64,000 nt of DNA from a virus. Below the pieces are notes generated by a model. That model was not told where the DNA came from and did not search any database. It saw only the letters and a program-made list of their open reading frames with translations. This document shows, piece by piece, positions 1 to 64,000 of the stretch. The position numbers were made by a program, and so were the translations under genes. The DNA is taken from the IMG/VR virus record IMGVR_UViG_3300035703_000006, positions 1 to 64,000 of that record; one strand, 5' to 3'. The stretch's first letter is position 1; every line of letters starts with the position of its first letter.

Positions 1-123
1 GATTTATATTACCCAGAATGGCATTACTCTTATGCTTTGGGTGAAACGAGAATAGGTAAAAACAAATCAGAAGTTGGAAACAAACCAAAAGAGTCTCACG
101 AGATTCTAGTGGTAAAAGTGTGA
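1..123 (+). CDS. C-terminal fragment of an unidentified protein (cut by window edge)
   Basis: The frame is open from base 1 to a TGA at 121-123 and gives 40 residues ending in SHEILVVKV. The start lies outside the window. The composition is ordinary and the downstream promoter module begins inside its last codons, so it looks like the end of a real gene. I do not recognise the family; a modification-enzyme C-terminus is conceivable but unsupported. Confidence 0.55.
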   Translation, partial: DLYYPEWHYSYALGETRIGKNKSEVGNKPKESHEILVVKV

Positions 124-177
124 CACTCGTAGCACTGGCACACTAAACCCCCACAGCACCCCCTGATGCCCTATAAT
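118..177 (+). promoter_or_regulatory. Palindrome + ACTAAA + -10 promoter module, copy 1 (degenerate left arm)
   Basis: The right arm ACTGGCAC ends at 141 and is followed by ACTAAA (142-147). TATAAT lies at 172-177, 30 nt from the start of the box. The left arm (118-127) matches the expected complement at 8 of 10 positions and overlaps the stop codon of the upstream gene. No good -35 hexamer is present. It should drive the gene starting at 204. Confidence 0.6.
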
Positions 178-203
178 ACAGGGACACAAGCAAAGGAGAC
201 CTG

Positions 204-455
204 ATGATTGCTTCTGAGGTGTTTCATTACACTACTTCCCGTTGGGATTGGATTGATTGTAATGTGAATCAGATGTGGATTGAAGAGATTGAGGAATCTC
301 CTGATTGTTACAAGTACGTTGCTGTTGCTTACAATCCTCGCAAGGATGCAAGTATGGTGATGAGTGAACCTCGTTGCTACGCAGATACCCTAAATTGGGT
401 TCGTAGTTGGTGCAATTCTTTCTGCATCCTTCCTGAGTTCTCTGTTGCTGTTTGA
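204..455 (+). CDS. Hypothetical small protein (83 aa)
   Basis: First gene after the TATAAT at 172-177, with GGAG about 6 nt before the ATG. It is rich in Trp, Cys and Tyr and has no motif I recognise. The next gene's ATG begins 2 nt after its stop. The repeat-module promoter and tight packing suggest an early accessory protein; no function is assigned. Confidence 0.7.
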   Translation: MIASEVFHYTTSRWDWIDCNVNQMWIEEIEESPDCYKYVAVAYNPRKDASMVMSEPRCYADTLNWVRSWCNSFCILPEFSVAV

Positions 456-457
456 TT

Positions 458-838
458 ATGACTTTCACCTTTCCTCGTGTTTCTGCTGGCATCTACGAAG
501 TCCAGAAGGATTCTAATACTGTTGGATTCATTCGTAAAGCAACTGCTTCTAAGTGGATTGTAACTGATGTTGTAGACACTCCTCAACACGTTACAAAGAC
601 TCTTAAGGATGCAAAGGATGCTTGTATCAACCTGATTATCTTTGAGAGTGTTGACAACACTCCTGAAGATGTGTATAATGACTCTGTGGAGGTTGATAAG
701 GTTAATGCTGAACTCAATAAGGTTCTTGAGGGTTCTTTGAGAACCTATAGGCAGATTCCTGGGACTGATGAGTTTGAGGAAGTATGTCCGAGTAAGTTTG
801 GATTTGCTGAACCTACTCTAGAACCTATTGTGTTCTAA
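458..838 (+). CDS. Hypothetical protein (126 aa)
   Basis: The ATG at 458 is chosen over an in-frame TTG at 452 that overlaps the previous stop. The protein begins MTFTFPRVSAGIYEVQ and looks like a small mixed alpha/beta domain, with a helical stretch near residues 50-65 (KTLKDAKDACINLIIF). Its stop overlaps the next ATG (TAATG), which implies translational coupling. The family is not recognised. Confidence 0.7.
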   Translation: MTFTFPRVSAGIYEVQKDSNTVGFIRKATASKWIVTDVVDTPQHVTKTLKDAKDACINLIIFESVDNTPEDVYNDSVEVDKVNAELNKVLEGSLRTYRQIPGTDEFEEVCPSKFGFAEPTLEPIVF

Positions 839-930
839 TGACTTATTTTGTAGTTTATTTGATACTTCTTAGTATCGCACTGGTTTTTAATTACTCTCTT
901 CATTCAGTTAATCCAAAGGACGACGATTAA
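838..930 (+). CDS. Tiny predicted membrane peptide (30 aa)
   Basis: A 30-residue frame starts in the TAATG overlap with the gene before it. Residues 3-18 (YFVVYLILLSIALVFN) form one hydrophobic segment, followed by a short polar tail ending KDDD. It is probably a single-pass inner-membrane peptide. Evidence is the coupled start, the clean hydrophobic pattern and the immediate start of another gene downstream. Confidence 0.5.
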   Translation: MTYFVVYLILLSIALVFNYSLHSVNPKDDD

Positions 931-931
931 A

Positions 932-1066
932 ATGCACGATTCTACTCTTGACCTGTTTTGTGAACACGAGTCTGCTGAGTATGCAGATGAGTATGCACTG
1001 GAGATTGAAAGGAAAGCAGCAGAACTTGAAGTAACTGTTGATTATTATATGGCAGAGTTTATGTGA
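932..1066 (+). CDS. Hypothetical acidic small protein (44 aa)
   Basis: The ATG lies 1 nt after the preceding stop. The product is strongly acidic and helical (CEHESAEYADEYALEIERKA). It ends just before a promoter at about 1101-1129. There is no recognised family; it is kept because of the tight spacing and coding-like composition. Confidence 0.5.
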   Translation: MHDSTLDLFCEHESAEYADEYALEIERKAAELEVTVDYYMAEFM

Positions 1067-1071
1067 TCTCT

Positions 1072-1129
1072 GTGCCACTTCTGAGACCGTCCAGCACTCT
1101 TCCCGAACTAACGGGAGGGGTGCTATAAT
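1072..1129 (+). promoter_or_regulatory. Promoter before the helicase gene, with small hairpin
   Basis: GTGCCACT at 1072-1079 resembles the left arm of the repeated palindrome but has no matching right arm. A separate hairpin TCCCG/CGGGA lies at 1101-1116. An extended -10, TGCTATAAT, lies at 1121-1129 with TATAAT at 1124-1129. The helicase ATG is 31 nt downstream. It appears to be a diverged member of the promoter family. Confidence 0.6.
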
Positions 1130-1159
1130 GTATGAATACAAACGTGATTTGATTTATTG

Positions 1160-2395
1160 ATGCTGACTCTTCTTCCTTATCAACAACGTGCTCTTGATGC
1201 TGTGCAGAAAGCAATCAGGGGTTCTGTCTATATTCCTACTGGTGGTGGGAAAACTGTTGTGATGATGGAAGATGCCCGTCAACGTGTTCTTAATGCACAA
1301 GAACCGATGACGTTTGTTGTTGTTGCACCTCGTATTCTGCTTGCAAATCAACTCTGTTCAGAGTTCGAAACATATCTCAAAGACCAGAATGTTGCTTATA
1401 TGCACGTTCATAGTGGAGAAACTCATCATCAATCCTCTACACGTCCAGCAGTCATTGCAGAATACAATGACATTGCAACTGGAAGTGGAAAGCATCAGTT
1501 TATCTTCACCACATACAATTCAATTCAACGGGTGAATGATGCAGATATTAACATTGATGTTGTGTATTTTGATGAAGCACATCATTGTGTGAAACCATCT
1601 AACTTTGTGGGTATTGCTCATACTTCAGCAGTTGCAGAAAATGCTTATTTCTTCACTGCAACTCCGAAGTTCAATAATAGCACTGAGTCAATGAATAATA
1701 CTGATGTTTATGGTAACAACATCATCAGTATTCCTGCACAAGAACTGATTGAAGCAGGTAGTATCATTCCTCCTAAAGTTGTGCCTTATGAAGCACAAAC
1801 GATTCGCACTAAGGAAAATGCTCCTTTTGTAGATGCAGAGAACATTGTAGGTATTCTGTCAGAGATTTCTGATTGTGATGCACCTAAAGTTCTTGTTGCT
1901 GCACCAAGTACCAAAGTGATTTGGTCTATGTTTACTGAAAGTGATTTGCTGCAACAACTCAATGATATGGGTTACACAATTATGCACATTACTTCTAAGC
2001 ATGGTGCTTATATCGACAAACAGAAAGTTTCTCGTGAAGTGTTCTTCGAGAAGATGAATGAGTTTGGTGCTGACCCAGACAAGAAGTTCATTGTGTTTCA
2101 CTATTCCATTCTGAGTGAAGGAATAAATGTTCATGGTTTGACTCATTGCATCATGCTTCGCAATCTTCCTGCGATTGAAATGTGTCAAACGATTGGTCGT
2201 GTGATTCGTATGCACCAAGATGACCGACAAGCAATCGCAGATGGTAAGATGAAAGCAGGAGAGTTTGCTTTTTACAGGAAACCTTTTGGTACTATTACGA
2301 TTCCTGTCAATAACAACTATGGTGATAAGATTGCAAAACAACTTCAGAATGTGATTGATGCAGTATTTGTAAAAGGTGAAGTTCCAGTTGCATAA
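1160..2395 (+). CDS. Superfamily 2 DNA/RNA helicase
   Basis: A 411-residue helicase in the cytoplasm, expected to couple ATP hydrolysis to unwinding or branch migration. Visible motifs in order are the Q-like LLPYQQRAL (4-12), Walker A PTGGGKT (26-32), motif Ia VVVAPRILLA (53-62), Walker B DEAH (138-141), motif III TATP (166-169) and motif VI QTIGRVIR near 343-350. Both RecA-like domains are complete. The T4 counterpart could be UvsW-like, but it may instead be another phage SF2 clade. The ATG at 1160 is preferred to a TTG one codon upstream. Confidence 0.9.
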   Translation: MLTLLPYQQRALDAVQKAIRGSVYIPTGGGKTVVMMEDARQRVLNAQEPMTFVVVAPRILLANQLCSEFETYLKDQNVAYMHVHSGETHHQSSTRPAVIAEYNDIATGSGKHQFIFTTYNSIQRVNDADINIDVVYFDEAHHCVKPSNFVGIAHTSAVAENAYFFTATPKFNNSTESMNNTDVYGNNIISIPAQELIEAGSIIPPKVVPYEAQTIRTKENAPFVDAENIVGILSEISDCDAPKVLVAAPSTKVIWSMFTESDLLQQLNDMGYTIMHITSKHGAYIDKQKVSREVFFEKMNEFGADPDKKFIVFHYSILSEGINVHGLTHCIMLRNLPAIEMCQTIGRVIRMHQDDRQAIADGKMKAGEFAFYRKPFGTITIPVNNNYGDKIAKQLQNVIDAVFVKGEVPVA

Positions 2396-2422
2396 ATTAT
2401 ATTATGTGTGACAAATAGAATT

Positions 2423-2587
2423 ATGCCTTTTACAAAGAAGTTTCCACAATCAGGAGAAACAATTCACATTCGAGTTCCAAAGTGTTATGCTGAACTAATT
2501 GAGGAATTGATGGTAACTTTAGATGCACGATTTGATGTAGAAAAAGGAAAACATCTTCTTCATAAGTTCATACACAATCTCACCTGA
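2423..2587 (+). CDS. Small protein, possible ribbon-helix-helix fold (54 aa)
   Basis: A 54-residue frame beginning MPFTKKFPQSGE. A short strand-like segment IHIRVPKC is followed by two amphipathic helices ending LLHKFIHNLT, an order consistent with a ribbon-helix-helix DNA-binding fold. It resembles the equally long product at 10936-11100 (RVP-x-C near the middle, LL..FI...H near the end). Function is inferred from this pattern only. Confidence 0.55.
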   Translation: MPFTKKFPQSGETIHIRVPKCYAELIEELMVTLDARFDVEKGKHLLHKFIHNLT

Positions 2588-2602
2588 GTCTTGAGAGTCG
2601 TT

Positions 2603-2659
2603 GTGCCAGTTGTAGTGGTGGCACACTAAATGAGCACTGACCCGTGATTGTGGTATAGT
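2603..2659 (+). promoter_or_regulatory. Palindrome + ACTAAA + -10 promoter module, copy 2
   Basis: GTGCCA (2603-2608) pairs with TGGCAC (2619-2624). ACTAAA follows at 2625-2630 and continues TGAGCAC at the -35 position. TATAGT lies at 2654-2659, 29 nt from the start of the box. It precedes the gene at 2684. Confidence 0.7.
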
Positions 2660-2683
2660 AGTTCTATGGTTGAGGAAGACCCG

Positions 2684-2851
2684 ATGACTTACGCACCACA
2701 CATTCCACATAACATTCCTTATTTGCTTGTTCCTGAGAATCGAGTAAAGTGTGTTTTTGATTGGTATAAGAGAGGGCAAGACCATCCAATGAACTTTCCT
2801 GCTTATGCTTATTGGATTCAAAAATGTGAAAGTGATGGGAGTGATTACTGA
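2684..2851 (+). CDS. Hypothetical small protein (55 aa)
   Basis: Start ATG 2684 (MTYAPHIPHNIPY) has a GAGGA ribosome site 8 nt upstream. A longer frame from a TTG at 2648 is rejected because it would run through the -10 box at 2654-2659. First gene of a tightly packed run (2684-3515). No recognised domain. Confidence 0.65.
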   Translation: MTYAPHIPHNIPYLLVPENRVKCVFDWYKRGQDHPMNFPAYAYWIQKCESDGSDY

Positions 2852-3043
2852 ATGACTACTCAAACTCTACTCAACAAAGTTCTAATGATTGAAGAATTGC
2901 TCAACGAAAAGCAACTCACTGCACTGCGTGATATGCTTTATGTGTATAAAGAACTTCAGAGTGAGGTTCATAATTATCCTCCTGAAGATACTTTGTTCAC
3001 TCAAACTCAATTTGAAATCTTTGACATTTTCGACATCAAATGA
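2852..3043 (+). CDS. Hypothetical small protein (63 aa)
   Basis: The ATG directly follows the preceding TGA. The product is largely helical (LLNKVLMIEELLNEKQLTAL) with a Phe/Asp/Ile-rich end (FEIFDIFDIK). Its stop overlaps the next start in ATGA, so translation is likely coupled. Function unknown. Confidence 0.65.
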   Translation: MTTQTLLNKVLMIEELLNEKQLTALRDMLYVYKELQSEVHNYPPEDTLFTQTQFEIFDIFDIK

Positions 3044-3249
3044 CTTCAATCTCTTTTACATCTGGTGAGTTGCTTGATATTATCAAAACACTTGAGGAAA
3101 AAGAAAATCTTGCCTACCTGGTAGATTATGACCCAGGACTTGCTGCTTATTATATGAATCTTGGAAATCAATTCCAAACAATCTATGATAAGTTGCAAGA
3201 ACTCCCTGGAGAGTCTAGAGTTGCCAATCTTGTCCTTGCTGTAAATTGA
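3040..3249 (+). CDS. Hypothetical small protein (69 aa)
   Basis: Starts in a 4-nt ATGA overlap with the previous gene. The sequence has an N-terminal helix LLDIIKTLEEKENLAYLV and a second helix around YDKLQEL. Its stop overlaps the next ATG. No family recognised. Confidence 0.65.
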   Translation: MTSISFTSGELLDIIKTLEEKENLAYLVDYDPGLAAYYMNLGNQFQTIYDKLQELPGESRVANLVLAVN

Positions 3250-3515
3250 TGATGGAAAAGCACAATCTGGTTATTCTTTCCACTGCACACCTGCATCCAT
3301 TGGAAGCAGCAAAGATTGATGAGTTTGCTTATGTTGGAAACAAAGAGTGTGCTCTTGTTAATACATCTCCAGAGATGAGAGATTTTTATTATCAAGGTGG
3401 ATTGGTTTGTTTGTGCGACCTTCTAAAAGAAGTGCAAGAAAAGCACAATGCAGATTATGTGTTGTTTGACCCCGATGCAAACACTACTGATGGGTTTAAG
3501 TATTATGATTGGTGA
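3249..3515 (+). CDS. Hypothetical protein (88 aa)
   Basis: Starts at the ATG embedded in TGATGATGG, overlapping the previous stop; ATG 3252 is an alternative. The product starts MMEKHNLVILSTAHLHPLEA and ends DGFKYYDW. It has a few His and Cys residues but no clear metal-binding spacing. Last gene of its run, followed by the next palindrome module. Confidence 0.65.
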   Translation: MMEKHNLVILSTAHLHPLEAAKIDEFAYVGNKECALVNTSPEMRDFYYQGGLVCLCDLLKEVQEKHNADYVLFDPDANTTDGFKYYDW

Positions 3516-3516
3516 T

Positions 3517-3575
3517 GTGCCAGTCGTAAAGGTGGCACATTAGACAATCCAATGGGGCACTTGATGCCCTATAAT
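3517..3575 (+). promoter_or_regulatory. Palindrome + box + -10 promoter module, copy 3
   Basis: GTGCCA (3517-3522) and TGGCAC (3533-3538) form the palindrome. The box reads ATTAGA (3539-3544) in place of ACTAAA. TATAAT is at 3570-3575, 31 nt from the start of the box. The sequence before it, TGATGCCC, is the same as in copy 1. The start codon used is ATG 3597. Confidence 0.65.
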
Positions 3576-3596
3576 GACTTCATACGCAACCAACTG

Positions 3597-3788
3597 ATGA
3601 CTTACGATGAAGTTTATGAAATGATTTGCCGTATGGAAACGTATGGTGGGTCATTTGTTGTTGCACTTGCTGGTGCAATGCGAAAAGCAGATGCCTCTAA
3701 TAAAAATAGATTGATTCTTGCATTTCCTGAATATGTGCAAGAATATGGTCCTGATAGCAAGTTCCCTGTCCCTACTAAGTCTCTGTGA
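3597..3788 (+). CDS. Conserved phage-type hypothetical protein (63 aa)
   Basis: ATG 3597 (MTYDEVYEMI) is chosen because the longer frame from 3552 crosses the TATAAT at 3570-3575. The segment ETYGGSFVVALAGAMRKAD followed by LILAFPEY resembles a short helical protein I remember from many phages, with no known function. It ends in a GTGA overlap with the next gene. Confidence 0.65.
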   Translation: MTYDEVYEMICRMETYGGSFVVALAGAMRKADASNKNRLILAFPEYVQEYGPDSKFPVPTKSL

Positions 3789-3958
3789 ACTACCTTTGTT
3801 TGGTTGATGGTCTGCTAGAATATGCTAGCACCAGTCCCTCAAACTTTGCACATTATCAGTTAATGTATTCTGAAGAGCATAGAAATGCTGATGTTCAGTT
3901 TCTTACTTTGACTGATGAGGAGTATGATGAAATGTTCCCTTATGAGGAGGATGAATGA
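3785..3958 (+). CDS. Hypothetical small acidic protein, GTG start (57 aa)
   Basis: The start is GTG in a 4-nt GTGA overlap with the previous gene. The product runs MNYLCLVDGLLEYASTSPSN and ends in an acidic tail (DEEYDEMFPYEEDE). Its stop overlaps the next gene in ATGA. Coupled starts on both sides support coding; no family recognised. Confidence 0.55.
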   Translation: MNYLCLVDGLLEYASTSPSNFAHYQLMYSEEHRNADVQFLTLTDEEYDEMFPYEEDE

Positions 3959-4134
3959 AACCTAAGTTCCGTGTTATTCTTGAAATGGCAATTGAACAAG
4001 GTGTTCAACGTGGTTGGCGTCTTGCTCATAAACATGTAGAGAATCCAGAAGAGCATGTAATCATTGAACGTATCAATGATTCTGTAATGTCTGAAATCTA
4101 CGAATACTTTACTTTTGAGGATGAGAATTTCTGA
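3955..4134 (+). CDS. Hypothetical small protein (59 aa)
   Basis: Starts in an ATGA overlap and ends in a TGATG overlap with the next gene. The sequence MKPKFRVILEMAIEQGVQRG has an amphipathic helix, followed by HKHVENPEEHVIIERI. Probably a small helical protein of the early cluster. Function unknown. Confidence 0.6.
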   Translation: MKPKFRVILEMAIEQGVQRGWRLAHKHVENPEEHVIIERINDSVMSEIYEYFTFEDENF

Positions 4135-4556
4135 TGTTGAAAACTAAAATGAATCCTGAAGTTAAGCAGAAGTGGATTGATGCTCTGCGTTCTGGTGATT
4201 ATGAGCAAGGTAGTGAGAAACTCCGTGGTGTAAATGGTTATTGTTGCCTTGGTGTTCTTTGTGACATTTATGCACGAGAACATGATACTCAATGGGAGTT
4301 CAGGGGTTATGATGAACTTAGTGATGAATCTAATCCACATCCAATGGATTATTGGTATTTTGATGACCAAAGTGAGTTTCTACCTAAAATTGTGATGAAT
4401 TGGGCAGGATTGAAAACTCATAATCCTTCAGTGAGAGTTGATATTGAAGATAATTTTGGTGATGATAATTCTTTTTATACCGATGAGATTGCCAATGTGA
4501 ACGATTCGGGTTATACTTTTATGGACCTTTCTAAAATTATCGAACAACAACTCTGA
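4134..4556 (+). CDS. Conserved phage hypothetical protein with VNGYCCLGVLCD motif (140 aa)
   Basis: The N-terminal part (EVKQKWIDALRSGDYEQG, then VNGYCCLGVLCDIYARE) is a signature I remember from many phage proteins of unknown function. They share a helix WxxALRSGxYxQ and a Cys-Cys-Leu-Gly-Val segment. The C-terminal half is acidic. Stop and next ATG overlap in TGATG. Function is not established. Confidence 0.75.
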   Translation: MLKTKMNPEVKQKWIDALRSGDYEQGSEKLRGVNGYCCLGVLCDIYAREHDTQWEFRGYDELSDESNPHPMDYWYFDDQSEFLPKIVMNWAGLKTHNPSVRVDIEDNFGDDNSFYTDEIANVNDSGYTFMDLSKIIEQQL

Positions 4557-4744
4557 TGCAAGAAGATAACACTCTGTCTCAAGGACGCATTGCAACTCAC
4601 AAATCTGTGAATGTTGCTATCTATTTCAATGATGAAATGGATGATGGTGAAGTGCGAGACTTCATTGAACGTGCCCTTGAAAAGTATCAACATCCAGATG
4701 ACATTGTGAAAAACTATGAATACTGGTATGATGTTGAGTCTTAA
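4556..4744 (+). CDS. Hypothetical small protein (62 aa)
   Basis: Starts at the ATG overlapping the previous TGA. Residues 20-50 (NVAIYFNDEMDDGEVRDF, then RALEKYQHPDDI) suggest one strand followed by an acidic helical part. It ends 8 nt before promoter module copy 4. Function unknown. Confidence 0.6.
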   Translation: MQEDNTLSQGRIATHKSVNVAIYFNDEMDDGEVRDFIERALEKYQHPDDIVKNYEYWYDVES

Positions 4745-4752
4745 GTGAGAAT

Positions 4753-4811
4753 GTGCCAGTTGTAGCACTGGCACACTATATCCCCCAAACCCCTGCTGGT
4801 GGTGCTATGAT
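4753..4811 (+). promoter_or_regulatory. Palindrome + box + -10 promoter module, copy 4 (perfect 8-bp arms)
   Basis: GTGCCAGT (4753-4760) and ACTGGCAC (4767-4774) form a perfect 8-bp stem with a 6-nt loop. The box reads ACTATA (4775-4780). An extended -10, TGCTATGAT, has its TATGAT at 4806-4811. The first transcribed bases resemble those at the promoter at 9078. It should drive the ArdA-like gene. Confidence 0.7.
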
Positions 4812-4832
4812 GAACGGAGTTCAAAGAAACCA

Positions 4833-5264
4833 ATGATCTCTCTGCGGAATCCAATTATGGAAATCAACTACAAAGAAGTTTATTCTCAGAAAACTGCGAA
4901 TAAAATTGAAGAATTGGTTGCTGAATCTTATTGTCTTGAGGACATTGTAGAGTTCATTGAAGAAAACTCTGAAGAAGATTTCTGTAATCTTTATGAAGAG
5001 TATGTGAATGTTGGTGAGCAGTATTCTTATGGTGCTGTAGATGCCTTCATTGAAGAGTTTGGTCTTCAATCTTTCACTGCCACTTGCTTTGAAGATGCTT
5101 ACCGAGGACAATGGGAATCTAAAGCAGATTATGCTGAAAACTATGTCACTGATTGTTATTCTATAGATCTGCCTGGTTTCCTGGAGATTGACTGGGAAGC
5201 AACATTTGATAATCTGGATGTGACCATCACTGAGAATGGTTATGTGTTCGACACTCAATTCTGA
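4833..5264 (+). CDS. ArdA-like antirestriction protein (DNA mimic)
   Basis: A 143-residue, strongly acidic protein. The C-terminal half matches the ArdA pattern: FEDAYRGQWESKADYAENYV near residues 90-109, then LPGFLEIDWEATFDNL and a terminal YVFDTQF. ArdA proteins mimic bent B-form DNA and block type I restriction enzymes in the host cytoplasm. It is slightly shorter than typical ArdA (about 165-170 aa) and the N-terminal part is less recognisable. ATG 4833 is used, with ATG 4857 as an alternative. It is first in an operon driven by promoter module 4. Confidence 0.65.
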   Translation: MISLRNPIMEINYKEVYSQKTANKIEELVAESYCLEDIVEFIEENSEEDFCNLYEEYVNVGEQYSYGAVDAFIEEFGLQSFTATCFEDAYRGQWESKADYAENYVTDCYSIDLPGFLEIDWEATFDNLDVTITENGYVFDTQF

Positions 5265-5267
5265 ACT

Positions 5268-5420
5268 ATGAAACTTTATCTTCAAGACAAGGCAGTTGAA
5301 TTGATTCTCTATTGCTTGGAACAACAAGCAAGTGAGTTCAATGAGGAAGAAATGAAGGATTATGAACATATCCTTCATTCCATTGAAATTGCAAATGATT
5401 CTGTTGATTTCAATTTCTAA
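5268..5420 (+). CDS. Hypothetical small protein, LEQQ family (50 aa)
   Basis: A 50-residue helical acidic protein starting 3 nt after the ArdA-like gene. Its segment LILYCLEQQASEFNEEE closely matches LILFTLEQQESDFNSVE in the gene at 10226-10387, so the two are likely paralogs. Its TAA overlaps the next ATG. Function unknown. Confidence 0.6.
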   Translation: MKLYLQDKAVELILYCLEQQASEFNEEEMKDYEHILHSIEIANDSVDFNF

Positions 5421-5686
5421 TGATGCCTGATTTTCCTACAATTCAATCTAAGGATGGCACTATGATAGTGTCATTTTATCCAGTCAAAACACCATTTGGT
5501 GATATATCTGAGACCTGGACATTTAAGGTTCTTGAGTGGAAAGGTATTGAGACAATCTCCAAGAGGTTCATTAACAAAGTTGAGAAAAAAGTTCAACTTA
5601 GGGAATATGAATCTTTTGGTTATGTTTTTGTAAAAGACAATGCGGATCTTCCGCAACTTGGTAATCCTATGGCAGGTGCTGTGTAA
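5420..5686 (+). CDS. Hypothetical protein (88 aa)
   Basis: Starts at the ATG in a TAATG overlap; ATG 5423 is an alternative. Predicted beta-rich from alternating hydrophobic stretches (GTMIVSFYPV, ISETWTFKVLEW). It ends with a TAATG overlap to the next gene, so the group 5268-5901 appears translationally chained. No family recognised. Confidence 0.65.
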   Translation: MMPDFPTIQSKDGTMIVSFYPVKTPFGDISETWTFKVLEWKGIETISKRFINKVEKKVQLREYESFGYVFVKDNADLPQLGNPMAGAV

Positions 5687-5901
5687 TGTTATTTCAATTA
5701 ACTGATATTGAGTTTGATTTTGATGATGGTGAGGAAATCTCTGGAGAACTTCCTTATGATGAACAAGTTGCAGTTGCTCAATCTGTCATTGGTGAAGTTT
5801 TTGATGTCGAATCTGAAGATGACCTTGCCGATGCAGTTAGTGATTACACTGGTTGGTGTGTGAAATCTCTTAATTATGTTGCAATCTCTGAATCTCACTG
5901 A
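5686..5901 (+). CDS. Hypothetical acidic protein (71 aa)
   Basis: Coupled to the previous gene by TAATG. The protein is very acidic (FDFDDGEEISGELPYDE) and ends with DYTGWCVKSLNYVAI. That ending resembles a D-x-T/S-G-W-C motif I associate with small proteins of cyanobacteria and their phages. Function unknown. Confidence 0.65.
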   Translation: MLFQLTDIEFDFDDGEEISGELPYDEQVAVAQSVIGEVFDVESEDDLADAVSDYTGWCVKSLNYVAISESH

Positions 5902-5902
5902 A

Positions 5903-6097
5903 ATGCCTGAAATGAATCGTGACCAACTGATTGAAGACTATATCCAGACACTCATTGAGAATATGGACTATAAGACAATGGAGTGTTTTGTTTATGATAC
6001 TCTGAAAGAGAATCTTTCTACCTACACTGATGAGGAACTTCTCACTGAAGTGGAAGAATACAATCCAGAACTCCTCGGTCTAGACGAATCTGCCTGA
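5903..6097 (+). CDS. Hypothetical acidic protein (64 aa)
   Basis: ATG 5903 (MPEMNRDQLIEDYIQ) lies just after the previous stop; ATG 5912 is equally possible. An in-frame ATG at 5876 would overlap the previous gene by 26 nt and is less likely. The product is helical and acidic (CFVYDTLKENLSTYTDEEL). Function unknown. Confidence 0.6.
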   Translation: MPEMNRDQLIEDYIQTLIENMDYKTMECFVYDTLKENLSTYTDEELLTEVEEYNPELLGLDESA

Positions 6098-6112
6098 GTC
6101 TAGTGTTGAGAT

Positions 6113-6197
6113 GTGCCACTTGTTCTAGTGGCACACTAAATGAGCACAGACCCCAAAAGGTGCTATATTAAGAGGGTGGAAGGGGTCAGACCCACCC
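6113..6197 (+). promoter_or_regulatory. Palindrome + ACTAAA + -10 promoter module, copy 5, with 5'-UTR GGGTGG hairpin
   Basis: Perfect 8-bp arms GTGCCACT (6113-6120) and AGTGGCAC (6127-6134) are followed by ACTAAATGAGCAC from 6135. TATATT is at 6164-6169 within TGCTATATT, 29 nt from the start of the box. At the predicted RNA 5' end GGGTGG (6174-6179) can pair with CCACCC (6192-6197). The gene it serves starts at 6227. Confidence 0.75.
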
Positions 6198-6226
6198 ACA
6201 AACGTCCAAACTCTATCTTAATCAAA

Positions 6227-6430
6227 ATGACTGCTGTTGTTGATTTCTCTAAGGATGTGATGCTCGGTATGCTTCGCAAGGGGCAAACTGGAACTCAGAT
6301 TCTGGACATTCTGAATGTTCTGGTTCCTGAGCAAACTGAACTCACTCGTGAGCAAGTTTGTGAGGATCTGGGCATTGCTGATTGTCCCGAGAATGATGAT
6401 GAGATTGCCCGTGCAATGTCTGCTGTCTGA
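6227..6430 (+). CDS. Hypothetical small protein (67 aa)
   Basis: Start ATG 6227 (MTAVVDFSKDVMLGMLRKG) lies about 50 nt downstream of the predicted RNA start. The longer frame from 6140 is rejected because it includes the -10 box. It is helical, with a possible helix-turn-helix-like region (GTQILDILNVLV, then TREQVCEDLGI), but this is weak. It is one of three genes sharing the GGGTGG leader. Confidence 0.65.
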   Translation: MTAVVDFSKDVMLGMLRKGQTGTQILDILNVLVPEQTELTREQVCEDLGIADCPENDDEIARAMSAV

Positions 6431-6528
6431 GTGATTAAATAGAAACGATAGAGGGCAAGTCCCTGTTATGTCCTGATGAGGCATATCACACTTGCTCCAT
6501 CAAAACAATTCCTTCATTATTGAAACCA

Positions 6529-6717
6529 ATGTTTGTTATTTGTCCCGCATCATTTGATCTGGTTGATGCAGAGTGGTTTGATAATGTTTATGAAGCAAAA
6601 GAAGAAGCACTCGACTGGAGTGTTGAACTTGCTGGTCGCAATGTGATTGTTTATGAGGCACTTGAAGATGATGATGGTGCTTATGACTTCAAACCCGTAA
6701 GTTCAATCTGTGCTTGA
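6529..6717 (+). CDS. Hypothetical small protein (62 aa)
   Basis: ATG 6529 (MFVICPASFDLVDAEWFDN) is used instead of a TTG three codons upstream. The alternating pattern (NVYEAKEEALDWSVELAG, then NVIVYEALE) suggests a small alpha/beta domain. Its TGA overlaps the next ATG. The 98-nt gap before it holds a long imperfect hairpin, GGGCAAGT pairing with ACTTGCTC. Confidence 0.6.
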   Translation: MFVICPASFDLVDAEWFDNVYEAKEEALDWSVELAGRNVIVYEALEDDDGAYDFKPVSSICA

Positions 6718-6863
6718 TGAAGACCTTAACATTCAAGGCACCAAATAAGATGAAGACTATAATTCTTATCTTTGCAGTTGCTTTTGTATTCTCTCCTGGA
6801 GTGCGAAATGCAACTGCAAATACTCTTTACAATGTTGCTGACATTATCAGCACAAATCGGTGA
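6717..6863 (+). CDS. Small protein with one membrane segment or signal peptide (48 aa)
   Basis: Starts in a TGATG overlap with the previous gene. After a basic N-terminus (KTLTFKAPNKMKT) comes a hydrophobic segment IILIFAVAFVFSPG near residues 15-28. A short polar tail follows (NATANTLYNVADIISTNR). It could be an exported peptide or a single-pass membrane protein. Internal ATG at codon 12 would give a shorter classical signal-like start. Confidence 0.5.
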   Translation: MKTLTFKAPNKMKTIILIFAVAFVFSPGVRNATANTLYNVADIISTNR

Positions 6864-6878
6864 GTCCAGTGTTGAGAT

Positions 6879-6963
6879 GTGCCACCTGTAGCACTGGCAC
6901 ACTAAACGGGCACTGGAACTTTTTTCTGGTAGATTAAGAGGGTGGAGGGGGTCAGTCCCACCC
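6879..6963 (+). promoter_or_regulatory. Palindrome + ACTAAA + -10 promoter module, copy 6, with 5'-UTR GGGTGG hairpin
   Basis: GTGCCA (6879-6884) and TGGCAC (6895-6900) are followed directly by ACTAAA (6901-6906). A weak -10, TAGATT, lies at 6930-6935, again 29 nt from the box. GGGTGG (6940-6945) and CCACCC (6958-6963) form the leader hairpin 10 nt after the -10 start, as in copies 5 and 7. It serves the DUF2786 gene at 6988. Confidence 0.65.
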
Positions 6964-6987
6964 GAGTCCCAATCTCAATTCTTTACA

Positions 6988-7644
6988 ATGGATCGCACTC
7001 AAGTTATTGCAAAGATTCAGTCCATTCTGAAACTGCAAGAGAACACTACGTTTGATGGTGAAGCATCTGCTGCTGCTGCGATGATTGATAAACTCTGCAA
7101 GCAGTATGGTGTTACGATCAGTGAAGCAACTGAAACTCAAGTTCTCGATGAATCTTTTCTCAACTTCAAACGTGTAAATGTTGCACTGACAACTCTTCTC
7201 AATGCAATTGCATCTTTCTATGATGCAAAAGCATATATGAAGAATGGTGATACCAAATCTCTGCAAGTGATTGGTTCTGAAGCACAACAAATCCAAGTGC
7301 GTCTCTATTATGATTACCTGGTGCAGGTGATGGAGAAAGAAGCAGAAGTTGCACATCAAGCAGAAAAGATTATGTCTGCTCTGCAAGGTAAAGCAATGTC
7401 CCGTAGTTTCAAACTTAATTTCCGCAAGGCATTTGCAGATAATGTTGCTCTGCGTTTGCGTGAGATGAAAGAAGCAGAGGGACGAGTTCATGATGATGCT
7501 GATGCAGTGAAAAACAAACTCTCTGCAATGCGATTCGGACGTGCCAAGAAGATGAATGGTGCAAGTGGTGCTGGTGTTGGTAGTTCTGTTTCTTTGAATC
7601 GTCAAGCAACTGGTTCTGTGACCAAACAACTCTGTGGAGTGTGA
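6988..7644 (+). CDS. DUF2786-domain protein
   Basis: A 218-residue protein. The N-terminal 45 residues (IAKIQSILKLQENTTFDGEA, then MIDKLCKQYGVT) match the pattern of DUF2786: a helical start, a run where every few residues is Ala, and the end of the domain at LCKQYGVTI. DUF2786 proteins occur in phages and bacteria and their role is unknown. The middle is helical and rich in Lys/Glu, and the C-terminus is basic and Gly/Ser-rich. The stop codon lies inside a strong terminator. Confidence 0.75.
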   Translation: MDRTQVIAKIQSILKLQENTTFDGEASAAAAMIDKLCKQYGVTISEATETQVLDESFLNFKRVNVALTTLLNAIASFYDAKAYMKNGDTKSLQVIGSEAQQIQVRLYYDYLVQVMEKEAEVAHQAEKIMSALQGKAMSRSFKLNFRKAFADNVALRLREMKEAEGRVHDDADAVKNKLSAMRFGRAKKMNGASGAGVGSSVSLNRQATGSVTKQLCGV

Positions 7645-7663
7645 GTTTCACACTCCTTTTTTT
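7636..7663 (+). terminator. Rho-independent terminator after the DUF2786 gene
   Basis: GGAGTGTGA (7636-7644) pairs perfectly with TCACACTCC (7648-7656) around a 3-nt loop, followed by seven T (7657-7663). The left arm includes the stop codon of the gene it terminates. Confidence 0.9.
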
Positions 7664-7684
7664 CCTTTAATTTTTTGATACGAG

Positions 7685-8017
7685 ATGAACGCACAACTTT
7701 CGATTGATGAGTGTAAAATTATGTGGGTTGTTGGAGCACTTGAACGACTTGCAACTTTAGGTTTGCTTGGTCCTGATGTTCCACTGAAACTTTCTGCTCA
7801 TGCAGTAGAAGATTATATTCAGATTGACGAGCATCGGGAACTTTTGTTTGAGTCAGATTTTGAGATTGCAAGTATTATGACTGCACTGATCAATGATGAA
7901 TGTGATCCAGAAGTTCAAGATCCTGAAGATACAAATCTTCTGATTGATCTTCTGCTAGAGTATAAGAATAATCGCACTGAGATTGTGAAGTATGCACTCT
8001 CTTATCAACTCATCTGA
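7685..8017 (+). CDS. Hypothetical helical protein (110 aa)
   Basis: The gene starts 22 nt after the terminator T-tract, with no clear promoter of its own, so some read-through is likely. The product is acidic and mostly helical (VGALERLATLGLLG, then DLLLEYKNNRTEIVKYAL). It ends 16 nt before the next palindrome module. No family recognised. Confidence 0.65.
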   Translation: MNAQLSIDECKIMWVVGALERLATLGLLGPDVPLKLSAHAVEDYIQIDEHRELLFESDFEIASIMTALINDECDPEVQDPEDTNLLIDLLLEYKNNRTEIVKYALSYQLI

Positions 8018-8032
8018 GTCCAATGATACCCT

Positions 8033-8125
8033 GTGCCACTTGTACTGGTGGCACACTAAATGAGCACGGGGTTAAAAATGTGGTATTATTAAAGGGTGGA
8101 GGGAGCAGGGGTGCCTGTCCCACCC
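8033..8125 (+). promoter_or_regulatory. Palindrome + ACTAAA + -10 promoter module, copy 7, with 5'-UTR GGGTGG hairpin
   Basis: GTGCCACT (8033-8040) pairs with GGTGGCAC (8047-8054) with one wobble. ACTAAATGAGCAC starts at 8055. TATTAT lies at 8084-8089, 29 nt from the start of the box. GGGTGG (8094-8099) and CCACCC (8120-8125) form the leader hairpin. The gene starts at 8149. Confidence 0.7.
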
Positions 8126-8148
8126 ACGAGACCCATTGTTTATTCTTT

Positions 8149-8727
8149 ATGACTTCTTTCACGATTGTTAAAAAAGGTGAAGAAATCAAGTTTGATTCTC
8201 AATTCACTGATGTGAATGAAGTGCGTAACTATCTGCGTGAGCAGATGTCTTACAACAACTTCGCAATGGATCTTGTTGAGAAGAAGAAAGTGTCTGCAAC
8301 TCAAATTGCTTGGATGCATTATCTTGCAACTCAAAGTGTAATTGATTCTCAAACTCCTGTTGAGTTTGGTCCTTACAAGCAACTTGTCAACAAGATGTAT
8401 GATGCAGGTGCATATCGAGCAACTAAGTTTCAAGTGCGACTGCCTGGAATTACTCTGAGCACTGTAACTAAAGGTGTCAATGTTGGTTGTGTTTATGTTT
8501 ATGAAAACAACCAATATGTTGGTAAAATTACTGCTACTGGTGATCTGATTGGTAACGTGAGTGAGGATGTTATCAATCTTCTGGAAGATGCCAATGATAA
8601 TCTCCTGCAACTGGCAAAGATTTATGGTCACGAGACTGGTACTTGTTCAATCTGTGCTCGCACACTGAATGATCCTCTCTCTGTTCAGATGGGAATTGGT
8701 CCTGTTTGTGCCAAACGACTCGGTTGA
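8149..8727 (+). CDS. Protein with C-terminal DUF6011-like zinc motif (192 aa)
   Basis: ATG 8149 (MTSFTIVKKGEEIKF) is used; the longer frame from 8023 would cross the promoter. The C-terminus reads GTCSICARTLNDPLSVQMG then IGPVCAKRLG. This CxxCxRxLxDPxS...GxGPxC pattern is that of DUF6011-type small zinc-binding domains, where the cysteines are expected to bind one Zn. The first 150 residues are unrecognised. It could bind nucleic acid, but that is inference. Confidence 0.7.
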   Translation: MTSFTIVKKGEEIKFDSQFTDVNEVRNYLREQMSYNNFAMDLVEKKKVSATQIAWMHYLATQSVIDSQTPVEFGPYKQLVNKMYDAGAYRATKFQVRLPGITLSTVTKGVNVGCVYVYENNQYVGKITATGDLIGNVSEDVINLLEDANDNLLQLAKIYGHETGTCSICARTLNDPLSVQMGIGPVCAKRLG

Positions 8728-8756
8728 GTTCTTTATTCACTTTATTCCTCAAAACA

Positions 8757-9005
8757 ATGTTTGACCTTCTTAATTTTCAACCTCATTCAATTCCTGAATG
8801 TATTCAAGCACGATATAAGTTTGAGAATGATTGGGAGATTTCTGTTGTTGCGGGTCCACCGAATTGTGGATTATATGGTAATCTGAATGAGAATACTTAT
8901 GAAGTTGCTATTTTCCGACCGAATGGTAATATGACCGAAGATGTCAATGGTTGGAATACAAAACAAGAAGTCTCTGCGATGATGTGGGTGCTGTCTCAAC
9001 TCTAG
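8757..9005 (+). CDS. Hypothetical protein (82 aa)
   Basis: ATG 8757 (MFDLLNFQPHSIPE) follows the zinc-motif gene by 29 nt. The product looks like a small beta-rich domain (WEISVVAGPPNCGLYGN, then TYEVAIFRPNG), ending in a helix. It is not a recognised family. The next promoter starts 50 nt downstream. Confidence 0.65.
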   Translation: MFDLLNFQPHSIPECIQARYKFENDWEISVVAGPPNCGLYGNLNENTYEVAIFRPNGNMTEDVNGWNTKQEVSAMMWVLSQL

Positions 9006-9054
9006 ACTCGCATACCCATCAGGGATGCTGATAGGTAGAACAATCGTAGACCCC

Positions 9055-9083
9055 TTGACAAACCCCCCGATCCGTGCTATGAT
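9055..9083 (+). promoter_or_regulatory. Consensus sigma70-type promoter (TTGACA-17-TATGAT)
   Basis: TTGACA (9055-9060), a 17-bp spacer and an extended -10, TGCTATGAT, with TATGAT at 9078-9083. Unlike the palindrome modules it has a full -35 box and no ACTAAA. Predicted RNA start is about 9090. It should drive the run of genes 9106-10387. Confidence 0.85.
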
Positions 9084-9105
9084 GAACGAAGTTCAGAGTC
9101 AAGAG

Positions 9106-9279
9106 ATGACCACTGCTCAACGGATGGAAAAGCAATTCTTTATTTCTTTCATCCGACTTGTTGATGAGGTTCAAGGTAAGCAAAAACTTCCTTCACAGAT
9201 TCAATCGAATCGTAAGTCTGTTTGGGTGAAGCAAACACAAAATCCTAAGCAAAAGAAAGATGCTCTTGCCCGAATCTAA
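9106..9279 (+). CDS. Hypothetical basic protein (57 aa)
   Basis: ATG 9106 (MTTAQRMEKQFFISFIRLVD) is the first start downstream of the predicted RNA start. A longer frame from 9025 is rejected because it contains both promoter boxes. The C-terminal half is basic and Gln/Lys-rich (VKQTQNPKQKKDALARI), which would suit nucleic-acid contact. Function unknown. Confidence 0.6.
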   Translation: MTTAQRMEKQFFISFIRLVDEVQGKQKLPSQIQSNRKSVWVKQTQNPKQKKDALARI

Positions 9280-9316
9280 ATCTTTCTTTCATCTGTCCCA
9301 CACAAACAAACAAGAA

Positions 9317-9481
9317 ATGCTGATCAAAACTGTTTTCGACGTTCAGACCAAACAACCTGGTTATGCTGTGTGTGATCCTCACACTGAACGTTGTGGTTTT
9401 GTGACTTACAACATTCTCAATGCAATTAAAGCAGGACAATGTAAGTCTTTCACTGAAGTCCAACAACTCATCAATGCCTGA
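9317..9481 (+). CDS. Hypothetical small protein (54 aa)
   Basis: ATG 9317 (MLIKTVFDVQTKQPGYAVCD) is used; the frame extends upstream to 9260, but that would overlap the previous gene. Strand-rich N-terminus and a C-terminal helix (LNAIKAGQCKSFTEVQQLI). Function unknown. Confidence 0.6.
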   Translation: MLIKTVFDVQTKQPGYAVCDPHTERCGFVTYNILNAIKAGQCKSFTEVQQLINA

Positions 9482-9632
9482 AATGTTTGAAGTTACTTAT
9501 CAAGTTCCTTACAACAATCAAGAGTGGAGAAGTCAATACTTCAATACTCGCAAAGAAGCACAATCAATGGTAGAGTTCTATCAATCTTGTGGTTCACCTG
9601 CTAAACTCATTGAACGTCAAGTCAGCAACTAA
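9474..9632 (+). CDS. Hypothetical small protein (52 aa)
   Basis: Begins MPEMFEVTYQVPYNNQEWRS; ATG 9483 is an equally good start and would avoid the 8-nt overlap with the previous gene. The pattern YFNTRKEAQSMVEFYQSCG, then AKLIERQ resembles a small alpha/beta domain. Function unknown. Confidence 0.6.
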   Translation: MPEMFEVTYQVPYNNQEWRSQYFNTRKEAQSMVEFYQSCGSPAKLIERQVSN

Positions 9633-9737
9633 ATGAAACGCAAAGAAAAGATTCAACTACTCTCCAAAGCACAAATCGGCAATGATCTTCTACTCATTGC
9701 TCAAGCAATTCTCAATTCTCAAAAGGACAAGAAATGA
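9633..9737 (+). CDS. Tiny basic helical protein (34 aa)
   Basis: The ATG directly follows the previous TAA, and the stop overlaps the next gene in ATGA. The sequence MKRKEKIQLLSKAQIGNDLL is a single basic amphipathic helix ending SQKDKK. Support is the gap-free position between two coupled genes. Confidence 0.45.
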   Translation: MKRKEKIQLLSKAQIGNDLLLIAQAILNSQKDKK

Positions 9738-9928
9738 TTCTCATTCGCAAAGAAAATCACGGGTGCATTTATACGATTGATCCAGAATCCAATGAACTTT
9801 ATTATGCTCCTGTCTATCAAGATAACACTGTAAATCTTTCTGAGTTTGCACCAGTTGATCTTGATGATTATGATGATGTAAGTGAAATTGAATCTATTCA
9901 ACAACAACTTATTCAAGCAATCAAATGA
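9734..9928 (+). CDS. Hypothetical acidic protein (64 aa)
   Basis: ATGA overlap at both ends. It begins MILIRKENHGCIYTIDPESN with a strand-like start, followed by an acidic linker (FAPVDLDDYDDVSE) and a C-terminal helix (IESIQQQLIQAIK). Function unknown. Confidence 0.65.
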   Translation: MILIRKENHGCIYTIDPESNELYYAPVYQDNTVNLSEFAPVDLDDYDDVSEIESIQQQLIQAIK

Positions 9929-10221
9929 AACAATCAGTTAAAGATGTTATTAATCAACTTGAAAAACTGAATCCAAACGAAACAATTTTTTCACTCATTT
10001 ATACAAAGAATGATGTGAAAGAACTAGAGCATTATGATCCAATTACAGGACAAATTGTTTATCCTTATAATGATGAACTCGCAGAACAGGTTTTGTCTAA
10101 TCTAGATTGTTATGATGTAATCTATGAAACGATTTACAAGTGTATGAATGATGAAGTTTCTTATCAAGTCGATCAATTAGCAAAGAAAGAAAACATTACT
10201 ATTGAACCTGCTTCTTACTAA
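9925..10221 (+). CDS. Hypothetical protein (98 aa)
   Basis: Coupled to the previous gene through ATGA. The sequence is helical at the start (VKDVINQLEKLNPNETIFSL) and in the middle (LAEQVLSNLDCYDVIYETIY). The motif LEKLNPNETIFSLIYTK-x-D resembles short phage and plasmid proteins of unknown role; the resemblance is weak. Confidence 0.65.
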   Translation: MKQSVKDVINQLEKLNPNETIFSLIYTKNDVKELEHYDPITGQIVYPYNDELAEQVLSNLDCYDVIYETIYKCMNDEVSYQVDQLAKKENITIEPASY

Positions 10222-10225
10222 TACA

Positions 10226-10387
10226 ATGCAAGAAACATTTGTAAGGTTAAGTGAAGATCAAATCAATTTGATTCTATTCACCTTAGAACAACAAGAGAGT
10301 GATTTCAATTCTGTTGAACAATCTCTATGTGAAGCAATCATTGATACTTTCACCACTGCTTTAGTAGAGTTAAACACTCAAGCATAA
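10226..10387 (+). CDS. Hypothetical small protein, LEQQ family paralog (53 aa)
   Basis: ATG 10226 (MQETFVRLSEDQIN) is used rather than an in-frame upstream codon at 10202. LILFTLEQQESDFNSVE matches the protein at 5268-5420. It is the last gene of the early-type cluster, and a long non-coding stretch follows. Confidence 0.6.
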   Translation: MQETFVRLSEDQINLILFTLEQQESDFNSVEQSLCEAIIDTFTTALVELNTQA

Positions 10388-10557
10388 GAGATTATTATCA
10401 TTTATAACAAAATAACGTTATAATTGATAATTCAATTAAATGTATTAAAAAACATAGTTTAGTGAATTGTGTTGATATGATGATAGTGTTATAAAACCTT
10501 CTTTTTATTGTCTTATATTCTCTCTAAACCCCTCTGGTTCTTGTTGTCTTGGCCTGC

Positions 10558-10586
10558 ATTATACCATAAGACCTAAAAAAAGTCAA
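10558..10586 (-). promoter_or_regulatory. Minus-strand sigma70-type promoter (TTGACT-17-TATAAT)
   Basis: Read on the minus strand: TTGACT (10586-10581), exactly 17 bp, then TATAAT (10563-10558). The predicted RNA start is near 10551, running left into 10388-10550 and then antisense to the early genes. No minus-strand gene follows closely, so any transcript would be non-coding or antisense. Confidence 0.6.
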
Positions 10587-10623
10587 GCACCTTACAGACT
10601 CTTCTAGGGGTGGCACAAGGAGT

Positions 10624-10654
10624 TATTGACAAAAACCTGTCAATACTTTATAAG
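10624..10654 (+). promoter_or_regulatory. Sigma70-type promoter overlapped by operator-like palindrome
   Basis: TTGACA (10626-10631), a 17-bp spacer and TATAAG (10649-10654). A perfect inverted repeat, TATTGACA (10624-10631) and TGTCAATA (10638-10645), with a 6-nt centre covers the -35 box and spacer. That is the geometry of a repressor operator. Predicted RNA start about 10661. Confidence 0.7.
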
Positions 10655-10660
10655 AATGAA

Positions 10661-10705
10661 ACTCCTAAGACTCACACATCTTATGAGTCTTAGGAGTATT
10701 TTGCT
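10661..10705 (+). terminator. 14-bp perfect hairpin at the predicted +1, attenuator/terminator-like
   Basis: Positions 10661-10674 pair perfectly with 10684-10697 around a 9-nt loop, followed by TATTTTGC. The U-run is short, so termination may be partial. Because it starts at the predicted first transcribed base, it could equally be a protective 5' hairpin or a short structured RNA. Confidence 0.55.
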
Positions 10706-10714
10706 AGTTATTCC

Positions 10715-10771
10715 TGAGACTCACGATACTCAAACCACTTCAAAAACTGGCACATCGTATCATGAGTCTCA
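10715..10771 (+). repeat. Second hairpin with related TGAGTC/GACTCA arms
   Basis: TGAGACTCA (10715-10723) pairs with TGAGTCTCA (10763-10771), and GATA/TATC extend the stem inside. The GACTCA core is shared with the hairpin at 10661-10697, so both may derive from one element or bind the same factor. Confidence 0.5.
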
Positions 10772-10884
10772 CAGATTCGGGTGTAGACTTATAGGGTGGG
10801 TGGCAGAGGGAAGATCATCAAATACTGATAACTGATAAGAATTACCCAGAATCCAGTGATTGCAATACTTTTTCGGGGCATTAT

Positions 10885-10934
10885 AGTTTTGTCCCAAAAC
10901 CCCCTATAAATAACCCTAGTTTTGGGACAAAACT
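10885..10934 (+). promoter_or_regulatory. 16-bp perfect inverted repeat enclosing a T4-type late promoter
   Basis: The left arm 10885-10900 and right arm 10919-10934 are exact reverse complements. The 18-nt loop holds TATAAATA (10905-10912), the T4 late -10 consensus. The right arm ends 1 nt before the ATG at 10936. A read-through RNA would fold the repeat, while an RNA started at the late promoter would lack the left arm. Confidence 0.75.
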
Positions 10935-10935
10935 T

Positions 10936-11100
10936 ATGAGACCTCAAAAGTATAAGAATTTAGGTGAAACTGAAAGAATGCGTGTACCCTTATGCAAGCA
11001 AATTACAAGTTTGTGTGATGCATTAGATAAAAAAGCAGAAGATGGTTATGATGTCGTTGCTTTATTAGATTCGTTCATTGAGAGCATACACAATATGTGA
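10936..11100 (+). CDS. Small protein, possible ribbon-helix-helix fold (54 aa), late-controlled
   Basis: Begins MRPQKYKNLGETERMRVPLC and continues with two helices (ITSLCDALDKKAEDGYDVVA, then LLDSFIESIHN). It matches the 54-residue protein at 2423-2587 in length and in the RVP-x-C and LL..FI...H positions. It sits alone between two non-coding stretches, directly behind the inverted repeat with the late promoter. A DNA-binding regulator is plausible but unproven. Confidence 0.6.
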   Translation: MRPQKYKNLGETERMRVPLCKQITSLCDALDKKAEDGYDVVALLDSFIESIHNM

Positions 11101-11237
11101 ATCATTCGTTATTACTTATCAGTTCGTCTTATCATTCGTTATATCCTCGCAGTTCGTGCATACTTATCTCTTCGTCTTATGATTCGTTGTCTATACTTAA
11201 CATCATTATGAGTTCATTACACAACCCCCCATAATGT

Positions 11238-11318
11238 TTGCTATTTGAATCAACCAGTGCTATACTATTCATGATACTCAGTTTCTGACATAAACTGGTG
11301 TCGTCCTCTGAGTATCAT
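11238..11318 (+). ncRNA. Candidate small structured RNA A (promoter plus hairpin)
   Basis: TTGCTA (11238-11243), 17 bp, TATACT (11261-11266). An 11-bp perfect stem follows, 11271-11281 with 11308-11318, with a smaller AGTTT/AAACT stem possible inside. The predicted RNA start is near 11273, so the RNA would begin with the hairpin. Nothing suggests translation. Confidence 0.4.
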
Positions 11319-11357
11319 TAATACCCTATGAGTTCGTTACACGACCCCCCATAAGGT

Positions 11358-11418
11358 TTGTTATTCTTATTGACCAGAACTATATTATTCGTGTCTCTCA
11401 GTTCGTGTTATAAACTGA
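11358..11418 (+). ncRNA. Candidate small structured RNA B (promoter plus hairpin)
   Basis: TTGTTA (11358-11363), 17 bp, TATATT (11381-11386). A 6-bp stem TCAGTT (11398-11403) with AACTGA (11413-11418) follows. It is the register-matched counterpart of unit A, with the outer stem lost or eroded. Confidence 0.35.
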
Positions 11419-11631
11419 TGCCCTCCCTTCGTTATATCTAACCCCCCATATGGTTTCGTATTAGAATAAGGCAGTAATGAATATAAACTATTCGTGATTG
11501 TTCGTTTATTATAATTAAACAGCACTGTTTGACACTTATATTTTGTGTTGTTGTATTCTTATATCTAACCGATGCCCCCTATATAAAAACGCATCACTAC
11601 CCTAACCTACAACGGACCGAAAACGACCTTC

Positions 11632-11674
11632 AAATTGTCTTTCAAATAAAAAAATTTTACCCAATTTTTTTTTT
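11632..11674 (+). terminator. Weak terminator-like T-tract
   Basis: AAATTG (11632-11637) can pair with CAATTT (11662-11667) ahead of a run of ten T (11665-11674). The stem is AT-rich and the loop long, so termination efficiency is doubtful. Confidence 0.3.
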
Positions 11675-11736
11675 CTTCCAAGGTTCACGCACAAAAAATA
11701 AAAAATGATATATAAGTTTAGAATTCAATAAAAAAG

Positions 11737-11895
11737 ATGACAATAAGATTAGAAATTGATGATTATGAAAAGGATCTTTTAATTGATACGATTCAACATA
11801 GATTGGATACGGACAAAATCCTAGTAATCAATAATAGTTTAAAAGAAGAACTCGAAGATCTTTTAAGGAAAGTGGAAGAAGATGAATACGTATAA
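11737..11895 (+). CDS. Hypothetical acidic helical protein (52 aa)
   Basis: The frame MTIRLEIDDYEKDLLIDTIQ ends EEDEYV. It is highly charged and predicted as one strand followed by two helices. Its last 14 nt overlap the next gene. Composition and the overlap support coding; no family recognised. Confidence 0.55.
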   Translation: MTIRLEIDDYEKDLLIDTIQHRLDTDKILVINNSLKEELEDLLRKVEEDEYV

Positions 11896-12052
11896 TATTT
11901 CAGTCAATGGAAATGAAATATTGAGTCAAGTGCCGCAGAATGATTTACAGGAAAATCTGAAAGTTATCAGAGGACTTGTATGGACATCTGGGGGAAATGA
12001 TGAGGACATTATAGTGTCTCTAAATAAAAACGAAGGCCATTGCAATGAATGA
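11882..12052 (+). CDS. Hypothetical small protein (56 aa)
   Basis: Starts at ATG 11882 inside the end of the previous gene. The sequence MNTYNISVNGNEILSQVPQN, then VIRGLVWTSGGNDEDIIVSL looks like a compact beta-rich domain. Its early-gene position before a glycosyltransferase gives no functional clue. Confidence 0.55.
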   Translation: MNTYNISVNGNEILSQVPQNDLQENLKVIRGLVWTSGGNDEDIIVSLNKNEGHCNE

Positions 12053-12101
12053 TTTGTAGTGGTAGAATACTAGAATAAATTATTTTTTACAATTACTTTT
12101 T

Positions 12102-12851
12102 ATGGCTAAAGGATTTACGGTAAAAGCAAAACTTCCTACAGGTCCTGTGGAAGGAGAATTTAATTTAGAAGCAGCAAAAGAAATGATGAGAGGCAAGTCA
12201 GTTGTCTTTTGTCTACCTGGAAGAGGAGTTTCGTATCTTTATTTGAAGAATTTTGTTCAATTGTGTTTTGATCTTGTTCAAAATGGAGCAAGTATCCAGA
12301 TTTCACAAGATTATAGTTCAATGGTGAACTTTGCCCGATGTAAGTGTCTTGGGGCAAATGTTCTCAGAGGACCTAAGCAAATTCCTTGGGATGGAAAACT
12401 ACAATATGATTATCAACTTTGGATTGATAGTGATATTGTTTTTGACACTGAGAAGTTCTATCGTCTTGTAGCAATGGATAAAGATATTGCTGCTGGTTGG
12501 TATTGTACTGAAGATGGACACACAACATCTGTTGCACATTGGTTGCAGGAAGATGATTTCCGTAATAATGGTGGAGTAATGAATCACGAAACCTTAGAGA
12601 CGATGAGCAAGCGTCGCAAACCATTCACAGTTGATTACACAGGTTTCGGATGGGTTCTGATTAAGAAAGGAGTCTTTGAAAATCTTGAATATCCTTGGTT
12701 TGCTCCGAAGATGCAGGTGTTTGAATCTGGTGAGGTTCAAGATATGTGTGGCGAAGATGTCTCATTCTGTCTAGATGCAAAAGAAGCAGGATTTGAAATC
12801 TGGTGTGATCCTCAGATTCGTGTGGGTCATGAGAAAACAAGAATTATTTGA
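12102..12851 (+). CDS. GT-A-like glycosyltransferase
   Basis: A 249-residue protein. The hydrophobic strand SVVFCLPGRGVSYLYL (33-48) begins the fold. LWIDSDIVF holds a DxD motif (D109-S110-D111), the metal and nucleotide-sugar site of GT-A enzymes. GEDVSFCLDAKEAGFEIWCD near residues 212-231 matches the usual second acidic motif, with a following HEKTR. It would transfer a sugar to a phage or host target (DNA, virion or surface glycan); the acceptor cannot be read from sequence. It is followed by a strong terminator. Confidence 0.75.
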   Translation: MAKGFTVKAKLPTGPVEGEFNLEAAKEMMRGKSVVFCLPGRGVSYLYLKNFVQLCFDLVQNGASIQISQDYSSMVNFARCKCLGANVLRGPKQIPWDGKLQYDYQLWIDSDIVFDTEKFYRLVAMDKDIAAGWYCTEDGHTTSVAHWLQEDDFRNNGGVMNHETLETMSKRRKPFTVDYTGFGWVLIKKGVFENLEYPWFAPKMQVFESGEVQDMCGEDVSFCLDAKEAGFEIWCDPQIRVGHEKTRII

Positions 12852-12886
12852 TCTTCTTTCTTGACCTTTAAGGACGTTTAAAGTAG

Positions 12887-12930
12887 AATGCACCTATGAG
12901 ATTTGGTAAATCTTATGAGTGCATTTTTTA
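12887..12930 (+). terminator. Strong Rho-independent terminator after the glycosyltransferase gene
   Basis: AATGCAC (12887-12893) pairs with GTGCATT (12919-12925). A nested stem TATGAGATTT/AAATCTTATG continues inside with a GGT loop, and a T-run covers 12924-12929. It insulates the upstream units from the SET/speD group. Confidence 0.9.
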
Positions 12931-13003
12931 TAAGCTAGAAGTTCTTATGAAAAATCCGTTTTGAAAAAAACCTTTGTAAACCGTACTAAGAGATTTAAAA
13001 ATT

Positions 13004-13150
13004 ATGGCAAAAGCAGCAGCTGGAAAATCAGTATCTTACAATCCAGGTCCTCCGAAGAAAACTCGTCAGGGTGATGGAGATGGGACAAAGTACGCAGCAT
13101 CTTCTCGTAATGGAGCACGTAAGAAGTATCGTGGGCAAGGTAAAGGATGA
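13004..13150 (+). CDS. Tiny basic Gly/Lys-rich protein (48 aa)
   Basis: Product MAKAAAGKSVSYNPGPPKKT then GDGDGTKYAASS, ending ARKKYRGQGKG. It is strongly basic, has no hydrophobic core and is probably nucleic-acid-bound or virion-associated. It resembles a small conserved protein I recall from T4-like cyanophages, but I cannot verify this. The stop overlaps the SET gene start (ATGA), so the two are translationally coupled. Confidence 0.65.
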   Translation: MAKAAAGKSVSYNPGPPKKTRQGDGDGTKYAASSRNGARKKYRGQGKG

Positions 13151-13572
13151 ATCGTGAAGATGTTAAAAAACTGATTTATGAGCAACAAACCAAACTGGCA
13201 CCAAGTCAAATACCTGGTGCAGGTGTTGGTGTCTTTGCATTGATTGATATTCCTAAAGATACTTTAATCAAAGGATGCAAAGCATTTAGCGATTTTGTCA
13301 GAAAAGAAGATGAATATGTTTTTGACTGGAATGAATTTGAGGATTTAGATGATAGAATTAAAACATATCTTTGGGGAATGACAGATGGACACGATAGTAA
13401 ATTTTATATTGATGCTCCTCCCTTTATGTTTTATCAAGGATATTACATCAATCATTCAAATACACCGAACTGTTTTTGGGACAGACGAACTTCAAACATC
13501 TATACTCAAATTGATATTAAACCTGGTGAAGAACTGACAATGTATTACATGCCCTCTGAGAGAGATTTCTAA
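13147..13572 (+). CDS. SET-domain protein (predicted lysine methyltransferase)
   Basis: A 141-residue minimal SET domain. IPGAGVGVFAL (22-32) is the N-terminal SET motif, INHSNTPNCFW (101-111) is the NHSxxPN AdoMet/pseudoknot motif and KPGEELTMYY (125-134) is the closing GEELTxxY motif. SET enzymes transfer methyl from S-adenosylmethionine to protein lysines. All motifs appear intact. It is coupled to a lysine-rich 48-residue protein upstream and followed by a gene in TAATG overlap. The substrate is unknown. Confidence 0.8.
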   Translation: MNREDVKKLIYEQQTKLAPSQIPGAGVGVFALIDIPKDTLIKGCKAFSDFVRKEDEYVFDWNEFEDLDDRIKTYLWGMTDGHDSKFYIDAPPFMFYQGYYINHSNTPNCFWDRRTSNIYTQIDIKPGEELTMYYMPSERDF

Positions 13573-14228
13573 TGAGTCAATTAATCACTAATCTTCCACC
13601 TCAAAAAGTTTGGGTACGTAAAGAATATTTACGAGACTTGCAGGATGGGCATGGTGAATTTGTAGAAGGCGTTTGGGTAACGGCCAAGTCTTTACCCGGA
13701 CGCTCTTTTTATTTTGAAACCTACTTACCAGAATATGGAGCATTATATGATAAATTACCTATTTCTGCATTTGTTTCATCTCCAAAAACTCCAGAACCTG
13801 ATTTAGATCTCACAAATCTTCAATTTTGGGATTGTATGAGTTATGGTGTGGTGTGTGTAAGCAAAAAACACATTGGAGAACTTCATTTTGAGGTTAGAAC
13901 TAGAAACTATGGATCACTCAAAGGAGAATATCTGTTTAGTTTAGACAACTATCATCCATATAATGATAAAATTGATTGTGGAACAAGTGAACTACCCGAA
14001 GAACATAAATCACACAATTGCATTTTACTCGAAAATGGGCAATTTGGACTTTATCCTAACAACAGAATGAGACTTTATAGTCCATCAAGAACTCCAGATG
14101 AGGTTAAAACACCAGATTTTAAAATTTCAACAAAATTTTATAGAACTGAAATTGATATTAAGTGGGGTAGACTAGGAGATACGGACGAATATTTTTGGGA
14201 AACTTCTGAAGAAAAGAAAAATAAATAA
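13572..14228 (+). CDS. Hypothetical beta-rich protein (218 aa)
   Basis: Starts in a TAATG overlap with the SET gene. Alternating hydrophobic patterns (KVWVRKEYLRDLQDGHGEFV, then GVWVTAKSLPGRSFYFETYL) suggest a mostly beta fold. No catalytic motif is visible. It may belong to a phage-conserved family, but I cannot name it. Confidence 0.7.
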   Translation: MSQLITNLPPQKVWVRKEYLRDLQDGHGEFVEGVWVTAKSLPGRSFYFETYLPEYGALYDKLPISAFVSSPKTPEPDLDLTNLQFWDCMSYGVVCVSKKHIGELHFEVRTRNYGSLKGEYLFSLDNYHPYNDKIDCGTSELPEEHKSHNCILLENGQFGLYPNNRMRLYSPSRTPDEVKTPDFKISTKFYRTEIDIKWGRLGDTDEYFWETSEEKKNK

Positions 14229-14262
14229 ATTTTTGCGGAAAATTGAATTGGAAAAGTTCTCA

Positions 14263-14589
14263 ATGGGGAAACACCTCCTTCTGGAGGTGTATGATGTCAA
14301 TTTTAACCTTTTAAATGACGTATATTCTCTTCAAAACGTCATGATTAAGGGCATTGAACGTGCAAAAATGACCATTTTGAACACTTTTTCCCATTGTTTT
14401 CTTCCTCAAGGGTGTACAATCGTCATTGCACTTGCAGAAAGTCATGTTTCTTGTCATACTTGGCCAGAAAATGGGTGTATTGCGATTGATATTTACACTT
14501 GTGGTGATGGAAATCCTAAAATCATTGCAATTGAACTTCTAAAATACTTAAATTCGGAAGAATACAGCATTAGAGAAGTAAATCGTTAA
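14263..14589 (+). CDS. speD: S-adenosylmethionine decarboxylase proenzyme
   Basis: A 108-residue SpeD-type proenzyme, slightly shorter than bacterial forms. The processing site is ALAES-HVSCHTWPE: cleavage between E59 and S60 would give the pyruvoyl group, with H65 and C80 (IYTCGDGNP) at the spacing seen in Thermotoga SpeD (S63, H68, C83). It makes decarboxylated AdoMet for spermidine synthesis. ATG 14263 begins MGKHLLLEVYDVN, as in the family; a TTG at 14233 would add ten unneeded residues. An ATAAATAAA sequence at 14221 may be its late promoter. Confidence 0.9.
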   Translation: MGKHLLLEVYDVNFNLLNDVYSLQNVMIKGIERAKMTILNTFSHCFLPQGCTIVIALAESHVSCHTWPENGCIAIDIYTCGDGNPKIIAIELLKYLNSEEYSIREVNR

Positions 14590-14593
14590 ATAA
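14586..14593 (+). promoter_or_regulatory. Late-promoter-like TTAAATAA before 14651 gene
   Basis: TTAAATAA overlaps the speD stop codon and lies 58 nt before the next ATG. It is a variant of the T4 late -10 TATAAATA. Confidence 0.4.
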
Positions 14594-14650
14594 TAGTAGA
14601 GATAGCAACCTCTTTAAAAGTTCCAGTTTTACTAAAAACAGGAGTTGCAA

Positions 14651-14893
14651 ATGTCTTTTTATCAAATTGACAGAAATAAAGATTATATGAAAGAAATGTG
14701 GGGAACTACAAGCCTTATTACTGATTATAAACAACAAAATACTACAAAAAAGGTTCTTCAGGAAATTATGCACGATCAAGCACCGAAGCATGATTTCAAA
14801 AAGCAAACCGAATTGCACGAAAAAATTCGTAATGATGAAGATTATGATGATTGGAGTTATGGAACTGAACCAGTCTACGGAAAAGTTATCTGA
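14651..14893 (+). CDS. Conserved small protein of T4-like cyanophages (80 aa, tentative)
   Basis: ATG 14651 (MSFYQIDRNKDYMKEMWGTT) has AGGAG 7 nt upstream. The C-terminus DEDYDDWSYGTEPVYGKVI and the middle LQEIMHDQAPKHDFKK resemble a small conserved protein next to gp25 in cyanophages, from memory. The ribosome site can pair with GCAACCTC at 14605-14612 in the same leader. Function unknown, possibly virion-associated. Confidence 0.7.
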   Translation: MSFYQIDRNKDYMKEMWGTTSLITDYKQQNTTKKVLQEIMHDQAPKHDFKKQTELHEKIRNDEDYDDWSYGTEPVYGKVI

Positions 14894-14930
14894 AAAGTAT
14901 TATAGATATATAAAAGACAATTAATCTTAG

Positions 14931-15332
14931 ATGCCAATTAGCATTTCAAGATCTTTTAAAGACATTAGTTTGTCTTTTTCACGTCATCCAGTTACGAATG
15001 ATATTTTAATTTTAAACAATGAGGATGCAATCAAAAGATCTGTTCTTAATTTAGTTCAAACTCAACTTGGTGAGAGGTTCTTCAATGATTTATTGGGAAC
15101 CTCTGTGAATTCTTCTTTATTTGAGCTTGCTACAGAGGAGATAGAAATTATTTTAAACAGAGAAATTGAAACAGTTTTAAGTAATTTTGAACCAAGAATT
15201 AGATTAAATAATATTGAGGTAGAATTGGTTGATGATTATAATGAACTCAATGTAAAAATTGTATATGATATTGTTGGACTACCACTTCCCACACAAAATA
15301 TAGAGTTTATTCTACAAGGAACTAGAGTATAA
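14931..15332 (+). CDS. gp25: Baseplate wedge protein gp25
   Basis: 133 residues, near T4 gp25 (132). The pattern ISRSFKDISLSFSRHPVTND at the N-terminus, then LVQTQLGERFFNDLLGTSVN and a C-terminal beta part, is that of the gp25/lysozyme-like family. In the virion it joins gp6 and gp53 at the wedge core and connects to the sheath. Its stop overlaps the gp6 start (TAATG). Confidence 0.9.
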   Translation: MPISISRSFKDISLSFSRHPVTNDILILNNEDAIKRSVLNLVQTQLGERFFNDLLGTSVNSSLFELATEEIEIILNREIETVLSNFEPRIRLNNIEVELVDDYNELNVKIVYDIVGLPLPTQNIEFILQGTRV

Positions 15333-17224
15333 TGTCCTTCAATAATTTTACAAATTTAGATTTCAATGATTTAAGAACTCAAATTAAAAATTATTTGAGA
15401 GCAAATGCAAAATTTACGGATTTTGATTTTGAAGGATCAAATTTTTCTGTACTTATTGATCTTTTAGCATATAATTCTTACATAACAGCATTTAACACCA
15501 ATATGGTGGTAAATGAGTCCTTTATTGATAGTGCAACTCTTCGTGAGAATGTTGTTTCTCTTGCACGTAATATTGGTTATGTACCAAGATCAAAAAGAGC
15601 ATCAAGAGCAAAAGTAAGTTTCAGTGTAAGTACACCTAGAGATGCTAATGGGAATTTAATTTCAAAAACAGTAACACTTAAAGCAGGTGTGGTTGCTTTA
15701 GGTGCTGTAGAAAATGGAAATTATATTTTTTCAATCCCAGAAGATAAGACAGTTGTTATTGATAATGATGGATTTGCAAACTTTACAGATATTGACATAT
15801 TTGAAGGTACATTTTTAACAAAATCATTTACAATAAATGATTCACAATTGAATCAAAAATTTTTAATTCCAAATGCAAGTGTAGATACTTCAACAATTCG
15901 TGTTAAAGTCACAAATGTTGTGAATGAAAAATATGAATTATATAATAATATATTCAAAGTAGATAAAAACTCAAAATTATTTTTAGTTCAAGAAGTTAGT
16001 GATGAAAAATATGAAATTTTATTTGGTGATAATATATTAGGAAAAAGACCACCAAGTGGAAGTACAATTTTAGTTTCTTATATTGTAACAAATGGCAGAG
16101 AAGGTGATGGATGTACTAATTTTACTTTTTCTGGCATTTTAATTGATAATAATCAAACAGAAATCACCAATAATATTTCCCTAATTACCACAACTCAAGT
16201 ATCAGAAAATGGAGATGATATAGAATCAATTGATTCTATTAAATATCTTGGACCAAGAGTGTATGCTTCTCAATATCGTGCAGTAACTGCAAATGACTAT
16301 AGAGCAATTATTCCGATGGTCTTTCCCAATGTAGATACAGTTTCTGCTTATGGTGGTGAAGAGTTAGACCCTCCACAATATGGAAAAGTTTTTATTTCTA
16401 TAAAACCAAGAAATGGTAAGTTTTTATCTCAAATTTCTAAAAATGAAATTAAAAGAGAATTGAAACAATATTCTATTGCAGGAATACAACCAGAAATTAT
16501 TGATTTGAAGTATTTGTATGTTGAAGTAGAAACTTCAGTTTATTATGATAAAAGTTCAACAACAAGTGTTGTTAATTTGCAATCTAGAGTTTTAAATACA
16601 TTAAAAAACTATGCAAAATCATCAGAATTAAATAGTTTTGGTGGAAGATTTAAATTTAGTAAAGTTTCTACATTAATTGACAATACAAGTACTTCCATCA
16701 CATCAAACATCACTAAAATAAAAATAAGAAGAGATTTGCAACCAGAATTGAATAAACTTGCAAATTATGAAATATGTTTTGGAAATCAATTTCACGTACA
16801 AAAATTGATAGATGGAAAAGGATATAATATAAAATCCACAGGATTTACAATTAAAGATATATCAGATACATTATATCTTAGTGATATTCCAAAAACAGAT
16901 GATGCAGGAAATATATTCTTTTTTAAGATAGTTGATAATTCTCCAATTGTAGTTTTAAATAATGCCGGAGTTGTTGATTATAAAAAAGGAGAAATAAAGT
17001 TAAATCCTGTGATCATCACCTCTTCAACTAATACTAATGGAATTGAAATTCAAGCAATTCCAGAATCAAATGATGTCATATCTTTGAAAGATATATACTT
17101 AGAGTTGGATACAACTACACTTAAAGTTAATATGCTAGAGGATGTAATTACTTCCGGAGAAAATACATCTGCAACAGAGTATCCAGTAACATCTAGTTAT
17201 AATAACGGGAATTATATAAGATAA
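15332..17224 (+). CDS. gp6: Baseplate wedge protein gp6
   Basis: 630 residues, close to T4 gp6 (660). The N-terminal part DFEGSNFSVLIDLLAYNSYI, then TNMVVNESFIDSATLRENVV is characteristic, and the middle APVR-like region QYRAVTANDYRAIIPMVFPN is a gp6/J-like baseplate signature. It forms the ring around the baseplate hub. It directly follows gp25. Confidence 0.9.
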   Translation: MSFNNFTNLDFNDLRTQIKNYLRANAKFTDFDFEGSNFSVLIDLLAYNSYITAFNTNMVVNESFIDSATLRENVVSLARNIGYVPRSKRASRAKVSFSVSTPRDANGNLISKTVTLKAGVVALGAVENGNYIFSIPEDKTVVIDNDGFANFTDIDIFEGTFLTKSFTINDSQLNQKFLIPNASVDTSTIRVKVTNVVNEKYELYNNIFKVDKNSKLFLVQEVSDEKYEILFGDNILGKRPPSGSTILVSYIVTNGREGDGCTNFTFSGILIDNNQTEITNNISLITTTQVSENGDDIESIDSIKYLGPRVYASQYRAVTANDYRAIIPMVFPNVDTVSAYGGEELDPPQYGKVFISIKPRNGKFLSQISKNEIKRELKQYSIAGIQPEIIDLKYLYVEVETSVYYDKSSTTSVVNLQSRVLNTLKNYAKSSELNSFGGRFKFSKVSTLIDNTSTSITSNITKIKIRRDLQPELNKLANYEICFGNQFHVQKLIDGKGYNIKSTGFTIKDISDTLYLSDIPKTDDAGNIFFFKIVDNSPIVVLNNAGVVDYKKGEIKLNPVIITSSTNTNGIEIQAIPESNDVISLKDIYLELDTTTLKVNMLEDVITSGENTSATEYPVTSSYNNGNYIR

Positions 17225-17225
17225 A

Positions 17226-20200
17226 ATGTCAGAAATTAAAAGAGTAAAAATACAATCTTTCATTGAATCTCAGATTCCAGAGTTTCTAAATTCTGAATCT
17301 CCGTTATTTAAAGAATTTTTAGAGCAATATTATATTTCTCAAGAACATCAAACAGGTGTTGTTGACTTATCAGCAAATTTACAAAAATATAAAAGTATTG
17401 ACAATTTCAATACTGAAACTTTTTATAGTTTAGTTGGAATTTGTACTTTGACTTCTGACTTGGCATCTTTTGAAGATACTTTATATGTCAATCATACAAT
17501 AGGATTTCCTCAACAATATGGTCTTTTGAAAATTGATGATGAAATAATTACTTACACGGGAATTACAACTAACTCTTTTACTGGATGCATTCGTGGTTTT
17601 TGTGGATTAGAAAAAAATGAAGTAAATGATTCATTCAAATTTTCATCGACAGATTCCTCAGATCATATTAAAGGTTCTCAAGTAACTAATTTAAATATTT
17701 TATTTTTCCAAGAATTATTTAAAAAATTTAAAACCCAATTTTTGCCTGGGTTTGAAGATAGAGAATTTACTAGTGGTGTAAATTTACAAACTATTTTATC
17801 AAGAGCAAAGGATTTTTATATCACTAAAGGAACTGACACTTCATTTAAGATACTTTTTAGTATTTTATTTAATGAATCTATATCTGTCATTAAACCTCAA
17901 GATTATGTAATCTCATCGTCATCTAATGAATATTTGATAACAAAAAATATCTTAGTTGAGCAAATTGCTAGAGATGCAAATCTTAAAGTTTCAGATTCTG
18001 TTTTAAGAAAAGAATTAAAAGGAAAAACAATATTCCAAACTACTTCAGACAATAAAACTGCAAGTGCTTCAATTTACAATGTTGAATATAGACCTGTAAA
18101 TACTGGTGACTTTATATACAATTCGATTGGTGCTGGACAAACAACACAAAAGAATTATACAATAAAAGATTTTTATGAAATCTCATTAGATAGTACATCT
18201 TTGATATTAGATTTTAAATCTACTAAGAAAACAAAGGTTTTAGAATATACACTTAAAAATTCAAAATCAATTTTAGTTGATTCTACAATTGGATTTAAGC
18301 AGTCTGGAACTTTACTGATTAAACCGAAAAATCTTTCAAATCCGATTGTTCTATCCTATACTGATAAAACAATCAATGAATTTTTAAATGTAACAGGATT
18401 GACAATAGATTTAGATTATGGGGCAGAAATAATTGAAGAAGAATTTTTATACTCATATTTGAATGATGGGACAAAAGTTGAATTTAGACTAATAAACATT
18501 ATTGATAGTATTGATTATGGAAAAACATCAAATTTAAGAGTCGATGACAAAATAAACCTATCTTCATTTGGAATTGATTTAAATGATAGACTTGAATTTA
18601 ATCAATGGATTTATAATATCCCAACTACACATAACATAAAATCAGTCGAAGACAATACAATATATTTGTACGAAAACATTAATTTGTCAATTGGAGATAA
18701 AGTAATATTATCCAATCCAAATTTAATTGATGTAGAAAGTGTTGAAGTAGAAGTTGAAAATTTTGGATTTAATAATTATGGATATTTTGTTAACGTAAAG
18801 AGTTTTGGTCAAATCTTGAATGACAAGACTCAGTTAAAGAAAACAATCAATAAAGCATTTAGCAATCAAAATTATTTTCCAAATATTTCTGTTTTTTCTA
18901 CTGGAATTCAAAATAGCTATATTGATTATAATAATGAAAATTTTTATGTAGCATCTTCAGGATTGCCAAATTATGATATTTACGCAACAGATAGAAAAGT
19001 TTTCCCCTCTGCTGGAGTTGGAGTTTCTATATTAAATTGCCAAGATCATAATTTTTTTACAGGTGAAAAAATATACTATATTCCAAAGTCTGGTAATGTT
19101 GGTATAAAAACTTCTGCATATTTTGTAACAAAATTAAATAAAGACCAAATTAAACTTTCGTATAGTAATTCTGATGTATTTTCTAAAAATTATGTTTTTA
19201 CCAATGCTAACATCAATGGCGATTGCATTGTAAAATTTGATTTTCAAAATAAAACATTAGAAGACCAAAAACTTTTTAAAAAATTTAATTTAACAAAAAA
19301 ATTAAATAAATTTTTTACTAAAGACGACAGGAGTACAATTGATAGAGCAACAGGAATTTTAATTAATGGGGTTGAAGTGTTTTCCCCAACTCTTTATGAT
19401 GAAAACATTTATTATGGGAAATTGGATTCAGTAAAAATTGAATCTGAAGGAAAGGGATATGATGTTATTAATTTCTCTGGGTTGGAAGTCACTGATATTA
19501 ATGGTTCTAATGCAGATTTAAAAGCACATTTGATTGGTAGTTTAAGTGAAGTAAAAATATTAAGACCAGGAATTGGATATTCAAGAAAACCAAAAATTAC
19601 TTTATCTGGGGGAAATGGTTCTGGTGCAGTTTTAGAGTCAAATCTAGTAAAAACTAACATTATATCAAATTTTAAGGGAAGCACTGCTGTCAGCATTGGT
19701 TTTACTACAATTGATTTCCTAAATGGACACAATTTTGATGACGGTGAAGAAGTCTCATACATTAATAATTCAAATGGAAGTGTAAATCCACTTGTAAATA
19801 ATTCAAATTATTTTGTTGGAATAGTAAGTTCAACTCAATTAAAATTATATAAAACAAAAGAAAAAGCATTAGGAAAAACTGATCCAATTGTTTTTACTGG
19901 AATTGGATCAGGAACTCATTCTTTAAAAACATTAAATTCAAAAAATACAATTACAAAAATTTATGTAAAAAATCGTGGAGAAGGATATTCAAATAGAAAT
20001 ATTAGTGTTTTAAGTCAAATTTCGGTAAACAATCAAGAAAATGGCATAAACACTTTTGATCATTACATTTTTGCGAAAAATCATAATTTTAAAGATGAGG
20101 ATATTGTTCAGTATCAAAACAATAATACACCAATATCTGGTCTATCAACTCAGACAAATTATTATGTTAAAGTTGTAGATGAAAATAAATTTAAATTGTC

Positions 20201-23200
20201 AGTTCAAGGTCCTTCTGGAAGTGAGAAGGATAATTATAATAATAAAAAATATGTTAAATTTAATTCAATAGGTTCAGGGATTCATACATTTTCTTACCCA
20301 CCAATTCAAATAAATGTTGAATATGTTTCTGGAATTTCAACTACTCCATCACTGGAACCAATAGTTCTTGGTTCAGTTGAAAATGTATTTATAAGTAATG
20401 AAGGAAGAAATTATGGTTCTTCTAATATTTTGAATTATCATAGAAGACCATACGTTGGACTTTCTTCAATTTCAGAGTGCGTATTAAAACCAGTAATATT
20501 AAATGGTTCTATTATTGATGTTCAAGTATTAAATTTTGGTAAAGGATATAAAAAAGACATTGATATAAAGATATTCGGTAAAGGAAAATACGCAGAAGTT
20601 TACCCAATTGTTGAAGATGGAAAAATAAAAAGCATAAATGTTTTAAATCCCGGAATAGGGTATGATGAAAAAACCACTTTATTTGTACAAAGAAGAGGAA
20701 GTGGTGCAAAATTTACAGCAAATGTTTTTGAATGGAAAATTAATCAGGTTGAAAAAAATAAAAATATAATTTCATCAGATGATGAAGGATTGATTGCTCC
20801 AAGTAAAAATAATAATTTAACATTAGAATTTATACATTTTTATCCTACAAAAAAATTAAGATATAAAGTAAATAACTTTATAGACAAAGATGGAAATGAA
20901 GTTGTTCCCGACAATAATCAAAACCCATATAAAATTTTAGGTTGGGCATATGATGGAAATCCAATCTTTGGTCCTTACGGAAAAATTAATGGTGAATCTA
21001 AACTATTAAAATCTAGTTATGAATTAAAGAATTTCGGAGAAATTGAAGTTTCAATTGCCAATCAATTGAGACCGGATTTTCCTTCTGGATTTTTTGTTCA
21101 AGATTATTCTTACACTGAAGGTAATGGTGATTTGGATGAATATAATGGAATGTTTATTGATGACAAGAACTTACCAAACATAAACTATGGTTACTTCGCA
21201 ACATTGTCTGAGGACGTAAAAGAACCACAATACCCTTACATATTGCCATTATTATTTAAAGATTCCCCAATAAAAGAAAATTTTAATCCACAATTTAATC
21301 AAAAGATTGATTTTGAAGAACTTAATATTGTTAGGAATGTTGGTCCATACTATCTAAATTCAGATAATTCTACATATGAATTAATTGATAAAGTTGACCA
21401 GAAATACAAGCAAGAATTTATAGTTAATGACATAAAATTATCTGGTATTGATTCAGTTTCTATTTTTAATTCTGGTGATGGATATAAAGTTGGAGATTTA
21501 CTAAAATTTGATAGCCAATCTTCTAGTGGCAATTCAGTTTCTGCTTCAATTTCACGAATAGAAGGAAAATCAGTATCAAATGTTCAGGTTGGTATTTCAA
21601 CTTTTACTGATGTCAATTTTATAACTAAAGGAATTTCAGTTAAGGGGATCACATCTCAACCTCATAATTTGGTAAGTGATGATGAAATTATTATCTCAAA
21701 TATATCATCTAGTGATTTTGATTATCTGAAAGGAACTAAGAAAATTTATGTTTTCCAAAAAACTACTGGTTTAGTTGAAGATCTGCAAAACCAATCAGCA
21801 ACTGGAGTTACAACATATATTAAAGTAAATGATGTAACAGGATTCGAAGTTGACAACTTTATAGGAATAGGAACGGAAACTTTAAAGGTAATTGATGTTT
21901 CTTCATCAGAATCAAAATTATATGTTAATAGATTTGATAATTATTCTGGAATACATAGTGTCGGATTGGTAAGTGTATCTTTACTGCCAAATTCATTCAC
22001 ATTTTCTTCCGATTTTTATGACGACTCAATATTAGAAAATAAAACTACTTATTTTAATCCAACCAATACCATTGGAATTGGAACTACTGGTTCAGTTTAT
22101 TATAATTTAGTTGGATTCTTAACTTCTTTAATTGGTACACTAGATGCTTCTAGTCCAAATGTAGTTGGATTAAATACAGCAATTCTGAAAATTGGTGATT
22201 ATTTAGAAGGAAGTAATAATATTCAAAATAACACTATCATAACATCAATAGGAATTGGTACAATTGGAATATCCCAAAATCACACTCTTGGTGGTGGCAT
22301 ATCTACAAGTTTATTGAGATTTTCAAGAAATGTATATGATAAAACAATACCAAGTCGTTCAATTTATATACCAAGTCACAAATATTATACAGGACAACCA
22401 ATTACGTATAATGTCGGATTGGGTGGAAATGGTATCATTGTATCTGAAACTGGAGCAGGAACAACATTTAGATTAACAAATAATCAAACAATATATGCAG
22501 TCAATTTAGGTAAAGATTATGTTGGTTTATCGACTTTAGGATTTACAACCAATACTGGAATTGGAACTACTCAAAATTCATTATATTTCTTTAACCCTGT
22601 CAGTAATGTTGGACTATCACATTCACTAACAACTCAATTTGAAAAAATTAAAGGAGTAGTTAACAATTATTCTGTAGTCGTATCAACATCTCAAACACAC
22701 GGATTGCAAACTGGTGATAACATTAATTTTAATTTTTATCAAAGTAACACAAAAACGATAAAAATTAGATACGATAGTGCAATTAGAAAAATAACCACTG
22801 AACTTATTGATTTTAATCCAATTTCCGGAATAAACACATTAACAAATGAAATTGAAATACCTGGAAATAATTTAAAAACAGGAGATAAAGTTGTATATTA
22901 TACTGAAGGACAAACTTCCGTTGGTGGATTGTCCACAAATTCTGTATATTATGTACTAAAACAAGATTTGAATAAAATTAAATTGTGCAATTATCAGTAT
23001 GATACTAATGTTGGTGTTGCAATCACTTTAACTTCTGTTGGGGCAGGTTCTTCTCATAGTTTTGCACTAATTAATCCACCAATTAATATTTTGAAAGGAA
23101 ATATATTATCTTTCGATTTAAGTGATAGTAGCCTTTTAAATATGGACTTGAAATTATATAAAGATTCTAATTTCACTCAAGAACTTGAGACATTTAAGTA

Positions 23201-25604
23201 TTCCAATTATAATGAAAGGAAATTAGATACAAATTTGACATCAATTCCAACTGAAATTTATTACAATTTAGTTTCATTATCTAATCAGGAAATAGAAAAA
23301 AATCAACTATCTTCTGACAATGAAGTTGTTGGATTTAATAAAATTAAAATAATTCCAAATAACATCAATACTTACCATCCTATAATAAAAACAGGAAATT
23401 CACAATTTAAATTCAATTTAAATACTATTCCAGAACCCCTTACATTCATTTCTGGTTTATCAACTTCTAACTACGATACAGATTCAAAAAATGCTATTGG
23501 GCCTATATCAAATATTAGAGTTAATTTTGGAGGAAGAGGATATAAAAAAGTTCCAAAAATTTCAACAATCCAAACATCTTTAGGCAAAGGGGCATCATTA
23601 GAAGCAAAATCATCATCTATTGGAAAAATAGAAAATTTAGAAAGAGTTAAAGATGGATTTGATTATCCAAGTGATATTACATTAAAACCATATTTGAGTG
23701 TTCCTGCTGTTGCTCAAGTTGGAGATATATCAAGAATAGAATATATTGGAATCATTACTGGTGGAAAAAATTATAATACTGCACCCACATTAAAGGTTTT
23801 AGGAAATGATAAGATTAAATTATCTGCAAATTTACAAAGTGGTAGTGTAGTTAGTGTTAATATTATTCAAAATACAAATGATTTAATAAATCCTTTAAGA
23901 ATTGTACCTATAAGAAATTCTAATGGTTATGAAATTGATTCTGTTGTTTCTGCCAATAATGGTTCTAGTGTAACTTTAGAACTTCTTAATAACTCTGAAT
24001 TGTATCCACTAATTACAACTGGTTATGGTAATACTGATGTTGTATTTCCATTTTCTCAAGGTGATGAAATTTTTATAGAAAATTGCAGACAAGTTGATAA
24101 AACTAAAGACAATATAAATTCAAAAGATTATGGATATAGATTTTTCACCATAACTTCAGTAAGTCCCGAAAATTATACTATTACTTTTAGTATGACTGGA
24201 GTTAAAGATTCTTTGAATTTAAATCAGAATAATGGAGAATCAAATTATGAAAATGGATTTGGATATGGATATGTGGTGAATAAAAAAGATATGGCAGAAT
24301 TTGAAATGAACTTAGTTGATGACTTAAGTTATATTTCTGGTGAATCTGTCGTTGGATTTGATCGACAAGGAAATGCTGTTTTCTCTGCAAAAGTTGCAGA
24401 AGATGGTTGGGATAATGATATTAATCAATTAAGAATGATTGATGTGAAAGGTGAGCTTGAAATTGGCAATAAACTAAAAGGGGAAAAATCATTATTAAAT
24501 GGAACAATTAAAAACATAAACATATTTAATTTAAAAGCAAATCTCGGAGTATCAAGAAATAAAGTCAATGATAGTAAGAAACAAAATGGATATTTGAATG
24601 ATTACTTACAAAGAATTTCTGATAATTTTTACTATCAAAAATTCTCATATGCAATAAAAAGTCAACTTTCTTATGACAAATGGAAAGAACCCATTCGTTC
24701 AATTATTCACCCATCTGGATTTAAAGAATTTTCTGATTTAGATATTATAAGCATTCCATCTTCTTCTATGAAAGTTGGAATAAGCAGTAATAATTTAAGC
24801 TTAAATGTCTTGATGGATAATGTACAATCACTTTATTCCAAAAATAACTTTATTCTTGTTTCTGAAGATGAAGATAATTTATTTGAAGATGGTTCAATTG
24901 AGAGAGTTAACATTGGAGCAGAAGAAGGAATAGTTGCTGGAATTGGAACATTTGGGCCAATTTTTGGAATTCCATTAAAACAATACATTTTAAATAAAAC
25001 TAATAAAGTTTTATTGATGAATGACATTAGTGAAGAGTTTGATGGCTCTAATGATTATATTTCACTAGGAACAACTTCAATCACATTCAATTCATTAACT
25101 CAATATTACGTTGGAATTGCTACTAATAATTTAAATGTAGGAGATTATCTTGCAAATTCTGAATTTTTAATTCCAGAAGCAACCAGAATTGAATCTATAG
25201 GAATTAATAGTGTTAGAATAAATCTTTCACATCGTCTTACGAGTGGAATTAGCACAACTAATGTGGAAATTAGAAGAAAACTTCCAGGAAATAAGATTGT
25301 TGGTAAAAAATCTTTTGAATTAACTTCTGGTATTGGTTCAGATAAAGTTCCATTATATTACAGAGAATTTGATTCAAATTCAACTGAAGTTTTGAAATTG
25401 GACAATAATATTATTGAACTTAAAAATCATAATTTTCAATCTGGTCAAAAAATATTTTATAACCAAGATATTATTGATATTAGTCCAGTTGGTTCAGCAA
25501 CAACTGAAGTTGATAATGGATTTTCTTACACCATTTCCAACAGATTTGATTCAAATACAATTATGAGATTTGATATGACTATATTTAATTTTGATTCAAA
25601 TTAA
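17226..25604 (+). CDS. Giant baseplate/tail structural protein at the gp7 position, with YHYH-like domain
   Basis: A 2792-residue protein between gp6 and gp8, where T4 has gp7 (1032 aa). The N-terminal 60 residues (IESQIPEFLNSESPLFKEFL) look like a wedge-anchor domain. Many beta modules follow. About nine GxGY-type repeats recur (such as ILRPGIGYSRKPKITL). A G-x-x-IDxEIITYTG module lies at about 85-130. Several H-N-F-x-x-G-E/D repeats are followed by YFV/YYV. SIGIG modules lie near 1635-1700 and 2619-2688. Residues about 1195-1360 include GWAYDGNPIFGPYG and LDEYNGMF, the core of a YHYH-like domain. It is AT-rich and uses AGA for Arg. Confidence 0.75.
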   Translation: MSEIKRVKIQSFIESQIPEFLNSESPLFKEFLEQYYISQEHQTGVVDLSANLQKYKSIDNFNTETFYSLVGICTLTSDLASFEDTLYVNHTIGFPQQYGLLKIDDEIITYTGITTNSFTGCIRGFCGLEKNEVNDSFKFSSTDSSDHIKGSQVTNLNILFFQELFKKFKTQFLPGFEDREFTSGVNLQTILSRAKDFYITKGTDTSFKILFSILFNESISVIKPQDYVISSSSNEYLITKNILVEQIARDANLKVSDSVLRKELKGKTIFQTTSDNKTASASIYNVEYRPVNTGDFIYNSIGAGQTTQKNYTIKDFYEISLDSTSLILDFKSTKKTKVLEYTLKNSKSILVDSTIGFKQSGTLLIKPKNLSNPIVLSYTDKTINEFLNVTGLTIDLDYGAEIIEEEFLYSYLNDGTKVEFRLINIIDSIDYGKTSNLRVDDKINLSSFGIDLNDRLEFNQWIYNIPTTHNIKSVEDNTIYLYENINLSIGDKVILSNPNLIDVESVEVEVENFGFNNYGYFVNVKSFGQILNDKTQLKKTINKAFSNQNYFPNISVFSTGIQNSYIDYNNENFYVASSGLPNYDIYATDRKVFPSAGVGVSILNCQDHNFFTGEKIYYIPKSGNVGIKTSAYFVTKLNKDQIKLSYSNSDVFSKNYVFTNANINGDCIVKFDFQNKTLEDQKLFKKFNLTKKLNKFFTKDDRSTIDRATGILINGVEVFSPTLYDENIYYGKLDSVKIESEGKGYDVINFSGLEVTDINGSNADLKAHLIGSLSEVKILRPGIGYSRKPKITLSGGNGSGAVLESNLVKTNIISNFKGSTAVSIGFTTIDFLNGHNFDDGEEVSYINNSNGSVNPLVNNSNYFVGIVSSTQLKLYKTKEKALGKTDPIVFTGIGSGTHSLKTLNSKNTITKIYVKNRGEGYSNRNISVLSQISVNNQENGINTFDHYIFAKNHNFKDEDIVQYQNNNTPISGLSTQTNYYVKVVDENKFKLSVQGPSGSEKDNYNNKKYVKFNSIGSGIHTFSYPPIQINVEYVSGISTTPSLEPIVLGSVENVFISNEGRNYGSSNILNYHRRPYVGLSSISECVLKPVILNGSIIDVQVLNFGKGYKKDIDIKIFGKGKYAEVYPIVEDGKIKSINVLNPGIGYDEKTTLFVQRRGSGAKFTANVFEWKINQVEKNKNIISSDDEGLIAPSKNNNLTLEFIHFYPTKKLRYKVNNFIDKDGNEVVPDNNQNPYKILGWAYDGNPIFGPYGKINGESKLLKSSYELKNFGEIEVSIANQLRPDFPSGFFVQDYSYTEGNGDLDEYNGMFIDDKNLPNINYGYFATLSEDVKEPQYPYILPLLFKDSPIKENFNPQFNQKIDFEELNIVRNVGPYYLNSDNSTYELIDKVDQKYKQEFIVNDIKLSGIDSVSIFNSGDGYKVGDLLKFDSQSSSGNSVSASISRIEGKSVSNVQVGISTFTDVNFITKGISVKGITSQPHNLVSDDEIIISNISSSDFDYLKGTKKIYVFQKTTGLVEDLQNQSATGVTTYIKVNDVTGFEVDNFIGIGTETLKVIDVSSSESKLYVNRFDNYSGIHSVGLVSVSLLPNSFTFSSDFYDDSILENKTTYFNPTNTIGIGTTGSVYYNLVGFLTSLIGTLDASSPNVVGLNTAILKIGDYLEGSNNIQNNTIITSIGIGTIGISQNHTLGGGISTSLLRFSRNVYDKTIPSRSIYIPSHKYYTGQPITYNVGLGGNGIIVSETGAGTTFRLTNNQTIYAVNLGKDYVGLSTLGFTTNTGIGTTQNSLYFFNPVSNVGLSHSLTTQFEKIKGVVNNYSVVVSTSQTHGLQTGDNINFNFYQSNTKTIKIRYDSAIRKITTELIDFNPISGINTLTNEIEIPGNNLKTGDKVVYYTEGQTSVGGLSTNSVYYVLKQDLNKIKLCNYQYDTNVGVAITLTSVGAGSSHSFALINPPINILKGNILSFDLSDSSLLNMDLKLYKDSNFTQELETFKYSNYNERKLDTNLTSIPTEIYYNLVSLSNQEIEKNQLSSDNEVVGFNKIKIIPNNINTYHPIIKTGNSQFKFNLNTIPEPLTFISGLSTSNYDTDSKNAIGPISNIRVNFGGRGYKKVPKISTIQTSLGKGASLEAKSSSIGKIENLERVKDGFDYPSDITLKPYLSVPAVAQVGDISRIEYIGIITGGKNYNTAPTLKVLGNDKIKLSANLQSGSVVSVNIIQNTNDLINPLRIVPIRNSNGYEIDSVVSANNGSSVTLELLNNSELYPLITTGYGNTDVVFPFSQGDEIFIENCRQVDKTKDNINSKDYGYRFFTITSVSPENYTITFSMTGVKDSLNLNQNNGESNYENGFGYGYVVNKKDMAEFEMNLVDDLSYISGESVVGFDRQGNAVFSAKVAEDGWDNDINQLRMIDVKGELEIGNKLKGEKSLLNGTIKNINIFNLKANLGVSRNKVNDSKKQNGYLNDYLQRISDNFYYQKFSYAIKSQLSYDKWKEPIRSIIHPSGFKEFSDLDIISIPSSSMKVGISSNNLSLNVLMDNVQSLYSKNNFILVSEDEDNLFEDGSIERVNIGAEEGIVAGIGTFGPIFGIPLKQYILNKTNKVLLMNDISEEFDGSNDYISLGTTSITFNSLTQYYVGIATNNLNVGDYLANSEFLIPEATRIESIGINSVRINLSHRLTSGISTTNVEIRRKLPGNKIVGKKSFELTSGIGSDKVPLYYREFDSNSTEVLKLDNNIIELKNHNFQSGQKIFYNQDIIDISPVGSATTEVDNGFSYTISNRFDSNTIMRFDMTIFNFDSN

Positions 25605-25606
25605 AC

Positions 25607-25614
25607 CATAAATA
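25607..25614 (+). promoter_or_regulatory. Late promoter CATAAATA
   Basis: CATAAATA lies 23 nt before the fibre gene ATG at 25637. It is one base from T4 TATAAATA. Confidence 0.65.
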
Positions 25615-25636
25615 ATCAAAAGAATTTTAATATCTA

Positions 25637-27373
25637 ATGGCAAGACTAGGGATATTTACTGGAACTACACCTAATGACGGAACCGGAGACACATTATCTC
25701 AAGGTGCAGTGAAGGTTAATAGTAATTTTGCTGAGATTTACAATGCAATCGGTGATGGCACTAACATCACCAATACTATTTCTTTTGCAGGAACCTCAAC
25801 AAATGTAGTTGGTGGAATTGCTTCTGTAACAAATTTAAATGTTTCTTCTGGCATTGCTACAATTGGATTTTTGACTGCAACTAACATTAATGTTGCTGGA
25901 GTTATAACTGCTTCTAGTTTTGTTGGTAACGTTACTGGAACGGCAACCACCGCCAATAACGTAAGTTCATTTATAAACATTAATACTTCAGGCATTATAA
26001 CTGCTTCTAGTTTTGTTGGTAGTGTTACTGGAACAGCAACTACAGCATCTAGTTTACCCTCAAATATTAATATTAATACTTCAGGTATTATAACTGCTTC
26101 TAGTTTTGTTGGTAGTGTTACTGGAACAGCAACTACAGCATCTAGTTTACCCTCAAATATTAATATTAATACTTCAGGTATTATAACTGCTTCTAGTTTT
26201 GTTGGTAATGTTACTGGTACAGCAACCACAGCAACTACAGCACTTGGTGTATCAACAACAATTAATATCAATACTAGTGGTATTATAACTGCTTCTAGTT
26301 TTGTTGGTAATGTTACTGGTACAACAACTACAGCAACTACAGCACTTGGTGTATCAACAACTATTAATATAAACACTTCAGGTATTATAACTGCTTTTAG
26401 TTTTGTTGGTAATGTTACTGGAACAGCAACCACAGCAATTGGATTAGGAACAACATCTAATATCAATACTAGTGGTATTATAACTGCTTTAAATTTCGTA
26501 TCAAATCAATCAGTTACAATTGATGGATCAGCTTTGATTGGTTCTACTATACTTTCACTCTCTGGTGTTTCATCTGATTTCACCTCAGTTGGTTCTCATA
26601 CTTTTACTATTCCAACAGGAGTTACAAAAATTTCAGCAATTGTAATTGCTGGTGGTGGTGGTGGTGGTGCAGGTCAAGCAAATAATGGGGGATCTGGAGG
26701 GGGAGGAGGAGGATTAAGATACATCAATGATTATCCAGTCACTCCAGGTCAAGTATTGAATATTAATGTTGGTAATGGTGGCAATGGAGGTATTAGTGGT
26801 GGCAGTGGAAGTTCTGGAGGGAATTCTGAAATTACTGGAATAGTAACTGCTTTCGGTGGCGTTGGTGGTTCAAACGCACAGGGAGGGTCTGCTGCTGGAG
26901 GGACAGGAAGTACAATTGGAGGAAATATTGGAGGAGGAAATGGAGGTAATGGTGGGCCTGGAGAATTGAATAGAGGTGGAGGTGGAGGAGGAACTGGTGG
27001 ATATACAGGAAATGGTGGAGATGGTACATCAAATACTGGAAATAATGGTTCTGGTGGTGGTGGAGCAGGTGGTGGTGGAGTAGGTGGTGGTGGTGGTGGA
27101 GTAGGATTACTTGGAGCATCTTCAAGTGGCACAGGGGCAGCAAACTCAGGTGGTGGAGGTGGATCTGGAGGTTCTTCTGGAACAACAGGAACAGATAATT
27201 CAAATGGAAGTTCTGGGGGCAACTATGGAGCAGGTGGTGGTGGTGGTGATAATTTTAATGGAGCACTTGGAGGTAATGGTGCCCAAGGTGCTGTGAGAAT
27301 TTTATGGTCTCCAAATTCAAAATTTTCAAGACTTTATCCATCACATCAAGTTGGAAACAACATAAATCAATAA
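25637..27373 (+). CDS. Tail-fibre-like protein with 31-residue repeats and Gly-rich tip
   Basis: 578 residues. The N-terminus GIFTGTTPNDGTGDTLSQGA, then KVNSNFAEIYNAIGDGTNI is an attachment domain of phage fibres. Residues about 90-290 are copies of a repeat built on NTSGIITASSFVGNVTGT. After a beta linker ending HTFTIPTGVTKISAIVIAGG, the last 220 residues are strongly Gly-rich (GGGGGGAG and similar runs). That pattern resembles polyglycine-II receptor-binding tips. It is likely a distal host-contact fibre. Confidence 0.8.
   Translation: MARLGIFTGTTPNDGTGDTLSQGAVKVNSNFAEIYNAIGDGTNITNTISFAGTSTNVVGGIASVTNLNVSSGIATIGFLTATNINVAGVITASSFVGNVTGTATTANNVSSFININTSGIITASSFVGSVTGTATTASSLPSNININTSGIITASSFVGSVTGTATTASSLPSNININTSGIITASSFVGNVTGTATTATTALGVSTTININTSGIITASSFVGNVTGTTTTATTALGVSTTININTSGIITAFSFVGNVTGTATTAIGLGTTSNINTSGIITALNFVSNQSVTIDGSALIGSTILSLSGVSSDFTSVGSHTFTIPTGVTKISAIVIAGGGGGGAGQANNGGSGGGGGGLRYINDYPVTPGQVLNINVGNGGNGGISGGSGSSGGNSEITGIVTAFGGVGGSNAQGGSAAGGTGSTIGGNIGGGNGGNGGPGELNRGGGGGGTGGYTGNGGDGTSNTGNNGSGGGGAGGGGVGGGGGGVGLLGASSSGTGAANSGGGGGSGGSSGTTGTDNSNGSSGGNYGAGGGGGDNFNGALGGNGAQGAVRILWSPNSKFSRLYPSHQVGNNINQ
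25897..26500 (+). repeat. Tandem repeats of about 93 bp inside the fibre gene
   Basis: The segment around ATAACTGCTTCTAGTTTTG recurs at about 25903, 25994, 26085, 26181, 26283 and 26387, with a diverged copy near 26477. Two neighbouring copies (marker AGTTTACCCTC at 26051 and 26144) are exactly 93 bp apart, i.e. 31 codons. The same segment recurs in the gene at 31256. Confidence 0.85.
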
Positions 27374-27388
27374 AGGTATTAAAGAAAA

Positions 27389-27874
27389 ATGGCAAACAAC
27401 ACAGGAGTATTTTTTAATATTAATGATAATGATGGAATACCTTTGGTTGGTGTTTCGACTAATGGAAGAGTATTTCTTGATCCTTTTTATGGTAATGTTG
27501 GTGTCGGAGTGACAAATCCAATAACAAAGTTTCAAATTGAAACTTATGGAATTTCAACAAAGTCTAGTTATTTTAATGCTTCTGTTGGAATTACCACGGA
27601 CATTGATTCATTTACCATTTCTTCTTCAGATTTTAAAACTTTAGAATATACTTTACATTTTCAAAATGGGAATAATATACAATCACAAAAAGTTCTTGTA
27701 ATGCAAAATGGTTCTTCTGCTTATGCAGAAGAGTATGCAATTATGTTCGAACCAAATCAAATTGTTTCAATTGGTGCTACAGTTTCTTCTGGTGTTTGTA
27801 AGTTGCAGGCAACACCAGAATCTGGAATAACTGGATTGACCACATATAGAATTGTGAGAGGAGGATTGTTGTGA
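27389..27874 (+). CDS. Fibre-associated structural protein (161 aa)
   Basis: Begins MANNTGVFFNINDNDGIPLV, then NVGVGVTNPITKFQIETYG, a motif of phage fibre and chaperone-type repeats. Beta-rich and non-hydrophobic. It overlaps the next gene by 4 nt (GTGA). It is probably part of the fibre assembly; the role is not established. Confidence 0.65.
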   Translation: MANNTGVFFNINDNDGIPLVGVSTNGRVFLDPFYGNVGVGVTNPITKFQIETYGISTKSSYFNASVGITTDIDSFTISSSDFKTLEYTLHFQNGNNIQSQKVLVMQNGSSAYAEEYAIMFEPNQIVSIGATVSSGVCKLQATPESGITGLTTYRIVRGGLL

Positions 27875-28128
27875 GAAAAATAATACAAAAATTAAATAAT
27901 GATGATGAGATTGAGATTAATGTTAGTCATGAAGATTTTTTCAGAAGAAAAATTATAGTTGATAATCTTAAAAATCCAATCATGAGAGAAAAACTAAAAC
28001 AATTATATGATTCTAAAACGTTGCCTCCAGAAAAAGCAGAAATGCTCAATGAACTTTTTGAGGTAAAAGAAATAATTGAAATTGATCGTGATGATGCATT
28101 AAATTTAATTCCATTAGAAGATAACTAA
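27871..28128 (+). CDS. Hypothetical charged protein, GTG start (85 aa)
   Basis: GTG start in a GTGA overlap with a strong GAGGAGG ribosome site upstream. The product is charged and helical (EDFFRRKIIVDNLKNPIMRE). It sits between a fibre gene and the protease gene and overlaps the latter in TAATG, so it may be co-produced with the protease. Function unknown. Confidence 0.65.
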   Translation: MRKIIQKLNNDDEIEINVSHEDFFRRKIIVDNLKNPIMREKLKQLYDSKTLPPEKAEMLNELFEVKEIIEIDRDDALNLIPLEDN

Positions 28129-31100
28129 TGAAAAAAGTATATACTGTCATTATTAAAGACGCATCAAAATCTGAAGAAATTCATAACTTATTGTGTTCTC
28201 ATACTCATGACATTGAAAATATTCCCAACGAATGTATTGAGTGTGCCAATAGAAAGACTTCTAGTTCTTTACGAACTAGTTATTTGTTGACAAAAGAACA
28301 AGTAAATATCCTAAGAAATAACCCTGACATTGAAAGTGTTGAACTTGATCAACACTTTCATCCCAATTATAATGCATCTATTAGAACAAATAGATATGCA
28401 AATGAGACATATTCGTATAGAACTCAATATCGTGATTTTTACAAAAGAGCGTTTAATGTAAGTGGTACAATTTATTATGGATATACATTCCCATGGAAAA
28501 ACATGGGGTCATCCACAAATACATCATTGAGGCAAACATATTCTAAAATACAAGAATATGCAAAAGAAGCAACAACAAATAATACAGCGTTTTATGTATA
28601 TCTAAATCCTACAAACTTATCAGACCAAAATTCTGATGTTATAAGTTGGAGTAAAATAAGGACAAAGTACAAATATAATCCGTGGAAAAATGTTAGTTCT
28701 GGGATAGTTTATAATGATAATATTCTTTCTGGAAGAGATGGAAGTGATGTAGATATTGTTATACAAGACGTAGGTGTTGATAAACATCATCCAGATTTTT
28801 TAGATTCTCAAGGAAACAGTAGAGTCAGAGATATTGTTGTCGATGGTCCACAATATGTTGATCCACAATATTTTTCAAACAATCCAAGTAAAACGTATAT
28901 TGATTGGTGGCAAAATGCAAGTAATAGATCCTCTCAATTTCAAAGTTTAGGAACCTTAACTGTTCCAAGATATACTGTATTACTTTATGTTTTTACAGGT
29001 GCAACGTATGCTAATTTTAGTTCAAATATTGGGAAAACTATTACTCAAACTGTAGGTGGTGTAGAATATACTAGAGGAACAATTGTCAATACTCTTGAAA
29101 TTTTTGGAGATAGTTGGTTTTACGTTAAAGTTCAATTAGATTTAGGTAAACCACATTTTAGATATCATTCACCTGAGTCTGCAGGCAATCCATACAATGG
29201 AAATTCTCCAACATTGGGAAATACTCCAGCAGATATTAAAATTGACCCTACAGGATCTAATATAACAGAATTTCCACCAAATATTGCTGCTGGATTTGTT
29301 TATCAAACAGGATCTGTATTGGAAAATAATCCTAACAATACTCCAGTTGATAGTACGGGGCATTACAATCTTGCTACAACTATGTCGATTACTGAGGCGA
29401 CATTTGGAAACAATGCAAATGCGTGGGCAGATGGTGCTTCTGGGGGAACTCCACCATCCAGTGCCTTAGAATATGATTGGGACACATCTACAAATCCATC
29501 AACATATCAAGGATATACATTAGAATATAAACTTGGATTAGAGGGTAGAACAAGAACACATGGAACTCATTGTGCCTCTGAAGCTGCTGGAAAAAAACAT
29601 GGATATGCGCCAGGGGCAAATATATGGTCCATTAAATGCCCATTCGATGGTCAATCTTGGGCATCTGGATCTACAACAATTGATGCTGAGCAATCTTTTG
29701 ATTTTGTAAGAATATTTCATCAGGCAAAACCAAATAATCCAACATATGGAAATAAAAATCCAACAATACTCAGTGGAAGTTGGGGATATGGTATAACACC
29801 TTTTTATGGAATTTCGAATGGAACAACAATTAGTTATAATTATAGAGGAAACTCTTCAACATACTCTTTTGTTGATTCTGGAGCAAATCCTAATGATTTG
29901 AGTTCTACTCCAGATTTCATAAAAACTAGTTTATACCTAGAAAAACAAAATATAAGTAATGCAATCAACAATACGTATTATCAATCTAATTCTGGACGAA
30001 ATGTTTTTACTGGAATATCTGTAAATCTTAGTGATAGTGCAATCAAATCTGCAGGAGAAGAATGCCTTAATGCAGGAGTTCATATGTGTTTTAGTGCTGG
30101 CAATGATAATACTTATGTTATTAAAGACACCTCCGATCAGGATTATAATAATTCAATTGTTAATCCAGTTCTTAACGAAACAGTATATCTCCATAGAGTT
30201 GGAACCCCAAGTGATATTGATGGTTCTGTAAATGTTGGAGCACTTTCTTGTACTACAAAAACTGATGGAACAGAAAGAAAAGATAATTATTCATGTAAAG
30301 GGCCTGGTGTTGATATATATGCACCAGCTCTGAATACAATTTCTGCTAGGGCTTTTCAAAAGCATAATGTCAATTCTTCTGTAGGTAGTGAAGTCTGGTA
30401 TTTTCAATATTATCCAAATAATCAAAAAGATGAATTGTACGATTGGTTCTCTGGAACTAGTTCTGCCTGCCCAAACGTTGTAGGTGTTTTAGCATTATTC
30501 TTACAAAAAAATAGAACTGCTACACCAGCACAATCAAAATCTTGGTTACTTGGAACATCTTCAACCTATTCTACTTCAGGTTCTTATATAGATACTGATA
30601 TTTCAAATCCAACTCCTAACAATTTCTGGGGAGATTTTTCAACATACACAACAGATATTTCAAATACAATTAACGAGCAAACTTATAATGTTGGCAATGT
30701 ATCTATTGTTTTAGATGCAAATCATCATATAGCATATTCTCAGACTGCTGAGATGTTAATGGATACTAATATTAAAATTTTACATAACCCCTATGCTTCT
30801 ACTTATTATGCTACAGATGCTTCATATGGTTTTTCAACAACAATATCCAATACAAATCCAGTTGAAGGTGAATCAATTCTGATAACAATTTCTACAGATC
30901 CTTCTATAAATGAAATATATTATTATAATATAGAAGAATTTCCTGGATCCAGTATAAGTGCTTCAGATTTTGTAAGCAATTCATTAAGTGGAAATTTTAT
31001 TGTAATAAATGGAATAGGTACAATATTATTAACTTTAGCAAAAAATCCAGAACTAGAAGGAGCAGAAAAATTTAGAGTTAGAATTCACTCCAATAGTTTA

Positions 31101-31238
31101 AATGGAACTATTGTTGGATATTCCGATTACATTACTAATTCTGATTTTGTTTCTGTTCAAACTGAAAATTCTTCAAATAATACATTTAAAATTTTAAATG
31201 CCAATGGTCTTACGTTTAAAAACATTATATTTAAATAA
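28128..31238 (+). CDS. Subtilisin-like serine protease (S8 family), virion- or fibre-associated
   Basis: 1036 residues. Residues 1-75 (KKVYTVIIKDASKSEEIHNL onwards) resemble an I9 inhibitor propeptide. The catalytic residues are D214 (IVIQDVGVDKHHPDF), H478 (HGTHCAS), oxyanion N659 (FSAGNDN) and S778 (SGTSSACPNVVGVLAL). The D-to-H spacing is about 260 residues, far more than in normal subtilisins, so a large insertion is present. A C-terminal part of about 190 residues looks like a beta-sandwich. It has no signal peptide. Likely uses are virion maturation, fibre processing or cleavage of host surface proteins. Confidence 0.85.
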   Translation: MKKVYTVIIKDASKSEEIHNLLCSHTHDIENIPNECIECANRKTSSSLRTSYLLTKEQVNILRNNPDIESVELDQHFHPNYNASIRTNRYANETYSYRTQYRDFYKRAFNVSGTIYYGYTFPWKNMGSSTNTSLRQTYSKIQEYAKEATTNNTAFYVYLNPTNLSDQNSDVISWSKIRTKYKYNPWKNVSSGIVYNDNILSGRDGSDVDIVIQDVGVDKHHPDFLDSQGNSRVRDIVVDGPQYVDPQYFSNNPSKTYIDWWQNASNRSSQFQSLGTLTVPRYTVLLYVFTGATYANFSSNIGKTITQTVGGVEYTRGTIVNTLEIFGDSWFYVKVQLDLGKPHFRYHSPESAGNPYNGNSPTLGNTPADIKIDPTGSNITEFPPNIAAGFVYQTGSVLENNPNNTPVDSTGHYNLATTMSITEATFGNNANAWADGASGGTPPSSALEYDWDTSTNPSTYQGYTLEYKLGLEGRTRTHGTHCASEAAGKKHGYAPGANIWSIKCPFDGQSWASGSTTIDAEQSFDFVRIFHQAKPNNPTYGNKNPTILSGSWGYGITPFYGISNGTTISYNYRGNSSTYSFVDSGANPNDLSSTPDFIKTSLYLEKQNISNAINNTYYQSNSGRNVFTGISVNLSDSAIKSAGEECLNAGVHMCFSAGNDNTYVIKDTSDQDYNNSIVNPVLNETVYLHRVGTPSDIDGSVNVGALSCTTKTDGTERKDNYSCKGPGVDIYAPALNTISARAFQKHNVNSSVGSEVWYFQYYPNNQKDELYDWFSGTSSACPNVVGVLALFLQKNRTATPAQSKSWLLGTSSTYSTSGSYIDTDISNPTPNNFWGDFSTYTTDISNTINEQTYNVGNVSIVLDANHHIAYSQTAEMLMDTNIKILHNPYASTYYATDASYGFSTTISNTNPVEGESILITISTDPSINEIYYYNIEEFPGSSISASDFVSNSLSGNFIVINGIGTILLTLAKNPELEGAEKFRVRIHSNSLNGTIVGYSDYITNSDFVSVQTENSSNNTFKILNANGLTFKNIIFK

Positions 31239-31242
31239 ATAA
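31233..31242 (+). promoter_or_regulatory. Late promoter-like AAATAAATAA
   Basis: AT-rich late -10 variant 13 nt before ATG 31256, overlapping the end of the protease gene. Confidence 0.5.
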
Positions 31243-31255
31243 CTAAAAAAGAAAA

Positions 31256-32476
31256 ATGGCAAATAAAAGTTTTGGTGTAAAAGAATTATCTGTTATTAGT
31301 TCAAATCAAACACCAACAATTGAAAGTGTCACTGATATAATAGTAAATGCCAATAATGTAGCCATTAGCACTAATGTGACTGTTGGCAATCGTGTTGGAG
31401 TGGGAACTACAAATCCAATAACAAGTTTGGATATTCGTGGAAATGTTTATACTTCAGGTATTATAACTGCTTCTAGTTTTGTTGGTAATGTTACTGGTAC
31501 AGCAACCACAGCAATTGGTGTATCGACAACAATTAGTATCAACACCAGTGGCATTATAACTGCTTCTAGTTTTGTTGGTAATGGTTCTGGACTTACAAAT
31601 ATTCAATCTGGGCAATTGACAGGAGCACTTCCCGCAATTGATGGTAGTGCTTTAACTGGAATTGTCGGAAGTGGTTCTGGTATTATTGTAAAAGACTCTG
31701 GAACAACTGTAGGAACAGCAGGAACTATTGACTTTGGTGATAACTTAACTGTATCTGCAATTTCTGCTGGTGTTGTTACTGTAACAGGATCTGCTGGTGG
31801 TGGTTCTTCTCAATGGGTCACGACTGATGTAGGTATTCATACACTCTCTAATGTTGGTATCGGAACCACAAATCCAGGGGCAAGATTAAATGTAGTAAAT
31901 AATAGTTCTTCTGATGCATTAAGAATCACTCAACTTGGAACTGGCAATGCTCTGGTAGTTGAAGACAGTGCTAATCCTGATAGTACTCCTTTTGTTGTTA
32001 ATGCTTCTGGTTCTGTCGGTATAGGAACCACAAATATAACAACAGGTTATAAAGTACAAATTCATAATGGGTTTCTTCAACTTACTAATAATAATGAAGG
32101 AATTGCGTTCAACAAAGGTTTACTTATTGGTTACAGCAGTTTTGATAATTTTCATACTATAAGTTCTTGGAATTTAGCACTTACTCTTACTACTGGTATA
32201 AATGCAGTACCTGTAGTAATACAACCAATTAACGATAGAAGAGTTGGTATTGGATCCCAAAATCCAAATAATAAACTTGATGTTATTGGTAGTACTTATA
32301 TTTCTGATAATCTTGGAGTTGGAATCACAAATCCAACATCAAAACTTCATATCATTGGTGATGCAAGAGTTGGTATTGATACATCTCAGGGTGTAATCTT
32401 AACATCAGCAAATGGAACAAAATATCGTCTAATTGTAAGTGATGCAGGGGCATTGAGTACAATTTTAGTCCCTTAA
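31256..32476 (+). CDS. Second tail-fibre-like protein sharing the 31-residue repeats
   Basis: 406 residues. Residues about 45-120 contain two copies of the SGIITASSFVGN repeat found in the gene at 25637. NVGIGTTNP-type segments follow, as in intramolecular-chaperone fibres (GRVGIGSQNPNNKLDVIG-like). The end SDAGALSTILVP is compact. It is probably a long-tail-fibre or short fibre component. It is the only other place where the repeat DNA occurs. Confidence 0.75.
   Translation: MANKSFGVKELSVISSNQTPTIESVTDIIVNANNVAISTNVTVGNRVGVGTTNPITSLDIRGNVYTSGIITASSFVGNVTGTATTAIGVSTTISINTSGIITASSFVGNGSGLTNIQSGQLTGALPAIDGSALTGIVGSGSGIIVKDSGTTVGTAGTIDFGDNLTVSAISAGVVTVTGSAGGGSSQWVTTDVGIHTLSNVGIGTTNPGARLNVVNNSSSDALRITQLGTGNALVVEDSANPDSTPFVVNASGSVGIGTTNITTGYKVQIHNGFLQLTNNNEGIAFNKGLLIGYSSFDNFHTISSWNLALTLTTGINAVPVVIQPINDRRVGIGSQNPNNKLDVIGSTYISDNLGVGITNPTSKLHIIGDARVGIDTSQGVILTSANGTKYRLIVSDAGALSTILVP
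31450..31595 (+). repeat. Copies of the fibre repeat shared with 25897-26500
   Basis: Two units, beginning near 31460 and 31553, match the 26181-26240 unit over tens of bases, including GCTTCTAGTTTTGTTGGTAA. Confidence 0.8.
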
Positions 32477-32482
32477 TAAATA
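32475..32482 (+). promoter_or_regulatory. Late promoter AATAAATA
   Basis: AATAAATA overlaps the stop of the fibre gene and lies 22 nt before ATG 32504. It differs from the T4 consensus at the first base. Confidence 0.6.
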
Positions 32483-32503
32483 TAAAAAAATCAGAAAATA
32501 ATA

Positions 32504-35500
32504 ATGAGAACAACTCCAGGTACTGGTGCCATATTACTTCCATTTTTTGATGAAGATTTGTACTCTGTAACAAAAATAGAGGTAATTGATGGCGGAACTG
32601 GATATGCATCAACGGATCCTCCAAAAATTGAAATTAAAGAAACTGCTACTCCATTTGTGGAAGGAGTTTTTTATCCAGTAATCAATCATCCAAGTAATGG
32701 TTCTATTGTATCTGTGGTTGTTGCGAATCCTGGATCTGGTTATTTTCCACTAAAAAATACAATTGGAACAAAGGTAGGAATAGCAACAACTTCTTTAGTA
32801 GAACCACAATTTGTAACTAAAGAATATGGTGCTGGAATTATAATGGGTGTAACTGGAGGAATAGGAAGTGCAATATTTGAAAATGGATATAATGTTGCAA
32901 TTACTACTGCAGTTTCTGGTGCATCATCAATAATACCAGCAAATAATGGACTTGTTGTCTATGGATTTGGAAACCCAATTCCATCTACAACAACTGGAAT
33001 TGGCACTGATGCTAGATTTGAAGTATGGATAGTATATGATGAAGATCCAGCTGGACATCCAATATCAACCTCAATTATATTAAAAGACGGAGGGAGAGGG
33101 TATAAAATTGGGGATAGTGTGTCAATTGCTGGCACATATCTTGGTGGTCTAACTCCAACAAATGATTTATCATTTAATGTCTCAAAAGTGTCTAGTACAA
33201 TAGTTGCAGGAGCAGCAAATGGAAGTTATATAGGTGTTGCAGCAAGCACTATTGTTGGAATTGGATCATCTGCAACTTTTGATGTTACTAGGGATTCTTC
33301 AGGAAAGATAAGTTCAGTTTCTGTAAAAAATGGTGGAAGAAATTATGAAATTGGATATGGCAACACAACTACGGACATTCTCGTAATTCAAGGAACAAGC
33401 ATAGGAGGAATAACACCACAAGATGATTTATATTTGTCTCCAAATCTTCTTGGAACAGATCTTCTTCCTGAAATTTTATATGTAGATAAATTAAATGAAA
33501 ATCAATTTAAAGTTTCTGGACTTTCAACTGCATTAGAACTTGACATAAATCAAGTTGGTGTCGGGACTCAATCATTTACATTTAATGATCCAAATTCAAG
33601 TTCTTTAATTGCAATTGATAATATCATTCAAACTCCTTTGTATAGAAAAGATCTTACACTTTCTTTATTATCTTCTGTTGGTCTTGGAAATACCATTTAT
33701 GTAACTTCTGGAATTTCTTCTTTAACATCTTTGGATGTTTTGAAAATTGACTCTGAGTATATGAGTGTTAGAGCAGTTGGAATTGGATCAACTAATGATA
33801 TTATAGTAGAAAGAGGTCAATATGGCACTAATATTAAACTACATAGTTTAAGTTCTCCTGTTAAAATTTATAGAGGAGATTATAACATAGAAAAAGGAAA
33901 AATTTATTTTTCAACTCCTCCATATGGGAAAATAGGACAAGAAGGGCTGAAAGTTAATTCAAATTTCCAAGGAAGATACTTTAGTAGAAGATTTGACCCA
34001 GGAAATACTTCAGATAAAAATTTAGTAATAGATGATATTTCTTTGAATTTTACAGGAAAGGCAGAAAATCTAGGAATAAGAACAGGAACTTTAAATTCAA
34101 ACAATCAAAGCAATATAACAGGAATAGATACTACAAATTTACAAGTTGGTGATATATTAAATTTAGAATATACAACTCCATTTGTAATTAATTTGGATAC
34201 TACAATCAATTCAATTGGAATTGGAAGTATAGGAATTGCACCAGATCATAATGTATATGTTGGGATAGCAACAACCACATTTAGTATTAAACGACTTAAT
34301 TATGTTCTTAAGTCAGACAACCAATCAACATCTGTACTTTATAATGATACAAATAGTTCAACAGATATAAACAATAATCCAATTATATTAATTAATAACA
34401 TTCCACAAATTCCAGAAAAAGACTTTAAAATAGATACTACAAATAATAATACTATTAAATTTATTAGTGGTGTTCCAAATGCTGGAAGAATAGTTAGAGT
34501 TGCGATTACAACTGGATTTGGATATCAACCACTTGTAGGTGCTTCTGCAACTGTTTCAGTTTCTTCTGCTGGAACAATATCAAGTGTTTCTTTGACTGGA
34601 GCAGGAAGTGGGTATAGAATTCCCCCAATCATCAGTATTGCTTCAACAGTTGGATCTGGAGCAACAATTACTGCAACAATTGGATCTGGGGGGACAATAA
34701 CTTCTTTGGTTATTGTAAATGCAGGATCAGGATATACTACTAATTTACTTCCACTAGTGAATATACCAATTCCCCCAAACTATAGTGATCTGAGTACGAC
34801 TTATGCTGGAATTTCAACTGGTGGAGGAGAAGGTGCAAAAGTATCAGTAGTTGTTGGAAATGGTTCTAGCATTACTGGATTTACTTTGGAAAATCCAGGA
34901 AGAGGTTATAAAGTAGGTGAAATTTTAGTCGTTCCTGGAATCACAACTAATCCAACAATTGGAGCAGGTCTAAGTGAATTTAGAATTACTATCGAAGAAA
35001 TTTTTACTGATAAATTTGGTGGATTTTATCCTGGTCAATTTATAAAATTTGATGATATATCAAAATATTTTACTGGAATAAAGAGAAAATTTGATTTGTT
35101 AATAGACAAAGAAACAATTTCCTTAAAAACAAATCCAATTTCTGATTTAAAGATTGAAAATAACTTTTTTATTTTTATAAATGATGTAATTCAGGTTCCA
35201 GGAGTATCCTACAAAATTGTTGGATCTAGGATAATTTTTACAGAAGCACCAAAAAAAGGTTCAAAATCTTTAGTTTTATTTTATAGAGGCTCCGATTTAG
35301 ATGTAGATCAAATTGATCCACCACAAACATTAAAAGAAGGTGATACAATTCAAATACAACAAAATAGATTCGAATTAACACAAAGAGAGCAGTTTGAAAG
35401 AGTAATTAAAAAAATTATTTCTTCTGACCAATTTGATACATTTACATATGATAGTTTTGGGATAAATGTTGATCCAAAAAAATCAAGACCACTTAAATGG

Positions 35501-37486
35501 ACAAAACAAACTAAAGATAGAATTATTAATGGAGTTTTATACTCTAAACAAAGACCAGATCTGAAATCAAGAGTTACTCCAAAAACACAAATCATTAAAT
35601 CTGTTTCAAAAACAGATACTAAGATTTATGTAAATAATGCCTTTCCACTTTTTTCTATAGATGAAAATTTAAACTTAAAGGAAGAATTACGAGACATCGT
35701 AATAGTATTAAATAAAGATTTTTCACTTGCAACTGGTTCTGCATCTGTATCTGCAGCATCAACAATTTCTAATATTTCTATTGCAAATGGTGGTTCTGGG
35801 TATGAAGGATTGAATAATCCAATTATTTCAATTTCTTCTGCAGCAATCACCAAAAAAGACCCAATTTACAATTGGAAAACTACTACAGGAGTAACTACCT
35901 CTTTTGATTTTAGATCAATTTTATACGGAAATAAATTTGTTGCAATTGGAGGTAGCAGTTTATTGGCAACTAGTAGTGATGGAAGAATTTGGAATTTATC
36001 TAATGTTGGTTTTGGAACAACTATATCATTCAATTCAATCTCATATGCATCAACTTCAAATACCTATGTTGCTGTTGGTAATACGGGAAAAATAATTAAG
36101 TCTGTTGGATTATCAACTTGGACAGAATATGCATTAGTTCAAAAAATTCAAAGTGGTATAGATCTCAATGATGAAATTGAGTTTGAAAATAGTGATTTTA
36201 ATGGCGAATTTAGAGATATTACATATTTGAATTCAAAAGATACTTTTGTTGCAGTTGGATCGACCTTTATTTTTTCTTCGATTGGCACTAATTCTACTCA
36301 GTTTGTAAAAAATAAAATAAATTTACAAAATGATTTAAATAGTGTATCTAATAATAATTCATTGTTTGTTGCAGTTGGAAATAATGGAAAAATACTATAT
36401 TCAATAATAGCAAACATTTGGGTCCCAGTCGATCAATTTACAAATGAAAATTTAAACAAAGTTATTTGGGATGGAAGCAAATTTATAGTTGTTGGTAATA
36501 ATTCAATTATAGCAACTTCATTAACAGGAGTTGATTGGTCAATACAACAAAATGTAAATATCTCAACAAATATAAAAAATATCAAATATTTTGATGGAAT
36601 TTATACTATTTTAAATGACAATGGTGATCTGTTCTATTCATTAAATCTTTCATACTGGGAAAAAAGATCAACAGGACAAAATAATCCAATCAAAGATATA
36701 GTTCACGTTACTGGATTGGATTCGGATAACATAACAGTTGCTGTGGGAATTGCAGGAACAATAATTTATGCTAATCCAACTTACAATAGAGCAGCAGCAA
36801 TTTCATCAATAACAAGTGGGTCAATCTCATCTGTTGCTATAACAAATGGTGGATTTGGGTATTCCGAATCTAATCCTCCTCCTATATTATTTGAAAGTAT
36901 AAAACCAAATAAAGAAAAAGTATTTTCAATTAAAGCAAAAGGTGATTTCGGAAAAATTGTAGGAATCAATACATTAGGAATTGGACAATCATCACTTGAG
37001 TTTAGATTGGAATCAGAAAATTACGACAATCTCAATTTGGGTATTGGATATTCCTCTTTGAACAAATTTGGAATTGAACGTAGTCAATTGAGTGTTGGCG
37101 ATTATTTTGTAATTTTCGATAGCAATGTAACAACTGGTTACGCCCTTACTGGAATCACAACATCAACCGGAACAATTGTTGGATCTTCTGGAGTTTCTAC
37201 AAATACTATTGATGGATTGTATAGAGTAGAAAATATAATTTCAGATACTTCCTCAGGAATTGTTACCGTTAGGTGTGATTTTAATTTAGTTCCTGGTGGT
37301 GTTGATAAATCAATTAGCACTGGAATTAATAGTACTGGATTTTACGGAAGATATACATGGGGTCAAATTTATGATTATCAAAATAGAGTAAGAGAAAATC
37401 CAAGTGAATTCAGTGTAAATACAAGAGATGGATTGTCTGGATTGTCAACTGCACCAGAAGTTTATAGAACTCGTGGTTTAATTTAG
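32504..37486 (+). CDS. Giant virion structural protein with GxGY repeats and a predicted beta-propeller
   Basis: 1660 residues. About nine GxGY repeats occur (VIDGGTGYASTDPPKIEI, LTGAGSGYRIPPIISI and others). A VLKIDSEYMSVRAVG module lies near 396-456 and a SIGIGSIGI module near 536-600. Residues about 1125-1425 hold repeated blades of the type SILYGNKFVAIGGSSLLATS then DGRIW, as in BNR/YCF48 beta-propellers. The propeller sits between two GxGY repeats. It may bind a host receptor or another fibre; this is inference. It belongs to the baseplate/fibre region just before gp8. Confidence 0.7.
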   Translation: MRTTPGTGAILLPFFDEDLYSVTKIEVIDGGTGYASTDPPKIEIKETATPFVEGVFYPVINHPSNGSIVSVVVANPGSGYFPLKNTIGTKVGIATTSLVEPQFVTKEYGAGIIMGVTGGIGSAIFENGYNVAITTAVSGASSIIPANNGLVVYGFGNPIPSTTTGIGTDARFEVWIVYDEDPAGHPISTSIILKDGGRGYKIGDSVSIAGTYLGGLTPTNDLSFNVSKVSSTIVAGAANGSYIGVAASTIVGIGSSATFDVTRDSSGKISSVSVKNGGRNYEIGYGNTTTDILVIQGTSIGGITPQDDLYLSPNLLGTDLLPEILYVDKLNENQFKVSGLSTALELDINQVGVGTQSFTFNDPNSSSLIAIDNIIQTPLYRKDLTLSLLSSVGLGNTIYVTSGISSLTSLDVLKIDSEYMSVRAVGIGSTNDIIVERGQYGTNIKLHSLSSPVKIYRGDYNIEKGKIYFSTPPYGKIGQEGLKVNSNFQGRYFSRRFDPGNTSDKNLVIDDISLNFTGKAENLGIRTGTLNSNNQSNITGIDTTNLQVGDILNLEYTTPFVINLDTTINSIGIGSIGIAPDHNVYVGIATTTFSIKRLNYVLKSDNQSTSVLYNDTNSSTDINNNPIILINNIPQIPEKDFKIDTTNNNTIKFISGVPNAGRIVRVAITTGFGYQPLVGASATVSVSSAGTISSVSLTGAGSGYRIPPIISIASTVGSGATITATIGSGGTITSLVIVNAGSGYTTNLLPLVNIPIPPNYSDLSTTYAGISTGGGEGAKVSVVVGNGSSITGFTLENPGRGYKVGEILVVPGITTNPTIGAGLSEFRITIEEIFTDKFGGFYPGQFIKFDDISKYFTGIKRKFDLLIDKETISLKTNPISDLKIENNFFIFINDVIQVPGVSYKIVGSRIIFTEAPKKGSKSLVLFYRGSDLDVDQIDPPQTLKEGDTIQIQQNRFELTQREQFERVIKKIISSDQFDTFTYDSFGINVDPKKSRPLKWTKQTKDRIINGVLYSKQRPDLKSRVTPKTQIIKSVSKTDTKIYVNNAFPLFSIDENLNLKEELRDIVIVLNKDFSLATGSASVSAASTISNISIANGGSGYEGLNNPIISISSAAITKKDPIYNWKTTTGVTTSFDFRSILYGNKFVAIGGSSLLATSSDGRIWNLSNVGFGTTISFNSISYASTSNTYVAVGNTGKIIKSVGLSTWTEYALVQKIQSGIDLNDEIEFENSDFNGEFRDITYLNSKDTFVAVGSTFIFSSIGTNSTQFVKNKINLQNDLNSVSNNNSLFVAVGNNGKILYSIIANIWVPVDQFTNENLNKVIWDGSKFIVVGNNSIIATSLTGVDWSIQQNVNISTNIKNIKYFDGIYTILNDNGDLFYSLNLSYWEKRSTGQNNPIKDIVHVTGLDSDNITVAVGIAGTIIYANPTYNRAAAISSITSGSISSVAITNGGFGYSESNPPPILFESIKPNKEKVFSIKAKGDFGKIVGINTLGIGQSSLEFRLESENYDNLNLGIGYSSLNKFGIERSQLSVGDYFVIFDSNVTTGYALTGITTSTGTIVGSSGVSTNTIDGLYRVENIISDTSSGIVTVRCDFNLVPGGVDKSISTGINSTGFYGRYTWGQIYDYQNRVRENPSEFSVNTRDGLSGLSTAPEVYRTRGLI

Positions 37487-37487
37487 A

Positions 37488-37495
37488 GATAAATA
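37488..37495 (+). promoter_or_regulatory. Late promoter GATAAATA
   Basis: GATAAATA lies 20 nt before the gp8 ATG at 37516. Confidence 0.65.
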
Positions 37496-37515
37496 AAAAA
37501 AAGTATTTTCACACA

Positions 37516-39087
37516 ATGCCTGCGATTATATCTGACCAATTTAGAGTTATGAATGCTGAGACTTTCGTAAAAAGTCTTGTAGCAATTGGTAATACTAATA
37601 ATACCTATTATACTTTTATTGGACAACCAAATGCTCTCAACCCACAAGCAAATGGAATTTCCGAGTGGGCACTGAATCCGCCTCCACCATCAGATGGATT
37701 TAAAGAAGAAAGTGAAATAAAAGAAACTATAATATCTATGAAAAAGGTCACTAATAGTGATGTTAGAAGAATGGTGAGAAAGGTTGTATGGGAATCTGGT
37801 TCAACTTATGAAATGTACAGACATGATTATTCAATTTATAATCTATCACCAATTACAAATTCAACAAATTTATATGATGCAAATTATTATGTAATCAATG
37901 AAGACCTAAGAGTTTACATTTGTTTGTTTAATGGAGCAAATCCAGAAAATCCAAGAGGAAGACCATCAGTTGATCAACCAACATTTGTCGATTTAGAACC
38001 AAGACCAGCAGGAACAAGTGGAGATGGTTATATTTGGAAATATCTATATACAATTAAGCCTTCAGAAATTGTAAAATTCGATTCCATTGAATTTATTCCT
38101 GTTCCTGAAGATTGGGGAACTACAGGAGAAAGTATTTCCACAAAGAATAATGCAATTGATGGAAAAATAGAAATCATTAATATTAAAAATAGAGGTTCTG
38201 GATATAGTCCAATTTCTCAAACTTTTACAAACGTACCAATTCTTGGTGATGGGTCTGGAGGAAAAGCAACAATTACTGTAGATTCTTTTGGAAAGGTTTC
38301 TGACATTTTTGTAAGTGATGGTGGAACTGGATATACAAAAGGAATAATTAAGTTTGAACCAGGAGCACCAGGAATAACACAAAATTTAAGCAACACTGGA
38401 TCAATTGCTATATTTGAGGTTATCATTCCACCAAAAGGTGGTCACGGATATGATGTTTATAGAGAATTAGGTGCATATAGAGCATTAGTTTTCTCAAGAT
38501 TTTCTACAGATTCAACAAACCCTGATACAATTATAGGAAATGATTTTGCAAGAATTGGTATTATTAAAAATCCAACAAAAAGTGGAAGTGCTGTTGAAAA
38601 ATTAGAAAATGCAGAAGTAAGTGCATTAAAGGCACTAAAATTAACTGGAGTTGCAACTAGCACTACCATTTATGCAGTGGATTCGGTAATCACTCAGCAA
38701 GTTAGTACAGGGGTCACTGCAATTGGTTTTGTTGCTGCTTGGGATAATGTTACTGGTGTTTTAAAATATTATCAACCAGCAGGATTAGCAACAGCAGGTG
38801 TGGGTTATGTTATAAACAACTTTGCTTCTACACTTGGTTCTGGTGGATCTTTGACTATAAATGGGTCTTCTATGAGTGGAAGTCCATTGTCAATTGAGTC
38901 TTCTTTTTCTGGTGAAAATGTAGTAATAAATAATACTACATACCAACTTGGAAGTAATTTTATCTCGGGAATTTCATCATCCGAATATAATAATAAGTCT
39001 GGTGAAATTATATACATTGATAATAGATTCCCAGTGCCAAGGTCAAAAAGCCAAAAAGAAGATATTAAAATCGTCCTGGAGTTTTAA
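37516..39087 (+). CDS. gp8: Baseplate wedge protein gp8
   Basis: 523 residues, longer than T4 gp8 (334). The N-terminal part ISDQFRVMNAETFVKSLVAI, then YYTFIGQPNALNPQANG and the motif DGYIWKYLYTIKPSEIVKF are typical of gp8. Two GxGY repeats (IKNRGSGYSP near 225 and VSDGGTGYTK near 266) are inserted in the second half. gp8 links wedge gp7 and gp10 in the baseplate. The order gp6-giant-gp8 matches T4. Confidence 0.85.
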   Translation: MPAIISDQFRVMNAETFVKSLVAIGNTNNTYYTFIGQPNALNPQANGISEWALNPPPPSDGFKEESEIKETIISMKKVTNSDVRRMVRKVVWESGSTYEMYRHDYSIYNLSPITNSTNLYDANYYVINEDLRVYICLFNGANPENPRGRPSVDQPTFVDLEPRPAGTSGDGYIWKYLYTIKPSEIVKFDSIEFIPVPEDWGTTGESISTKNNAIDGKIEIINIKNRGSGYSPISQTFTNVPILGDGSGGKATITVDSFGKVSDIFVSDGGTGYTKGIIKFEPGAPGITQNLSNTGSIAIFEVIIPPKGGHGYDVYRELGAYRALVFSRFSTDSTNPDTIIGNDFARIGIIKNPTKSGSAVEKLENAEVSALKALKLTGVATSTTIYAVDSVITQQVSTGVTAIGFVAAWDNVTGVLKYYQPAGLATAGVGYVINNFASTLGSGGSLTINGSSMSGSPLSIESSFSGENVVINNTTYQLGSNFISGISSSEYNNKSGEIIYIDNRFPVPRSKSQKEDIKIVLEF

Positions 39088-39092
39088 GTAAA

Positions 39093-42000
39093 ATGCCACA
39101 AAATACAAATTTAAATGTATCTCCATATTTTGATGACTTCTCTGATCAAAAAGGATATCAGAGAGTTTTATTTAAACCAGGAACTCCAATACAATCAAGA
39201 GAATTAACAACACTTCAAAGTATTTTACAAAATCAAATTGAAAAATTCGGAAAGCACTTTTTTAAAGAAGGATCCGTAGTAATACCCGGACAAATTGGTT
39301 ATGATGATCAATATTATTCTGTTCAAATTGATGAATCTCATCTTGGAATTCCAGTTTCTTCATATATAGAAAAATTTATAGGAAAAAGCATTCAAGGAGA
39401 AACTAGTGGCATTACAGCAGTAGTAGAAAATTATATTACCAATGAAGAATCTGAAAGAGGTAATTATACACTTTATGTAAAATATAAAAATTCAAGTAGC
39501 ACTAATTTTACTACAAGAACTTTTATTGATGGTGAAAATTTAATTTCTTTAGAAGATGTGGATTATACACTATCTGCAATTCAAAGAAATACCTCCTTTG
39601 CAACTGCAATTATATCAAATTCAACTTCTATTGGATCTGCAGCAAAAATAGAAGAAGGTGTTTACTTCATTAGAGGATTTTTCTTAAATGTAAAAAAACA
39701 AACAATAATATTAAATCAATATGATAATAAACCATCATATCGTGTAGGTCTTTTTATTGATGAAGAAATCGCAGTATCTTCAAATAGTTATAATGATTTG
39801 TTTGATAATGCTCAAGGATTTTCCAATTATTCAGCACCTGGTGCAGATAGATTGAAAATATCTTTATCTTTAATTAAAAAACCACTTGATGATTTTAATG
39901 ATGAAAATTTTGTTGAATTGATGAGATTAAATTCTGGTATATTAATTAAATTTGTAAATGATTCTGACTATAATCTTCTAAAAAATGAATTTGCTAGAAG
40001 AACTTATGATGAATCTGGAGATTATTATATCAAACCATTTAATGTGCATCTAAAAGAATCATTAAATGATAAAATAGGAAACAATGGAATATATTCAGAA
40101 AAGCAAAAAACAACTCAGGGAAATGTTCCATCCGATGATTTATCTTGCTTGTCTATAAGTCCAGGAAAAGCATATGTTAGAGGATATGAAATAGAAACAA
40201 TAAGCAATATTAGTGTTGATATAGAAAAACCAAGGACAACTGAGAAGGTGTCAAATTCATCAGTTCCATTTAATATTGGTAGAAAGATTATAGTCAATAA
40301 TGTTTTTGGATCAATTCCAGTAGGATTTGGAACAACATCACAAGTTTCTCTATATAGTGACCGAACATCTACAGTTGGAGTATCATCCGGATCTAAAATT
40401 GGGGTAGCAAGAGTTTATGATTTTAAACTTAAAAATTCTGAATATTCCAACGCTGCCACACAATTTGAACTTTTTCTTTATGACATTCAAACATATACAA
40501 AATTGACTTTAAATTCCACATTAACTTCATTATCCACTCCAGCATTTATAGAAGGAAAAAGCAGTGGTGCTTCTGGATACTTGGTAAGCAATGTTTCAAA
40601 TTCTTCAGAACTAATTTTATATCAAGTATCTGGTTCTTTTATCTCAAATGAACAACTCAAATCCAATGGTGAAGATTTAGATAGAGTTGTATCTAGTTTG
40701 ACCGATTATAACTTATCAGATGTTCACCAAATCATTGCCAACGAAACAACAGGAATAGGGACATTTACTTCAGATCCACTACTTTCTCTTCAAACTTTAT
40801 TAGCTCCATCTGGAGCACAATTTTCTATTAGTTCCGGTGGTGTTGTAAAGTCTGGGCAAGAAAATTTTTATGTAGGAATAAAAGTAGGTGATATCGTTTC
40901 TTATACAAAACAAGGAGACATTGTTCCAACTTATAATAAAGTTTCCGCAATAAGTACATCTGGAAAAACTATAACAATTACACCAACAACTTCAGTTTCT
41001 GGTATTTGTAGTGGATCTTTACCTGCAAGTGACATTGCAGTTAATGATTTTAAGAAAGTTTCTTTAGAAATTTTAAATAATCAAAACGCATTTTTATATT
41101 CTAAACTAAGTGATTCAAATGTTTCAAATGTAGATTTAACAGGATCTGAAATTATTATAAGAAAATCATATCAAATTCCATCAAGTTCATTTTCTTCTGG
41201 ATCATACTCACAGGTTTTAGAGACTGATCCAAATTTAACTCTATTACCATTTGATGAAGAAGATTATAATTTGAGTTTTTCTGACGGAGTTACTCCACCA
41301 TTAGATGATCAAAAACTAACTATAAGTGGCAGAACGATATCGATTCAAGGAATTTCACCAAATTCTAATTCTTCAATTTTAACAGCAACATTTAAAAAAA
41401 TTAATACGTCTTCTAGAAAAAAAATATACAATAGATGTTCTTCATTAATTGTAAATAAAACTTTATCTGGAATAAACACTTCTACCAATGGATTGACAAA
41501 AAGTAATATATATGGGCTAAGAGTTGAAGATAAAGAAATATCATTAAATGTTCCAGAAGTAGAAAGAATTATTGGAGTTTATGAGTCATCTACATCATCT
41601 GATCCTGTTTTACCAAACATTACATTAACAAATTTAAATTCAAATATTTTAAATTTAGTTAAAGGAGAAAGAATCATTGGCAATGACAGCAATGCTGTGG
41701 CAGTTGTTGTTTCAAGCAATTCAACCAATATAGTTGAATTGTCATATTTAAATGAAAATTTATTTTATATTGGGGAAAACGTAACCTTTGAGGAGTCAAA
41801 AGTATCAGGAAAAATAGATTCAATTATAGTTGGTGATAGAAACATAAAAAATAATTACATCTTGGACGAAGGACAAAGACTAGAATATTTGGACTTTTCT
41901 AGGATAATTAGAAAAAATGAATTTTCTCCTCCAACAAAAAAACTTAAAATAATTTTTAATAATTATACAATAAATTCTGCAGATGATGGAGATTTGGTTA

Positions 42001-45000
42001 GTGTAGACTCGTATGATAAAGAAAGATATGGAAAAAATATTTCTTTTGTTGGTTCAAATAGTTTAAGTGATGTTATTGATCTGAGACCAAGAGTTTCTTC
42101 ATATTCTGGTGTATATTCCCCATTTGAATACCAATCAAGAAATTTTGAAACAATAAATTCATCAAAAAATATATTTTCAAATAACAAAGATATTAATTTA
42201 TCTTATGAATATTACTTACCAAGAATTGATAAATTATATTTAAATAAATACGGAATATTTTTCTTAAATAAAGGAGTTCCATCCAAAGAACCAAAAGAAC
42301 CAAATTCTTTGGATTCTTCTCTGGAAGTTGCCACAATTAGATTACCTGCATATTTGTACAATACTGAAGATGCATCTATTATATTATCTCCTCACAAGAG
42401 ATATACCATGAGAGATGTCTCTAAATTAGAAGACAGGATAAAAAATATAGAATATTATACTTCACTATCTTTACTAGAATCTGATACTCAGAATCTTTCA
42501 ATTCGTGATCCCCAAACAAAATTAGATAGATTTAAATGTGGTTTTTTTGTTGATAATTTTAGATCATATAATGGTGGGCAAATAAGAAATAGAGACTATA
42601 AATCGAGCATTGACACTGCAAATGGAATTTTAAGACCACCACATTATACAACATCAATTGATTTACTTATAGGATCTGAATCTGTTATTGGATTGGGTTC
42701 AGTAACAAATCCAAATGCAGATCTCCGTTTTGTAGATGATTTTGGTTCACCAAATATAAAAAAAATTGGTAGTCAATTATTGCTGAATTATTCTGAAATA
42801 GAATATGTAAAAAATATATTTGCTACAAGATCTGAAAATGTAAATCCTTTTCACGTTATAAACTGGATTGGATCTATTGAATTAAATCCTTCATCTGATA
42901 CTTGGATTGAAACGAGAAGGACCGATAGGACAATTGATATTGAAGGAAGTTATCAGCAAGCAATTCAACAACTTGGTGTTGATACTAATACAGGTCTTTC
43001 CCCAATAGATTGGAATTCTTGGGAAACAAATTGGACTGGAGAAAGTATATCTAATGGTCCAGAATTAGGAAGATTACTTCAAGGTTCAACTAATTTGGGG
43101 ACCACCACTAATGATCCAGGAGGAGGAAGAAGATTAGTTACAGACACAACTACTTTTAGAGATAACTTTTTGACTTTTAGTGAGCAAACTGTAACCCGAA
43201 CTGGAACGAGTACAAGAAATGGTATTCAATTTAGAGTATCGGAAAAATTTGATTCTACTAATTTGGGAGATAGGGTAGTTTCTAGAGAAATTATCAAAAA
43301 AATGAGATCTAGAAATATTGAAATTATCGCAAGAAGATTAAAACCTTCTTCTAGATTTTATTGTTTTTTTGATAGTGTAGATTTAACTTCTTATGTAGTT
43401 CCAAAACTTTTAGAAGTTTCTATGGTTAGTGGCACTTTCTCCTCTGGAGAAACAATAGTTGGAACTTTGGGGTCAAAAAGTATAAAATTTAGACTTTCTC
43501 AGCAAAATCACAAATATGGTCCATATAATTCCCCTACAGAAGTTTATACAGAAAATCCATATCAACCTTCAAATTTATTATCAAATTCATATTCATCAAC
43601 AACAACAATTTTAAATGTTGATACTGCTAGTTTATCAATAAACTCTGAGTCTAACTTTTATGGATCAGTAATTCAAGGAATGCAAATTGTTGGACAAACT
43701 AGTAATGCAATCGCAACTATTTCTGATATCAGGTTAATAAGCGATTCTTCTGGAGTTTTTATTGGTTCTTTATTGATTCCCGATTCTACTATTCCTTCAA
43801 CACCTTCATTCGAAACCGGAACAAAGACTCTTGTGTTAACAACTAGTTCTACGAACTCTACGGTTATAACTTCAAATGAAAGCACTGCAGAAACTAATTT
43901 TTACTCAGAAGGTGCTCTAGATAATGTTGAAAATTCAACTCTTCGCATTAAAAACGCAAATATAGAAAGATTACCAAGAACAGAATCAATATTGGCTTCA
44001 GAAACTGAAACCAATTTAGTGGCAGATACCACTTCAGTAACTAGAACAACACAAAGCCAAAGATGGGTTGATCCATTAGCACAATCATTCGAAGTTGCAG
44101 ATAGAAATGGGGTATTTATAACAAAATGTGATATTTACTTTAAAACAAAGGATACCAAAGGAATTCCTGTAACTCTTCAAATTAGAACTATGAGAGATGG
44201 AACTCCAACTCAAGAAATTCTACCTTTTGGTGAAGTTGTTCTAAATGCAAAAGATGTAAATATTTCCGAAGATGGAACTATTCCCACTACATTTACGTTC
44301 TCTTCTCCAATTTATCTCGAACCAGTAGGTAGTGGGTATGCAATTGCATTGGTTTCATCTTCAAATGAATATAATGTTTGGATTTCTAGAATGGGTGAAA
44401 CTGATATTTCCACAATAAACAATCCCGATTCTGAAAAAGTAATTGTTTCGCAGCAACCAACTCTTGGTTCTTTATTTAAATCACAAAATGGTTCTACTTG
44501 GGAACCAAGTCAATTAGAAGACTTGAAATTTACTTTATATAGAGCAAATTTTGTAACTTCGCCAGCATCAATTAGATTTTATAATCCAGAACTAGCAGTT
44601 GGAAATAACCAAATAGTTTCATTAAGACCAAATCCAATCAATACAAATTCAAATTCGGCATTAGTTGGAATTGGAACTAGTTTATCTTCTGCTCAGCAAA
44701 GTTCTCTCGTTGTTGGGAACACAATAAGCCAAACATCTAATACTAATTTTACTGGAAAATTGAAATCCCTTGTTGGTGCTATTGGAATTAATTCAACATT
44801 AACTTTAACGAATTCTGGAATAGGTTTTACAAGTGGCCCTAAAGTATACTCTAATATAAATCTAGTAACACTTAGTGGATTTGGAAATAATGCAAAAGTA
44901 AATCTTTCTGTATCTGGTGGTGTTGCTGTTGCAGCAACAATCACAAATGGTGGTTCTGGTTATAAGATTGGTGATACATTAACTATAAATTCTTCTGATA

Positions 45001-46565
45001 CAGATGGATTTGGAAAAAATCTAATTTTAACTATACCAAATAATCCTGGAATTATTTCTTCCTTCAATTCAATTCTTATTGATAATATTCAAGGAAAAGT
45101 GAATACATCTGGTTCATATACGTTGACAAATAATGGTTCAGAATTAACTAGTGCAACAGTAGTCAGTTCTCTTGAATTGACTAACGGATTATACTTTAAA
45201 GTCAATCACAATAATCATGGAATGTATGCAGCAAATAATCAAGTAATCTTAAGTGGAATTGAATCTGATTATTCTCCAGAAACTTTGGTAAGTGACTATT
45301 CTTCTACATCTACTGATAATATTGTAGTTTCTTCTGGTTCTATATTTGCAACTTTTGAAAATGTTGGAGTTGCATCAACAAATCCAGGATATGTTTTAAT
45401 TGATCAAGAAATTATTAAATATACTGGAGTTTCTGGAAATTCATTAACTGGAATAACAGGAAACAGAGGAATAGATGGAACAATACCAACTTTACATAAG
45501 GCAAAATCTTTAGTATTTAAATATGAAATGAATGGCATTTCATTAAGGAGAATTAATAAAACTCACACATTTACTGATGTCGATGTAAGTAATTATCCTA
45601 TTGAAATGGATTCTTATTATTTGAAAGTTGACACATCATCCAAAACAGGGACAGATAGAACTGCTGGAAGTGCTGTTGGACCAGAACTATTTTTCAATCA
45701 ATCAAAATCTTGTGGTTCGTATTTATCTAACACACCACAACTAAATTCATTAATTGGTCCAAAAGCAACTCAAAACATAGTATTTAATAATGTCAGACCA
45801 AACATAATCACAATGTTGCCAAATATGACCTCAATAGATACCAAATTAAGGACAACATCTGCGACTAGTGTAAATGGAACTGAATTGTCATTTTTTGATG
45901 CTGGTTTTGATAATATTTCTTTGAATTCAAATAATGAATTTAATTCGGTAAGAATGATATGCTCCAAGGTCAATGAAGAATTTCATTTAAATTCTTTACC
46001 TGGAAATAAATCATTGACGATTGAATTATCTTTACAAACAAATGATTCTAAGGTTTCTCCTGTAATTGATTTTGATCGTGTAAGTTTAATTACAACTATG
46101 AATAGAATTGATTCCCCTGTCAAAAATTACTTATCTGATCCAAGAATCAATCAACTGACTGGTGATCCAAATTCTGCAATTTACTTATCAAAGATAGTAA
46201 AGTTAGAAAAATCATCAGATAATTTAAAAGTTTTATTCGATGCATATAGAAATAAATCTAATGATTTTAGAGTTCTATATCGTTTATTGAGAAATGATAC
46301 TCCAGATGAACAGCAAGTGTGGGAGTTTTTCCCAGGTTATGATAATTTAGATCAAAATAGCAATGTTATAGATCCATCTAAAAACAATGGAAAACCAGAT
46401 AGATTTGTGCCATCATCTAATACTATAGATGATTATGGAAATTATGAATTTACCGCAAAAAATTTACCACTATTCAATGGATTTCAAATTAAAATTATTA
46501 TGGCAGGAACAAATCAGGCACAAGTTCCCTACATTAAAGATCTTCGCATTATTGCAACAATATGA
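39093..46565 (+). CDS. Giant DUF4815-like virion structural protein, downstream of gp8 (gp10 region)
   Basis: 2490 residues. The first 350 (VSPYFDDFSDQKGYQRVLFK, GTPIQSRELTTLQSILQNQI and GQIGYDDQYYSVQIDESH) match the N-terminal domain of DUF4815-type phage structural proteins. It contains at least one GxGY repeat (ITNGGSGYKIGDTLTI) and a GYVLIDQEIIKYTG module near 2083-2143. T4 has gp9 and gp10 in this position, so it may be a fused or expanded wedge/pin protein. Beta-rich, non-cytoplasmic, no membrane segment. Confidence 0.7.
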   Translation: MPQNTNLNVSPYFDDFSDQKGYQRVLFKPGTPIQSRELTTLQSILQNQIEKFGKHFFKEGSVVIPGQIGYDDQYYSVQIDESHLGIPVSSYIEKFIGKSIQGETSGITAVVENYITNEESERGNYTLYVKYKNSSSTNFTTRTFIDGENLISLEDVDYTLSAIQRNTSFATAIISNSTSIGSAAKIEEGVYFIRGFFLNVKKQTIILNQYDNKPSYRVGLFIDEEIAVSSNSYNDLFDNAQGFSNYSAPGADRLKISLSLIKKPLDDFNDENFVELMRLNSGILIKFVNDSDYNLLKNEFARRTYDESGDYYIKPFNVHLKESLNDKIGNNGIYSEKQKTTQGNVPSDDLSCLSISPGKAYVRGYEIETISNISVDIEKPRTTEKVSNSSVPFNIGRKIIVNNVFGSIPVGFGTTSQVSLYSDRTSTVGVSSGSKIGVARVYDFKLKNSEYSNAATQFELFLYDIQTYTKLTLNSTLTSLSTPAFIEGKSSGASGYLVSNVSNSSELILYQVSGSFISNEQLKSNGEDLDRVVSSLTDYNLSDVHQIIANETTGIGTFTSDPLLSLQTLLAPSGAQFSISSGGVVKSGQENFYVGIKVGDIVSYTKQGDIVPTYNKVSAISTSGKTITITPTTSVSGICSGSLPASDIAVNDFKKVSLEILNNQNAFLYSKLSDSNVSNVDLTGSEIIIRKSYQIPSSSFSSGSYSQVLETDPNLTLLPFDEEDYNLSFSDGVTPPLDDQKLTISGRTISIQGISPNSNSSILTATFKKINTSSRKKIYNRCSSLIVNKTLSGINTSTNGLTKSNIYGLRVEDKEISLNVPEVERIIGVYESSTSSDPVLPNITLTNLNSNILNLVKGERIIGNDSNAVAVVVSSNSTNIVELSYLNENLFYIGENVTFEESKVSGKIDSIIVGDRNIKNNYILDEGQRLEYLDFSRIIRKNEFSPPTKKLKIIFNNYTINSADDGDLVSVDSYDKERYGKNISFVGSNSLSDVIDLRPRVSSYSGVYSPFEYQSRNFETINSSKNIFSNNKDINLSYEYYLPRIDKLYLNKYGIFFLNKGVPSKEPKEPNSLDSSLEVATIRLPAYLYNTEDASIILSPHKRYTMRDVSKLEDRIKNIEYYTSLSLLESDTQNLSIRDPQTKLDRFKCGFFVDNFRSYNGGQIRNRDYKSSIDTANGILRPPHYTTSIDLLIGSESVIGLGSVTNPNADLRFVDDFGSPNIKKIGSQLLLNYSEIEYVKNIFATRSENVNPFHVINWIGSIELNPSSDTWIETRRTDRTIDIEGSYQQAIQQLGVDTNTGLSPIDWNSWETNWTGESISNGPELGRLLQGSTNLGTTTNDPGGGRRLVTDTTTFRDNFLTFSEQTVTRTGTSTRNGIQFRVSEKFDSTNLGDRVVSREIIKKMRSRNIEIIARRLKPSSRFYCFFDSVDLTSYVVPKLLEVSMVSGTFSSGETIVGTLGSKSIKFRLSQQNHKYGPYNSPTEVYTENPYQPSNLLSNSYSSTTTILNVDTASLSINSESNFYGSVIQGMQIVGQTSNAIATISDIRLISDSSGVFIGSLLIPDSTIPSTPSFETGTKTLVLTTSSTNSTVITSNESTAETNFYSEGALDNVENSTLRIKNANIERLPRTESILASETETNLVADTTSVTRTTQSQRWVDPLAQSFEVADRNGVFITKCDIYFKTKDTKGIPVTLQIRTMRDGTPTQEILPFGEVVLNAKDVNISEDGTIPTTFTFSSPIYLEPVGSGYAIALVSSSNEYNVWISRMGETDISTINNPDSEKVIVSQQPTLGSLFKSQNGSTWEPSQLEDLKFTLYRANFVTSPASIRFYNPELAVGNNQIVSLRPNPINTNSNSALVGIGTSLSSAQQSSLVVGNTISQTSNTNFTGKLKSLVGAIGINSTLTLTNSGIGFTSGPKVYSNINLVTLSGFGNNAKVNLSVSGGVAVAATITNGGSGYKIGDTLTINSSDTDGFGKNLILTIPNNPGIISSFNSILIDNIQGKVNTSGSYTLTNNGSELTSATVVSSLELTNGLYFKVNHNNHGMYAANNQVILSGIESDYSPETLVSDYSSTSTDNIVVSSGSIFATFENVGVASTNPGYVLIDQEIIKYTGVSGNSLTGITGNRGIDGTIPTLHKAKSLVFKYEMNGISLRRINKTHTFTDVDVSNYPIEMDSYYLKVDTSSKTGTDRTAGSAVGPELFFNQSKSCGSYLSNTPQLNSLIGPKATQNIVFNNVRPNIITMLPNMTSIDTKLRTTSATSVNGTELSFFDAGFDNISLNSNNEFNSVRMICSKVNEEFHLNSLPGNKSLTIELSLQTNDSKVSPVIDFDRVSLITTMNRIDSPVKNYLSDPRINQLTGDPNSAIYLSKIVKLEKSSDNLKVLFDAYRNKSNDFRVLYRLLRNDTPDEQQVWEFFPGYDNLDQNSNVIDPSKNNGKPDRFVPSSNTIDDYGNYEFTAKNLPLFNGFQIKIIMAGTNQAQVPYIKDLRIIATI

Positions 46566-46762
46566 TACCAGTAGAAGGACATAAAGGTCTCTATAGAGAT
46601 GAAAACACTAATGCAATTGTAAATTGCAATGATTATCAGTATGAAGAATATTTGAAATTAAAAAACGAATCTCTATCAGAAAAACAAGAAATTGAAAATT
46701 TAAAAAATGAGTTGAATGAGATTAAAAGTTTACTAAAGCATTTAATAAATAATCAATCATAA
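46562..46762 (+). CDS. Small coiled-coil protein (66 aa)
   Basis: Starts in a 4-nt ATGA overlap. The N-terminal half VEGHKGLYRDENTNAIVNCN resembles a small conserved segment in cyanophage genomes. The C-terminal half is a coiled coil (KQEIENLKNELNEIKSLLKH). Possibly a virion accessory factor. The function is not known. Confidence 0.65.
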   Translation: MIPVEGHKGLYRDENTNAIVNCNDYQYEEYLKLKNESLSEKQEIENLKNELNEIKSLLKHLINNQS

Positions 46763-46765
46763 ATA
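46758..46765 (+). promoter_or_regulatory. Late promoter CATAAATA
   Basis: CATAAATA overlaps the stop of the coiled-coil gene and lies 27 nt before ATG 46793. Confidence 0.65.
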
Positions 46766-46792
46766 TTATAGAATAAAGGGGTTGTTGATAAA

Positions 46793-47146
46793 ATGTCTGT
46801 ATACGTAGTTAATATAGTGATTCCGTATGGATCAGACTTCAATCAATCATTTTTTCTTGAAGACGCAGAGTCAAATTCATCTCTTAATTTGACAAATTAT
46901 AGTGTGTATTCAATGATTAAAAAAAGTCCATTATCATTAACTACTTCAGCAAATTTTAATGTATCTGTAGTTGCTCCTGCAACTCAGGGACAGATTTTAA
47001 TTTCTTTGGCATCTAGTATCACTTCTTCATTAAAACCAGGAAGATATTCTTATGATATATTGATAAAAAACAATTCAACTGGAATAAAAACTAGAGTAGT
47101 AGAAGGGAGTGCCTTAGTTACACCAGGAATTACAACAGCGGCATAG
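46793..47146 (+). CDS. Small beta-sandwich structural protein (117 aa)
   Basis: The pattern VVNIVIPYGSDFNQSFFLED, then NLTNYSVYSMIKKSPLS and LKPGRYSYDILIKNN resembles a beta-sandwich seen in phage baseplate-upper/BppU-like proteins. It precedes the gp13 gene. Assigned as virion structural from pattern and position only. Confidence 0.6.
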   Translation: MSVYVVNIVIPYGSDFNQSFFLEDAESNSSLNLTNYSVYSMIKKSPLSLTTSANFNVSVVAPATQGQILISLASSITSSLKPGRYSYDILIKNNSTGIKTRVVEGSALVTPGITTAA

Positions 47147-47151
47147 AAAAA

Positions 47152-47967
47152 ATGGCTCAACCATCAACAAGACAAGGATTAATTGATTATTGTTTAAGAA
47201 AACTGGGATATCCAGTTTTAGAAATAAATGTAGATGACGATCAGATTGATGATTTAGTTGATGATGCAATTCAATATTTTAATGAAAGGCATTTTGATGG
47301 GATGGAAAGGGTTTATCTTAAACATAAATTGACTCCAGAAGAAAAAAATATAGTAAGAACAGGTGTCACTACAACTAGCGCAACTACAAATGTTGGTATA
47401 ACTTCAATATCATATGAAGAATCAAATAATTTTATACAACTTCCAGATAGTGTAATCGGTGTTTTCAATGTTTTTAAATCAGATGCAAATACAATATCAA
47501 GTGGATTATTTAATATAAAATATCAATTATTCTTAAATGATTTGTATTATTATGGAGCATTGGATTTATTAAACTATGCAATGGTTAAAACCCATCTTGA
47601 AGATATTAGTAGGATTATTACTCCTGATGTTCAATTAAGATTTAATAAAAAACAACATAGATTGTATTTGGATATTGATTGGGCTATGGTTAATAGCAAT
47701 AGTTATATTATTATTGATTGTTTTAGATTCGTAGATCCCTCAGATTTTCCAAAAGTCTATAATGATTGGTGGTTGAAAAAATATTTAACTTCATTAATTA
47801 AAAGACAATGGGGTATAAATATGAGTAAATTTCAGGGAGTTCAACTTCCTGGAGGAATTACTTTAAATGGAAGACAACTATATGATGACGCAGTTTTAGA
47901 ATTGGAAAAACTTGAAGAACAACTACATAACGAATATGAATTACCACCTATGGATATGATTGGATAA
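47152..47967 (+). CDS. gp13: Neck protein gp13
   Basis: 271 residues (T4 gp13: 309). The N-terminus STRQGLIDYCLRKLGYPVLE then VDDDQIDDLVDDAIQYFNER is characteristic of gp13 in T4-like cyanophages. gp13 completes the head portal and joins the tail. It overlaps gp14 by one base (stop TAATG). Confidence 0.9.
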   Translation: MAQPSTRQGLIDYCLRKLGYPVLEINVDDDQIDDLVDDAIQYFNERHFDGMERVYLKHKLTPEEKNIVRTGVTTTSATTNVGITSISYEESNNFIQLPDSVIGVFNVFKSDANTISSGLFNIKYQLFLNDLYYYGALDLLNYAMVKTHLEDISRIITPDVQLRFNKKQHRLYLDIDWAMVNSNSYIIIDCFRFVDPSDFPKVYNDWWLKKYLTSLIKRQWGINMSKFQGVQLPGGITLNGRQLYDDAVLELEKLEEQLHNEYELPPMDMIG

Positions 47968-49343
47968 TGACACCACTAAATCCTTATTTTTTACACGGAT
48001 CTTCAAGTGAACAAAGACTTGTTCAAGATTTAATTAATGAACAATTGAGAATGTATGGGCAAGATGTAGTCTACATGCCCAGAAAATTAATTAATGAAAA
48101 AACTATCATCAAGGAAGCAATTGTTTCTAAATTTGATGATAGTTTTAGAATAGAAGCATACGTAATGAATTTTGAAGGATTTGGAGGGCAAGGTGACATT
48201 TTAAGCAAATTTGGTGTCAGAACAACAGATGAATTAAATTTAATAATATCAAAAGAAAGATATGAAGATTTTATTTCCCCCTTTTTAATTTCAGATTCAA
48301 AAATAAAAGTTGCAACAAGACCACAAGAGGGAGATCTTATATATTTTCCACTCGATAATTCACTTTTTGAAATTAAGTACGTAGAGGGAAAACAACCATT
48401 TTATCAATTAAATAATTTATATGTTTATCAATTAAAATGTGAAATATTTGAATATGAAGATGAAAATATTTCTACCACAATTGATGAAGTTGACCAATCA
48501 GTTAAGGATTTTGGATATATTCAAACCATCACAATGGTATCTTCTGCATCTACATCAGCAACAGCAAGTATTTCATATTTACCAACAGAAAAATCAATTC
48601 AGTATATTGATCTCATTAATGACGGAACTGGATATTTAACGACTCCATTAATTCGTATTGAAAAAGCACCTGCTGGAGGAATTGATGCCACAGCAGTTGC
48701 AATTATGACTTACAGACCACCAAGAAAAGGAAGTTCTATTGATAAAATTTTACTTATAAATCCTGGTGCTGGTTATACTATGACACCAAAAGTTGAAATT
48801 TTAAGTGATACTGGAACTGGTGGAATTGCAACGGCAGTTATTTCTACTGGATCTCTTGGTCAAATATCAATACTAACTAGTGGATCTGGATATTCTTCTG
48901 CACCAAATGTTGCAATTACTTCTGCACCAGCAGGCGGATCAAATGCGACAGCACAGGCATTTATTAATTCTGCAGGAATAGTAACTGCAATTAGATTCGT
49001 AAACTCTGGTGCTGGATACACTTCTATACCCAGTGTCACTTTATCTTCCCCTGTTGGAACTTCAACTGGCAATTTCATCTTTAACGAAGCAGTCAAAGGT
49101 GTTTCTACCGGAACAACCGCATATGTTAAAAATTGGGATGCTGATACAAAAGTCCTTAAAGTTTCAATTGCAAATGGAAACTTTGCTTTAGGGGAACTTA
49201 TAGTTGGGTCAAAAGCAACTCACAAAGTCTTTTCAATTCAATCTGATGATTTATATGATCCATATGCGGAAAATATTCAAATAGAAAACGAGTCCGATAC
49301 TATATTAGATTTTACTCAAAGAAATCCTTTTGGTGATTACTAA
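47967..49343 (+). CDS. gp14: Neck protein gp14, enlarged by GxGY repeats
   Basis: 458 residues, against 256 for T4. The first 150 residues (PYFLHGSSSEQRLVQDLINE, then FGVRTTDELNLIISKERYED) are gp14-like. About 150 residues with four GxGY repeats at about 217, 265, 303 and 346 (LINDGTGYLT, INPGAGYTM and others) are inserted. The C-terminus YDPYAENIQIENESDTILDF ends FGDY as in the family. gp14 makes the collar ring with gp13. Confidence 0.85.
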   Translation: MTPLNPYFLHGSSSEQRLVQDLINEQLRMYGQDVVYMPRKLINEKTIIKEAIVSKFDDSFRIEAYVMNFEGFGGQGDILSKFGVRTTDELNLIISKERYEDFISPFLISDSKIKVATRPQEGDLIYFPLDNSLFEIKYVEGKQPFYQLNNLYVYQLKCEIFEYEDENISTTIDEVDQSVKDFGYIQTITMVSSASTSATASISYLPTEKSIQYIDLINDGTGYLTTPLIRIEKAPAGGIDATAVAIMTYRPPRKGSSIDKILLINPGAGYTMTPKVEILSDTGTGGIATAVISTGSLGQISILTSGSGYSSAPNVAITSAPAGGSNATAQAFINSAGIVTAIRFVNSGAGYTSIPSVTLSSPVGTSTGNFIFNEAVKGVSTGTTAYVKNWDADTKVLKVSIANGNFALGELIVGSKATHKVFSIQSDDLYDPYAENIQIENESDTILDFTQRNPFGDY

Positions 49344-49352
49344 TTGCAATTA

Positions 49353-49360
49353 CTAAATAA
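49353..49360 (+). promoter_or_regulatory. Late promoter-like CTAAATAA
   Basis: Weak late -10 variant 17 nt before ATG 49378. Confidence 0.45.
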
Positions 49361-49377
49361 TTATAAAGTGTTTGATT

Positions 49378-50436
49378 ATGTTAGGAACGTATAGTTATCA
49401 CGAAATTATAAGGAAGACAATCATATCTTTTGGTACGCTTTTTAATAATATTTTAATTAAGCACGAAGAGCAAGATGGAACTGATTATAGTTTAATTAAA
49501 GTTCCTATTGCGTATGGACCTATTCAAAAGTTTTTAGCAAGATTAGAACAAAAACCAGATTTAAGAAAAAGAGTTGCTTTGACTCTTCCTCGTATGTCTT
49601 TTGAATTATCAAGTATTAATTATGATGCAAGTAGAAAAGTTTCTACATTACAAACATTTAAAGCATTAAATTCAGAAAATCAAAATAAAGCAGTTAAGGT
49701 TTATATGCCAGTCCCATATAATTTGGGGATAAAATTAAGCATAATGGCAAAATATAATGATGATATGCTTCAAATTTTAGAACAAATTTTACCATTTTTT
49801 CAACCATCATTCTCATTAACAATCGATTTAGTATCATCCATTGGAGAAAAAAAAGATGTTCCAATGATATTAGAAAACATTCAAATGGAAGATAATTATG
49901 AAAGTGATTTTACAACAAGAAGAGTTTTAATTTATACTTTAAATTTTGTTGCTAAAACATATATTTTTGGTCCGATTGCAGATAGTACAGATGCGTTAAT
50001 CAAAAAAGTTCAAGTTGATTATTATACTGATACTAATACAAAAAATTCTTCAAGACAATTGCGATATACTGCAACTCCAAGAGCAATTAAAGACTACAAT
50101 AACGATAATACAACCACTTTAGCAGAAGAAATTAATGAATATGTTACAGAAATTGAAGTTTCCAATGCATCCTTATTAACTGCTAATACTTATATTATGA
50201 TAGAAAAAGAAGAAATGTTTATTAAGAATATTGATGGAAATACTTTAAAAGTATTAAGAGGACAGGACAATACTATTGCAATATCTCATCCAATAAATTC
50301 TTCAGTTGATATAATAAATGCAACTGATAATAATTTAATTGAACCAGATGATGATTTTGGATTTAGTGAAAATTATTTTGATTTTGGTGATGGTAAAATC
50401 TATAGCACAACAAAGGGAGTTGATGTATCGTTATGA
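49378..50436 (+). CDS. gp15: Tail-sheath terminator / tail completion protein gp15
   Basis: 352 residues (T4 gp15: 272). MLGTYSYHEIIRKTIISFGT, DYSLIKVPIAYGPIQKFLAR and RVALTLPRMSFELSSINYDA are hallmark segments. An extra stretch at about 261-315 (IMIEKEEMFIKNIDG, then LKVLRGQDN and SHPINSSVDI) carries the same module as the giant proteins. gp15 caps the tail and joins it to the neck. ATG 49378 is chosen over the TTG at 49372. The stop overlaps gp16 (ATGA). Confidence 0.9.
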   Translation: MLGTYSYHEIIRKTIISFGTLFNNILIKHEEQDGTDYSLIKVPIAYGPIQKFLARLEQKPDLRKRVALTLPRMSFELSSINYDASRKVSTLQTFKALNSENQNKAVKVYMPVPYNLGIKLSIMAKYNDDMLQILEQILPFFQPSFSLTIDLVSSIGEKKDVPMILENIQMEDNYESDFTTRRVLIYTLNFVAKTYIFGPIADSTDALIKKVQVDYYTDTNTKNSSRQLRYTATPRAIKDYNNDNTTTLAEEINEYVTEIEVSNASLLTANTYIMIEKEEMFIKNIDGNTLKVLRGQDNTIAISHPINSSVDIINATDNNLIEPDDDFGFSENYFDFGDGKIYSTTKGVDVSL

Positions 50437-50864
50437 AAAGTAAATTTGATAAAATAAACGAAACTCTAAATATAGAATCAACCTCCATAGTGAAAGAGGT
50501 TGAAACAACTAAATCTAAAAATATTCAAAAAGTTGAAGAAAGAATTCCATTAGATTGTTCTGATGAAGATTTTGAATATACAAGAGGTAATTTATATTCT
50601 TTGATAGAGAAAGGACAAGAGGCAATCAATGATATTATGGAATTAGCACATCAAAGTGAAAGTCCAAGAGCATATGAAGTTGCCGGTCAATTAATTAAAA
50701 ATGTTGGTGATGTTACAGATAAATTAATTGATTTGCAGCAAAAAATGAAAAAATTAAAAGAAGAAGATGTAAAAGGTCCAAAAAATGTTACCAATGCTTT
50801 ATTTGTTGGGTCAACAGCAGACTTACAGAAATTACTCAAACAACAATTTATAGACAATAAATAG
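50433..50864 (+). CDS. gp16: Terminase small subunit gp16
   Basis: 143 residues. Acidic, helical C-terminal half (SLIEKGQEAINDIMELAHQS, then RAYEVAGQLIKNVGDVTDKL) as in gp16 of T4-like phages. It recognises viral DNA and activates gp17 packaging ATPase. ATGA overlap with gp15. Confidence 0.85.
   Translation: MKSKFDKINETLNIESTSIVKEVETTKSKNIQKVEERIPLDCSDEDFEYTRGNLYSLIEKGQEAINDIMELAHQSESPRAYEVAGQLIKNVGDVTDKLIDLQQKMKKLKEEDVKGPKNVTNALFVGSTADLQKLLKQQFIDNK
50856..50863 (+). promoter_or_regulatory. Late promoter AATAAATA
   Basis: Overlaps the end of gp16 and lies 12 nt before the ATG at 50875. Confidence 0.55.
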
Positions 50865-50874
50865 TTTAAAAACT

Positions 50875-52074
50875 ATGAAAACTTTTTCACGATTTCTTAT
50901 AGAAGCAACTGACCCTAAAGGTCCTATCAAGAAATATATGTCTCCAGAGGAGATTGCGAAAAAGCACAAAATTTCATTAGAAACTTTAAATTCTCAGTTA
51001 GATATGGGAATTAAAGTTGAAAGTGAGCACACTGGAAGTAAAAAAATGGCAAGAATGATTGCCTTACAACACTTAGAAGAACTTCCAGATTATTACTCTA
51101 GACTAAAAAAAGCAGAAAAAATTAAAGAAGAAGGTCTTCTTGCTTGGTTTGGTCAATCCAAATCAAAAGGTAAAAAAGGTAAAAAGGGAAAACGTGGTTG
51201 GGTTGATGTTGTAGATGGTGATGCTTGTGCCAGAGAAGAAGGGGAAACTGCAACTCCAAAATGTGTACCATCTTGGAGACGTGCTTCTATGAGTAAAGAA
51301 GAAAGACTTGCTGCTCAGGCAAGAAAACGTCGTCAAGATCCAAATCAACCACAAAAATCTGGAGCAGCAAAACCAACTTATGTCAAAACCGACTATACAC
51401 CAGAAGGTGACATGAATCTTCAAGAAATAAAGGACAGACCAGGAAAAGGTAGTGGTAAAAAAGATGCTTGCTATCATAAAGTAAAATCAAGATATAGAGT
51501 TTGGCCAAGTGCATATGCTTCTGGTGCTTTGGTTAAGTGTCGAAAGGTTGGTGCGGATAGTTGGGGAACAAAATCGGAAAGCACTGATGCTCTTGCGTAT
51601 GATTGGGATGGACCAATATATGAAGGAGAAAAAAGATATTGTCCCAACTGCAAAAAAATGGAATCCATGAGAGAATGTAAATATGGACCAAAATCTTGGT
51701 TATTATATTCTTCTGCTATTGAACCCACATTTCCCACAATTTCAATTTCTAATAAAAAATATGACCCAAATAGACCTCATCCAGCAAATGAAGAAATAAA
51801 ATATAATTACTCTGATAATAAAATAAAAAATATCCGAGAAATATATACTAGAATACAATCAAGAGGTTCTACTTATTCTATAATGTTTAACTGGAGAGGT
51901 AGATATCTTTCTGCACAAATGTTTTTCCCTCAGTTCACTAGACCATCAAAACAGCAAGTAACTTATGAACTAAGAAAAATATATCCAGATGCAATTGTTC
52001 TAAGTTTTAACCCTTCAATTAAAGACCCAACAAAACCTTTATTATTTACAGGAGAATTAGATGGATCCAGATAA
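50875..52074 (+). CDS. Mosaic hypothetical protein between gp16 and gp17 (399 aa)
   Basis: The N-terminal KTFSRFLIEA is a motif often seen at the start of T4-like virion proteins. Residues about 21-85 (EEIAKKHKISLETLNSQLDM, then HTGSKKMARMIALQHLEELP) look like a short helical domain (DUF5661-like). A Lys/Gly hinge and CAREEGETATPKCVPSW then RRQDPNQPQKSGAAKPTYV follow (DUF5872-like). Then comes KKDACYHKVKSRYRVWPSAY and a C-terminal region. It seems assembled from small modules, including Cys pairs. A DNA- or virion-bound role is inferred. Confidence 0.65.
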   Translation: MKTFSRFLIEATDPKGPIKKYMSPEEIAKKHKISLETLNSQLDMGIKVESEHTGSKKMARMIALQHLEELPDYYSRLKKAEKIKEEGLLAWFGQSKSKGKKGKKGKRGWVDVVDGDACAREEGETATPKCVPSWRRASMSKEERLAAQARKRRQDPNQPQKSGAAKPTYVKTDYTPEGDMNLQEIKDRPGKGSGKKDACYHKVKSRYRVWPSAYASGALVKCRKVGADSWGTKSESTDALAYDWDGPIYEGEKRYCPNCKKMESMRECKYGPKSWLLYSSAIEPTFPTISISNKKYDPNRPHPANEEIKYNYSDNKIKNIREIYTRIQSRGSTYSIMFNWRGRYLSAQMFFPQFTRPSKQQVTYELRKIYPDAIVLSFNPSIKDPTKPLLFTGELDGSR

Positions 52075-52249
52075 AATAACCTTAGATTGTTTAACTAAAA
52101 ATTTTGAATATGAAAGAATTTCAAGGGAAGTTGATTCTTGCGAAAACATAGAACAAGTAAGAAATATAGCAAAGTCATTTATAAAATTATACCTACAACA
52201 ACAAGAAGTTATATCAAAAATTGGATTAATTGATGGAAAAACACTATAA
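52061..52249 (+). CDS. Small helical protein (62 aa)
   Basis: Overlaps the previous gene by 14 nt and gp17 by 17 nt. LTKNFEYERISREVDSCENI then VRNIAKSFIKLYLQQQEVIS is helical and resembles short T4-like genes of this position. Function unknown. Confidence 0.6.
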   Translation: MDPDKITLDCLTKNFEYERISREVDSCENIEQVRNIAKSFIKLYLQQQEVISKIGLIDGKTL

Positions 52250-53876
52250 GGGAAATCCTAATCTAAAAGCAGAAAATGTTTCAATAGATTGGACAAAGGA
52301 GAGACTTGATGAATATTTAAAATGCAAAAGTGATCCAATATATTTTGCAAAAAATTATGTAAAAATTGTATCTCTTGATCACGGATTAATTCCGTTTAGC
52401 ATGTATGATTTTCAAGAAACTTTAATTAGTAACTTTCATATTAATAGATTTAATATTGCAAAACTACCAAGGCAAACAGGAAAATCAACTACTGTAGTCT
52501 CTTATCTTCTTCATTATGCACTTTTTAATGATAATATAAGAATTGCAATTCTTGCAAATAAAGCAGAAACAGCAAGAGAATTATTACAAAGATTGCAATT
52601 GTCTTATGAAAATTTACCAGATTGGATGCAACAAGGAGTTGGTTCTTGGAATAAAGGATCCTTAGAATTGGAAAATGGATCTAAAATTGTGGCAGCATCT
52701 ACATCTTCATCTGCTGTAAGGGGAAACTCTTTTAATATTATTTTCTTAGATGAATTTGCTTTTATTCCAAATCATATTGCGGAGCAATTCTTTTCTTCTG
52801 TATATCCTACAATTTCCTCTGGTAATACTACAAAAGTGATTATCATCTCAACACCTAATGGGATGAATATGTTTTATAAACTTTGGCATGATGCCGAAAG
52901 AGGAAAAAATGGTTACATTCCGTTAGAGGTTCATTGGTCTCAAGTTCCAGGAAGAGATGCGGAATGGAAACGACAAACAATTGCAAACACTTCAGAAAGA
53001 CAATTCACACAAGAATTTGAATGTGAATTTTTAGGGTCTGTTGATACATTAATTACAGCATCAAAACTGAGAATGATGGCATATGATGATCCATTAACTA
53101 GAAGTAAAGGTCTAGATGTTTATGAAGAACCCCAAGAAAATAATACCTATTTAATGACTGTAGACGTATCTCGTGGAATGAGTAATGATTATTCTGCATT
53201 TATTGTGTTTGATATAAGTCAGTTTCCATACAAAGTTGTTGCAAAATATCGTAATAACGAAATTAAACCTATGCTTTTTCCAAATATCATTCACGAAGTT
53301 GCAAAAGCATATAACAAAGCATTTGTTCTTACCGAGGTTAATGATATTGGAGAACAAGTATCAAGCATTTTGCATTTTGATTTAGAATATGATAATATTT
53401 TAATGTGCTCTATGAGGGGAAGAGCAGGACAATTAGTTGGTCAAGGATTTTCCGGCAAAAAGACACAACTTGGTATTAAAATGTCTAAGACAGTTAAAAA
53501 AGTAGGTTGCTCAAACCTAAAAACAATTATTGAAGATGATAAGTTATTAATTAAAGATTATGATATCATCAGTGAATTGACTACTTTTATTCAAAAAAAT
53601 CAATCATTTGAAGCAGAAGAAGGTTGCAATGATGATCTTGCAATGTGTCTTGTTATTTTTTCTTGGTTAGTGGTCCAAGACTATTTCAAAGAAATGACAG
53701 ACAATGATGTCCGAAAAAGAATTTATGAAGAACAAAAGGATCAGATTGAACAAGATATGGCACCTTTTGGATTTATTATTGATGGGACAGATGAATCTAG
53801 TTTTGTTGATCAAGATGGAGATAGATGGTATTTGGATGAGTATGGTGACAGGTCATATATGTGGGAATACAGATAA
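52233..53876 (+). CDS. gp17: Terminase large subunit gp17
   Basis: 547 residues (T4: 610). Packaging motor. Walker A RQTGKST (80-86), Walker B IIFLDE (169-174) and the coupling motif are present. The nuclease domain has TVDVSRG (D near 311), LTEVNDIG (E near 367) and CNDDLAM (D near 466), the usual acidic triad. ATG 52233 is used. It cuts concatemers and drives DNA into the prohead. Confidence 0.95.
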   Translation: MEKHYKGNPNLKAENVSIDWTKERLDEYLKCKSDPIYFAKNYVKIVSLDHGLIPFSMYDFQETLISNFHINRFNIAKLPRQTGKSTTVVSYLLHYALFNDNIRIAILANKAETARELLQRLQLSYENLPDWMQQGVGSWNKGSLELENGSKIVAASTSSSAVRGNSFNIIFLDEFAFIPNHIAEQFFSSVYPTISSGNTTKVIIISTPNGMNMFYKLWHDAERGKNGYIPLEVHWSQVPGRDAEWKRQTIANTSERQFTQEFECEFLGSVDTLITASKLRMMAYDDPLTRSKGLDVYEEPQENNTYLMTVDVSRGMSNDYSAFIVFDISQFPYKVVAKYRNNEIKPMLFPNIIHEVAKAYNKAFVLTEVNDIGEQVSSILHFDLEYDNILMCSMRGRAGQLVGQGFSGKKTQLGIKMSKTVKKVGCSNLKTIIEDDKLLIKDYDIISELTTFIQKNQSFEAEEGCNDDLAMCLVIFSWLVVQDYFKEMTDNDVRKRIYEEQKDQIEQDMAPFGFIIDGTDESSFVDQDGDRWYLDEYGDRSYMWEYR

Positions 53877-54107
53877 ATGAACATAAGTGATCAGTTTGAA
53901 TTGGAGCACTTATTTTTAACAGAAAGAAAATGTAGAGTTTGTAAAGAAATAAAAGATTTGATTGATGGTTTTTATTTAACTCGTAAAGGTAGAGGGGATA
54001 TATCATCCGCATATTCATATGAATGTAAAATATGCACAATCAAAAGAATCACTCAAAATAGAAAAAAAAATATAAGCACATTTTATTGGGAATACCCAGA
54101 TTGGTAA
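53877..54107 (+). CDS. Small zinc-finger-like protein (76 aa)
   Basis: The ATG follows the gp17 stop with no gap. Two CxxC pairs (CRVC at about 19-22 and CKIC near 51-54) form a likely zinc site. The pattern RKCRVCKEIKDLIDGFYLTR, then YECKICTIKRI resembles short Cys4 domains before HNH nucleases in phages, but no HNH follows here. It is a free-standing zinc protein with basic residues. Confidence 0.65.
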   Translation: MNISDQFELEHLFLTERKCRVCKEIKDLIDGFYLTRKGRGDISSAYSYECKICTIKRITQNRKKNISTFYWEYPDW

Positions 54108-54120
54108 ATGTTCACTGGCC

Positions 54121-54190
54121 GTTTCCCCATTGTAAAGTATGTAATTTATAAATATTTCTAGGCAAAATGAACTTCTTAACGAGGGGAAAC
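54121..54190 (+). promoter_or_regulatory. Late promoter TATAAATA between arms that can mask the gp18 ribosome site
   Basis: TATAAATA lies at 54147-54154, a full late consensus. GTTTCCCC (54121-54128) and GGGGAAAC (54183-54190) are exact complements, and the right arm holds the GAGGGG ribosome site of gp18. The left arm is upstream of the promoter, so only read-through RNA could form it. Confidence 0.65.
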
Positions 54191-54192
54191 AA

Positions 54193-56586
54193 ATGGCGTT
54201 AAATTTAGTATCACCTGGCGTCAAAATTAGGGAAGTTGACTTAACTGTTGGTGGAATTACCGCTGGAACAAATCAGGTAGGTGCTATTGCTGGTCCTTTC
54301 CAAAAAGGTCCCGTTAATCAACCTATTTTAATTGAAAATGAAAATGATTTACTTAATGTATTCGGAAAACCAATTTCTTCAGATAGTCAATATGAATATT
54401 GGTTAAGTGCATCATCTTTCCTTTCTTATGGTGGAATTTTAAGAGTTGTAAGATGCAATGGAACAAATTTAAGTAACTCAAATTCTGGAGTTGCAGCAAC
54501 ATCAGTTTCATTAAAAATTGAATCTTTAGAAGATTATGATAATAATCATACTTCTGATACAAATTGGTATTGGGCATCAAGAAATCCAGGATCTTGGGCA
54601 AATAATTTAAAAGTATGTGTAATTGATGGTCTCGCAGACCAGAGAATCGCAATCAATACTACTGGTCTTTCTGTTGGTTACGGTATTAGTGCTTCGTACA
54701 CAAGAACTGCTGGTGGCATCGGAACAACTACTTCTGAAGCAGGAATATTGAAAGGAATCATCACACAAGTTAATTCTGGTTCAGTAGATGTTAAAGTTCT
54801 CAGCAAAAATGTTGGAGGAGTTGATAGTGAAGTTTCATATCAACAAGGTGGTACATACGAGTTTAAATCTTCAGATTCTGTAGGTATTAATTCAACTGGA
54901 ACACTTGTTAGAGTCAAATCATCAACAGTATCCGATCTTTCTGTTGTTGTTGCCACAGGATCTTCTATTGTTCTTCCTGGTCCTTCTGTTACTGGAGCAA
55001 CACCATTCGCAAGTGCAGGATATGTTTCTTCACAGGTCATAAGATCAGTTTCAGACAATGGGACATTAGTACCATTAACTTCAATTGTTGGTTTTGGAAC
55101 AACCAATGTTAATGGATTCCAACAAGATACTTTGATTCTAGCATCTGGATCACCAGTTGCCTCAGGAACCACTACAATTGGTGTGTTTAATACAACTACT
55201 TCAATATCTACACCTCTGGATTGGTATGATCAACAAACTCTTGGATTGACAAATTCAACTGTTTATTGGAAAAATATTGCACCAAAACCAGCAACCTCTC
55301 AGTATGCATCAGAAAGAAGTGCAAAAAACGATGAAGTTAACATTGTAGTAGTTGATGATACAGGAGCAGTTACTGGAGTAGTTGGAAATATTGTAGAAAA
55401 ATATTCAAAACTATCTAAAGCATCTGATGGAAAGATTTCCCCAAATCAAGGAATTTATTACAAAAACATAATTAAAGATCAATCGCAATATATTTTTGCA
55501 GGTATTGCAACAACTGGCATTAAAACTAAGTTTTCTACTTTATCTGGATATGGTGCTGCATCTGATACTACTTGGGGATTAGAAGCACAAGGAAACACAT
55601 TCAATTGTATTGGGGCACAAACCTATACATTATCTGGTGGTAAAGATTACTCTGGTATATCTAGTGTTGGTGGATATTCTGTAGGATTATCTGATGTAAT
55701 TTCTGCTTATAGAAATTATACAAACCCAGCAGAATACTCTATTGATTATTTAATTAGTGGTCCTTCTGGTGGATCTACAATTTATGAATCTCAAGCAAAA
55801 GCAAATGAATTAATTGCAATTGCAGATTTACGTAAAGATTGTATTGCTGTAATATCTCCACATAGATCTGGTGTGGTAAATGTTTCAAACTCAGAAACAC
55901 AAACTAATAATATTATTGAATTTTTTGATCCACTAACATCATCATCTTATGCTGTATTTGATAGTGGATACAAATACACTTATGATAGATTCAATAATAC
56001 ATTTAGATATATCCCCTGTAATGCTGATATTGCCGGTTTAATGGCAAGAACTGCCAATAATTCGTTCCCTTGGTACTCACCTGCCGGATCAAGTAGAGGG
56101 ACAATTAACAATGCAACTAAACTTGCTTACAATCCATCGCAAGAACAAAGAGACAGGTTATACACAAGAAGAGTAAATCCAATTATATTCTCTCAGGGAT
56201 CTGGAATTATTCTTTTTGGTGATAAAACTGCACTCTCATATGTTTCAGCATTTGATAGAATTAATGTTCGTCGTTTGTTCTTAACTATTGAAAGAGCAAT
56301 TGAAAGGGCAGCAAGAGCACAACTCTTTGAATTCAATGATTTAATTACCAGAGCAAACTTTATTAATATTGTTGAACCCTATCTCCGTGATGTAAAAGCA
56401 AAAAGAGGTATTACTGACTTTGTTGTAGTTTGCGATGAAACTAATAATACTCCAGACATTATTGACTCCAATCAGTTTAAAGCTGACATTTATGTCAAAC
56501 CAGCAAGAAGCATTAACTTCATTGGATTGACTTTTGTTGCTACTCGCACTGGGGTTAGCTTTGAAGAAATCGTCGGTACTGTTTAA
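54193..56586 (+). CDS. gp18: Tail sheath protein gp18
   Basis: 797 residues, longer than T4 (659). LVSPGVKIREVDLTVGGITA at the start, and VRRLFLTIERAIERAARAQL with a terminal FIGLTFVATRTGVSFEEIVG, are typical sheath features. It forms the contractile sheath. The GAGGGG ribosome site is strong. The middle (about 100-350) is a beta-rich insertion. Confidence 0.95.
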   Translation: MALNLVSPGVKIREVDLTVGGITAGTNQVGAIAGPFQKGPVNQPILIENENDLLNVFGKPISSDSQYEYWLSASSFLSYGGILRVVRCNGTNLSNSNSGVAATSVSLKIESLEDYDNNHTSDTNWYWASRNPGSWANNLKVCVIDGLADQRIAINTTGLSVGYGISASYTRTAGGIGTTTSEAGILKGIITQVNSGSVDVKVLSKNVGGVDSEVSYQQGGTYEFKSSDSVGINSTGTLVRVKSSTVSDLSVVVATGSSIVLPGPSVTGATPFASAGYVSSQVIRSVSDNGTLVPLTSIVGFGTTNVNGFQQDTLILASGSPVASGTTTIGVFNTTTSISTPLDWYDQQTLGLTNSTVYWKNIAPKPATSQYASERSAKNDEVNIVVVDDTGAVTGVVGNIVEKYSKLSKASDGKISPNQGIYYKNIIKDQSQYIFAGIATTGIKTKFSTLSGYGAASDTTWGLEAQGNTFNCIGAQTYTLSGGKDYSGISSVGGYSVGLSDVISAYRNYTNPAEYSIDYLISGPSGGSTIYESQAKANELIAIADLRKDCIAVISPHRSGVVNVSNSETQTNNIIEFFDPLTSSSYAVFDSGYKYTYDRFNNTFRYIPCNADIAGLMARTANNSFPWYSPAGSSRGTINNATKLAYNPSQEQRDRLYTRRVNPIIFSQGSGIILFGDKTALSYVSAFDRINVRRLFLTIERAIERAARAQLFEFNDLITRANFINIVEPYLRDVKAKRGITDFVVVCDETNNTPDIIDSNQFKADIYVKPARSINFIGLTFVATRTGVSFEEIVGTV

Positions 56587-56605
56587 TTAAAAGAGGTAAA
56601 ACCAA

Positions 56606-57292
56606 ATGGCACTTACACAAGGCACAACAACTGGTGGACCTATTAATCCATCATTAAGAACTTTAAACGATTTTAAAAGTAGATTAACAGGTGGTGGGGC
56701 AAGACCAAATTTATTTGAATGCACAATTAATTTTCCAGAAGTGATATCCAATACAGATAAAGGATTGGGTGAATATACTAGATTTCTTGTAAAAGCAGCA
56801 AATTTGCCCGCATCAACTTTAAGTGTAATTGATATTCCATTTAGGGGAAGAAATCTCAAAATTGCCGGTGATAGAACCTTCGATCCTTGGACAATTACTG
56901 TAATTAATGATACTGATTTTAGAATCAGAAATGCGTTTGAGAAATGGATGAATTATATCAATAAACATGAAGATAATTCTGGTCAAACTGATCCTGTTAC
57001 TTATCAAACTACAATGAGAGTTGACCAATTAGGAAGAGCAAAAGTTGGATCTGATATGTCATCTAGTGAAGCAATGCCAATTCTTAAATCATATGAATTT
57101 TATGGAACTTTCCCAACTTCAGTAAGTGCAATTGATCTTTCATATGATTCATCAGATACAATTGAGGAATTTACTGTAGATCTTCAAGTTCAATGGTGGG
57201 ATGCTATTGATCCAAAATCTAATAAGAGTATTCTTGGTTCTAATGCCACAGAACAATTTAATTCAACCTCAATAAGCACAGGCACTTTCTAA
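56606..57292 (+). CDS. gp19: Tail tube protein gp19
   Basis: 228 residues (T4: 163). GGARPNLFECTINFPEVISN, then FLVKAANLPASTLSVIDIPF and GRNLKIAGDRTFDPWTITVI are classic tube-protein segments. It builds the inner tube. AGAGG lies upstream of the ATG. The extra C-terminal 40 residues are typical of cyanophage members. Confidence 0.9.
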   Translation: MALTQGTTTGGPINPSLRTLNDFKSRLTGGGARPNLFECTINFPEVISNTDKGLGEYTRFLVKAANLPASTLSVIDIPFRGRNLKIAGDRTFDPWTITVINDTDFRIRNAFEKWMNYINKHEDNSGQTDPVTYQTTMRVDQLGRAKVGSDMSSSEAMPILKSYEFYGTFPTSVSAIDLSYDSSDTIEEFTVDLQVQWWDAIDPKSNKSILGSNATEQFNSTSISTGTF

Positions 57293-57296
57293 TAGG

Positions 57297-57304
57297 TCTA
57301 AATA
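57297..57304 (+). promoter_or_regulatory. Late promoter-like TCTAAATA
   Basis: TCTAAATA lies 23 nt before gp20 (ATG 57328). Confidence 0.5.
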
Positions 57305-57327
57305 GAATATAAGACTTAATCATTACT

Positions 57328-58998
57328 ATGGCAAAATTATTTGGATTTAAAATAAAAGATACGGGGGACAATAATTCCAAAGGGATTATGTCTCCCATTC
57401 CTCGTAATGAGGAAGATAAATCTGACTTTTATATCTCTAGTGGTTTTTATGGACAATATGTAGATATTGAAGGTGTTTATAAAACTGAGGCAGATTTAAT
57501 CAGAAGATATCGTGAGATGTCTTTGCATCCAGAGTGCGATAGTGCGATTGAAGATATCGTAAATGAAGCAATAGTATCTGACCTAAATGATTCTCCAGTA
57601 GAAATAGAACTTTCAAATCTTCCAGCATCTGATAAATTGAAAGATATTATCAGAGAAGAATTTAAGTATATTAAAGAGATTATGGACTTTGATAAAAAGT
57701 GCCATGAAATCTTTAGAAATTGGTATATTGATGGAAGAATTTATTACCATAAAGTAATTGATTTGAAAAAACCAAATGAAGGTATTAAAGAAATTAGATA
57801 CATTGATGCTCTCAAAATTAAATATGTAAGAAAATTAAAAAGAGATAATAAAGATGCTTTTGGGACAGAATATCGTCAAATTGTAAACGGTAAAAATAAA
57901 ATTGATTTTTCAAATCAAGAATTAGAAGAATATTATCTTTATGATCCAAATGTGGGTTCTTCGCAAAATGCAACTTACAAAACATCAGATGTTAATAGTG
58001 TAAAAATTGCAAAAGATTCGATTGTTTATGTAACTTCTGGATTAGTTGATCGTAATAAACAAACTGTACTTTCATTTTTACACAAAGCAATTAAATCTCT
58101 CAATCAATTGAGAATGATTGAGGATAGTCTTGTCATTTATAGATTATCTCGTGCCCCAGAGAGAAGAATTTTTTACATTGATGTAGGAAATCTTCCTAAA
58201 GTCAAAGCAGAGCAATATTTGCGTGACGTAATGAATCGTTACAGAAATAAACTTGTATATGATGCCAACACTGGAGAAATTCGTGATGATCGCAAATATA
58301 TGGCAATGCTTGAAGATTTTTGGCTACCACGTAGAGAAGGTGGTCGTGGTACAGAGATTACAACTCTTCCTGGTGGTCAAAATCTTGGTGAACTTGCTGA
58401 CATTGAATATTTTCAGAAAAAACTTTATGATTCTTTAGGTGTTCCTCCTACCCGTCTTGATGCCGGTGGTGGATTTAATCTCGGACGTTCATCAGAAATT
58501 CTTAGAGATGAACTTAAATTCACAAGATTTGTAGGGAGATTGAGAAAAAGATTTTCTCAAATCTTTATTGATATGTTAAGAACTCAATTGATTCTTAAAA
58601 ATATCGTTACACCAGAAGACTGGAAAACATTAAGTGACCATATTCAATTTGATTATGTTTATGATAATCATTTTTCTGATCTGAAGAAAAATGAATTAAT
58701 GAATGATAAATTAGGTGTAGTTGCTGCAATGGATCCATATGTTGGTCGTTATTTTTCATCTCAATATGTAAGAACAAGAATACTTGGACAATCTGATAGT
58801 GAAATCATAGAAATCGATAAGCAAATTAAAAAAGAAATTAAAGAAGGAATTATTCCAGACCCAGCACTAGCAATGAACCCTATGGCAGGAATGCCTCCAG
58901 ATCAACAATCTCAAAATAACATGGGAAACATTCCACAAGAGGGTGGATTAACTGATGCTCAAACTGGAGTTGAATTAGGCAGTCAGGGAGAGATATAA
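57328..58998 (+). CDS. gp20: Portal protein gp20
   Basis: 556 residues (T4: 524). FYGQYVDIEGVYKTEADLIR, then YREMSLHPECDSAIEDIVNE and YHKVIDLKKPNEGIKEIRYI are hallmark segments. LARAP-type SRAPERRIFYIDVGNLP and the C-terminal disordered tail (PDQQSQNNMGNIPQEGG) also fit. It forms the 12-mer packaging channel and seeds the prohead. Confidence 0.95.
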   Translation: MAKLFGFKIKDTGDNNSKGIMSPIPRNEEDKSDFYISSGFYGQYVDIEGVYKTEADLIRRYREMSLHPECDSAIEDIVNEAIVSDLNDSPVEIELSNLPASDKLKDIIREEFKYIKEIMDFDKKCHEIFRNWYIDGRIYYHKVIDLKKPNEGIKEIRYIDALKIKYVRKLKRDNKDAFGTEYRQIVNGKNKIDFSNQELEEYYLYDPNVGSSQNATYKTSDVNSVKIAKDSIVYVTSGLVDRNKQTVLSFLHKAIKSLNQLRMIEDSLVIYRLSRAPERRIFYIDVGNLPKVKAEQYLRDVMNRYRNKLVYDANTGEIRDDRKYMAMLEDFWLPRREGGRGTEITTLPGGQNLGELADIEYFQKKLYDSLGVPPTRLDAGGGFNLGRSSEILRDELKFTRFVGRLRKRFSQIFIDMLRTQLILKNIVTPEDWKTLSDHIQFDYVYDNHFSDLKKNELMNDKLGVVAAMDPYVGRYFSSQYVRTRILGQSDSEIIEIDKQIKKEIKEGIIPDPALAMNPMAGMPPDQQSQNNMGNIPQEGGLTDAQTGVELGSQGEI

Positions 58999-59001
58999 AT
59001 A
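58994..59001 (+). promoter_or_regulatory. Late promoter TATAAATA
   Basis: Exact late consensus, overlapping the stop of gp20 and 23 nt before ATG 59025. Confidence 0.75.
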
Positions 59002-59024
59002 AAAATAGTTAATTTTGAATAATT

Positions 59025-59180
59025 ATGGAAGAATTAGTAGATATGATTGCTGGAGATTCAGCACCATCAGATATTTCAGATAAAATTAAAGAGGTATTAT
59101 TTGCAAAAGCTTCAGAAAAAATTAATTCTGTAAGACCTGATATTGCAGCATCAATGTTTGATTTGGAAGATGAGGAATGA
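59025..59180 (+). CDS. gp67: Prohead core protein gp67-like (51 aa)
   Basis: 51 residues. Starts MEELVDMIAGDSAPSDISDK and continues KEVLFAKASEKINSVRPDIA with an acidic end (DLEDEE). Position after gp20 and before gp21 and the acidic helical pattern match T4 gp67 (80 aa), a scaffold component. Name given from position and pattern. Confidence 0.7.
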   Translation: MEELVDMIAGDSAPSDISDKIKEVLFAKASEKINSVRPDIAASMFDLEDEE

Positions 59181-59183
59181 TAA

Positions 59184-59999
59184 GTGAATTTTGAAGATAA
59201 TTCAAAAGATTTATCTGATTTTTTCAGTACAATTAGTGTAGGAAAACAAAAAAGAAAAAAGCAATTAGAAGAATCTGTAGGGGATTCAGTAGATTGTTTT
59301 TTTCAGACCATTAGTATTGGCAAAAAAATAGAACAAGAAAAAAAGGAATCTTTAGTTGGAGATTCCTTTGAAACTCTTTTTTTATCAAAACTCAAAGAAG
59401 ATAAAAAACCAACAAAAAAGAAAAAACAAAAGCAAATTTCAGAAGAAAACTTTTCAATTGAAAATCCAATTAAAGAAATTCAAATTAAGGAAACAATAAA
59501 AAGTACACAAACATTAGATTTAAGTTTAGTTGAAGGTTTACTTAGAGAACCACCATCAGTTAAAAATTCTGATCCCCTTACTCCATTAAATCAAACTGGT
59601 TTAGGAATAGAAAGATTGGAGAAAAAATTTAATCTTTTTGTAAATAGAGTTCAAGAACAACTCTCCACTTTAGGTGGGGGTGGAGAAACAAATTTAACTT
59701 ATATGGATGTTCCAATAACATCCGTTATTACATCTTCTTATGCAATAAAACTACAAGATTATTATATTGGAGTGAATTATGCAGGTGCAGTTACTATTAC
59801 ATTACCAAAAGCAGATAGAGAAGGAAAAATATTTGTTATTAAAGATGAACTTGGAGAAGCATCAAAAGGATCAAATAGATATATCACAATTATTCCATCA
59901 GGAATAGACTTAATTGATGGTAGAGATAGAGCAATTCTTGCATTTGATTATGGCAGTTTAACATTTATATGGAAAGATAATTCCTGGAGGGTAATCTAA
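59184..59999 (+). CDS. Structural protein with FFxTISxGK repeats (271 aa), GTG start
   Basis: N-terminal repeats DLSDFFSTISVGKQKRKK and SVDCFFQTISIGKKIEQE (plus a third, diverged) at about 10-70, a Lys-rich linker and coil. A C-terminal beta domain (VITSSYAIKLQDYYIGVNYA, then TLPKADREGKIFVIKDELGE) resembles fibre or head-decoration domains. GTG 59184 is the only start in frame. The repeats may be prohead-binding or protease-processed signals; this is inference. Confidence 0.6.
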   Translation: MNFEDNSKDLSDFFSTISVGKQKRKKQLEESVGDSVDCFFQTISIGKKIEQEKKESLVGDSFETLFLSKLKEDKKPTKKKKQKQISEENFSIENPIKEIQIKETIKSTQTLDLSLVEGLLREPPSVKNSDPLTPLNQTGLGIERLEKKFNLFVNRVQEQLSTLGGGGETNLTYMDVPITSVITSSYAIKLQDYYIGVNYAGAVTITLPKADREGKIFVIKDELGEASKGSNRYITIIPSGIDLIDGRDRAILAFDYGSLTFIWKDNSWRVI

Positions 60000-61255
60000 T
60001 GTCTCATCTATATGATCCTTTTAAACCAGAAGCAGATGCTTTTGGTAGATTAAGAACATCCGATCCATTTACTCTTGGTGATTATAAGCACATATATTCC
60101 ATTGATCCAGATTTTGTAGATGTTATATCTGGAGTAGGTGCAACAATTACATTTAATTCAAATCAAGCTGCAGCAATTCTTCAATCTGGAACTGGTAGCA
60201 CAGGTTTTGCTATTCACCAGACAAAGAGATACCATCATTATATGCCAGGTAAATCTCAATTAATATTTTCAACTTTCAATTTTGGCAGTGCTCAGCAAAA
60301 TGTCACCAAAAGAACCGGATATTTTGATGACAGGGATGGAATTTATTTTGAACAAGCACCTAATGGAACTTTAAGTTTTGTAATTAGGTCTTATGTTACT
60401 GCTGGAATTGGATCAACAGAAAGAAGAATTCCTCAATCTGAGTGGAACAAAGACAAACTTGACGGAACTGGAGTATCTGGATATACCTTAGATATTACTA
60501 AAACTCAATTATTTTTTACAGATTTTGAATGGTTAGGAGTTGGTAGAGTTAGGTGTGGATTTAGTTTAGATGGTAAAAATATTGTAGCGCACGAGTTTTA
60601 TAACTCAAATACTCTTCCTACTGTCTATATGTCAAATCCCAATCTTCCAGTAAGATGTGAGGTTAGAAATAATGGAACTCAGGTAGGTGTTGGTGGATCA
60701 TTTATACAAATTTGTTCTACAGTAATGAGTGAAGGTGGATATTCTGAAGCAGGTAGAGAATTTTCTCACACAACTTCCTTGAGATCAGTTGGTGTTGGCA
60801 GCACTGTTCCCATCTTAGCAATTAGATTAAAAAATTTATTCAAAGGTTATCCAAATAGAGCAACAGTAAAATTAGAAGATATTTCAGTTTTTAGCGCTGG
60901 ATCTAATATAAAATATGAAGTTGTAAAATTTAGAAGTTCTGTTGGAATTAATACATCTGGAACTTGGGTTTCCGAGAACACCGAATCCGTTGTCGAATAT
61001 AACGAGTCATCGACCGGAATAAGCACTACATATTTTGAAGATTTTATGGGAGGTTACGCTGCTGGAGATAGTCAAAATACAAATAAACCTTCAGCAACAA
61101 CAGCACAAGTTACTACAGGACCAACATCAAAGAAAAACTTTTTATCACAAAATTATTATTCGACAGACTCTGAAATATTTTCAGTAAGGGTTACCAACAT
61201 TGGAGCAGATCCAACCAATGTTGGAGTATCTTTAAGATGGAAGGAAATTTATTAA
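59999..61255 (+). CDS. Conserved virion structural protein (418 aa)
   Basis: TAATG overlap with the previous gene. LYDPFKPEADAFGRLRTSDP, then FTLGDYKHIYSIDPDFVDVI and RYHHYMPGKSQLIFSTFNFG resemble a structural protein found in several large aquatic phages. Beta-rich, no motif of enzymes. Probably head- or fibre-associated; the exact role is unknown. Confidence 0.7.
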   Translation: MSHLYDPFKPEADAFGRLRTSDPFTLGDYKHIYSIDPDFVDVISGVGATITFNSNQAAAILQSGTGSTGFAIHQTKRYHHYMPGKSQLIFSTFNFGSAQQNVTKRTGYFDDRDGIYFEQAPNGTLSFVIRSYVTAGIGSTERRIPQSEWNKDKLDGTGVSGYTLDITKTQLFFTDFEWLGVGRVRCGFSLDGKNIVAHEFYNSNTLPTVYMSNPNLPVRCEVRNNGTQVGVGGSFIQICSTVMSEGGYSEAGREFSHTTSLRSVGVGSTVPILAIRLKNLFKGYPNRATVKLEDISVFSAGSNIKYEVVKFRSSVGINTSGTWVSENTESVVEYNESSTGISTTYFEDFMGGYAAGDSQNTNKPSATTAQVTTGPTSKKNFLSQNYYSTDSEIFSVRVTNIGADPTNVGVSLRWKEIY

Positions 61256-61257
61256 AT

Positions 61258-61265
61258 AATAAATA
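61258..61265 (+). promoter_or_regulatory. Late promoter AATAAATA
   Basis: 24 nt before ATG 61290; one base from consensus. Confidence 0.6.
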
Positions 61266-61289
61266 AGTTATATAACAACAACATTTAAA

Positions 61290-61826
61290 ATGTCCGCATA
61301 TAAGATTGTTCAAAAAATTAGTGATTTGTCCACTGGAATTAGTACCAGTGGACCAATTGCTTTGAAGTCTGGTTATTTGAGAATTGTTCCAGAAACTGAT
61401 GCATATATTGAAGTTGATTCAAATCCTGGTGTAAGTACTTCAAATAGTATTTGGGCAAAAGCAGGAACAGAATTAATTCTTAAAGAAACTGTTATTTCTC
61501 AAAGAGTTGTTGGTGTTGATACTGGTGCTACAACCACCATATATCTCCCAGAAGGAACATTCTCTTCATTTTCTGTGGGTGACTATGTTGAATTGACTGG
61601 AATTTCTCCAGCAGGAATTAACACCACTTTTGCATCAATTGCAACTATTGATGCTACTGGTGGAGTTAATGGTGGTTTTTCAAGAAAACTTACATTGAAT
61701 TGGAACACATCTTCTGGTCTATCTGCTCCAACAGATACTGAAGGTGAATTAAGAAAAGTAGTAAAAATTGCTGCTTCATCAACAGGAAAAGTTCACATTA
61801 CAGAAATTCAAATCGCAGGTGGTTAA
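61290..61826 (+). CDS. Virion structural protein (178 aa)
   Basis: Beta-rich: VQKISDLSTGISTSGPIALK, IVPETDAYIEVDSNPGVSTS and VHITEIQIAGG. Found between two structural genes and gp21. I do not know the family. Likely a small virion protein of the head region. Confidence 0.6.
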   Translation: MSAYKIVQKISDLSTGISTSGPIALKSGYLRIVPETDAYIEVDSNPGVSTSNSIWAKAGTELILKETVISQRVVGVDTGATTTIYLPEGTFSSFSVGDYVELTGISPAGINTTFASIATIDATGGVNGGFSRKLTLNWNTSSGLSAPTDTEGELRKVVKIAASSTGKVHITEIQIAGG

Positions 61827-61830
61827 TTCA

Positions 61831-62481
61831 ATGAAACTTATCACAGAAGAAATCGAAAAGGTAAAAGTTATTACCGAAGAAAAAAATGGTGTCAAATCAC
61901 TTTTTATTGAAGGTATTTTTCTTCAAGCAAATAGACCAAATAGAAATAAAAGACTCTATGAAATGAGAACTCTCGAAAGAGAAGTTAAAAGGTACAATGA
62001 GAATTTTATTCAAAAAGGTCGTGCTCTTGGTGAGCTTGGTCACCCAGATGGGCCAACTTTAAATCTTGATAGAGTTTCTCATAAAATCACTATGCTTGAA
62101 AAAAATGGTGATAATTTTATAGGAAAAGCAAAAATTCTTGACACTCCAATGGGAAAAATTGCATCTTCACTTCTTGGAGAAGGTGTAATGCTTGGTGTTT
62201 CTTCTCGTGGTGTTGGTTCTCTAATTCCAACTAATGAAGGATATTCTTTAGTTGGCGAAGATTTTATGCTTGCCACTGCAGCAGATATTGTTGCAGATCC
62301 CTCTGCCCCTGACGCATTTGTAAATGGAATTATGGAAGGAAAGGAGTGGATTTATGATTCAAATAAAAAATCTTGGGTTGCAGAATCAATTAAAAATATT
62401 ATTGAAAAAGATGTAAGGCAAAGACAATTGACTGAACAGAGAAGGTTGCAACATTTTGAAAAGTTTTTAGGTATGCTGTAA
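61831..62481 (+). CDS. gp21: Prohead maturation protease gp21
   Basis: 216 residues (T4: 212). Catalytic His in GELGHPDGPTLNL (H71), catalytic Ser in LGVSSRGVGSL (S124/S125). It cleaves scaffold and capsid proteins after head assembly. ATG 61831 (MKLITEEIEKVKVITEE) is used; the longer frame from 61768 would overlap the previous gene. Confidence 0.9.
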   Translation: MKLITEEIEKVKVITEEKNGVKSLFIEGIFLQANRPNRNKRLYEMRTLEREVKRYNENFIQKGRALGELGHPDGPTLNLDRVSHKITMLEKNGDNFIGKAKILDTPMGKIASSLLGEGVMLGVSSRGVGSLIPTNEGYSLVGEDFMLATAADIVADPSAPDAFVNGIMEGKEWIYDSNKKSWVAESIKNIIEKDVRQRQLTEQRRLQHFEKFLGML

Positions 62482-62505
62482 TTTTATAGTATTAAAATTC
62501 TAAAT

Positions 62506-62513
62506 TATAAATA
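62506..62513 (+). promoter_or_regulatory. Late promoter TATAAATA
   Basis: Full late consensus, 40 nt before gp22. Confidence 0.75.
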
Positions 62514-62552
62514 AATATAGATTTAAGACATTAGTTAAATCGGAGAGTTCAA

Positions 62553-63779
62553 ATGTCCCGTGGTAAAAACTTACAAGAAATGGAATCAGACACAAAACAA
62601 TCTAAAACTGCTGTAAATGCCGGTGCAAAGGCAGCAGAACCAATGCCAAAGTTAACCACAGGAATTCCTGATGGACAAACCGGCAGTTGGGAAGATCTTG
62701 GTGGACCAACACCAGAGAATTATCGTTCCGATGACGATTCATCAAAATTAAAAGATCCTTCTACAACTCTAAAGCAAGTAAAAGATGTTGTAACCAAAGG
62801 TGCCAAGGCAGCTGAAGGCATGAAGAAAATGGCTTCACCAGTCAAAGAATCTTCAGAGGAAGATGAAGATGAAGAATTAGTTGAAGATGAATATGAGACA
62901 GAAGAAGGTGAAGAAGAACTAGAAGAAGCCCATAAAAAAGAATCTAAAAAGGGCGAAGAAGAAAACGAAGACGAAGAAGAAGACGAAGAAGAAGATGATG
63001 AGGAGGAGGAGGATGAAAAAGAAAAAGCAATGAAAGAAGCTTTTGCAGAAATTGAAGAAGAAATTGAAGAAGATGTTTCTGCACTTCTTTCCGGTGAAGA
63101 TCTTTCTGAAGATTTTAAAGTAAAAGCAAAAACTGTTTTTGAAGCAGCATTGAATGCTAGAACTCAGCAGATCGAAGAAGCAATTCAATATCACTATGAG
63201 CAAAGACTCGTAGAGGAAATTGAATTAGTCAAAGAAGAATTGACAGATAGACTTGATTCCTATCTTGAATATGTTTCAGATGAATGGATTCAAGAAAATG
63301 CTCTTGCTATTGAGCAAGGCATTAAAACTGAAATGACTGAGAGTTTTCTCTCAGGAATGAAAAATCTTTTTGAAGAACATTATGTATCAATCCCTGAAGA
63401 AAAATATAATGTAATTGAGAGTATGGTAGATAAACTTGATGAAATGGAGACTAAACTCAACGAGCAAATCGAAAGAAATGTTGCTCTAAATAAGAGATTA
63501 GCAGAATCAGTTACTGATGTAATTTTTGCTGATGTCACTGAGGGTCTTGCTCTTTCTCAGAAAGACAAACTCGCTTCTCTTGCCGAAAATGTTGAGTTTG
63601 ATAGTGAAGAAGACTATCGTGAGAAACTAGTAACTCTCAGGGAATCTTATTTCCCAAGATATGCTGGTACTCAACTAGATAACTCAGATTATATCGCAGA
63701 AGGTATGGAGTATCATCAAGAGGTTTCAGGGTCAATGGCCCATTATCTTGATGCACTTGGAAGAGTTTCTAAGAAGTGA
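62553..63779 (+). CDS. gp22: Prohead scaffold core protein gp22
   Basis: 408 residues (T4: 269). An unusually long acidic tract at about 107-170 is broken by one Lys-rich stretch. It is followed by long coiled coils (QQIEEAIQYHYEQRLVEEIE) and a C-terminal segment around LVTLRESYFPR. It forms the internal scaffold degraded by gp21. Starts ATG 62553 with a GGAGAG ribosome site. Confidence 0.85.
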   Translation: MSRGKNLQEMESDTKQSKTAVNAGAKAAEPMPKLTTGIPDGQTGSWEDLGGPTPENYRSDDDSSKLKDPSTTLKQVKDVVTKGAKAAEGMKKMASPVKESSEEDEDEELVEDEYETEEGEEELEEAHKKESKKGEEENEDEEEDEEEDDEEEEDEKEKAMKEAFAEIEEEIEEDVSALLSGEDLSEDFKVKAKTVFEAALNARTQQIEEAIQYHYEQRLVEEIELVKEELTDRLDSYLEYVSDEWIQENALAIEQGIKTEMTESFLSGMKNLFEEHYVSIPEEKYNVIESMVDKLDEMETKLNEQIERNVALNKRLAESVTDVIFADVTEGLALSQKDKLASLAENVEFDSEEDYREKLVTLRESYFPRYAGTQLDNSDYIAEGMEYHQEVSGSMAHYLDALGRVSKK

Positions 63780-63788
63780 TTTTTAAAT

Positions 63789-63796
63789 TATAAACA
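63789..63796 (+). promoter_or_regulatory. Late promoter-like TATAAACA
   Basis: TATAAACA differs from TATAAATA by one base; 33 nt before the gp23 ATG. Confidence 0.55.
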
Positions 63797-63828
63797 ATCA
63801 AACTAAAACTTTTAAAGAGGTAAAAAAA

Positions 63829-64000
63829 ATGCAAATGTTCAACGCAGAGCATCTGCAGGAGAAGTGGTCACCACTCCTTGATTATCAGGGTCTAGACCCA
63901 ATCAAAGATTCACATCGCAGAATGGTAACTGCAGTTCTCCTGGAGAATCAAGAAAAATTCCTTCGTGAAGAAAGATCATTTCTTTACGAAACTGGTGCTC
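63829..64000 (+). CDS. gp23: Major capsid protein gp23, N-terminal part (cut by window edge)
   Basis: 57 residues are visible. FNAEHLQEKWSPLLDYQGLD, then PIKDSHRRMVTAVLLENQEK is the N-terminal propeptide region of gp23. AAAGAGG lies 8 nt before the ATG. It forms the hexamers of the head. The frame runs to the end of the window without a stop. Confidence 0.95.
   Translation, partial: MQMFNAEHLQEKWSPLLDYQGLDPIKDSHRRMVTAVLLENQEKFLREERSFLYETGA

Follow-up and report, generated by a model that had tools for sequence, protein, structure and literature searches.

Palindromes followed at a near-constant distance by a -10-like hexamer recur at the start of the 64-kb window analysed here, which is the opening stretch of a virus record of 247,112 bases whose remainder was also scanned, and they raise the question of what this repeat does and what kind of protein might read it. 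A first-pass annotation of this DNA had described seven copies of a palindrome-promoter module, and all seven were recovered, six as exact matches and one with a single mismatch in one arm. GTGCCA-N10-TGGCAC occurs exactly at 2603, 3517, 4753, 6113, 6879 and 8033, six exact palindromes in the window against 0.01 expected, and none of 100 shuffles reached six. These six start positions are those originally given, while the remaining copy, previously placed at 118, lies in register at 120, its operator spanning 120-141 (GTGACACTCGTAGCACTGGCAC). The annotated copies, together with a degenerate copy that had been missed and a possible half-site copy, are as follows:

120-177, plus strand: module copy 1, with the operator at 120-141 (left arm GTGACA), ACTAAA and a -10 hexamer TATAAT at 172-177; the next open reading frame (ORF) is 204-455.
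2603-2659, plus strand: module copy 2, with the operator at 2603-2624, ACTAAATGAGCAC and an extended -10 TATAGT at 2654-2659; the next ORF is 2666-2851.
3517-3575, plus strand: module copy 3, with the operator at 3517-3538, ATTAGA and a -10 TATAAT at 3570-3575; the next ORF is 3597-3788.
4753-4811, plus strand: module copy 4, with the operator at 4753-4774, ACTATA and a -10 TATGAT at 4806-4811; the next ORF is 4833-5264 (ArdA-like antirestriction).
6113-6169, plus strand: module copy 5, with the operator at 6113-6134, ACTAAATGAGCAC and an extended -10 TATATT at 6164-6169; the next ORF is 6227-6430.
6879-6935, plus strand: module copy 6, with the operator at 6879-6900, ACTAAACGGGCAC and an extended -10 TAGATT at 6930-6935; the next ORF is 6988-7644.
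8033-8089, plus strand: module copy 7, with the operator at 8033-8054, ACTAAATGAGCAC and an extended -10 TATTAT at 8084-8089; the next ORF is 8149-8727.
10732-10789, plus strand: degenerate copy absent from the first-pass annotation, with the proximal half AACTGGCACA intact, a poor distal half and a -10 TAGACT at 10784-10789.
1072-1129, plus strand: possible half-site copy, with the left half GTGCCACTT at 1072, TATAAT about 52 nt downstream (1124-1129) and a right arm out of register, upstream of a helicase gene at 1160-2395.

The distance from the end of the palindrome to the -10 hexamer is 29 nt in copies 2, 5, 6 and 7, 30 nt in copy 1 and 31 nt in copies 3 and 4, exactly the spacing originally reported. 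The reported ACTAAA box or close variant is likewise present, copies 3 and 4 having the variants ATTAGA and ACTATA and the other five ACTAAA itself, and the extension noted for three copies is ACTAAATGAGCAC in copies 2, 5 and 7, with TGAGCA 17 nt from the -10. Five copies have TGn ahead of this hexamer, in keeping with the several extended -10 elements described, and the seven copies have neither a TTGACA-like -35 nor a U-run after the palindrome, two features already said to be missing. Further down in the spacer of copy 6 there is a run of six T residues. The inverted repeat in the 5' UTR of copies 5-7 folds no better than shuffles.

Scanning the whole 247-kb genome revealed nine in-register copies beyond the original seven, mostly degenerate in the outer arm. 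Eight further in-register copies lie at 224,578-245,548, all on the plus strand, and an ATG ORF is found 21-45 nt from the -10 in seven of these eight. Genome-wide, the 16 same-orientation sites are all on the plus strand and confined to 224-247 kb and 1-11 kb, with no site scoring 20 or more outside these two regions. As T4-like genomes are circularly permuted, the two site-bearing ends probably join. The lone minus-strand match in the genome is the palindrome at 3517 read backwards.

The scan of relatives for the module at the same spacing, which had been proposed as a check, found it across T4-like cyanophages with its geometry kept. The palindrome followed by TATAAT was recovered from at least 120 IMG/VR stretches. 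Among the matches listed, -10-like hexamers at offsets 29, 30 and 31 numbered 34, 149 and 66 against a background of 5.7 per offset (249 in sum, against approximately 17 expected from background offsets), a sample that was preselected for TATAAT in a window of 23-33, so that the sharpness of the peak is informative and the total biased. In an unselected test on nine complete phage genomes, 37 of the 48 palindromes with at most one arm mismatch were flanked, on one side or both, by a -10-like hexamer at 29-31, versus 4.7 expected. An ATG ORF lay within 150 nt on the promoter side in 171 of 181 cases among the matches listed, versus 70 on the opposite side. A shuffled-genome control of the combined score yielded no hits at the threshold of 20, and a reversed-pattern control gave zero in all phages scanned.

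The module was found in S-PM2, Syn9, P-SSM2, P-SSM4, P-SSM7, S-SSM7, S-CRM01 and others. A stricter pattern matched P-SSM2, P-SSM7, S-SSM7, Syn1, S-T4, S-SRM01, S-SCSM2R, S-RSM4 (a single candidate match) and the phage studied here, and had no match in T4, pelagiphage HTVC008M, Ma-LMM01, P-SSP7, PSS2 or S-SM2; because some of its central and outer bases are fixed, Syn9 and S-RIM2 escape it and were found by looser searches. As judged from this distribution, the module is a promoter class of T4-like cyanophages that is common to many viruses of ocean and freshwater cyanobacteria.

Across these genomes the operator has the consensus TGTGCCA(S)TT-N4-AA(S)TGGCACA. With the -10 box placed at -12 to -7, its 22-bp core extends from approximately -64 to -43 and is centred at approximately -53.5, just upstream of the -35 position. 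The promoter-proximal half-site AACTGGCACA is the better kept of the two and stays intact where the distal half decays. The core promoter is of sigma70 type: TGn precedes the -10 in 23 of 94 sites thinned for relatedness, versus 6.6 expected, and the -35 is weak, with a match of at least four of six positions to TTGACA in 28 of the 94 (approximately 11 expected). Many copies combine a weak -10 (TAGATT, TATTCT, TAGACT) with no -35. Some copies, for example in S-SSM7, have good TATAAT and TTG -35 elements, and such copies might need no activation. A rigid downstream element, TATTCT-NAAGAG, was found in Syn9 and S-SKS1 by a cross-genome pattern search.

The ACTAAA box, which had been described as part of the module, holds as such for the window copies and fails as a universal element. 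It belongs to a subclass defined by A(C/G)TAAANGRGCACAGACC after the operator, to which copies 2, 5 and 7 of the window belong and copy 6 nearly so, and which was present in at least 119 stretches in the scan. Among the matches listed, the best -10 lies at offset 29-30 in 26 of 27 thinned subclass members, so that ACTAAA-TGAGCAC is a real second element, confined to a subclass and not universal.

The label 'middle-type' is not supported by the genes that these promoters precede. Copy 4 stands before an ArdA-like antirestriction gene (PHROG 4e-22; below the Pfam cut-off), four copies in Syn9 head small-ORF clusters that precede baseplate genes (led by gp63, gp73, gp78 and gp90; the -10 boxes start at Syn9 positions 46342, 48611, 51053 and 53049), many copies in P-SSM2 lie in the region matching those Syn9 clusters, and copies in S-CRM01 precede tRNA clusters. 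Antirestriction, clusters of tiny takeover-type ORFs and tRNA clusters all look early, and this gene content suggests that the module serves genes of early type, which may be expressed early.

We consider it probable that each copy is a phage promoter with an operator at a fixed distance, bound by a polymerase-contacting activator of early-type operons. The core promoter would be a -10 of sigma70 type, often in extended form, with a -35 that is poor or absent, upstream of which the operator would be stereospecifically placed. A sequence-specific protein, most likely a dimer and carried or encoded by the phage, would bind the operator and, from its position at -53.5, contact host RNA polymerase; this contact would switch on the operons of early-type genes. 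The earlier proposal of a promoter class with fixed geometry is supported by these data, and its dependence on an activator is graded as probable. We infer activation rather than repression from the position of the operator together with the weak core promoter.

That the operator instead binds a phage-encoded repressor, which shuts these promoters later in infection and uses the fixed spacing to repress through polymerase contact, is unlikely. The strict distance suggests contact with RNA polymerase and does not give its sign, such a repressor could be an early protein encoded by the phage, and the hosts lack the site, as this reading would have it. However, an operator at approximately -64 to -43 overlaps neither the -35, the -10 nor the start site, where repression usually takes place, and the many copies with a weak -10 and no -35 favour a need for help.

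Less likely again is that a host transcription factor reads the site and the phage exploits a host regulon. Early promoters must work with unmodified host machinery, and exploitation of host NtcA by cyanophages has been proposed (Sullivan et al. 2010, PMC3037559). Against this, the motif differs from both the NtcA site GTA-N8-TAC and the Pho box, and the site is near chance level, essentially absent, in host genomes: in the order of the hosts (that of a Cyanobium MAG), 2 of 299 genomes contain a relaxed form, and the strict form has 13 matches in 84,980 prokaryote species genomes, of which one lies on a contig that shows the promoter geometry of the phages. The operator also drifts between phage lineages. 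As the site is absent from hosts and drifts in this manner, we infer that the binding protein of the proposed activator-dependent promoters is phage-borne. Should the promoters act as soon as the phage enters, their activator would have to be either a host protein or virion-borne.

The search for such a protein gave no regulator, a point against the activator reading: when 56 conserved ORFs of this phage were compared with Pfam, none matched a DNA-binding regulator. The MotA and AsiA families were not found in this phage, P-SSM2, S-PM2 or S-CRM01, while T4 was positive for both (3e-63 and 2e-43); in Syn9 the sole signal was a MotA match below threshold, interrupted by an internal stop. An AbrB/MazE-like protein (the Syn9 gp92 family) was an attractive candidate because AbrB favours TGGNA repeats, and was rejected as the family is absent from S-CRM01, P-HM1 and S-SCSM2R; in S-CRM01 and P-HM1 the site is present. 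The small ORF at 2423-2587, ribbon-helix-helix-like by eye, was also discarded, being found only in close relatives and having no family match.

We regard as very improbable the reading in which the palindrome is an RNA hairpin, that is, a terminator or processing signal that belongs to the operon upstream and is joined to the promoter that follows, in the manner of the PeSL (promoter early stem-loop) cassettes described from T4-like phages (Comeau et al. 2014 and Arbiol et al. 2010, cited in PMC4503421). As described, PeSL cassettes share with the module a repeated intergenic palindrome and an early-type promoter among small variable ORFs, and differ in that the palindrome here is under constraint as DNA, lacks a U-run and keeps a fixed distance to the -10. 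Single copies do fold well as RNA (z down to -4.4), the modules sit between operons, the spacer holds terminator-like hairpins in a few copies, and one S-CRM01 palindrome is annotated in its record as a Rho-independent terminator. However, no U-run lies 3' of the palindrome, and positions 7 and 16, which would be expected to pair in an RNA stem, tend not to. Positions 7 and 16 are Watson-Crick in a fraction of 0.21 of the 94 thinned sites versus 0.41 in shuffles, a value as low as that observed being reached in 0 of 3000 shuffles, and the result was repeated with one site per contig; the position pair is dominated by G..G and C..C. Pairs 7/16, 8/15 and 9/14 are all matched in 9 of 312 sites, versus approximately 27 expected when the three pair frequencies are multiplied. 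In addition, degenerate copies keep only the promoter-proximal arm well. Because positions 7 and 16 are anti-complementary and perfect long stems are depleted, features that together with the missing U-run set the palindrome apart from a PeSL-type terminator stem-loop, we read it as duplex DNA; on this covariation evidence it behaves as a DNA operator and not as an RNA hairpin, and full symmetry is disfavoured. The binding protein may require half-sites that differ from each other, or extended perfect stems may be deleterious. Finally, a sigma54 promoter (TGGCAC-N5-TTGC) can be dismissed, since such promoters carry GG and GC dinucleotides 10 bp apart as their -24/-12 elements, whereas the GG/GC spacing in the ACTAAATGAGCAC copies is 12 and a TATAAT-type -10 follows.

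As a probable activator-dependent promoter, the module invites comparison with known phage systems. A layout like that of T4 MotA promoters had been suggested, and the two share a sigma70 -10, often extended, a phage-specific upstream box and no -35. The likeness does not extend to the box itself: that of MotA is non-palindromic and replaces the -35, whereas here a 24-bp pseudo-palindrome centred at approximately -53.5 lies upstream of the -35 position, and motA and asiA were not found in this phage. Closer in layout are the Ogr (Delta)-dependent late promoters of P2/P4, in which a TGT...ACA dyad near -55 and a sigma70 -10 are served by a small polymerase-touching phage activator. They resemble the module in their dyad near -55 (here approximately -53.5), sigma70 -10 and want of a good -35, and differ in sequence and spacer; Ogr_Delta (PF04606) was over cut-off in 0 of 9 records searched.

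In ISME J in 2016, Doron et al. reportedly described a novel element that controls Syn9 early genes and is conserved in T4-like cyanophages and metagenomes. Our module occurs in the same phage group, is also abundant and conserved in T4-like cyanophages and metagenomes, and heads early-type clusters; the class is probably already known as the Doron early-gene element. Other papers cite Doron et al. 2016 for temporal classes and for the lack of motA/asiA. The precise geometry of the operator may be new, as may its unlike half-sites, the GRGCAC subclass and the evidence that speaks against a host factor.

More tentatively, it is possible that early transcription of T4-like cyanophages needs an activator from an unknown family of proteins, brought in by the virion or produced as soon as the phage has entered, which would read a pseudo-palindrome with obligatorily unlike half-sites (GTGCCAG and GTGCCAC) and dock polymerase at -53.5, with TAAANGRGCACAGACC replacing the -35 in the subclass. 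For the takeover of host transcription by T4-like cyanophages, which are without MotA and AsiA, the operator, found in most cultured members checked and absent from hosts, would be a direct bait for the missing regulator. Such sites are currently annotated as terminators at least once (S-CRM01), and the operator would make these promoters easy to recognise in viral DNA from the environment.

In T4-like cyanophages the operator, a GTGCCA-N10-TGGCAC palindrome, lies at a fixed distance from the -10 box. Some copies carry an intrinsic terminator between the two elements, in place of the -35:

P-SSM2, 53915
S-CRM01, 78851
S-CRM01, 82966
S-CRM01, 146096

The spacing in these terminator-bearing copies is still 29-31 nt. 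Another S-CRM01 operator (HQ615693.1, 125862-125891) was annotated by its depositors as a Rho-independent terminator. Four Syn9 promoters (46339, 48608, 51050 and 53046), whose -10 is of a weak, uniform type, have GTGTATTCTATA(A/G)GAGT in common around the -10 and start.

At the predicted transcript starts, module copies 5-7 of the window share the inverted repeat GGGTGG...CCACCC, which was found again in IMG/VR relatives and which, in these three copies, folded no better than shuffled sequences:

6170-6200, copy 5
6936-6966, copy 6
8090-8128, copy 7

An ArdA-like antirestriction gene (4833-5264) immediately follows copy 4. Two 54-aa ORFs (2423-2587, which adjoins copy 2, and 10936-11100) appear ribbon-helix-helix-like by eye, and no family match was found for either. 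Elsewhere in the genome, the ORF at 213892-214617 (L012:14392-15117) has a C-terminal AbrB/MazE-like domain; a small stand-alone form occurs in Syn9 (gp92), S-PM2, P-SSM2, S-SKS1 and many IMG/VR loci.

Ten palindromes lie on a few contigs of the Flavobacteriales MAG TMED113 (L148/G003, contigs C52 and C54), one of them with the phage promoter geometry; these are probably mis-binned phage contigs.

Among the IMG/VR matches listed, a -10 box lies at 29-31 nt on both sides of the palindrome in 34 of 225 (loci L056 and L058, for example). This is more often than expected by chance: divergent promoters apparently share a single operator.
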